IMG/VR virus record: IMGVR_UViG_3300031687_001562
Location: 1 to 28,928 of that record
DNA from: a virus
DNA length: 28,928 nt
Direction: 5' to 3' (one strand)
Positions within the stretch are counted from its first letter, which is position 1; the number at the start of each line of letters is the position of its first letter. Both the position numbers and the translations under genes were made by a program. Positions 1 to 28,928 of this stretch are shown piece by piece. Below the pieces are notes generated by a model. It had not been told where the DNA came from, ran no database searches, and was given only the letters and a program-made list of their open reading frames with translations.

Positions 1-2180
1 TCATAACGCCTAAACCTGGTTACGTAGTTTCTGCTGCTGCTTTTACAAACAATACCGGTAGTTTATCTGGTATATCAAGTATATCATTTTCTAACAGTGG
101 TACGGCTAATACATTAGGTAATACTGTTTTAGTTGCTGTAGATTTAACAGATACATTTGTAATGCCATCTGCAGACACAACACTAACTATAGATGTTGAT
201 GGTGCCGCAATATTAAGACAATACGCTTTAACTGGTAGTTTTACAACAGAAGAAACCAATACAACAACTACCTCTGGAACATCAAACTATAGCGCTGGTG
301 GTAATTTTGGAACACAAGTTATTGTTTTTAATAAAACATTTACAGCTAATAGTGGTTTTAGTTTTTCTGAGCATAATTTAAAAGGAGCTCTTATAAATAT
401 AATATCTCAAGACAATAACGATAGAACTTTAATAACTTCTAGTAATACTTTAGATAGTGAAGGAAGAATAATAGCATGCACTTTTACTGTTAAGTATACT
501 TTTCCTAATGAAGATATATCTGGACAAGAAATTTACTTTGTAGCTAAAGCTGAACAATATTTTGTTCCTGTTGTTGAAATAATTGCGTATAACATAATAA
601 CAACAAATATAGATCCAGTAGGTGTTACTAGAAGAATGAAAGTTTATGGTACACCAACAGCTGTTTTTAGTTTAGCTGTAACGAACGAGGACTCAACGTC
701 AATACATTCAATATCAAACCTTACAATAGGTGCTACTGGCAAACAAGAGTTTGATATAACTTTTCCAACAGTAACAGATAGTGATCATTACGACTTTATT
801 TTAACAGGTAGTAATGTTTCAACTAACTTTGGTGGATCAGGTGAACAAGCTCACTCTTTTAGAATTAGACAAGATCTACCTATAACAGTACAAGCTAGAT
901 TATATTATTCAGGTACCGCACCTTCTGGTGTTTCAATATCAGCTAACAAATCAATAACATTACAACCAAACTCTATTAATTTTGACTTTGATAACGGAGA
1001 GAACTCCATGTCAAATACATTTACAATAACTAGAGCAGCTGGTTTACAAATAGACAATGCTACTGGTAACGTGTTACAATTTACAAACATGTCATCTAAT
1101 GGTGGAACTATATTTGGTTCAAACGAAACTACTCCACAATTTTTTAATAGTTTAATTTTTACAGCTACTAACGCATCTACAATTTCTGCTCAACTGTTAG
1201 GTATGGTTGAAGTAAGTGGTGGTGATGATGTAATTTCTTCATTTGATTTACAGTCTTATATATCAGCTGGTAATACTGCTCCTGTAGCTAACACAGTAAG
1301 TGTTTCTTCTAATAAAGGTGGTGGTGTTCTTGTAACGTTAAATGCTACGGATGCTGATAGTGATAGTTTAACTTACACTATAGTATCTGTACCAAGTCAA
1401 GGTTCTTTATTTACAGACGCTAGTAAAGGAACTGCTGTAAGTGCTGGAACTGCTTTATCTGCAGCCACAGTATATTATGAGCATAATAATTCAAGTAATT
1501 TTACAGACGCATTTACTTATAAAGCTAATGATGGTACAATTGATAGTAACACAGCTACTGTTAATGCTGCTATAGGTGTTTCACCCGGCGCTTCAATTAC
1601 TACTACTGGATCAGCTGGTGTTTATTTAATACCTATTGTTTTAGGTACAGGTGCTGGAACATTTAAAGCTCACTGTAACGCTCAAACTGTTCCTGATAGA
1701 TTCGAGATACTATACTCTAACCTTGACAACGCTGCTGGTAATACACTAGCTAACATGGATGTTCAAGCAGATTCATTATTTGTTGGTGATGGTATAAGTA
1801 GTACAGCTCCAGCAAGACAACAATTCGGCCCAAGTGGTATGGGTTTATTTACATACAATGGATCTAGCTTTGACACTACTAGCTCAAACTCTCAAACAGT
1901 AACTATTACAAATGATGATGTTGCTAGTAATGCAACTGGAAACAGAAGTAATGCTTCACCTAATGGAGCTTCTTTTGGTAGTGGTAATCAATCTGGTGTT
2001 CAAAACTTAGTATTCACATCAGCATCAGATACCACTGGATCATCAAACTTACCTCACAGTGATGGTAATATATGCTTAACATTTACAAAAGCCGCTACAA
2101 CAAACACTTTCTTAGCTTACTTAAGAATAACTGGAGTTGGTGGTACGTCTTGGAATCTATTTCAAACTGAATTCGTTTAA
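1..2180 (+). CDS. Large beta-rich virion/tail-fibre-type protein, 5' end missing
   Basis: The frame is open from base 3 with no stop, so this is the 3' part of a longer gene; the first ATG in the window (162) is simply internal. About 725 residues are visible, rich in Ser, Thr, Asn and Gly and almost devoid of charged runs, as in secreted or virion adhesive proteins. A cadherin/VCBS-like repeat is recognisable near bases 1275-1580: an APVANTVSVSS start, a DADSDSLTYTI core and a FTYKANDGTIDSNTATV end. No catalytic motif is seen. The gene lies directly before a small virion-type protein and an ejection-type module, which suits a tail fibre, decoration or host-contact protein. The exact role is unknown. 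Its stop is followed by a 12-base AT-only leader of the next gene. Confidence 0.8.
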   Translation, partial: ITPKPGYVVSAAAFTNNTGSLSGISSISFSNSGTANTLGNTVLVAVDLTDTFVMPSADTTLTIDVDGAAILRQYALTGSFTTEETNTTTTSGTSNYSAGGNFGTQVIVFNKTFTANSGFSFSEHNLKGALINIISQDNNDRTLITSSNTLDSEGRIIACTFTVKYTFPNEDISGQEIYFVAKAEQYFVPVVEIIAYNIITTNIDPVGVTRRMKVYGTPTAVFSLAVTNEDSTSIHSISNLTIGATGKQEFDITFPTVTDSDHYDFILTGSNVSTNFGGSGEQAHSFRIRQDLPITVQARLYYSGTAPSGVSISANKSITLQPNSINFDFDNGENSMSNTFTITRAAGLQIDNATGNVLQFTNMSSNGGTIFGSNETTPQFFNSLIFTATNASTISAQLLGMVEVSGGDDVISSFDLQSYISAGNTAPVANTVSVSSNKGGGVLVTLNATDADSDSLTYTIVSVPSQGSLFTDASKGTAVSAGTALSAATVYYEHNNSSNFTDAFTYKANDGTIDSNTATVNAAIGVSPGASITTTGSAGVYLIPIVLGTGAGTFKAHCNAQTVPDRFEILYSNLDNAAGNTLANMDVQADSLFVGDGISSTAPARQQFGPSGMGLFTYNGSSFDTTSSNSQTVTITNDDVASNATGNRSNASPNGASFGSGNQSGVQNLVFTSASDTTGSSNLPHSDGNICLTFTKAATTNTFLAYLRITGVGGTSWNLFQTEFV

Positions 2181-2192
2181 AAATAAATAAAT
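2181..2192 (+). promoter_or_regulatory. AT-only translation leader, no Shine-Dalgarno
   Basis: The entire gap between a stop and the next ATG is AAATAAATAAAT. It contains no purine-rich Shine-Dalgarno sequence. A near copy (AATAAATAAATAAT) precedes the ATG at 2580. Bacteroidota are known to initiate without Shine-Dalgarno pairing and to favour A around positions -3 to -6 and further upstream, so I read it as the initiation region. Confidence 0.55.
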
Positions 2193-2543
2193 ATGCCTAG
2201 TATAACATTAAACTTTAACAACCCTATAAACGTTTCAATACAAGAAAACAGCGATAGCTCTACTAGTTATGCTGGTGCAGATATAGTATACTTTCAAACA
2301 TCGAGTAATGTTATTAGCGAAATAGGACCTTGTAAAGGTGTAACAGAAACATCAGTTACTTGTGAAATAGCTAACGCTTCTCCACGTCCTTCAAATGGTG
2401 ACTATATCTTTTTTGCTAAAGCACCACAAACTAATATATCTGGTATAGTGGGTTACTACGCAGAGGTTGATCTAGAAATTACAGCTACAACTAAGAAAGA
2501 GTTGTTCGCTGTTAACTCTGAAATCTTTGAATCGAGCAAATAA
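2193..2543 (+). CDS. Small beta-rich virion-type protein, 116 aa
   Basis: A 116-residue protein with no signal peptide or membrane segment and a predicted beta-rich composition. The C-terminal half has the pattern DYIFFAKAPQTN…GYYAEVDLE…KKELFAVNSEIFESSK. Small proteins with this 'GYYAEV…ELFAV…ESSK' ending recur in marine tailed-phage structural modules, as far as I recall; their precise function is unassigned. It sits between the fibre-type gene and the ejection-type protein, supporting a virion role such as tail or capsid decoration. It carries two Cys residues (PCKGVTETSVTCE) that could pair. The start is fixed by the AT-only leader immediately upstream. Confidence 0.75.
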   Translation: MPSITLNFNNPINVSIQENSDSSTSYAGADIVYFQTSSNVISEIGPCKGVTETSVTCEIANASPRPSNGDYIFFAKAPQTNISGIVGYYAEVDLEITATTKKELFAVNSEIFESSK

Positions 2544-2579
2544 TGTGTAATTATAATAATAACTTAATAAATAAATAAT
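2544..2579 (+). promoter_or_regulatory. AT-rich leader before ejection-type gene
   Basis: A 36-base gap ending AATAAATAAATAAT directly before ATG, matching the leader at 2181-2192. No inverted repeat able to form a stable terminator hairpin is visible, so it most likely serves only translation initiation or a weak promoter. Confidence 0.4.
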
Positions 2580-3245
2580 ATGATAGGAGCAATGGGACCC
2601 GCTGGAGCAGTTATTGGTGGTCTTACCGGAATAGCTGGTGGGATTATAGGAAGCGGTAAAAGAAAACGAGAACAAAGAGAGGCCCAAGCGGAATTTAACC
2701 GTAACAAAGCAAGATATGAAAACTTAGATACTAGTAACTTAGCTAGTAATCTAGACAACGCATATGAAGACCTAACAGTAAACCAACAACAAGCACAGTT
2801 TGCTTCTCAACAACAACAACAAGCCTTATCAAATACAATGGGTAGCATGCAAGGTGCGGCAGGTGGTGGTGGTATTGCTGCTTTAGCTCAAGCTATGGCT
2901 GGTCAACAATCACAAAACTTACAATCTGCGTCTGTTAGTATAGGTCAACAAGAATCTAGAAATCAAATGCAAGCTGCGTCTGGTGATATGCAGAATCAAG
3001 CTGCAGAAATACAAGGCGCTCAACAATCAAGAGCTGCTGAATTAGATAAAACAGAGACAATGTTAGGTATGTCACAACAAAGATTAGGTGCTGCAAACGC
3101 AGCTAGAGACAAAGCAACACAGTCTTTAGTATCTGGTATAGGTGGTTTAGCTGGAGGTGTTGGAGCTGCTCAATCATCAGGTGCCGATCAAATAGGTGCA
3201 GGGAAAAGCAACTTCCTTAAAGAAACAATGACCGGATTATTTTAA
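2580..3245 (+). CDS. Gln/Ala/Gly-rich internal virion (ejection-type) protein, 221 aa
   Basis: The N-terminus (residues ~1-26) is a glycine-rich hydrophobic segment (MIGAMGPAGAVIGGLTGIAGGIIG) followed by a strongly basic patch (GKRKREQRE). Then come a long Gln/Ala/Ser-rich, probably helical region with repeated QQQ runs and a second Gly-rich segment near the C-terminus (SGIGGLAGGVGAA). This layout (glycine-zipper-like membrane-active ends around a Gln-rich coiled helix) resembles the small internal virion/ejection proteins of podoviruses such as T7 gp14 or P22 gp7, and the position before a middle-sized and a giant protein mirrors T7 gp14-gp15-gp16. The parallel is by composition and order, not by a diagnostic motif. 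Confidence 0.65.
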   Translation: MIGAMGPAGAVIGGLTGIAGGIIGSGKRKREQREAQAEFNRNKARYENLDTSNLASNLDNAYEDLTVNQQQAQFASQQQQQALSNTMGSMQGAAGGGGIAALAQAMAGQQSQNLQSASVSIGQQESRNQMQAASGDMQNQAAEIQGAQQSRAAELDKTETMLGMSQQRLGAANAARDKATQSLVSGIGGLAGGVGAAQSSGADQIGAGKSNFLKETMTGLF

Positions 3246-3256
3246 TATAAAGAAAC

Positions 3257-4465
3257 ATGGCAAATCAAAACTTAATTAAAGGAGCATATATGGGGCCGCA
3301 AAACGCGGGTATAGCTGACTTGTATTTAAATAGCATAGCTAAGAAACAAGGTAGAATGCCCGGTAGATATGGTGGTAGAATACCCGTACCTTATAAAAAC
3401 ATGCAGAACTATCTTAATAAGAAAGTAGATACATATATAGATAACTTACCAGCTGGATATGAAGTTGAAAAACTTCCTGCAAGTATGAGAGATGGTGTTA
3501 CTAACTGGTCTAAAGATATGCAAATACAAGCTGGCAACTGGGCTAGAACAATGAAGAAAAACAAACCTGGTTCTTCAGCTTACATAGAAGCTAAGTCAGG
3601 TTTTCAAGGTATTAAAAATCAATTTAAAAATATAAGTACAAACTTAGATCAATTTAAAGCTTCTAAAACAGAGTTCTTACAAGATTACGATAGTAAAACA
3701 ATATCAGAAGGAGCAGATACAGATATGCTTAAGTTATTATATTCTAGTGAAAACCATAATTATACATTGGTTAATGGACAATTGCAATTTAGACTACCAG
3801 ATGGTAGTATGATAGACGGTAACAACTTACCTAAGTATTTTAACAAAAACTCCGACGGAGCAAACAAGTTAATGCAACTAAATGAATCATCGTATAAATC
3901 AGGTGGGAGCTGGGATAGTTACACTAAATCAATGTACGAAAGAAAAGTTAGAAATATTGTACAAGAAAAAGGTAGGGAAGGTTTATTATCTTTAGCTACA
4001 GATAAGTTCTTAGATGCGCCTATAATAGCTAAGGACAACCCTAACGGTTGGTTGTTGCAAGAAGAAAATCACGAACAACTAGAACAATACGTCATAGACC
4101 AGTATGTTAGTGGTATGGAATCAGCTGCAGGTCAAGGTTATGAAAGAAAGCAAAAATCAACTACAACAGGTGGTGGTAACGCACAAAGTTCTTTGGCATC
4201 TGTAGAATATAGAGATCAATACTGGGGAAGTGGTAATTTAAATATGATTACAAATGAACCTGGTTGGCCAAGTACACATGAGGTTGTTGATAATGGAGAT
4301 GGAACTTTTGATGTTGTATATAGATCTAGAGCCAACGCACCTATAAATGTTTTAGGAAAAAATTTAGACCCAACAAATCCAGATCATAAAAGATATTGGG
4401 ATAACATAATTGGTGGTGGAAGCACTCCAGCATCATCATCTAGTATAGATACAAACTCAATATAA
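3257..4465 (+). CDS. Uncharacterised structural/ejection-module protein, 402 aa
   Basis: A 402-residue soluble protein without signal peptide, membrane helix or catalytic motif that I recognise. The middle (~70-260) is charged and mostly helical in composition (KDMQIQAGNWARTMKK, YTKSMYERKVRNIVQEKG). The last ~90 residues are Gly/Ser/Asn-rich and include a beta-type NGDGTFDVVYRSR segment, ending in a low-complexity Ser tail. It lies 11 bases after the ejection-type gene and 1 base before the giant gene, so the three are probably co-transcribed and act together. By position it could correspond to the middle protein of a T7-like internal core, but I see no sequence proof. Confidence 0.65.
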   Translation: MANQNLIKGAYMGPQNAGIADLYLNSIAKKQGRMPGRYGGRIPVPYKNMQNYLNKKVDTYIDNLPAGYEVEKLPASMRDGVTNWSKDMQIQAGNWARTMKKNKPGSSAYIEAKSGFQGIKNQFKNISTNLDQFKASKTEFLQDYDSKTISEGADTDMLKLLYSSENHNYTLVNGQLQFRLPDGSMIDGNNLPKYFNKNSDGANKLMQLNESSYKSGGSWDSYTKSMYERKVRNIVQEKGREGLLSLATDKFLDAPIIAKDNPNGWLLQEENHEQLEQYVIDQYVSGMESAAGQGYERKQKSTTTGGGNAQSSLASVEYRDQYWGSGNLNMITNEPGWPSTHEVVDNGDGTFDVVYRSRANAPINVLGKNLDPTNPDHKRYWDNIIGGGSTPASSSSIDTNSI

Positions 4466-4466
4466 T

Positions 4467-7400
4467 ATGGAAGAACTTTACAGACAACTATACGAAAAAT
4501 ATAGTCCAGGTCTAAGTGAAGAAGAGTTGAATACTAAACTTCAATTCGCTTCTGAACAAGACCCAGACGAGTGGGTCAATGCGTTTTATCAGAAGTACAC
4601 AGGCTCAGGTCCGAGCGAAGAACAATCAAACTACATATCGAACTACATTAATCAACCTAAGCAACCCTCAAATAGAGAGAAGATAATGGCTAAGGAAGAG
4701 GAGCCTAGTTTTTGGGATAAGTATTCTCCATTTGCTAAAGCTGACAAGCTTAAGTCTATGAACGACGCTTTGTTGGATATTGACGGCGAGTATAACCAAG
4801 AGCAGATTAATAATATCATTAAAAACAATAATAATCCCCAGCCTATTTCTGATTTCACTAAAGATTTCAATAAAGAGATAGAGGACAGAAGAGTTCAATT
4901 TAAAAAAGATAATAATGGTGAAGAACCAAATGCTTTTGAAGATACTAAAATGGCTTTTGGAGCTTTTAAAAATCACCCAAAGCAGGCGCTTTTAACAGCT
5001 TACGAGTCTTTAGTACAAAACACAGTTTCATTGTACTCTGGAGATGCTAGGGCCGTTGGTATAAGTACAGCTATAGCTGGTGCAAATGAATTTAGAAAAG
5101 GTAAAAAAGGAAAAATAAGTACGAAAGCCGTGGGATTTTTAGGGTCTATGTATTCTTTAGCACAAGGACAAGTTGATGCTGCTTATGCTTTAGACGAGTT
5201 AATAATGGAAGAGCTAGGAGAGGGTTACACAGGTAAAGACCTACAAGGCTTAATGGAGAACAAGGAGCTGTTTAATAAAATGAGAAGAGCATCTTTAATA
5301 AAAGGTGGTACAACTGCTGTTGTAGATAAGTTAGCTATGAAGCTAACAGTCAAGGCTGGACCACTCGCTAATAGAGCAATACAACAAACTATTGGTAAAA
5401 CAGCCCCTGGTGTTGTTTCAAAAACACTCGGAATTGCGGGAGGAGCAGTCGCAGCTGTAGGTGTCGAAGGTACCGCTGGTGCTTTTGCTGAGGCTGTCGG
5501 ATCTGTTGCTAAAGATACTATTGGTATGGGTATGACAATGGATGAGGCTTTAGCGGCTTTAGATGGTGTTGAATTAGCTGGTGAATTTATAGGCGAAGGA
5601 GTTGTTGGTGGACCTGTTGCCGCTGTACAAGCAGCAAAAGACATTGGGCCATCTAAATATACACTAAATGGTAAAGAGCATGGTCAAGCTGATTTCATGG
5701 AGTTAACAGGTGGTATGACAGATGAAGAGATTGCTCAAGTAGATTTTGATGTAACAAATAACAGCGCCATACTAGATCCATTAACAAAAAGAAGAGCTGA
5801 TGGTATTATAAAAAATAATCTAGATACTAGAGTAACGGATCAAGGTGATAGAGATACTTTGTTTAAATTAGAATCAGAGTTACAAGAGTTAGAATCAAAG
5901 GGTTCAGTAACACAATCTCAAAAAAATGAAATAAGTAATAAAAAATCTGAAATAAAAGATATAACTAATACTTATTTTGAAAAAAATAAAGGTTTAGAAG
6001 AAAATAAACAAACCACAAACCAACAAGTATTAAAAAAAGCAGTTGGTTCAGATATAGCTGAAGCTATGGGTGGTAATCAGGAAGTGCTTCAATACGATGA
6101 GGTTGTAGAAAGATTTGGAGAAAAAGCTGGTAGGCAAGCTGGTTTTATAGATGCTGAAACTGGTAAAGTTATTGTTAATAAAACAGTGGCAATTGACGCT
6201 GGAGGAAATCTTAATGTTGCTGGTCATGAATTTATACATCAAGCATTAAACGCTAGGTTAAATGGAAAAGACAAACAAGCTAGTGAAGCTGCACAAAAAG
6301 CTATAGAAAGCTTTAAACAAAAAATGGCTAAAGACAATGCAGATATTCACGCGATGGTTTTAGATAATTTCAAACAACTAGACTACAGTAACGAAGAAGT
6401 TTCTGGTGTAAATGCAGATGAGTATTTAGCTCAACTATCAGATTTAATGTCTAAAGACAAAAGTATAGCTAGAAAAATACAAGGCAAAGGTAGAATAGAA
6501 TCTTTTATAGATAGTGTTAAAGATCTTATATCAGATACTTTAGGTATACCAAAAGCAGAACTTAACTTTAAAACGGCAGATGACGTTACAGACTTCATGA
6601 TAGCTCATAATAAAGCGTTTCAAACAGGTAAAACAGATGCTAGGTTTAAAAAATTTACTAGTAAAAAGATTGCATCGACAGGTAAGAGAAAATTTAGTAA
6701 AGTAAACCTAGACGGAGAGGGTACTTTAGAAAACAAGATAAATGCTTTAGCTGGTGATGCAAAAACAAAAGCTGAATTTCAAGGACCAAATGGTAATTTT
6801 GGTAAAGTTTATGAAGCTATAGTGTTTGGTGATTTAGATAGATTAATAACAAACGTTAACTCAACACAAAGAGAATTAGTTAGAGAAGAACTAGCTATAA
6901 GACTAGCTGGTAGACCAAAAACAGCAAAAAAGATAGCAGAACTAGAAGCAAAAGGTATAGATCCATTAGCTGGTTATGATCCTGCTAAAGCAAAATTATT
7001 TAAATGGTTTGGTAGTAATATAGCTCAATCAAAGATGGTTGCTAATAAAGCTTTATTTAAAGATAGCGAAAACAAAGGACCTAGCTTAGATGAAGCTAAG
7101 AAAAATGCTGAAGGTGATTCTTTTGCTACTCAAATAGAAGATACTACAGAATTATTACCTGACGAAATACTAGACAAAAAACTTGCTGACGAACGAAAAG
7201 CTAAACAAGCTCCTGTAAAAGTAAAAGAAACATTGAGAAGAAAAATGGGCTTTGAAAGAAATGGCGATGTTCACAATAAAATCAAAAAAGCTGTTTCATT
7301 GAATATTCTTAGAAAAATGAATATTAAAAGAAAACCAGTTAAAGCTGAAAAATTAGCTGGAGTAGAGGTTGATAAAGATGGTAAGATTTCTGAAACTCTT

Positions 7401-10400
7401 GATATTACAGATTTAAGATGGCAAAAAGAAATAAGTAGAGCATTAGGTTTAGACTTACAAGAAACTATGTATGATGTTATGGGTAGAAGCACCGTAGATT
7501 ATACTAACTTTTTAGATAAGTTTATAGTAGAAGCTTTTGAAATGATGGATCAAAACTTAATAAACAATAGATACAAAGATCTTGTTGTTAAAGTTGTTGA
7601 TAGACAAGGTTCAACACAATCATCATTAGATAAGAAAGTTAAAAGCAAAACAGCTGGTAATGCTTTGTTTGAAAAATTACCTAAAACTAAAGAAGAATTA
7701 GTAGAATACTTTTTAAAGCGTGGTAGAAAAGAAAGTTTAGCTCAAGTGTTAGGCACAGAGTTTGCTCACGATGCAACAATGGAAGTTTTAGCTGAACCAG
7801 AAATAATGAGTAAAGCTGAACAAGTACTTGTTAATAAAAACAACTTAAAAAATCAAGCTTTAACATCTCTTATAGCTAAACAAATAGGTAGAGACTCAAA
7901 ATTAAAATTTAGTAAAGTTTTAGATTTAGATCAAAAGGCTGAATTTGTTGAAAAAAGCCAACCGTTTATAAACTTGATTAAAGGTTTTCCAGTAAACAGA
8001 AAAAACATAATAAACGCACTAGCTGTTCAGTTTCCTAATTGGGATGCTAAAACATTAAATAGCTTTGCTGGAGAAATAATTAATCCAATAAGTAGATATT
8101 TAGATCCAAAACTTAAAAATAAAGGTATAAAAAATAAAAACATAGATCCTTCAACTTTTATTTTTGAAAGTTTAAATTTAAAAATAAATAAACAAAACGA
8201 TAACATAAATAAAATAACTGGAAATAAAGAATCTTTTAGAGATTTGTTCTTTAATGATGATAAGCAAGCTAATGTTAAAGAAAATCTTAAAAACTACTTT
8301 TTAGACTCTATGAGTAAAGAGGTAATTATAGATGGTAAAAAAACTAAAGTGCCAATAACTAATGACAAAGAGGTGATAAAGGTTCTTCAAGGTTTAATGC
8401 TTCATAAATCTCACAACACTGTTGGTGGTAAAAACTTTAAAAAAAGATACCAGTCTTATAGTAGCGCTAAAGATTTTTACGACAATACATTTGCTTTTAT
8501 ACCAAATGTCACTGTAGTAGGTACTAAAACAAAACAAGGAATGTCTTACGCAATACATTATAAAGGTGTTAAGGTTAATTTTCCTCCAGCTGTATCACAA
8601 TCAACTAAACTAGCGGTAAAAGGTAAAAGAGTTAATAAAGCTAAAGCATGGTGGGTAGAAAACTATAATGACTATAAAGAAAGTGCAAAAAGAAACTTTG
8701 ATGAAGTTAATAGGTATTTAGCTTACGTAGCTAAAATAGAAGATACTAGTGTTAAAGCTATGATGATAATGTCAATGAAGCAAGGTATGGGTTCTATGCT
8801 GAAGTCTGCTGCTCGTGTTGAATATCATTATGAAAGTAATTACAAAGGTGAACTGATGTTTGAACACATGGTACCTACTGAAAAAGCCTTGTTTGATTTA
8901 TTAAGCTTTCACTCAGGTAATAAAAAATATACATTAAAACAAATACAAGACCAATACGTTGTTGCTATTATTCCGAAAACAATGGACAACAATATAAACG
9001 TTATATTTAATCAAGATAGATTATCTAGTTTTGATTACATAACTGACGACGCTAGTTTACTATATTATAATCCTGCTACGTTTGGTTACACAAACATGTA
9101 TGCTATGAAATCTGTTAGCGGCGAAGGAGAAGTAATAGGCGAGCAATGGTCTAATTTTAAAGGAAAAATAAACAGTAAAAAAAATCAACAAGCTTTAAAT
9201 AGACTTAATAAGATACAAGATATAAGAAACAACAACTATAAGTTTTCTAAAACTCCTGATAAGGGTATGAGCATATTTGATTTTGATGACACACTAGCTC
9301 AATCAAACAGTATGGTTGGTGTTAAAATGCCTGATGGTAAGAAAAGAAAAATAAATGCTACAGAGTTTGCTATTGAATCAGCTGACTTAGAAGCTGCTGG
9401 AGCTACTTTTGATTTTAGTGAGTTTAATAAAGTAATAGATGGTAAGAAAGGACCTTTCTTTGATTTAGCTCAACAAATAAATAGTAAGTTTGGTAGTAAA
9501 GAAATATATGTATTAACAGCAAGACCACAAGAAGCTTCTTATGCAATACATGCTTTTCTAAAAGGTATGGGATTAAATATACCTTTAGAAAACATAACTG
9601 GATTAGAAGATGGTAAAGCATCTGCAAAAGCTGATTGGGTTATAGCTAAAGTAGCTGATGGTTACAACAATATTTTATTTGCTGATGATGCAATAAAAAA
9701 TGTTAAGGCTGTAAAAGAAGTATTAGAAATAGCAGAAGTAAAAAATGACGTAAGACAAGCTAAGCTTAAGTTTAGTAAAACACTAGATGAAAACTTTAAC
9801 ACTATACTAGAAAGGAAGTCTGGTATTAATAAGAACGAAGAATACAGTAAAGCCGCTGGTAAAGCTGCTGGACTAGGTAAAGGTAAGTATAAGTTTTGGA
9901 TGCCACCATCAGCTGAAGACTTTATGGGTTTAATGTATAACATTTTACCCTCTGGCGAAGCTGGTAATAAATCTCTTAAGTTTTTAACACAAGCTTTGAT
10001 AGATCCATACTGGGCAGGTACAAGATCACTTAACGCTGCAAAGCAAGCTTTAGGTAATGATTTTAGTGCTTTAAAGAAAAGGTTTCCTAAAGCGTTTAAA
10101 AGCTTATTAAAAGATGTTGGTCATAAACAATATTCAAATGAGCAAGCTATAAGAGTTTATCTTTGGAACAAGGCTGGATTTGAAATACCAGGTATGTCTA
10201 AGGTAGATATAGAGAAGTTATCTGATATAGTAAGAAACAATAGTAACATGAGAGGTTTTGCTGATTTAGTCGGCGCTACAACGAAGTTAAAAGAAGGTTA
10301 TATAAAACCTGGTCAAGACTGGGTTAGTGGCACTATAGCTTATGATTACTTTAGTATAGCTCAAAAAACAAATAGAAAAAAGTTCTTAGCTAGCTGGATA

Positions 10401-11804
10401 GAAAGAAAAAATGAAATATTCTCTGAGAAAAACATGAATAAACTCGAGGCTATATATGGTGAAGATTATAGAAGTGCCTTAGAAGATATACTATGGAGAA
10501 TGGAAAACGGTACGAATAGAACTACCGGTAAAAACAAACTAGTTAATAGTTGGATGAATTGGGTTAACAACTCTGTTGGTGCTATAATGTTCTTTAACAG
10601 TAGATCAGCTATACTTCAAACAATATCTATGATTAACTTCATAAACTGGTCTGATAATAATCCACTAAAAGCTGGTATGGCTTTTGCTAATCAACCACAA
10701 TTTTGGTCTGATTTTAGTATGATATTTAATTCAGACATGTTAAAACAAAGAAGATCTGGATTACAAAGTGATGTTAATGAAGCTGAAATAGCACAAGCTG
10801 TTGCTGGTAAAACAGATAAAGCTTCTGCTGCTATATCTTACTTATTGAAAAAAGGTTTCTTACCCACACAGATGGCAGATAGTTTTGCAATATCAATGGG
10901 TGGTGCTAGTTTCTTTAGAAATAGATTCAATACATATAAGAGTCAAGGTATGACAGAGGCTCAAGCTAAAGATAAAGCATTTGGTGATTTTGCTAAAACA
11001 TCAGAAGAATCACAACAATCTGCTGATCCTGCTTTAATATCACAACAACAGGCTGGACCGCTTGGTAGACTGATACTTGCGTTTCAAAACACACCAATGC
11101 AGTACGCTCGATTAATTAAAAAAGCTGTTCTAGACATTAAAAATGGTCGTGGAGATGTAAAGACTAATATATCCAAGATTATATATTATGGTGTAATTCA
11201 AAACATAATATTCTCAACATTACAATCAGGTTTATTTGCACTAGCTTTTGACGATGAAGAAGATGAGAAGCTAACACAGAAATTAGAAGATAAAAAGCTA
11301 AGAGCTTTAAACACATCTATTGATAGTTTATTAAGAGGTGGTGGTGTATATGGTGCTGGTATATCTACTATTAAAAATATGATACTTCAATTTAATGCTC
11401 AAAACGATAAGGATTATAGAGCAGACCATGCTTACACGATGATTGAAGCTATAAACTTATCTCCTCCTATTGGTAGTAAGGTTAGAAAAATTTATTCAGC
11501 AACACAAACATATAAATTCAATAAAAAAGTTATACCTGAAATGGGTATGAGTGTTGATAACCCAGCTTTTTTAGCTATAGCTAATGTGGTATCAGCTTCT
11601 ACTAATATTCCTTTAGATAGAGCTATAATGAAAGTTAATAACGTTATGGCTTCTTTAGATTCACAGAACAAAGCTTGGCAAAGAGTAGCTACATTTTTAG
11701 GCTGGAACACCTGGGATGTTGGTGTTAAGAACGAAGCTGTTGAAAAGGTTAAGGCTAGACTAAAGAAAACAAGTAATAAAAGAAAAACTAAATACAGAAA
11801 ATAA
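4467..11804 (+). CDS. Giant polyvalent/ejected virion protein with zincin-like and HAD domains, 2445 aa
   Basis: At 2445 residues this is by far the largest gene in the window. Visible parts in order: an Ala/Gly-rich hydrophobic stretch around residues 315-350, possibly membrane-active; a metallopeptidase-like signature HEFIH at 587-591 with a candidate third ligand E652; a HAD phosphatase-type segment at ~1601-1760 with DFDDT (nucleophile D1605), LTARP, a Lys in GKASAKAD and FADD; and a long helical C-terminal region with aromatic/hydrophobic stretches near 2238-2262. Four exact KFSK tetrapeptides (742-745, 1147-1150, 1592-1595, 1768-1771) fall at likely domain borders. Multi-domain phage 'polyvalent proteins', thought to enter the host with the DNA, have this organisation with short F-S linker motifs. 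Together with the preceding two genes it may form an ejection apparatus. Enzyme activities are inferred from motifs only. Confidence 0.75.
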   Translation: MEELYRQLYEKYSPGLSEEELNTKLQFASEQDPDEWVNAFYQKYTGSGPSEEQSNYISNYINQPKQPSNREKIMAKEEEPSFWDKYSPFAKADKLKSMNDALLDIDGEYNQEQINNIIKNNNNPQPISDFTKDFNKEIEDRRVQFKKDNNGEEPNAFEDTKMAFGAFKNHPKQALLTAYESLVQNTVSLYSGDARAVGISTAIAGANEFRKGKKGKISTKAVGFLGSMYSLAQGQVDAAYALDELIMEELGEGYTGKDLQGLMENKELFNKMRRASLIKGGTTAVVDKLAMKLTVKAGPLANRAIQQTIGKTAPGVVSKTLGIAGGAVAAVGVEGTAGAFAEAVGSVAKDTIGMGMTMDEALAALDGVELAGEFIGEGVVGGPVAAVQAAKDIGPSKYTLNGKEHGQADFMELTGGMTDEEIAQVDFDVTNNSAILDPLTKRRADGIIKNNLDTRVTDQGDRDTLFKLESELQELESKGSVTQSQKNEISNKKSEIKDITNTYFEKNKGLEENKQTTNQQVLKKAVGSDIAEAMGGNQEVLQYDEVVERFGEKAGRQAGFIDAETGKVIVNKTVAIDAGGNLNVAGHEFIHQALNARLNGKDKQASEAAQKAIESFKQKMAKDNADIHAMVLDNFKQLDYSNEEVSGVNADEYLAQLSDLMSKDKSIARKIQGKGRIESFIDSVKDLISDTLGIPKAELNFKTADDVTDFMIAHNKAFQTGKTDARFKKFTSKKIASTGKRKFSKVNLDGEGTLENKINALAGDAKTKAEFQGPNGNFGKVYEAIVFGDLDRLITNVNSTQRELVREELAIRLAGRPKTAKKIAELEAKGIDPLAGYDPAKAKLFKWFGSNIAQSKMVANKALFKDSENKGPSLDEAKKNAEGDSFATQIEDTTELLPDEILDKKLADERKAKQAPVKVKETLRRKMGFERNGDVHNKIKKAVSLNILRKMNIKRKPVKAEKLAGVEVDKDGKISETLDITDLRWQKEISRALGLDLQETMYDVMGRSTVDYTNFLDKFIVEAFEMMDQNLINNRYKDLVVKVVDRQGSTQSSLDKKVKSKTAGNALFEKLPKTKEELVEYFLKRGRKESLAQVLGTEFAHDATMEVLAEPEIMSKAEQVLVNKNNLKNQALTSLIAKQIGRDSKLKFSKVLDLDQKAEFVEKSQPFINLIKGFPVNRKNIINALAVQFPNWDAKTLNSFAGEIINPISRYLDPKLKNKGIKNKNIDPSTFIFESLNLKINKQNDNINKITGNKESFRDLFFNDDKQANVKENLKNYFLDSMSKEVIIDGKKTKVPITNDKEVIKVLQGLMLHKSHNTVGGKNFKKRYQSYSSAKDFYDNTFAFIPNVTVVGTKTKQGMSYAIHYKGVKVNFPPAVSQSTKLAVKGKRVNKAKAWWVENYNDYKESAKRNFDEVNRYLAYVAKIEDTSVKAMMIMSMKQGMGSMLKSAARVEYHYESNYKGELMFEHMVPTEKALFDLLSFHSGNKKYTLKQIQDQYVVAIIPKTMDNNINVIFNQDRLSSFDYITDDASLLYYNPATFGYTNMYAMKSVSGEGEVIGEQWSNFKGKINSKKNQQALNRLNKIQDIRNNNYKFSKTPDKGMSIFDFDDTLAQSNSMVGVKMPDGKKRKINATEFAIESADLEAAGATFDFSEFNKVIDGKKGPFFDLAQQINSKFGSKEIYVLTARPQEASYAIHAFLKGMGLNIPLENITGLEDGKASAKADWVIAKVADGYNNILFADDAIKNVKAVKEVLEIAEVKNDVRQAKLKFSKTLDENFNTILERKSGINKNEEYSKAAGKAAGLGKGKYKFWMPPSAEDFMGLMYNILPSGEAGNKSLKFLTQALIDPYWAGTRSLNAAKQALGNDFSALKKRFPKAFKSLLKDVGHKQYSNEQAIRVYLWNKAGFEIPGMSKVDIEKLSDIVRNNSNMRGFADLVGATTKLKEGYIKPGQDWVSGTIAYDYFSIAQKTNRKKFLASWIERKNEIFSEKNMNKLEAIYGEDYRSALEDILWRMENGTNRTTGKNKLVNSWMNWVNNSVGAIMFFNSRSAILQTISMINFINWSDNNPLKAGMAFANQPQFWSDFSMIFNSDMLKQRRSGLQSDVNEAEIAQAVAGKTDKASAAISYLLKKGFLPTQMADSFAISMGGASFFRNRFNTYKSQGMTEAQAKDKAFGDFAKTSEESQQSADPALISQQQAGPLGRLILAFQNTPMQYARLIKKAVLDIKNGRGDVKTNISKIIYYGVIQNIIFSTLQSGLFALAFDDEEDEKLTQKLEDKKLRALNTSIDSLLRGGGVYGAGISTIKNMILQFNAQNDKDYRADHAYTMIEAINLSPPIGSKVRKIYSATQTYKFNKKVIPEMGMSVDNPAFLAIANVVSASTNIPLDRAIMKVNNVMASLDSQNKAWQRVATFLGWNTWDVGVKNEAVEKVKARLKKTSNKRKTKYRK

Positions 11805-11806
11805 CT

Positions 11807-13000
11807 ATGAGAAAACTATTTACATTATTAGCGTTGATCGTGTATAGCAACGTAAGCGGTCAGTTTTTAAAGGAAGTTTATAACGACTTTTTAAAGTATG
11901 GAACAGTTTACGTAGCTGGAGATGTGAACAACCCTCAAACAGAGGTTAAAGAATATTTTGTTAGAACAGATCCTGCAGATTTTTATGGTATACCAGAAGT
12001 AATAGATGAAACAACATATCACCCTTATGACTATAGGTTTGGGTTTGGTATACGTAAACTAGCTAGATTTGGTTACGAAAGTAAACCAGGTAACTTTTGG
12101 ACAGGTAACGACAAGATAGAAAAACAAACAGCTTTATCAGCACCTACATCAGCTGTTAAAGGTTTAGAATACTTATTACATTGGGAAAAAGAAAGACAAA
12201 ATGGTGATGAGTTTACAAATAAAAGATTATTTATAAGACACACTGGTAAATATCATATTGTAAAACTAGAAGACAGAGAATCTGGTAACGTAGGTTTTGA
12301 ATATACTTCTGGTGAATTAAGAGCCAGGTTACCTATTGGTAAAAAGTTTAGTATATCAGCTGGAGCTATATATAGAACACACCAACAAGCTTATGGTTAT
12401 AATCCTATAGAGATATGGCTTAATGAAACTAAAATAGATGAGATCACTGGTCAAGAGGTAACCGCTAATCCATGGTACTCGTTAGGTTTTGAATATGGTT
12501 ATGATGACTGGTATTATCAGTCTAGTGATCAACTAGGTAATTTTAGATCTGATTGGTATTGGACAGATCCTGACGGAACCATAGTTGCTTGGACTGACGT
12601 TCAATTCAGAGATGAAGTATTTGGTGATCTTATGAATAGATTTAATAACGAGGCTCACGCTTTAATAGATGCTTTCGGTGAAGTTGCACCTATTATAGGT
12701 TTTGATTTTTATCATTATAAATCTAAGTTTTGGTTACATGCTTATGGTAACTGGATAATGCCTTATCACAAATACTTAACAGGTGACGAGGATGTTTCTT
12801 ATTTAAATAGAAACAATTGGGGTAAAGGTGGTTTAGCTGAAGATTCAAACCTAGAACAGTGGAGTGATTACCAAGCTGGATTAATGTTTGGTTGGAAAGT
12901 TAGTAAATCAATAGGTGTATTTATAGAAGGTGAATATACTAAGTTTTGGGACAGTAAGATATACAATAGTAATATAGGATTAAACTTCACATTTAGATAA
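11807..13000 (+). CDS. Secreted outer-membrane beta-barrel-like protein, 397 aa
   Basis: The N-terminus is a signal peptide: MRK, a hydrophobic core (LFTLLALIVYS) and a cleavage-type end NVSGQ, the Ala/Gly-Gln junction common in flavobacterial exported proteins. The mature part is rich in Tyr, Trp and Gly with alternating polar/hydrophobic strands (e.g. WYSLGFEYGY, KFWLHAYGNW, GVFIEGEYTKFW) and ends NIGLNFTFR, the aromatic-terminated last strand typical of outer-membrane barrels. It therefore should go to the host outer membrane or envelope during infection rather than to the cytoplasm. It starts 2 bases after the giant gene and is followed by membrane and lysis genes. Possible roles include superinfection exclusion, envelope disruption or a virion component; none is provable here. 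Confidence 0.65.
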   Translation: MRKLFTLLALIVYSNVSGQFLKEVYNDFLKYGTVYVAGDVNNPQTEVKEYFVRTDPADFYGIPEVIDETTYHPYDYRFGFGIRKLARFGYESKPGNFWTGNDKIEKQTALSAPTSAVKGLEYLLHWEKERQNGDEFTNKRLFIRHTGKYHIVKLEDRESGNVGFEYTSGELRARLPIGKKFSISAGAIYRTHQQAYGYNPIEIWLNETKIDEITGQEVTANPWYSLGFEYGYDDWYYQSSDQLGNFRSDWYWTDPDGTIVAWTDVQFRDEVFGDLMNRFNNEAHALIDAFGEVAPIIGFDFYHYKSKFWLHAYGNWIMPYHKYLTGDEDVSYLNRNNWGKGGLAEDSNLEQWSDYQAGLMFGWKVSKSIGVFIEGEYTKFWDSKIYNSNIGLNFTFR

Positions 13001-13001
13001 T

Positions 13002-13322
13002 ATGGCAAAGAATTTAGACGAAAATCATCAAATCGGTATAGATATAGATGGAGATGGTAAACCAGATTTTGGTTTATCATTAAAGACAATAGGCGCAATA
13101 ATATTTGCTATAATATCTTTAACAGGTGTTTGGCTAAGCTTAAAATCAGATATAGCTTTAGCTATGGAAATGCCTGAGCCCGCAATATCTAAAACAGAGT
13201 GGGAATTAAAAGACGAATTAATACGTAACACCATCATGGATACGCAAGACGATGTAGAAATGATATTAGAAAAGTTAGATAAACTAGACGAAAGAATATA
13301 CGACATACAAAAAAATAGATAA
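13002..13322 (+). CDS. Single-pass membrane protein with Asp-rich calcium-loop-like motif, 106 aa
   Basis: Residues ~12-20 read DIDGDGKPDFG, the DxDxDG pattern of calcium-binding loops (EF-hand or dockerin type), although the usual Glu at loop position 12 is replaced by Leu. A single hydrophobic helix follows at once (TIGAIIFAIISLTGVWLSL, ~28-46). The rest is a charged, probably coiled-coil tail (DVEMILEKLDKLDERIYDIQ). There is no signal peptide. The position among export and lysis genes and the short N-terminus/one helix/coiled tail build fit a holin- or spanin-like membrane partner, but no family is recognised. It overlaps neither neighbour and is spaced by 1-2 bases from both. Confidence 0.65.
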   Translation: MAKNLDENHQIGIDIDGDGKPDFGLSLKTIGAIIFAIISLTGVWLSLKSDIALAMEMPEPAISKTEWELKDELIRNTIMDTQDDVEMILEKLDKLDERIYDIQKNR

Positions 13323-13324
13323 CC

Positions 13325-13741
13325 ATGAAGCAATTTATTTTAATATTAATATTAATACCTTTTATATCATATACACAATCGGATGTTCCTGATGAATATT
13401 GGATAGATGATTCTAATTTTCAAGAAGCTATAGAGGGTAAACACGCTTTTGGCGATGATGATCACGACACTATAGTTATAGAATTTTGGGCTAAATTTAA
13501 TGATGTAAATTGTTTTGCTGATTGGAGCAAAATTGAAAATGCTAAATACTACAGAGTTGATATAAGTAAAGCTCCTTTAGCTAAAAAAGAATATAGAATA
13601 CGTATGGCACCAACTTTATTAATATTTAAAGACGGTGAGAAAGAAGCAACATTTAAAGCAGGTTTAGATTTACTACTACCTACAGATTTAAAGGAAATAC
13701 AAGAAACAATAAACGAAATTAACACAGCAAATAGATTTTAA
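13325..13741 (+). CDS. Secreted thioredoxin-fold protein with degenerate active site, 138 aa
   Basis: A signal peptide (MKQFILILILIPFISYTQS) is followed by a thioredoxin-like fold: strand IVIEFWAKF, then a helix, strand YYRVDIS, the cis-Pro strand MAPTLLIFKDG and the final GEKEATFKAG hairpin. The place where thioredoxins carry WCGPC reads WAKFNDVNC, so only one Cys remains and the redox CxxC is lost. It should be exported to the periplasm but is unlikely to be a normal dithiol oxidoreductase; binding or a monothiol role is possible. It lies in the lysis/export cluster, 2 bases after the membrane protein and 2 bases before a tiny ORF. Confidence 0.7.
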   Translation: MKQFILILILIPFISYTQSDVPDEYWIDDSNFQEAIEGKHAFGDDDHDTIVIEFWAKFNDVNCFADWSKIENAKYYRVDISKAPLAKKEYRIRMAPTLLIFKDGEKEATFKAGLDLLLPTDLKEIQETINEINTANRF

Positions 13742-13743
13742 TT

Positions 13744-13824
13744 ATGAAAGAAAAAATACAGAAATTAGTAGACAAATTTTGGGACTGGGTAATATCAACA
13801 AAGAAAAAACATGAATCTAAGTAA
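13744..13824 (+). CDS. 26-aa basic Trp-containing peptide
   Basis: A short ORF encoding MKEKIQKLVDKF, then WDWVISTKKKHESK. It begins 2 bases after the thioredoxin-like stop and its last 14 bases overlap the start of the endolysin gene, so it fills what would otherwise be the only 69-base gap in this stretch and could couple translation to the endolysin. The peptide is an amphipathic helix with a WDW belt and a lysine tail, which would suit membrane association. No family is recognised. Tight packing and the AT-rich context before its ATG are the main evidence. Confidence 0.5.
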   Translation: MKEKIQKLVDKFWDWVISTKKKHESK

Positions 13825-14275
13825 ACACGTATCGTACAAAGAAGGAACTTATAGTGTAACAGCAAATAGGCTAGGTTTAAAGAATGATCCTACAGAGGAG
13901 CATTTAAAAAACATGAAGCTAATATGCGAAAAAGTATTTGAACCTCTTAGAGGTCACGTAATGCACCCTATAAAGATAAATTCTTTCTATCGTGGAACAT
14001 CTTTAAACAAAGCTATTGGCGGAAGCTTGTCTTCACAACATTGTAAAGGCCAAGCAATGGACATAGATGATTCATACGGTAATGCTACTAATGCTTACAT
14101 GTATAAATGGATCAAAGAAAATTTAGATTTTGATCAAATGATATGGGAGTTTGGTAACGATAAGAATCCAGACTGGGTTCACGTTAGTTTCGTTAACGAA
14201 GGAGAGAATAGAAATAGATGCTTGAAAGCTTATAGAAAAGAGGGATCAAGAAAAACTTATTATAAAATTATATAA
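13811..14275 (+). CDS. M15-family peptidase, probable endolysin, 154 aa
   Basis: Shows the zinc-site signature of M15A (D-Ala-D-Ala carboxypeptidase/VanY-type and phage endolysin) peptidases: SQHCKGQAMDID with H77 and D84, and DWVHVSF with H124; E113 in IWEFG is the likely catalytic base. Upstream, KINSFYRGTSLNKAIGG matches the conserved region that precedes the zinc His in this family. The length is normal for a single catalytic domain. There is no signal peptide, so export would need a holin or partner; small membrane proteins on both sides are candidates. Predicted role: cleavage of peptidoglycan cross-bridge peptides at lysis. The start ATG lies inside the preceding 26-aa ORF. Confidence 0.85.
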   Translation: MNLSKHVSYKEGTYSVTANRLGLKNDPTEEHLKNMKLICEKVFEPLRGHVMHPIKINSFYRGTSLNKAIGGSLSSQHCKGQAMDIDDSYGNATNAYMYKWIKENLDFDQMIWEFGNDKNPDWVHVSFVNEGENRNRCLKAYRKEGSRKTYYKII

Positions 14276-14276
14276 A

Positions 14277-14696
14277 ATGAAAAACAAAGACAAAAGATTT
14301 TTAGTTAGATGCGCAGGAATAGGATTTTTTTTAGCACTACTAGTTGGGTGTGGAACTTACGTAAAACAGCCTGTTGCTAGTCACATAGTTGCGGTAACAA
14401 TAGAAGGAGATACTATCTTAGTTGCTATTGATAAGATTAGACCTAACATGTACCATAGCTATTATCCTGTTTACAGTAACTACTACAGACCTTATTATCA
14501 TAACAACCATAATTACGGTAATTATCAGTTTAGATACTCTGACAATAGAGGAACTAGAGGAACTGGTGGAACTAGTAATAACAACAATAACAATAATAAT
14601 AATAATAATAACAATAACAACAAGCCTGTCGTTAAACCAGTACCTAATATGCCTAAGAGTCAAGGTGGTACTGTAAAAGACCCAGGTAGAAAATAA
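14277..14696 (+). CDS. Lipoprotein with Tyr/His/Asn-rich body and poly-Asn run, 139 aa
   Basis: A lipoprotein signal peptide is clear: basic MKNKDKRFLVR, hydrophobic AGIGFFLAL, lipobox LVGC with C25 as the lipidated residue. The mature part contains a Tyr/His/Asn-rich stretch (MYHSYYPVYSNYYRPYYHNN), an RGT repeat and 15 consecutive Asn residues encoded by a mixed AAT/AAC tract, then a basic Pro-rich tail. Placed 1 base after the endolysin, it could be an outer-membrane spanin subunit (Rz1-like lipoproteins are small and low-complexity) or another envelope factor; Rz1 proteins are usually Pro-rich and shorter, so the assignment is uncertain. Confidence 0.7.
   Translation: MKNKDKRFLVRCAGIGFFLALLVGCGTYVKQPVASHIVAVTIEGDTILVAIDKIRPNMYHSYYPVYSNYYRPYYHNNHNYGNYQFRYSDNRGTRGTGGTSNNNNNNNNNNNNNNNKPVVKPVPNMPKSQGGTVKDPGRK
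14577..14621 (+). repeat. AAT/AAC trinucleotide tract encoding 15 Asn
   Basis: Fifteen successive AAT or AAC codons inside the lipoprotein gene. Because both codons are interspersed rather than one being purely repeated, the tract seems held at the protein level as poly-Asn, although slippage in the central AAT run (about 14592-14610) is possible. It produces long shadow reading frames on both strands. Confidence 0.9.
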
Positions 14697-14702
14697 TTAA
14701 TC

Positions 14703-14882
14703 ATGGAAAGTGCATACACTCAACAAGGATGTGGACCACAAAAATTAGGGTCATCATTTAAAAAGAAAATGAAATGCTGGAAAGGTTACAAAGCCGTAGG
14801 TAAAAAGAAATCACCTAGTGGTAAAAAAACCAAAGGAGGTAAGGCTAAGATGGTTAACAATTGTGTTAAAATTAAAAAGTAA
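14703..14882 (+). CDS. Small Lys/Cys-rich protein, 59 aa
   Basis: A 59-residue ORF starting MESAYTQQGCGPQKLGSSF and ending MVNNCVKIKK. The centre is a strongly basic KKMKCWKGYKAVGKKK and GKKTKGGKAK region; there are three Cys (10, 25, 54). It starts 6 bases after the lipoprotein and its TAA shares a base with the next ATG (TAATG), indicating translational coupling to the next small basic protein. No family recognised. The charge suggests nucleic-acid or virion packaging binding. Confidence rests on packing and coupling. Confidence 0.6.
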   Translation: MESAYTQQGCGPQKLGSSFKKKMKCWKGYKAVGKKKSPSGKKTKGGKAKMVNNCVKIKK

Positions 14883-15169
14883 TGTTTGAACTACCGGAAT
14901 CAGCTTTTTTAAAAAAGAAAGGTAAGATAAGGAAAACCACTAAGGGTAAGGGAAGAAATTTCAGAACTAAGGAGGAAGGAGCAGGAATGACTGCTAAAGG
15001 AGTTAAAGCATATAGAAAGAAAAACCCTGGTAGTAAATTAAAAACTGCAGTCACAGGTAAGGTTAAACCAGGTAGTAAAGCGGCTGGAAGAAGAAAATCG
15101 TTCTGCGCTAGATCAAAAGGTTGGACAGGTGAAAGAGGTAAAGCTGCTAGACGCAGATGGAAATGTTAA
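14882..15169 (+). CDS. Highly basic 95-aa protein of a phage-associated unknown family
   Basis: A 95-residue, Lys/Arg/Gly-rich protein. The core GMTAKGVKAYRKKNPGSKLK, then TAVTGKVKPGSKAAGRRKSFCARSKGW and the terminal RRRWKC match, as I recall, a short domain of unknown function seen in many phage and giant-virus proteins (a 'GVSAKG…N.GSNLK…V……A.RRKSFCAR…RW.C' pattern). The two Cys and the Arg-rich end are part of that pattern. It may bind DNA or be a minor virion protein, but no function is established. Its start overlaps the preceding stop by one base. Confidence 0.7.
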   Translation: MFELPESAFLKKKGKIRKTTKGKGRNFRTKEEGAGMTAKGVKAYRKKNPGSKLKTAVTGKVKPGSKAAGRRKSFCARSKGWTGERGKAARRRWKC

Positions 15170-15170
15170 T

Positions 15171-15293
15171 ATGAAGTTTTTTGATTTAAACAATAACGGT
15201 AAATACGATTGGTGGGAATATATCTTACCTATTTTATTGTTATTATGTGTAGAAATTATAGCTGAACTTGTAGCTAAATCTTTGATACCTTAG
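15171..15293 (+). CDS. 40-aa membrane protein with EF-hand-like loop
   Basis: The ORF encodes MKFFDLNNNGKYDWWEYI followed by a hydrophobic helix LPILLLLCVEIIAELVAK and a short end. Residues 5-16 form a complete 12-position EF-hand loop: D5, N7, N9, G10, D13 and E16 occupy positions 1, 3, 5, 6, 9 and 12. It starts 1 base after the basic protein, is the last rightward gene and overlaps the leftward sialyltransferase-like gene by 20 bases tail-to-tail. A holin or holin-modulator role is possible but unproven. Short length makes the call moderate, though the loop plus helix are unlikely to be chance. Confidence 0.6.
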   Translation: MKFFDLNNNGKYDWWEYILPILLLLCVEIIAELVAKSLIP

Positions 15294-16062
15294 ATTTTTT
15301 AGGTGCAGCTTTTATAAGCTTCTCACCCTTCATCCAGCCATCATATTTTATTATACTAGAATTGGTGTCACTAATTAAGTGCCACTTAACTTCTCCTCTT
15401 CTTTCTAAGAAAGAAACATACTGTTGTTCCATATCTTTATCATGAGCTGACTTATCCATAACATAACATGGTAAATGCCAACTATGAGGATCAGCCATAC
15501 TTAAAGTACCTCTCTTGTCTCTTAGACCTGGTATATGTACTGTCTTTGCAAAAAAGTCGAAGCCTATAAGATCAATAGATTTATAGGTTTTTATTTTGTT
15601 TATAAACCAAAGTAATGTTATAAAACCAGCACTTGGTCTCAAGTCTTGTTTGAATAAGTTTTTACCAAACATACTCATAACCTCAACTAATTCTTCATCT
15701 GAATACATCTCTGTATAACTAGGAAAATTCTCTGGCAATCTATTCTCTAAGATCCAGTCTTTTAAACGAAAGTTTCCTCTACATCTATTTAAAAGAATCT
15801 TAGTATTTTTAAACTTACCCTTCTTAAACTTAGTTTTAGCAGTATTAAAGCACGGTGCTCTAAATTGACCCGTTGCCCATATATCACATTTAGTTCCTAT
15901 TGACTCTTCTTGTTCGGTTGTTGCTAATAAAGCTCTACCAAACCTAACAACAATATCGTAGGAATCTATAGTCTTACCAAGCTTATGCTTCATAATTTCT
16001 ACAGAATTACCTACGAATACTATTCTTTTATTTTTTACAGCTCGCTGTATACTTTCCACCAT
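15274..16062 (-). CDS. GT29 sialyltransferase-like glycosyltransferase, 262 aa
   Basis: Contains the sialylmotifs of GT29-type transferases. The L-motif region is VFVGNS (15-20) followed by LGKTIDSYDIVVRFG (28-42), close to the VVGNSG…G..ID..D.V.R.N pattern. The S-motif region is RPSAGFITL (142-150) with IDLIGFDFF (163-171). A VS-type H-x4-E is seen at H207-E212. The donor in characterised family members is CMP-sialic acid; what this phage enzyme transfers and to what acceptor cannot be told. There is no signal or membrane anchor, so it acts in the cytoplasm. It is the last gene of the leftward arm, overlaps the upstream glycosyltransferase by 28 bases and follows cupin/dioxygenase and RNR genes. 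Confidence 0.75.
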   Translation of the reverse strand: MVESIQRAVKNKRIVFVGNSVEIMKHKLGKTIDSYDIVVRFGRALLATTEQEESIGTKCDIWATGQFRAPCFNTAKTKFKKGKFKNTKILLNRCRGNFRLKDWILENRLPENFPSYTEMYSDEELVEVMSMFGKNLFKQDLRPSAGFITLLWFINKIKTYKSIDLIGFDFFAKTVHIPGLRDKRGTLSMADPHSWHLPCYVMDKSAHDKDMEQQYVSFLERRGEVKWHLISDTNSSIIKYDGWMKGEKLIKAAPKKSKVSKI

Positions 16063-16712
16063 TCTTCAGATAATTCAGAATCTTTATATTCATCAAACCA
16101 AGGTCCACCTTCTGTGTAGTGTATAGCCCTTGCATTGTTTTTAGTTATTTTGTCTATACCTACTAGCATATTATATCTTTTAGGTAACTCACCTATAGCT
16201 TTTTCATTTAAAAACTTAAACTCATGTAGTTGAGATGGTGATGCATTGTCTAAATATTCTTTTGATAGTTTGTTTTTTAATTTGTTACAGTTAAATAACA
16301 TTAAGCTAGACCAATTCTTTTTAGGATATGATTTATTAACTATACCGTCCATTTTATTTGACTTAGCTTCATAGTCTTCATGTTTAACTACAGATATAGC
16401 GCTTTCATTCATGTATCTACTTATCTCTTGAGGATTTACCCTCCATAAGAAATCATTATCACAAAAAATAGCGTATCCGTTATAGTTCATTAAAAGAGGT
16501 ACATAAAATCTTGTAAAAGAAAATTCAGTTGATTCTCCCTCTACATCTTCTCTTTCATAAATACCATTTTTCTTTAACACTGACTTATCTAAATAAGTTA
16601 TCTTAGCTTCTGGCCAATACTTTAATATTGAAGCCCTGCATACTTTACTTGCTTGAGGGTACTTTGAATCGTGCCCTATAAAAATTCTAATACTTCCTGG
16701 TTTTTTATTCAT
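16035..16712 (-). CDS. GT8-like GT-A fold glycosyltransferase, 225 aa
   Basis: The N-terminus IRIFIGHDSKYPQASKVCRASIL is the usual nucleotide-sugar-binding start of GT8-like transferases. A DxD metal/nucleotide site is present as FCDNDFLW (D85, D87), and the C-terminal IHYTEGGPWFDEY (around 197-209) matches the conserved HYTxGxPW box. It should transfer a sugar from an NDP-sugar in the cytoplasm; donor and acceptor are unknown. Its ATG overlaps the upstream cupin gene by 8 bases and its end overlaps the sialyltransferase-like gene, so the pair is translationally coupled and probably acts in sequence on one acceptor. Confidence 0.75.
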   Translation of the reverse strand: MNKKPGSIRIFIGHDSKYPQASKVCRASILKYWPEAKITYLDKSVLKKNGIYEREDVEGESTEFSFTRFYVPLLMNYNGYAIFCDNDFLWRVNPQEISRYMNESAISVVKHEDYEAKSNKMDGIVNKSYPKKNWSSLMLFNCNKLKNKLSKEYLDNASPSQLHEFKFLNEKAIGELPKRYNMLVGIDKITKNNARAIHYTEGGPWFDEYKDSELSEEWWKVYSEL

Positions 16713-17094
16713 TGTTTACTTTTTTACCTGATGTTTTTCTAGTTATGTCGTCATGATTAAACTCTGCCCAATACAGTTCAAATGCAACTCCATCTTCTTT
16801 ACCTTCAAACTGATGATACTTACCTGGTTTTACCATTGTAAAATCTCCAGGTTTTAATATTGTCTCATCTACAAGACCTTGATCGTCTTGCCAGACTCTT
16901 ATTATCATCTCTCCAGACTCTACAAAAAAACCGTTCCATTTAAATTTATGCTCATGTTCTGAGCACTTATATCCTTTATTAAATTCTATTCGGTGAAACT
17001 CTAGTACTCCGTTTTTGTGTACCATTTCGGTTGCACCCCATACTTTTCCTGCTTTCATTTTTTCTGATTGTGTTTGAAGTAAGGTCTCTTCCAA
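16705..17094 (-). CDS. Small cupin-domain protein, 129 aa
   Basis: A single cupin barrel. Motif 1 is CSEHEHKFKWNGFFVESGE with the metal-binding HxH and a downstream Glu; motif 2 is PGDFTMVKPGKYHQFEG with the third His. Single cupins of this kind include sugar-nucleotide epimerases/isomerases and small dioxygenases as well as non-catalytic binders; nothing here chooses among them, but two coupled glycosyltransferases downstream favour a sugar-related role. The gene overlaps the cupin_4 gene upstream by 40 bases, a rather long overlap; a downstream Met at residue 13 (MKAGKVWG) is an alternative start that would remove most of it. Confidence 0.7.
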   Translation of the reverse strand: MEETLLQTQSEKMKAGKVWGATEMVHKNGVLEFHRIEFNKGYKCSEHEHKFKWNGFFVESGEMIIRVWQDDQGLVDETILKPGDFTMVKPGKYHQFEGKEDGVAFELYWAEFNHDDITRKTSGKKVNNE

Positions 17095-17873
17095 CCATTA
17101 GATGTCATTGGAAACCTTCTATTTATTATTACTTGTTTTTTTGGTTTTTCTAATACATCTACCATATTAAGCCATTTCTCTCTTCTATTATCCTTATCAC
17201 TTGATATAACAAACTTATCTAAGCTTTGTTTTGGTTTGTTAGTAAAATGTATACTACAAAGTATTCTAGGCCCAATAGTTTCTACCTTATGAAACTGATA
17301 TTGAGGTATGTATAGCAAATCGCCTTCATCTAGTATAAACTCGTCTAGTATTTCTTTAGGTTTATTAGGAATAAACTCTTTATATATAGTCCATTTAACC
17401 TTACCATATTGGTGAAACAAAAAGTTCTCTGTTTGATCTGCGTGAGCAGGAAAGCTTTTAGATCCAGCTTTAGGTGAAACATAAACATTGACTTGGCCTT
17501 GTTTAAAGTATTTCTCAAACTCAAACAACATATCTAACAACTGCTTGTTTTCATACTCCGCAAAAGGTATAACAAAAGATTTACCTTTAGTCCAAAGATC
17601 GTGTATTCCTTTTCTAGTAAAAAACTTTTGTTTTATTTTACCAGACTTAACCTTGTCTAAACACCATCTGTTATCTTCATCATCAAAATCTAATATTTGA
17701 AGATGCTTAATATTTGGGTATCTATTTATATACTTTGTTAAATGACCCCAGTTAAATAAGTTTTTATACTTATTTCTTCTAATTACCAAGTGTTTTTTGT
17801 TCCAATACTCTTTAAAGAAAAGACTAACTGGTATAGGATCTAATATGTCTTTTATTGTTATTTGTTTTTCCAT
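17055..17873 (-). CDS. Cupin_4/JmjC-type Fe(II)/2-oxoglutarate oxygenase-like protein, 272 aa
   Basis: The opening ILDPIPVSLFFKEYWNKKHLVIRR is the characteristic N-terminus of cupin_4/JmjC oxygenases ('F…W.KKPL.I.R'). The iron facial triad is visible as FPAHADQTENF (H144, D146) and YIPQYQFHKVET (H195), and the intervening FLFHQYGKVKWTIY matches the strand that supplies 2-oxoglutarate-binding residues. Known relatives hydroxylate ribosomal proteins, other proteins or small molecules; the phage substrate is unknown. It abuts nrdA (sharing one base) and precedes cupin and glycosyltransferase genes, so hydroxylation of a base, sugar or protein followed by glycosylation is an attractive but untested idea. 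Confidence 0.75.
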   Translation of the reverse strand: MEKQITIKDILDPIPVSLFFKEYWNKKHLVIRRNKYKNLFNWGHLTKYINRYPNIKHLQILDFDDEDNRWCLDKVKSGKIKQKFFTRKGIHDLWTKGKSFVIPFAEYENKQLLDMLFEFEKYFKQGQVNVYVSPKAGSKSFPAHADQTENFLFHQYGKVKWTIYKEFIPNKPKEILDEFILDEGDLLYIPQYQFHKVETIGPRILCSIHFTNKPKQSLDKFVISSDKDNRREKWLNMVDVLEKPKKQVIINRRFPMTSNGWKRPYFKHNQKK

Positions 17874-19594
17874 TATCCGTCACAGCTTACACAGTTTTCA
17901 GACGTAGCTTCTTTAGCTATGTCACCTCTAAGAACAGACTCTGTTCTCATATAGTATAGGGTTTTAATACCTTTTTTCCAAGCATCTAAATGAACCTTGT
18001 TTATAAACTTAGGTTCTGCTTCTGATGGAAATGCTAAATTTAAACTAACAGCTTGATCTATATATTGTTGTCTTATTCCTGCTTGGTTAATTAGTTCTAG
18101 CTGATTGATTTCTTTGAAAGTTCTGAAGACTTCTTTGAGCGGTATGTCGTGATCGCCCAATGTAATTTTCTCTAATGCTTTTACGTCCTGCACCGAGCCC
18201 CCGTCCTTTAAGATCTGGTCCCATATTTTTTTATTATTTAAATTGTTTTCTTCTAATACTTTTTCAAGAGTTGGGTTTTTACGTATGAACGTACCTTTTG
18301 CGCTTTGGTCTGTAAAGACATTAGCAGCCCAAGGCTCAATTCCAGGACTAATATTCCCAGATAACTTACTGTTGCTAACAGTAGGAGCAATAGCTCTAAG
18401 ATGAGTGTTCCTAAATCCTGTGCCAACGCACCATAATGGTTCACCATAAGCTTCTGCCAACGCCATGCTAGCCCTTTCCGATTCGATTTTAATTTGCGAA
18501 AATATTCTTCTTGTTTCATATTGTGATAATAATCCTTCGAAAGGTAAACCTTTCTGTTGTAAATAAGTATGCCATCCAACTACACCTAAACCTAATGCTC
18601 TACCTTTTTCAGCAGATCTTACAGAGTTTTCAAAACCTCTTCTGTTTTTAGCTTTTTGTATAAACTCTTCTAATACACCATCTAAAAACCATATACTATC
18701 ATATATTAAATTACTGTTCTTCCACTCGTGATACTTAGATAAGTTTAAACTAGATAAACAACATATAAAGCTATGATTTTCATCTGTGTGTAAAGTTATT
18801 TCACTACAGATATTAGTCATGTGTACTTTTAATGCATTGTCTTTATAAGCAGAAGGGTTATTTTTATTAACATTACCCTTAAACATTATATAAGGTTCTC
18901 CTGTAGCTTTACGCTTTTGTAACAACTTACCCCATTTACGTCTAGCAACTTTATCTCCATCTCTAAGCTTTCTCATAAACTTATCACCTACGACTGCACA
19001 TTGATGTAGATTAAGTGATTGACGGTTTACATCACCCTTAGGTTCTCTTATTTCAACCCAGTCTTCAAAGTCTTCATGTTCAATGTTTAGATTTACAGAT
19101 GCTGCTCCTCTTCTAACTGATCCTTGATTTGTAGCTAAAATAGTAGAATCATATATTTTACAAAAAGGTACAACACCATCTGATGTGCCGTTACCTGTTA
19201 TGTTTGATCCTGCTGGTCTTATTTGGTTTATACCAATACCAACTCCGCCTCCGTGTTTAGCTAGCAACATCATTTCTAAATTCTTTTGGCCAATGTCTAT
19301 TATACTATCTGCGACATCAATACCAAAACAACTTATTGGCATACCTCTATCAGTACCAGTGTTACTAAGAACAGGACTAGCAAGACAGAGCCAACCTTTC
19401 CAAATGTAATCAAAAAAGACTTCCTCCATTTCTTTCTTCTGTAATCTAGTCGCAACTGTTTTAGCAACTCTTCTGTACGCTTGTCTTGGTGTTTCATCTT
19501 CTAATAAATATCCTCCTTGTATTGTTTTCTTGTATACGTCAGACTCAGCCCAACTTGGGTAGTCTACACCTTTTTTCCATCTATTACTCCACAT
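17873..19594 (-). CDS. nrdA: Class I ribonucleotide reductase large subunit, 573 aa
   Basis: Catalytic features of the class I alpha subunit are all visible: C89 in the PISCFGI strand, the NICSE active-site loop (N261, C263, E265), Cys278/279 in the FICCLSSLNL loop, the LYYMRT tyrosine pair of the radical path, and a C-terminal CVSC pair (C568, C571) for re-reduction. The enzyme converts ribonucleoside diphosphates to deoxy forms with NrdB. At 573 residues it is much shorter than cellular NrdA (~760), mainly because it starts at the barrel-side region and lacks the N-terminal ATP-cone, so dATP feedback inhibition is probably absent, as in many phage enzymes. It is coupled to the 40-aa gene upstream by TAATG. 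Confidence 0.93.
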   Translation of the reverse strand: MWSNRWKKGVDYPSWAESDVYKKTIQGGYLLEDETPRQAYRRVAKTVATRLQKKEMEEVFFDYIWKGWLCLASPVLSNTGTDRGMPISCFGIDVADSIIDIGQKNLEMMLLAKHGGGVGIGINQIRPAGSNITGNGTSDGVVPFCKIYDSTILATNQGSVRRGAASVNLNIEHEDFEDWVEIREPKGDVNRQSLNLHQCAVVGDKFMRKLRDGDKVARRKWGKLLQKRKATGEPYIMFKGNVNKNNPSAYKDNALKVHMTNICSEITLHTDENHSFICCLSSLNLSKYHEWKNSNLIYDSIWFLDGVLEEFIQKAKNRRGFENSVRSAEKGRALGLGVVGWHTYLQQKGLPFEGLLSQYETRRIFSQIKIESERASMALAEAYGEPLWCVGTGFRNTHLRAIAPTVSNSKLSGNISPGIEPWAANVFTDQSAKGTFIRKNPTLEKVLEENNLNNKKIWDQILKDGGSVQDVKALEKITLGDHDIPLKEVFRTFKEINQLELINQAGIRQQYIDQAVSLNLAFPSEAEPKFINKVHLDAWKKGIKTLYYMRTESVLRGDIAKEATSENCVSCDG

Positions 19595-19716
19595 TATTTT
19601 TTAGGTTTAGTGTGTGTATATCCTTTCTTTTTTAATTCTAAATGTTTTTTATATGTTGCTGCTTTAACGCTCTTAGAGCCTTTATACATCATGTGTGTTT
19701 TAAATTTTTCTGCCAT
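19594..19716 (-). CDS. 40-aa basic protein upstream of nrdA
   Basis: The ORF encodes MAEKFKTHMMYKGSKSVKAA, then TYKKHLELKKKGYTHTKPKK. It fits exactly between the 83-aa gene (5-base gap) and nrdA, with its TAA sharing a base with the nrdA ATG. The protein is Lys-rich with no hydrophobic segment. Similar small basic proteins ('MYK.G.…A.T...H..L..KGY.H') are, as I recall, widespread in phage genomes without known function. Exact packing and coupling support it as real. Confidence 0.65.
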   Translation of the reverse strand: MAEKFKTHMMYKGSKSVKAATYKKHLELKKKGYTHTKPKK

Positions 19717-19721
19717 TTTTT

Positions 19722-19973
19722 TTATGTTATTAAGTGTTTAATCCAAGCAAATAAACCATTAAGGTTTAATGCTACTAAATTCCATTGTTTTCTCGATCCT
19801 GTTTGTATCATAACACAAATAAAACCTACTATGTATAGCATCGGCTCTAAAGTCCACTGAGCTGCAACTAGAAAACCGGCACCCATATATCCAATACGGG
19901 TAGCCATTCTTTCTAGTGGTTTTAATTGTCTTCTTCTTTCAACAAGAAATTTTCTCCATTTATAATTTACCAT
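19722..19973 (-). CDS. Two-helix small membrane protein between nrdB and nrdA, 83 aa
   Basis: A basic N-terminus (MVNYKWRKFLVERRRQLK) precedes two hydrophobic segments, around residues 24-42 (TRIGYMGAGFLVAAQW) and 45-58 (MLYIVGFICVMIQTG), and a short polar/aromatic tail. The ATG overlaps the end of nrdB by 7 bases. No family is recognised. A membrane protein in the middle of an RNR operon is not explained by nucleotide reduction; it may simply be an inserted accessory gene. Confidence 0.55.
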   Translation of the reverse strand: MVNYKWRKFLVERRRQLKPLERMATRIGYMGAGFLVAAQWTLEPMLYIVGFICVMIQTGSRKQWNLVALNLNGLFAWIKHLIT

Positions 19974-20935
19974 ACATCTTCAAAATCTTCTCCTTCATTT
20001 GCTTTACTATAGTCAGTTGACCTAATCGCGAAAAAATCAGTGTGGGTATGACCCCCAGTAAGATGATAGAACCAATCCAAATTACCCGCTGCTTCTTCGT
20101 CATATGAGAAGTACGATCCAAGATCGATGTAACCCAATTCCGTAAGTTTTTCATTTGTTCTTTTTCTTATAAATTGTTTTAAGTCATAAGCTTTAATGCC
20201 TTCAATGTCACCCATTTCAAACATCTTATCTATATACTTTTCTTCTAGCTCAACCATTATCTTAGATGCATCTATTATGTCTTCTCTACAATCTTGCAAA
20301 AGAGTTTTATCTTCATCACACATGTGTCTAAACAACTGACAACCCATTCTACTGTGTAAAGATTCATCTCTTACGGACCATTTCATTTGTTGCCCGATCC
20401 CTTTGAGTAAATTACGTAGCTGAAAGCTATAAAGTACTGCAAAAGCAGAATATAAAGAAACTCCCTCTGCGAAAGCAGAAAAAACAGCCAATGACTTTCC
20501 GATACCGACTCTATCGTTGCCATCATATGCAACGAGGTTGTCAAAACGATCAGCCGTAGCAGGTTCATGTAAGAACGCTTCATAATCTTCTAATTTTAAT
20601 GTTTCATTTAAATAACTATACGCTACAGCGTGTACAGTTTCCTGTGAGCCAAACATCATAGCCATTTGTTGTATCTCGTGCTTTGGAAACCACGATACTA
20701 CCTTCTGCGTCCAGTAATCACTTACTGCACATTCAGTTTGAGCAAAACCTAATAGGATATTTCCTACTAGGTGTTTCTCTTTTACTGTTAAAGATTCGTT
20801 CCAATCCTTAACATCTCCACTCATTGGTATTTCAGTATGTAACCAAAATGCTTGAGCTTGTTTTAACCAACCCTCAGTATAATACTCAGGGTAGTCAAAT
20901 GGTTTGTATGCGATACGCTCATCAAATAATCCCAT
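19967..20935 (-). CDS. nrdB: Class I ribonucleotide reductase small subunit, 322 aa
   Basis: A ferritin-like radical-generating subunit. Metal ligands can be placed as E99 and H102 (SQETVH), E157 (AEGVSLYSAF), E191 and H194 (RDESLH), and the radical Tyr position is occupied (Y106, four residues after H102). The remaining ligand, normally Asp (E. coli D84), aligns with E68 in GFAQTECAVSDYW; Glu there is the class Ic (Chlamydia) state, although those enzymes lack the Tyr. The C-terminal EDFEDVW is an acidic/aromatic tail expected to dock into NrdA. Full length for the family. It supplies the radical for ribonucleotide reduction in the cytoplasm. Confidence 0.93.
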   Translation of the reverse strand: MGLFDERIAYKPFDYPEYYTEGWLKQAQAFWLHTEIPMSGDVKDWNESLTVKEKHLVGNILLGFAQTECAVSDYWTQKVVSWFPKHEIQQMAMMFGSQETVHAVAYSYLNETLKLEDYEAFLHEPATADRFDNLVAYDGNDRVGIGKSLAVFSAFAEGVSLYSAFAVLYSFQLRNLLKGIGQQMKWSVRDESLHSRMGCQLFRHMCDEDKTLLQDCREDIIDASKIMVELEEKYIDKMFEMGDIEGIKAYDLKQFIRKRTNEKLTELGYIDLGSYFSYDEEAAGNLDWFYHLTGGHTHTDFFAIRSTDYSKANEGEDFEDVW

Positions 20936-20938
20936 ATT

Positions 20939-21079
20939 TTAATAGTTTAAAGTTAAACAAATGTCAAATATACCTACGTAAATTACGTGATCTATTTTAT
21001 CTTCTTCTGGATATTGTCTATACCCAAATAGTATTCCGTTAAATAAGCCAAAGCTTAATTCCCAATTATTTTCCTCCAT
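20939..21079 (-). CDS. 46-aa conserved-looking small protein upstream of nrdB
   Basis: The ORF encodes MEENNWELSFGLFNGILFGY, then RQYPEEDKIDHVIYVGIFDI and CLTLNY. It fills the whole interval between the endonuclease gene, whose end it overlaps by 14 bases, and nrdB (3-base gap). The pattern WELSFG…G.LFG.R.Y.E…HV.Y..F.DICLT is one I recall from small proteins of many tailed phages; its function is unknown. No signal or clear membrane helix. Confidence 0.7.
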   Translation of the reverse strand: MEENNWELSFGLFNGILFGYRQYPEEDKIDHVIYVGIFDICLTLNY

Positions 21080-21524
21080 CTATTTTTTTTATAAGTTCAA
21101 CAGTCATATCACACTCTTTTTGATTTTGAGGTTTATACAGGGTAAAAGGTCCTATCCTATTGTTTGCCATTAGCTTTTTAAACATCTTCCATCTTAATGG
21201 AAAAGATTCGTTAGCTCTACCTTTTGTTTCAATTACAAAACCTTTACCTATAAAGTCAGGCGTGTATTTTATATTTAAAATCTTTTTATTACCTCTGTTT
21301 TTATAATCACCCTTTCCATTACCGCATCTTTCATAAGATTCAAATGGAAAATCAAAAGCTTCAACCAGTTCAAATGTTTGGCCCTCGTAAAGAGCCTTGA
21401 TCTTGGCTTTTCTTAAAGCCATCCACATATAACGTTCTAAACCTGATGCAAAGTTTATCCCGTCATACGTAATTTTCTTAGACTGAACAGGTCCTTTTTT
21501 TCTTTTAAAGAATCTTTTCTTCAT
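21066..21524 (-). CDS. T7 gp3-like endonuclease I (PDDEXK Holliday-junction nuclease), 152 aa
   Basis: Active-site layout matches T7 endonuclease I: an early Glu in NFASGLERYMW (E30; T7 has FRSGLE), then KYTPDF (D90) and FVIETKG (E99, K101); T7 reads TYTPDF…IFVETKG. A ~35-residue charged insert (FESYERCGNGKGDYKNRGNK) separates the first and second parts. In T7 this enzyme resolves branched DNA before packaging and degrades host DNA. The C-terminal part is shorter than in T7. It overlaps the MazG-like gene upstream by 20 bases and lies in the replication/nucleotide operon. Confidence 0.75.
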   Translation of the reverse strand: MKKRFFKRKKGPVQSKKITYDGINFASGLERYMWMALRKAKIKALYEGQTFELVEAFDFPFESYERCGNGKGDYKNRGNKKILNIKYTPDFIGKGFVIETKGRANESFPLRWKMFKKLMANNRIGPFTLYKPQNQKECDMTVELIKKIDGGK

Positions 21525-21792
21525 TTACTTCTATATTGGTTACATCTGTAGTAAATCTTTTATAAGCAACTTCTTCTATCTCATCTTCTAAACATCTTCT
21601 AGCTGCTTGTATATACAGTATTGCATCCATTAGTTCTTCTTGTACATCAATTAGAAATCTATTAAGATCTTTTTCTTGACCTTCGATCTCTTGCATCATT
21701 GTAGCACCGTACTTTTTCTGGCCTATAAGGCTTCGTTCGTCCATCTTTCTTAAGACTTGTTGAACTATTTTATCTTCTGTTTTAATTCTCAT
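21505..21792 (-). CDS. MazG-like all-alpha nucleotide pyrophosphohydrolase-like protein, 95 aa
   Basis: An all-helical 95-residue protein. The stretch ERSLIGQKKYGATM (19-32) followed by FLIDVQEELMDAILYIQAA (46-64) matches small phage MazG-like/DUF550-type pyrophosphohydrolases ('R...G..KYG.TL…..EELMDA..YI'); the EExxD (E52, E53, D56) is the second metal-binding helix motif. The first ExxE motif is less clear, so activity is uncertain. It overlaps the fused MazG gene upstream by 11 bases; two such proteins in a row next to a hydroxymethylase and RNR suggest control of a specific dNTP pool. Confidence 0.6.
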   Translation of the reverse strand: MRIKTEDKIVQQVLRKMDERSLIGQKKYGATMMQEIEGQEKDLNRFLIDVQEELMDAILYIQAARRCLEDEIEEVAYKRFTTDVTNIEVNEEKIL

Positions 21793-22585
21793 CTTTCACA
21801 AATGTTCCGTTAATCATTTTTCCTGTTCTCTTGTTTATAACTTCATATGCTGTTGCTATACACGTTTCAATATCAACACCTTCTAAATGTGCTAAGTTTG
21901 TAAGTACAACAACCATATCACCAATAGCGTCAATTATTTCTGGCTTATCATTTTTTAATAAAGCTTTTGCAAGCTCTCCAGCCTCTTCTTGTAATTTAAC
22001 GTATTGCGTGTGTGAATTACCTTCATCATATAAGCCTCTGTCTTTGGCCCATGTTCTTATAAGATCAAACATTTTGTCTGTTGGTTTATCATTAGTTGAT
22101 TCTAGTATAAACATATCGACATTGCTATCAGGTGTTCTGTTTGTGAAGTTTGATAAAGCTTTGTTGTATACGTAGCATCTATCATTATTAAACATGGAGG
22201 TTTTAACGTTGTTCATGATCCAATGAACCATTTCAACTGTTACTTTAAATTCTCCATATTCTGGGTGTTGCCATTTTATCCCTATGTTATCCATAAGTTG
22301 TCCTTTTAGTTTATTAACTGGACAAGGGAAGGTTGTGGTTTGTTCGGTCACGTTTATTTTCATACTGTTTGTTGGTTTAAGGTTTTTGTATGGTACCATA
22401 TCTACTCGGTACCCATATTCTCTCTGTCTCTCTAACTCTAAAGAAGATATATAATCTATATCATCTGAGCTTTCTAATATTTCATATTCATCGGGTGAAT
22501 AGCCTTGTTGTATTGTGACCCGGTTATTAAGATCACAGGTAACGCCTATCTTTTTACCCGGAATGTGGTATAAATGATATGTCAT
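21782..22585 (-). CDS. GIY-YIG-like domain fused to MazG-type nucleotide pyrophosphohydrolase, 267 aa
   Basis: Two domains are visible. Residues ~1-62 (MTYHLYHIPGKKIGVTCDLNNR…LELERQREYGYRVD) resemble a GIY-YIG nuclease core: first strand HLY, second strand KIGVT followed by an Arg, and a helix ending QREYGY. Residues ~160-255 are a MazG fold: LQEEAGELAKAL (E201, E204) and PEIIDAIGDMVVVL (E216, D219, D223) form ExxE…ExxD. The middle (70-155) contains an FPCPV segment and is unassigned. MazG enzymes hydrolyse NTPs or dNTPs to monophosphates. Location directly after the hydroxymethylase-like gene (4-base overlap) suggests it supplies a deoxynucleoside monophosphate, as T4 gp56 dCTPase does for gp42. 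The nuclease-like part may be structural only. Confidence 0.65.
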   Translation of the reverse strand: MTYHLYHIPGKKIGVTCDLNNRVTIQQGYSPDEYEILESSDDIDYISSLELERQREYGYRVDMVPYKNLKPTNSMKINVTEQTTTFPCPVNKLKGQLMDNIGIKWQHPEYGEFKVTVEMVHWIMNNVKTSMFNNDRCYVYNKALSNFTNRTPDSNVDMFILESTNDKPTDKMFDLIRTWAKDRGLYDEGNSHTQYVKLQEEAGELAKALLKNDKPEIIDAIGDMVVVLTNLAHLEGVDIETCIATAYEVINKRTGKMINGTFVKDEN

Positions 22586-23223
22586 AATTTATCGTTATAT
22601 ATGTGCATGTTATGTGCGTGATGGTAATACCATCCGACGTCAATAGACAGTCTGTCTGCAATCATTTTCATCAATGATGTAAATTGATATTGATCATTAC
22701 AGAAACCGTACCAGATGTCATTAGAACGCATATAAACAGACATGTTAAGCTTATTGTCTATTATTGTAAACTGTATTGCATAAGTACACGGCGTATCTTT
22801 AGCATACGTGTTGTGTTCTTTACAGTCGTATATACTGATAGCCGCGTGTCTAGTGTTAGGGTTGTCTCTTAATTTAGCAACAACATAATCTATTTGATTA
22901 TTACGTTGCCATTGCCAACCATAGTTAGATCTTACATTTCTATCGCTATCAGCCATTGTTTCCCATATAGGTGGAACCTTACCATATAATTCACCTAGCT
23001 TATCTATACTAGGATCTCCTGATAAGTACCATTGCCATTCAGCTTCTGCATATTCATGAGACCATTTTCTAAACTTATTTTTAATATGATTATCCATTGG
23101 GTCTGAAATTGTAAAGCCAACATTAAACAAAGCTTTGGTATTATCAAAGTCTGCACCTGTTGTTATAAGCTCATGCATTATACAATTAAAAGCTTCGTTA
23201 GCGTGTGTGAATTTTCTTCGCAT
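22582..23223 (-). CDS. Thymidylate-synthase-fold deoxypyrimidine hydroxymethylase, probable dCMP hydroxymethylase
   Basis: Numbering from the Met at 23223 (213 aa): catalytic C146 in DTPCTYAIQF, substrate-binding R166 and D169 in YMRSNDIWYGFCND, E62 in AEWQWYL, Y101 in SNYGWQW, and H207/Y209 in NMHIYND. Thymidylate synthases read …G.PFN at the next site; here it is GFCND, placing Asp (D177) where TS has the uracil-selective Asn. This Asn-to-Asp change is the known hallmark of dCMP hydroxymethylase, and T4 gp42 reads MRSNDVVFGFRND at this place. The His after the catalytic Cys is Thr. A longer version starting at 23283 is open but would overlap the upstream gene by 86 bases, so the later start is preferred. 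Predicted reaction: dCMP plus methylene-THF to 5-hydroxymethyl-dCMP. Confidence 0.8.
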   Translation of the reverse strand: MRRKFTHANEAFNCIMHELITTGADFDNTKALFNVGFTISDPMDNHIKNKFRKWSHEYAEAEWQWYLSGDPSIDKLGELYGKVPPIWETMADSDRNVRSNYGWQWQRNNQIDYVVAKLRDNPNTRHAAISIYDCKEHNTYAKDTPCTYAIQFTIIDNKLNMSVYMRSNDIWYGFCNDQYQFTSLMKMIADRLSIDVGWYYHHAHNMHIYNDKL

Positions 23224-23467
23224 ATTTTTCGTAATAGTATTTATAATAGTTAAATATAACTTCCCATAGTTCTCTAGAATCATAATACTTAGGTGATCTA
23301 TTTATCTTACCGTTTATATTTATGTCTATATACCAACTCATAAAGTTTTCTTTACAAAAAGGTGATATATATATTCCATTGTTTATACACCAGTGATATG
23401 CTTTGTATTCATCACTGTTGTAAGAGTAACCGGGATCTCTTTGTTTTTTCTTTCTCATGCTTCCCAA
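23198..23467 (-). CDS. Uncharacterised Tyr/Lys-rich protein, 89 aa
   Basis: An 89-residue basic protein (MGSMRKKKQRDPGYSYNSDEYKAYHWCINNGIYISPF…KYYYEKYAKKIHTR), rich in Tyr, Lys and Asn, with no membrane segment or known motif. The YKAYHWCINNGIYISPF part looks like a small alpha/beta unit. Its start overlaps the primase-helicase end by 13 bases and its end overlaps the hydroxymethylase by 26 bases. A second possible start is Met4. Function unknown. Confidence 0.6.
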   Translation of the reverse strand: MGSMRKKKQRDPGYSYNSDEYKAYHWCINNGIYISPFCKENFMSWYIDININGKINRSPKYYDSRELWEVIFNYYKYYYEKYAKKIHTR

Positions 23468-25173
23468 GGCATAGGTTCAGCTTCGTTTACCGCATTTATT
23501 TGTGGTATAAAAGAACCAGATCTATGTTCCCATGTAAAGAAGGATTCTGCTCCGTTCTCACCTAGGTTTTGAAACTTACATTTTAATACTTTAACTTTAG
23601 TATTTTTAGCTTCATAATCTCTGTGTACTAACAGACCGTGATAACTAGCATCATACCATTCACCACCACCTTTTATATTATACATTGTAGGTTCTTCTAT
23701 CTTTCCATCTTGGCCTTTATACATTTTAGTTGGATGTGCTACTATAAATGTTAAAACATCATACTTTTTACAAAAGGCTTCTATCTTTGCTAGATAGTCC
23801 ATAGTATATCTATTAACATCATCTGAAACTGCATTTGTATCTCTAACCTTGTTGAAAGGATCAATAACTAAGCATTTAATACCTTTACGTTTGACTAGCT
23901 CAGCACCTTTACGTAGTACTGATTCTAAGCTATATTTATCCATGTCTATGAAATAATAGTTATCATTAACATGATCGGAAACTTCTTTCCATTTACTGTT
24001 GCCAATATCACCAGGTGCAGGCATATCACCCCAGGTCTTACGCATAAGCTTGTGGGCGTGTAAATATATGGGTGCATTCTCAGGACTAGCAAAAGCTGTC
24101 TTCCAACCATACATCTTATTATAACCTACTACCATCTGATCAACGAAATCTGACTTTCCGCTACTAGGTATCCCAGTAACAGTGATAAACTGGCCAGTAT
24201 AAGTACTGAACACACTATCAAAGTTAGACAAACCAATTTGAAAGCCAGGCTTGAAGCCATTTTTGACAAAATCTTTAAGTTCATTTTCTATATTTTTAAG
24301 GGTTGTTACGTTTTCTAACGGTACAGCATGCGCAGCGTGTATAGCAACTTTTAGTGCTTCTACACCATGTGCTTGCAAATACTCATTAGCATCTTTACAA
24401 CCTTCAAAATCTATTAAAAAACAATTCTCAGCGCCTAGCCTACGTATAAACTCTTGTCTAAGCATATTGCCAGGTTCATCAGCATCTACAGCTAATATTA
24501 TTTTCTCTTTGTCATCAAAGTAATCAATACAATTATCTAGGTAATCTAGGTTATTGTGATTAAGTGTCGCCCCATTAGGTACTGATATTACATTAGGCAA
24601 ACCTGCTTCATGTAATGCCAAGACATCCATTTCACCTTCAACTATTATACAAGTGTCATGACCTACAATACTATTTATATTGTAAAAGATCTTTTCAGCA
24701 CCTTTATATAGTTTAAAGTTTTTACGCCCGTCTCGGTATTTAATATTAATGAGCTTGTTACCCATATAATAATTAAACTTTATCGCGTTCTCATTCTTAC
24801 CAGTCTGTGGCATAAACTCAGAACCCTCGCCGACATCTAAGTCGACAAGAGTTTTCTGAGATATACCTCTAGACTTAAACCATTCAACAACTTTACTACT
24901 TGGTACTTTAGATGGTTCCATATTTGGAACCGTATATTCTCTATCGCTAGTACCTTTACGTTGATACGTGTGTAATTGAAAAGTTGAATCACAGTTGTGA
25001 CAAGTACCGAGACCACGTTCCCAATCATAAGAAGCACATTTCTTTTTCTTATTCTCAGGTTTCCTTGTGTGTGAACAAACAGGGCATGTGCCTTGTGTTT
25101 TACCTACTTCAAGGTTGTGTTGATTGAAATCATCAATCAAAAATCCATTAATCTCTCTTTCTTCTACTTGCAT
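23455..25173 (-). CDS. T7 gp4-like DNA primase-helicase, 572 aa
   Basis: Three parts are clear. An N-terminal zinc-binding domain: CPVC (C30, C33) and CHNC (C58, C61). A TOPRIM primase core: IIVEGEMD (E179-D183) and ILAVDADEPG (D230, D232). A RecA-like DnaB-family helicase: Walker A GIPSSGKS (334-341), Walker B-type CLVIDPFNKV, and a downstream FIVAHPTK segment. The length matches bifunctional primase-helicases of T7-like phages. It unwinds DNA and lays primers at the replication fork. A 17-base AT leader precedes the ATG, and a 32-aa zinc ribbon and an SSB-like gene lie directly upstream. Confidence 0.92.
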   Translation of the reverse strand: MQVEEREINGFLIDDFNQHNLEVGKTQGTCPVCSHTRKPENKKKKCASYDWERGLGTCHNCDSTFQLHTYQRKGTSDREYTVPNMEPSKVPSSKVVEWFKSRGISQKTLVDLDVGEGSEFMPQTGKNENAIKFNYYMGNKLINIKYRDGRKNFKLYKGAEKIFYNINSIVGHDTCIIVEGEMDVLALHEAGLPNVISVPNGATLNHNNLDYLDNCIDYFDDKEKIILAVDADEPGNMLRQEFIRRLGAENCFLIDFEGCKDANEYLQAHGVEALKVAIHAAHAVPLENVTTLKNIENELKDFVKNGFKPGFQIGLSNFDSVFSTYTGQFITVTGIPSSGKSDFVDQMVVGYNKMYGWKTAFASPENAPIYLHAHKLMRKTWGDMPAPGDIGNSKWKEVSDHVNDNYYFIDMDKYSLESVLRKGAELVKRKGIKCLVIDPFNKVRDTNAVSDDVNRYTMDYLAKIEAFCKKYDVLTFIVAHPTKMYKGQDGKIEEPTMYNIKGGGEWYDASYHGLLVHRDYEAKNTKVKVLKCKFQNLGENGAESFFTWEHRSGSFIPQINAVNEAEPMPWEA

Positions 25174-25190
25174 TTAATTTAATTTAATTG
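25174..25190 (-). promoter_or_regulatory. TAAATTAAATTAAA leader of primase-helicase gene
   Basis: Read on the minus strand, the 17 bases between the upstream stop and ATG are CAATTAAATTAAATTAA. The same AAATTAAATTAAAT element precedes the ERF gene (27052-27066), and both genes open a block after a small gap. No Shine-Dalgarno sequence is present, so the element may be the ribosome-loading region or part of a promoter. Confidence 0.5.
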
Positions 25191-25289
25191 TTACTCTCCG
25201 TCTCTACAGTCTGGGCATATATCACAGAAATCATGTTCCTCCTGCGATACTTTTTGCCCACACATTTCACAACTAAAAGGGTAGATCAT
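25191..25289 (-). CDS. 32-aa zinc-ribbon protein
   Basis: The ORF encodes MIYPFSCEMCGQKVSQEEHD, then FCDICPDCRDGE. C7/C10 (CEMC) and C22/C25/C28 (CDICPDC) give two Cys pairs plus one, the arrangement of a minimal zinc ribbon. Its first 17 bases overlap the end of the SSB-like gene in another frame, and it ends just before the primase-helicase leader, filling that gap completely. No function is known; zinc ribbons beside a replication module often bind nucleic acid. Confidence 0.6.
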   Translation of the reverse strand: MIYPFSCEMCGQKVSQEEHDFCDICPDCRDGE

Positions 25290-25581
25290 CTGCTGGTGCA
25301 GCAACTGGTGCTGCTTGCTGAGGTTGATCTGTTCTTGGTGCAACCGCGACATTATCGCCGTTCGTCCAAACCACCTTTACGTTACCTAAATAAGTTTTAG
25401 CAGTTTTAGCATCTCTTTCTTCTTTAGTCTGTTGTACAGACACAGGACCTTGATTGCCAAACTGATCTAACTCATCATTTAACGTGATGGTTATCGGTAA
25501 GTATTTACCTTTTTTACCTATAATAATTTTATCTTTAGGTATTGTATTAAGGTTAATACTTGTAGCTATTATACTTGCCAT
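25273..25581 (-). CDS. Single-stranded DNA-binding-like protein, 102 aa
   Basis: A short beta-rich domain (SINLNTIPKDKIIIGKKGKYLPITITLND…KTYLGNVKVVWTN) is followed by a Pro/Ala/Gln-rich linker and the acidic tip DDLPF at the very C-terminus. The DDxPF tip is the protein-interaction tail of bacterial SSB, and KYLPITITLND resembles the strand area of OB-fold SSB-like proteins that phages carry. Adjacent recombination (ERF, exonuclease) and replication genes support an SSB role. The domain is smaller than canonical SSB (~112-residue OB fold), so the OB assignment is inferred. Confidence 0.7.
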   Translation of the reverse strand: MASIIATSINLNTIPKDKIIIGKKGKYLPITITLNDELDQFGNQGPVSVQQTKEERDAKTAKTYLGNVKVVWTNGDNVAVAPRTDQPQQAAPVAAPADDLPF

Positions 25582-25582
25582 A

Positions 25583-25801
25583 TTATACTGTTGTTTGAAA
25601 TAAATTATTAAACATTGTTCTTAGCTCAGTAGTACCTACCGAAGCTCCCGTAGCTTGTAATCTACGTCTAAAGTTGTCAGCTTTTTTACTGTACAAATGT
25701 AAACCGTCTGATGCATTTTTGTTTGCATAAAACTCTGTTGTAGGAAATGTCATTCCTGTCATTGCACATTCTTTTGTTGTAACTTTTCTTTTTCTTGCCA
25801 T
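25583..25801 (-). CDS. Uncharacterised small basic protein, 72 aa
   Basis: A 72-residue protein beginning MARKRKVTTKECAMTGMTFP, with TEFYANKNASDGLHLYSKKADNFRRR following. The ECxxTG…P…FY.NK…DGLH.Y.KK.DN.RR pattern looks like a small zinc-finger-derived or HNH-vicinity module, but only one Cys remains, so no metal site can be claimed. It lies 1 base before the SSB-like gene and 10 bases after the exonuclease gene; a DNA-binding accessory is plausible. Function unknown. Confidence 0.6.
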   Translation of the reverse strand: MARKRKVTTKECAMTGMTFPTTEFYANKNASDGLHLYSKKADNFRRRLQATGASVGTTELRTMFNNLFQTTV

Positions 25802-25811
25802 AATTATTATA

Positions 25812-26543
25812 TTAAAGTGTTTTACTTATGAAATATTGTTTAGGATCGAAACCCTCGGACTTATAGAACAGCTCATAAGCTTTTTCTGCTCTATCGACCT
25901 TGTCTTTACCTTTTGAGTAAAATTCATCTGAACAATCAAATATTCCTATTTGATGTGTCGTCTTATCTATTACAATAAAAACCATATCATAACCGAATAA
26001 CATTCGATATATGTATGCTTGTGAGTCATAGTTATATTTTGATGCTGACCAGCGAAACTTATTTATATCTGCTGTTGTCTTCAAATCAATAACTAGTTTG
26101 TCTTCATGATTTACAATATCGGCTTTTCCTTTCCACATGTAGTCACCTAGCTTTTTAACAGCTGGCACTTCATAATCTACATTATTGCCTTGTATTAAAC
26201 TACTACAAACTTCATTGTTCATCATTTTATCTGACATTAACTCTATACCATCTACTTCATGTTGTAATAAACATAACTCACCACCAGACATTTCTTTATA
26301 AGCTTTAGTATTTCTACTTGATGATTCTACGATCTTATATTTCTTAAGCTTGTCTGGCTCAAGTATACAAGTATGAAAATAACCACCTATAAGAAATGCT
26401 GAACTAGGTTTACTAGGCTTCTTAAACGCTAATGGGTTAGTAAGCAAAGTTCCTATGTCTGAATTACTAAGGTATTTCCTGCCAAAAGCTCCATAATAGT
26501 CCTCGTCATTTTCTAGCTTTTTTAGGATTTCTTTTTTAGTCAT
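25812..26543 (-). CDS. PDDEXK exonuclease of the RecE/YqaJ-like type, 243 aa
   Basis: The order of conserved residues fits phage recombination exonucleases: YLSNSDIGTLLTNPLAFK at the N-terminus ('S.S.I..ll.nP..Y'), H57 in GGYFHTCIL, GKAD (D142), VIDLKTT (D153, K155) and DSQAYIYRML (Q175, Y177). It should digest double-stranded DNA ends to create single-stranded tails. The partner annealing protein (ERF) is encoded immediately upstream with 1 base between, the normal two-gene recombination pair, and an SSB-like gene follows. The length is standard for the catalytic domain alone. Confidence 0.85.
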   Translation of the reverse strand: MTKKEILKKLENDEDYYGAFGRKYLSNSDIGTLLTNPLAFKKPSKPSSAFLIGGYFHTCILEPDKLKKYKIVESSSRNTKAYKEMSGGELCLLQHEVDGIELMSDKMMNNEVCSSLIQGNNVDYEVPAVKKLGDYMWKGKADIVNHEDKLVIDLKTTADINKFRWSASKYNYDSQAYIYRMLFGYDMVFIVIDKTTHQIGIFDCSDEFYSKGKDKVDRAEKAYELFYKSEGFDPKQYFISKTL

Positions 26544-26544
26544 A

Positions 26545-27051
26545 CTATAGTGTTATTTGTTTTTCTATTTCAGGAGTTACATTATATTTCTTTTTGATAG
26601 CATCTAGTTGACCTCCAGCTTGTACAAATGATTTAGCTTTTTTAATAGCTAAGTTATCCATTGGTAAGCCGTTTGTTGCGTCAGCATCTGCTGTATCATC
26701 AATTAAGAATAAATTTCCTAATGCGTATTTCTTCCCATAACTCGAAGCTGTACCGAACTTTTGAGGCATTTGCATACCTTTTTGTTCTAAGTCTACACCT
26801 ACTAGTGCGGTTGCGTGTATAGCACTTTCGCCATCACTAACCGTAGCAGTCGATTCTATTATAGGAAATGAACTACCATCAACAAGTGTTTCGTTGATTG
26901 TAACTGATACCCCTAATTCTAATAGATAAGGTTTAGTTGCTTCGAGAATGTCTTCGGCTGATCGGAAGTTGTACTTGCCGAAGGAGTTAAATCTACTTTT
27001 CTTCGATTTAAACTTTGTCTGGATCTGAGCCAGTTTTTCATTTAAAGTCAT
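26545..27051 (-). CDS. erf: ERF-family single-strand annealing protein, 168 aa
   Basis: Matches the ERF family: FGKYNFRSAEDILEATKPYLLELGVSV near residues 24-50 ('Y.Y..l.di....p.L...gl'), a beta region with S-x-A-T-V-x-D, and the diagnostic K-x-GTASSYGKKYALGNLFLIDDTADAD (around 107-131; 'Q..G...SYarRY.l..l.g.…DdDa.'). ERF proteins form rings that anneal complementary single strands in phage recombination. It is shorter than P22 Erf (~204 aa), lacking most of the C-terminal extension. Paired with the exonuclease downstream. Confidence 0.88.
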   Translation of the reverse strand: MTLNEKLAQIQTKFKSKKSRFNSFGKYNFRSAEDILEATKPYLLELGVSVTINETLVDGSSFPIIESTATVSDGESAIHATALVGVDLEQKGMQMPQKFGTASSYGKKYALGNLFLIDDTADADATNGLPMDNLAIKKAKSFVQAGGQLDAIKKKYNVTPEIEKQITL

Positions 27052-27124
27052 ATTTAATTTAATTTAGTCTATATATATAATTACACGTTAGCGAATCATT
27101 GTTAAATAAAATCCGCTCCATAAA
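27052..27124 (-). promoter_or_regulatory. 73-base leader/possible promoter before erf
   Basis: This is one of the few non-coding gaps in the leftward arm. On the minus strand it reads from a G/C-containing part (GGAGCGGATTTT…GATTCGCTAACGTG) through an alternating TATATATATA to the TAAATTAAATTAAAT element directly before ATG. I see no confident match to the flavobacterial -33 TTTG / -7 TAnnTTTG promoter. It separates the sigma-factor gene from the recombination block, so a promoter used by the phage factor is a reasonable guess. Confidence 0.4.
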
Positions 27125-27907
27125 CTACAGATAATCAAGCACTTGCGAGTGATCTACATTATCTATAAGTTTATCTACAGCTTGTTTTTTTAGCTGTGAA
27201 ACTCTTACGTAAGATGAACTGCCTTCAATTTTTAATAAGCTTGCAATTTCTTTCGCAGAGTGTTTGTCGCCATGTAATCCATAACTTAATGTTAATACTT
27301 GATATTCTTTTTCTGTTAAATATCTTTTCAATATACCATCAAGATACATATTTAGCATGGTCATGTTATAAGGTTCTGACTTATCAGGTATTTGATAAAC
27401 CATATCCTCATTATCAGCTGGTTTGTCATCTATACTTAAAAATATAGAATTAAAAAACATTGAAACCATTTTCTTATCTTTACCAAAGTTACGTCTAATT
27501 TCGTTAAGTTTATGCTCAGGTATTCTCATGTCACCACGATTAATATCTATAGCTCTTCTTATTTGACCTCTTATTCTTTTTGATAAAAAAGATTTTATAG
27601 TTTTTTCTTGATCAGGAGATTCTTGTAATAAATTTAAATCTAACCTGTCCACTGCTTTTGTTAAACCAGAACTACCTTCTTGTATTAAGTCCATTATAGT
27701 CATAACACCAGAAGCTTGTTGAGTTGTAGAGAATTTTCTAGATATGTTTTCTACTAGTGGTAGAAACATAGTTATAGTCTGTTCTCTGTTTAAGTTAGTA
27801 AATACGTTATTTTCTGCTTGTTCTCTAAGCTCTAATGGTACTGATCTGATCGACTCAACGACATCATTCTTCCATCTAACATAATTAACTACGTTATATT
27901 TCTTCAT
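27125..27907 (-). CDS. Sigma-70-family RNA polymerase sigma factor, 260 aa
   Basis: Region 2 is clear: MTIMDLIQEGSSGLTKAVDR (around 69-88), the core-binding 'DLIQEG..GL..Av..fd' motif. Then come a region-3-like IRRAIDINRGDMRIPEHKLNEI and a region 4 helix-turn-helix: LTEKEYQVLTLSYGLHG…SAKEIASLLKI…YVRVSQLKKQAVDKL. The arrangement is that of a primary-like sigma without region 1.1. It would redirect host RNA polymerase to phage promoters. Its start overlaps the HTH gene end by 14 bases, and the recombination/replication genes follow. Confidence 0.88.
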   Translation of the reverse strand: MKKYNVVNYVRWKNDVVESIRSVPLELREQAENNVFTNLNREQTITMFLPLVENISRKFSTTQQASGVMTIMDLIQEGSSGLTKAVDRLDLNLLQESPDQEKTIKSFLSKRIRGQIRRAIDINRGDMRIPEHKLNEIRRNFGKDKKMVSMFFNSIFLSIDDKPADNEDMVYQIPDKSEPYNMTMLNMYLDGILKRYLTEKEYQVLTLSYGLHGDKHSAKEIASLLKIEGSSSYVRVSQLKKQAVDKLIDNVDHSQVLDYL

Positions 27908-28508
27908 TTAATATTTGTTTTTCTTTTTTGACTTGTTTACTTAAATTTCTATAAATAGTTCTTGTAGAACAATCAAGCAACCCAGCTACTCTGCCCCATG
28001 TTATTCTTTTTGCATCATGGTTTAAGTTTAGCATGCATTGGTATATAGATTCTTCATCAACACGTGATGATCTACCTATTAATTTTCCTACAATACTTAG
28101 TTTCTGACTCAAGTCTAATCCTGAGTACATGTTAAATACTACTTTACGTAGCTTATTCGATGGTGCATCACCACCTTGGTTAAAAACATCTTCTATCATA
28201 TCATTTAATATTTTTTGTTTTATGAAGAAGGTTACAAAACCATTTTGTTTGTCTGCTATAAATCTAAACACTGTATATAGTTCCTCATTAGGGTCAGGGT
28301 TTAAATAATATAACACGAGCATGTGCCATTTCAACGACTTGTATGTTGTTATCTTAGCTTTACTATTAAATAAATGATAACACTCATACGTACCGTCTTC
28401 GTAGTATTTATATTCTTTAGTTTCTATGCTAGGTATATCATTAATAGGATCTTGCCTATATAATATACGTCTATCATTTAACCATTTTATATTTCTTTCG
28501 TATGACAT
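27894..28508 (-). CDS. HTH-containing putative regulator, 204 aa
   Basis: A 204-residue charged protein. The C-terminus (~165-195, RITWGRVAGLLDCSTRTIYRNLSKQVKKEK) is a clear helix-turn-helix of the replication-initiator/regulator type ('t...iA..L..s..Ti.r.i'). The rest is helical with no family that I recognise (DRRILYRQDP…YYLNPDPNEELYTVFRFIADK). It precedes and overlaps the sigma gene by 14 bases, suggesting joint expression as early regulators; a role as anti-host factor or replication initiator is equally open. Confidence 0.65.
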   Translation of the reverse strand: MSYERNIKWLNDRRILYRQDPINDIPSIETKEYKYYEDGTYECYHLFNSKAKITTYKSLKWHMLVLYYLNPDPNEELYTVFRFIADKQNGFVTFFIKQKILNDMIEDVFNQGGDAPSNKLRKVVFNMYSGLDLSQKLSIVGKLIGRSSRVDEESIYQCMLNLNHDAKRITWGRVAGLLDCSTRTIYRNLSKQVKKEKQILNEEI

Positions 28509-28522
28509 TTGCCTATTACTAT

Positions 28523-28861
28523 TTATCTTTTAATCTCTATTGTCACATTTTCCCATTTACCAGCTTTTAATTTTTTAGAAACTAAAAAATCTATACGTGA
28601 TGTCCATCTTCTATTCATTCTGTCTTGTACGGTCCATTCTCCATCGAGATCGCCCGCACCTGTTACTATTACTTTTACGCCAAAGGTCAAGCCTTTAGCT
28701 TCTAAATCTCTACTAACAGCTATCCACCTGTGTGATTGTGGATCTTCCATATTAATATGTTTACCACTAGCTGTTATGTGTGGAGTACTGTCTGTTTGTT
28801 CAGGCACTGCATGGTATATCGTCGCAGTAACCAACAACATCTTCAATGTATTTAGTATCAT
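28523..28861 (-). CDS. 3D/RlpA-like double-psi beta-barrel protein, 112 aa
   Basis: The body is a 3D-domain barrel: VTATIYHAVPEQTDSTPHIT, SHRWIAVSRDL, VIVTGAGDLDGEWTVQDRMN and RIDFLV follow the pattern of 3D/RlpA-like proteins ('T.Y…T…G……Avs..l…G..v.v.g….g...V.D.......iDl'), with the Asp residues in TVQDRMN and RIDF at the usual places. Related domains act on, or bind, peptidoglycan glycan strands. The first Met gives a 62-base overlap with the open frame from the right edge; Met8 (MLLVTATIY) shortens it to 41 and is at least as likely. There is no confident signal peptide. Confidence 0.7.
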   Translation of the reverse strand: MILNTLKMLLVTATIYHAVPEQTDSTPHITASGKHINMEDPQSHRWIAVSRDLEAKGLTFGVKVIVTGAGDLDGEWTVQDRMNRRWTSRIDFLVSKKLKAGKWENVTIEIKR

Positions 28862-28928
28862 ATAAAGTTTCTTTGTTATGCGCTATGTTTTTCTTTTCGT
28901 GTACGTAGTACAGCCAATATGCGTGTAT
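28800..28928 (-). CDS. C-terminal end of a gene running in from the right edge, 42 aa visible
   Basis: On the minus strand the frame is open from the window edge to a TGA. The visible part reads IHAYWLYYVHEKKNIAHNKE, then TLYDTKYIEDVVGYCDDIPC and SA. It continues the leftward direction of the arm and its composition is protein-like (Tyr, Lys, Asp, Glu), but it overlaps the DPBB gene start. No family is recognised; without the upstream sequence it could also be a chance open frame. Confidence 0.45.
   Translation of the reverse strand: MHAYWLYYVHEKKNIAHNKETLYDTKYIEDVVGYCDDIPCSA

Follow-up and report, generated by a model that had tools for sequence, protein, structure and literature searches.

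Gene block and boundaries at the locus

The window, by which we mean the whole stretch of DNA analysed, is a 28,928-base virus record. Within a replication gene block on its minus strand lies a gene of the thymidylate synthase (TS) family, which we predict to encode a dCMP 5-hydroxymethylase. The block contains the following features.

23455..25173, minus strand: primase-helicase, lying upstream within this block (PHROG 239, E 5.2e-82)
22582..23223, minus strand: predicted dCMP hydroxymethylase, 213 amino acids, TS fold (PF00303, E 1.6e-25; PHROG 160, E 5.7e-39)
22795..22797, minus strand: Asp143 codon GAT, three residues before the Cys, equivalent to T4 D145, described as water-activating in PMC6400193
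22786..22788, minus strand: catalytic Cys146 codon TGT
22693..22695, minus strand: Asp177 codon GAT, the cytosine-specificity site (E. coli N177, T4 D179)
22582-22584, minus strand: stop codon of the predicted hydroxymethylase gene
21782..22585, minus strand: MazG-type protein, 267 amino acids (PF01503 and PF03819, over cut-off)
21505..21792, minus strand: 95-amino-acid protein (PHROG 11184, function not assigned in PHROG)
19967..20935, minus strand: ribonucleotide reductase small chain, NrdB (PF00268, E 2.4e-56)
17873..19594, minus strand: ribonucleotide reductase large chain, NrdA (PF02867, E 2.2e-89)

The original prediction placed the gene at 22582-23223 without naming a strand; the gene is real and lies on the minus strand, the plus strand having stops throughout this interval. 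At E 1.6e-25 the PF00303 match is not due to chance, and the Pfam and PHROG families are both named thymidylate synthase. The mechanical open reading frame spans 22582-23283 (233 amino acids), within which the ATG at 23223 is the likely start codon. Scanning IMG/VR gave 217 pattern hits, 216 of them relatives, and the best 80 of the 216 were analysed; these 80 loci, spread over 79 contigs, share 70-100% identity, having been chosen by similarity to the window protein. Among these best 80, the start position is ATG in 62 and another codon in 17, which may start slightly elsewhere, and one locus is too short; the stop directly follows residue 213 in 77. A longer read-through product, to which a TS profile aligned beyond the stop in the genome search could point, was rejected because the downstream frame contains further stops, 77 of the 80 loci share the stop and the next gene starts there, the start codon of the MazG-type gene overlapping the stop codon of the hydroxymethylase gene.

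The MazG-type gene was found at the expected place in all 80 loci (best 80 of 216 relatives). Its product has a C-terminal all-alpha NTP pyrophosphatase domain, gave weak MazG-type matches to solved structures and is a candidate dCTP pyrophosphatase that would probably feed dCMP to the adjacent enzyme. In PMC8670742, PF01503 and PF00303 are reported to occur together on contigs that had been selected for modified cytosine; the window likewise has PF01503 beside PF00303, and we count this in favour of a hydroxymethylase. The 95-amino-acid protein is possibly, by eye, a second small NTP pyrophosphatase; it had no Pfam or NCBIfam match and no convincing match among solved structures. Its gene was present in 75 of the best 80 of 216 loci, of which 77 are long enough to include it; NrdB was present in 74 (76 long enough), NrdA in 68 (71 long enough) and the upstream primase-helicase in 76.

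Whole-record searches covered 33 of the 80 loci, in records of 33-71.5 kb; IMG/VR records may be fragments, so absence of a gene from them is not proof. All 33 carry one TS-family gene per record, one relative (G004) matching the TS profile twice because its ends repeat. ThyX was found in none of the 33 and dCMP deaminase in one. DNA ligase was present in 27 of 33, and that of one relative matches PF01068 and PF14743; PMC8670742 reports enrichment of DNA-ligase families on its modified-cytosine contigs, and the ligases found here fit this MetaGPA list, a fit that is not specific.

Active site and comparison with known enzymes

Residues C146, R166, S167, D169, H207 and Y209 are present, with numbering equal to that of E. 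coli ThyA, in agreement with the original prediction for all five active-site residues that it listed (C146, R166, D169, H207 and Y209). Its placement of an Asp at the E. coli N177 site was borne out by MAFFT alignments and by HMMER alignments to T4 gp42 and MilA, which pair D177 with E. coli N177 and T4 D179; the Asn required of thymidylate synthase at 177 is thus replaced by Asp. The motifs SNYGW, MRSND and GFCND had likewise been read correctly against SNYGW, MRSND and GFRND of T4. Across 29 aligned members, GFCND occurs in all 29, SNYGW in 10 and SNYGY in 19.

PMC6400193 defines a hydroxymethylation signature in T4, consisting of Asp145 three residues before the catalytic Cys together with Ser94 and Tyr96, and gives Leu at the Asp145 site for thymidylate synthase. 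The window protein has this signature as D143, S99 and Y101, kept in 80 of 80 loci (best 80 of 216), and E. coli ThyA has Pro at the S99 site and Leu three residues before the Cys, as its LAPC sequence shows, although the alignment has a gap in this column. The folate-activating Glu (T4 E60) is present as E62. Position 147 is Thr in the window and T4 and His in E. coli; in PMC8670742, positions 147 and 177 best separate TS genes on modified from those on unmodified contigs. Overall, E62, S99, Y101, D143, T147, D169, G173 and D177 are identical to their T4 gp42 equivalents and invariant across the best 80 of 216 loci, and the ribose-side residues R125 and S167 are of the deoxynucleotide type. 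The Trp corresponding to E. coli W80 does not discriminate, as the window protein and T4 gp42 both have it. The TS C-terminal tail is missing, the protein ending four residues after Y209. The fifteen residues checked do not vary among the 80 loci (best 80 of 216), which shows constancy within the clade only and, since these loci are close relatives picked by similarity, is weaker evidence than the count suggests.

T4 gp42 shares with the window protein the TS fold, the Cys, the Asp177 equivalent, the Asp three residues before the Cys, the Ser-x-Tyr and the Glu62 equivalent, also lacks the TS C-terminal tail and is also encoded in a replication gene block. The two proteins are 27% identical over 200 aligned residues (246 and 213 amino acids for T4 and the window, respectively), and a beta-glucosyltransferase gene adjoins gp42 in T4, whereas the window has none there. 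The best sequence match among solved structures was MilA, the Streptomyces CMP 5-hydroxymethylase, which also has Asp at 177 and three residues before the Cys. According to PMC5175136, Lys133 and Ala176 give MilA its preference for CMP; the window protein lacks this Lys/Ala pair at the ribose-selecting sites, having Arg125 and Ser167 instead.

In the phage collection, the best match was gene 00032 of Bacteroides phage BF486P2, which is full-length, 42.9% identical (44.5% over aligned residues) and annotated by its depositor as deoxycytidylate 5-hydroxymethyltransferase; the predicted chemistry is of a known kind and the best cultured homologue is already so annotated. BF486P2 also has a second, divergent copy (gene 00027). 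The same 14 residues as in the window are found in BF486P2 gene 00032 and in the homologues from Lactobacillus phage ATCCB, Enterococcus phage VPE25 and Agathobaculum phage AB434P2. In ATCCB the homologue is followed by a gene annotated as beta-glucosyltransferase, and in VPE25 a gene so annotated lies two genes beyond it; the AB434P2 homologue is annotated as deoxyuridylate hydroxymethyltransferase, contrary to our reading of the residue set. The Ackermannvirus May enzyme, which we take to act on dUMP, has Asp at 143 and no Asp at 177. None of the papers among the literature matches listed deals with enzymes of this type from marine phages, flavobacterial phages or phages of Bacteroidota.

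The closest solved chains by single-sequence search are hydroxymethylases (MilA, 77 bits; T4 gp42, 71 bits), ahead of the best thymidylate synthase (6auj, 62 bits) and of the HY126 chain (41 bits). A 29-member profile gave MilA 89, T4 gp42 77.8, 6auj 77.6 and HY126 53 bits, the near-equal scores of T4 gp42 and a thymidylate synthase counting against the hydroxymethylase reading. All eight matching NCBIfam thymidylate-synthase models fell below cut-off, the best reaching 79.2 against 327 bits. The AlphaFold2 model of the window protein has a mean pLDDT of 82.6, with low confidence in the loop carrying the Cys and Asp143 (residues 121-150, mean pLDDT 52-64). VIA-align placed 9iqc (Z 22.9) and 9iqu (Z 22.6) at the top, tied with MilA (22.1) and followed by T4 gp42 (1b49, Z 19.8) and thymidylate synthases (18.9 and below); 9iqc and 9iqu are titled as an FAD-linked monooxygenase, the phage HY126 dCMP hydroxylase. 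A search of viral structures returned matches mostly named thymidylate synthase. Structure prediction, proposed earlier as a check, confirmed a TS fold shared with T4 gp42, but it does not separate hydroxymethylase, hydroxylase and synthase.

A phylogeny had also been proposed as a check. In a tree of 53 rows, including five of eight loci from bacterial bins and omitting the other three (L100, L102 and L105), support for the 40-row window clade was 98/97. A copy from a Saprospiraceae bin joins this clade with lower support (92/78), and BF486P2 pairs with a copy from a Sphingobacteriaceae bin (98/87) outside it. Very long branches lead to T4 gp42, RB69 and ThyA, and the deep branches, which join these groups and the other phage enzymes, are saturated and poorly supported; we do not read function from the tree.

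Reaction product and alternative readings

Position 177 sets cytosine against uracil and not the reaction product. According to PMC8670742, a thymidylate synthase changed from Asn to Asp becomes a dCMP methylase, and 5-hydroxy-dCMP synthases share Asp177, so that the Asn177-to-Asp mark stressed in the original prediction is by itself too little for a hydroxymethylase call: it accounts for cytosine specificity and leaves the hydroxymethyl step to other residues. The hydroxymethylase reading nevertheless stands, supported by the T4 signature (D143, S99 and Y101) together with residues on the folate side that are absent from RB69. What the analysis shows is the fold, the residues, their constancy in close relatives and the gene neighbourhood, and on this evidence the gene product is very probably a dCMP 5-hydroxymethylase. 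We offer the residue set as a means of classifying phage genes of the TS family whose annotation says no more than thymidylate synthase.

In the reaction we propose, dCMP would be bound through Asp177 and attacked at C6 by Cys146. With Glu62 as the activating residue, methylene-tetrahydrofolate would donate a one-carbon unit, and the exocyclic methylene would then take up water positioned by Asp143 and Ser99 to give 5-hydroxymethyl-dCMP, water addition replacing the hydride transfer of thymidylate synthase. The substrate would probably be released from dCTP by the adjacent MazG-type protein, the nucleotide pool being fed by the phage ribonucleotide reductase. The product would presumably be phosphorylated by a putative phage or host kinase, and the hydroxymethylated nucleotide would be built into phage DNA, where it may shield against host restriction.

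Three other activities were weighed against a hydroxymethylase. An FAD-dependent 5-hydroxy-dCMP synthase of the RB69 type, a homologue of the hydroxymethylase according to PMC13390438, would use the same Asp and place oxygen directly on C5, a step that in RB69-type phages is followed by attachment of a sugar. RB69 ORF048 differs very little from the HY126 chain (540 bits), and the HY126 structures 9iqc and 9iqu are the top fold matches (Z 22.9 and 22.6, tied with MilA at 22.1). Both types have Asp177 and the Cys, and three positions ahead of the Cys both carry an acid, Glu in RB69; glycosyltransferase-like genes lie within the same block as the window gene. However, RB69 ORF048, which is 20.8% identical to the window protein, carries F, N, V and F at the sites of E62, D169, G173 and Y209, respectively, and V, T and E in place of W87, S99 and D143. 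E62, D169, G173 and Y209, which may decide or mark the cofactor judging from this one enzyme type, are kept in 80 of 80 loci (best 80 of 216), and the non-folate residues of the RB69/HY126 type are absent from the window. HY126 also scores below the hydroxymethylases, at 41 against 77 bits by single sequence and 53 against 89 by profile, and we regard an RB69-type synthase as very unlikely. We give a similarly low chance to a dCMP methylase making 5-methyl-dCMP, as in Xp12; the Asn-to-Asp thymidylate synthase in PMC8670742 does methylate dCMP and the Trp at the W80 site is kept, though T4 gp42 keeps it too, but Asp143 and Ser99 occupy sites where E. coli ThyA has Leu and Pro, and the C-terminal tail that seals the TS site is missing. 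The PHROG and Pfam families are named for thymidylate synthase, but an ordinary enzyme of that kind is highly improbable given Asp177 in place of Asn, Asp143, the lack of a C-terminal tail and scores below the NCBIfam cut-offs.

If the enzyme is a dCMP hydroxymethylase, predicted synthesis of a 5-hydroxymethyl-cytosine building block means that the phage DNA probably carries modified cytosine, and we infer that hydroxymethylcytosine in the virion DNA of these phages is a good deal likelier than its absence. The main gap in the scheme is the missing hm-dCMP kinase. The T4-type deoxynucleotide kinase (PF21448), a feature of T4, was found in none of the 33 relatives searched whole, and a search of two long relatives for a kinase-like Walker A protein gave only the primase-helicase and matches that are not kinase-like. 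Among known hydroxymethylcytosine-modifying enzymes, carbamoyltransferase was absent from all 33 relatives (the control matched in 3 of 14), as was TAGT (control matched in 1 of 14), and the T4 beta-glucosyltransferase search gave 0 of 33, a zero that carries no information because its control also matched nowhere. These results would suit a hydroxymethylase whose product is kept out of phage DNA, for example one acting mainly to drain or poison the host dCTP pool. Against this, the MazG-type neighbour present in 80 of 80 loci (best 80 of 216) is what might be expected of a cytosine-replacing phage, and small proteins or a host kinase could phosphorylate hm-dCMP; the product staying outside the DNA seems quite unlikely to us.

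With incorporation into DNA as the preferred reading, we predict that uncultivated phages of a large group, with 216 relatives in one IMG/VR scan, carry a non-canonical cytosine. Such DNA could bias sequencing libraries and could meet restriction and type IV defences differently.

Accessory cassette, genome size and host

Beyond NrdA, the window carries a cassette of four genes, for which we considered the 62 of the best 80 (of 216) loci that reach at least 1.5 kb past NrdA.

17055..17873, minus strand: JmjC_2/cupin-like protein, first cassette gene (PF08007; 19 of 62 loci)
16705..17094, minus strand: small cupin (PF07883; 19 of 62 loci)
16035..16712, minus strand: glycosyltransferase-like protein (PHROG 28018, E 2.8e-47; 17 of 62 loci)
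15274..16062, minus strand: GT29 (sialyltransferase-family) protein (PF00777; 17 of 62 loci)

The JmjC and cupin genes follow NrdA in 19 of the 62 loci, 17 of which also have the GT8-like and GT29-family genes, and the other 43 are without the cassette by the clustering used. The glycosyltransferase-like protein is GT8-type by eye, with no Pfam match and a PHROG (28018) without function; it has relatives in 18 phage records, some annotated as glycosyl or nucleotide-sugar transferases. The GT29 match to PF00777 (31.1 bits, over the cut-off of 23) covers only profile positions 55-104 of 272, and the protein had no match among solved structures. Genes matching CTP_transf_3 and DAHP_synth_1 (one representative each tested) occur in 8 of the 62 loci, 4 of which also carry a methyltransferase-like gene; we infer that they may be KdsB-like and KdsA-like, respectively.

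The target of the cassette could be hydroxymethylcytosine, a virion glycan or the host surface. Conceivably, in the subset of phages with the cassette, hydroxymethylcytosine bears a sugar chain with a terminal ulosonic acid of the Kdo or sialic type and so becomes an acidic, hypermodified base: a sugar would be CMP-activated by the KdsA- and KdsB-like proteins and attached by the GT8- and GT29-type proteins. We hold this to be unlikely and know of no acidic hypermodified cytosine carrying a ulosonic acid. The GT8-GT29 pair was also considered as a mark of hydroxymethylcytosine and rejected, as neither the pair in Stenotrophomonas phage DLP6 nor the GT8-like gene in Pelagibacter phage Mosig is tied to a hydroxymethylase. 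In DLP6, which is annotated with an FAD-dependent thymidylate synthase, the pair is adjacent and no hydroxymethylase was found in the two stretches examined, which weakens the DNA-decoration reading. The DLP6 paper (PMC5349666) gives no clear account of restriction of its DNA. In Mosig, a GT8-like gene lies near ribonucleotide reductase, methyltransferase and sulfotransferase genes.

A flavobacterial-type phage, as originally proposed, is likely from the best cultured matches, which are Cellulophaga phage phi10:1 for the primase-helicase (42%) and Flavobacterium phage immuto for NrdA (59.6%); a Bacteroidota host is likely for these phages. Eight loci fell in bacterial bins, assigned to Aliivibrio (3), Flavobacteriaceae, Saprospiraceae, Sphingobacteriaceae, Halieaceae and Verrucomicrobiales, though the binning of a contig is a weak guide to host. 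The accompanying claim of a small genome was not supported: 32 of the 33 records searched whole exceed 49 kb, several relatives have records of 60-70 kb, and in G004 the first 3,965 bases are repeated exactly at the end, implying a 67,545-bp unit. The GC content is 33.4%.

The accessory cassette downstream of NrdA

The window carries the following accessory cassette downstream of NrdA:

15274-17873, minus strand, JmjC-cupin-GT8-GT29 accessory cassette

Among the 62 related loci that extend at least 1.5 kb past NrdA (from the best 80 of 216 IMG/VR relatives), 8 contain KdsA- and KdsB-like genes within this cassette, and this gene content suggests that it transfers a CMP-activated ulosonic acid. 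Stenotrophomonas phage DLP_6 (L108, 11998-13432), which is termed T4-like in its own paper (PMC5349666), also carries, side by side, homologues of the GT8-like gene and the GT29 gene of the window.

Two TS-family genes in Bacteroides phage BF486P2

Bacteroides phage BF486P2 (L082) carries two TS-family genes:

9168-9929, annotated dCMP hydroxymethyltransferase
12001-12681, annotated dCMP hydroxymethyltransferase

In the product of the first, Leu replaces the folate-activating Glu and also occupies the Gly173 site; on the basis of these substitutions, this protein may catalyse a different reaction.

The MazG-type neighbour and gene content of relative G001

The N-terminal part (approximately residues 1-105) of the MazG-type neighbour (window 21782-22585) had no match in Pfam or PHROG. 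In G001, a viral relative (sequence L091), primase-helicase, ligase and RNR are all present, and inspection by eye of the listed ORFs of the whole relative revealed no obvious DNA polymerase. G001 also encodes chaperonins of the GroEL and GroES families (PF00118 and PF00166; L091 12895-14701). The protein encoded at L091 5404-5925 scored 22.8 bits against pyrimidine-dimer glycosylase PF03013, narrowly under the 23-bit cut-off.
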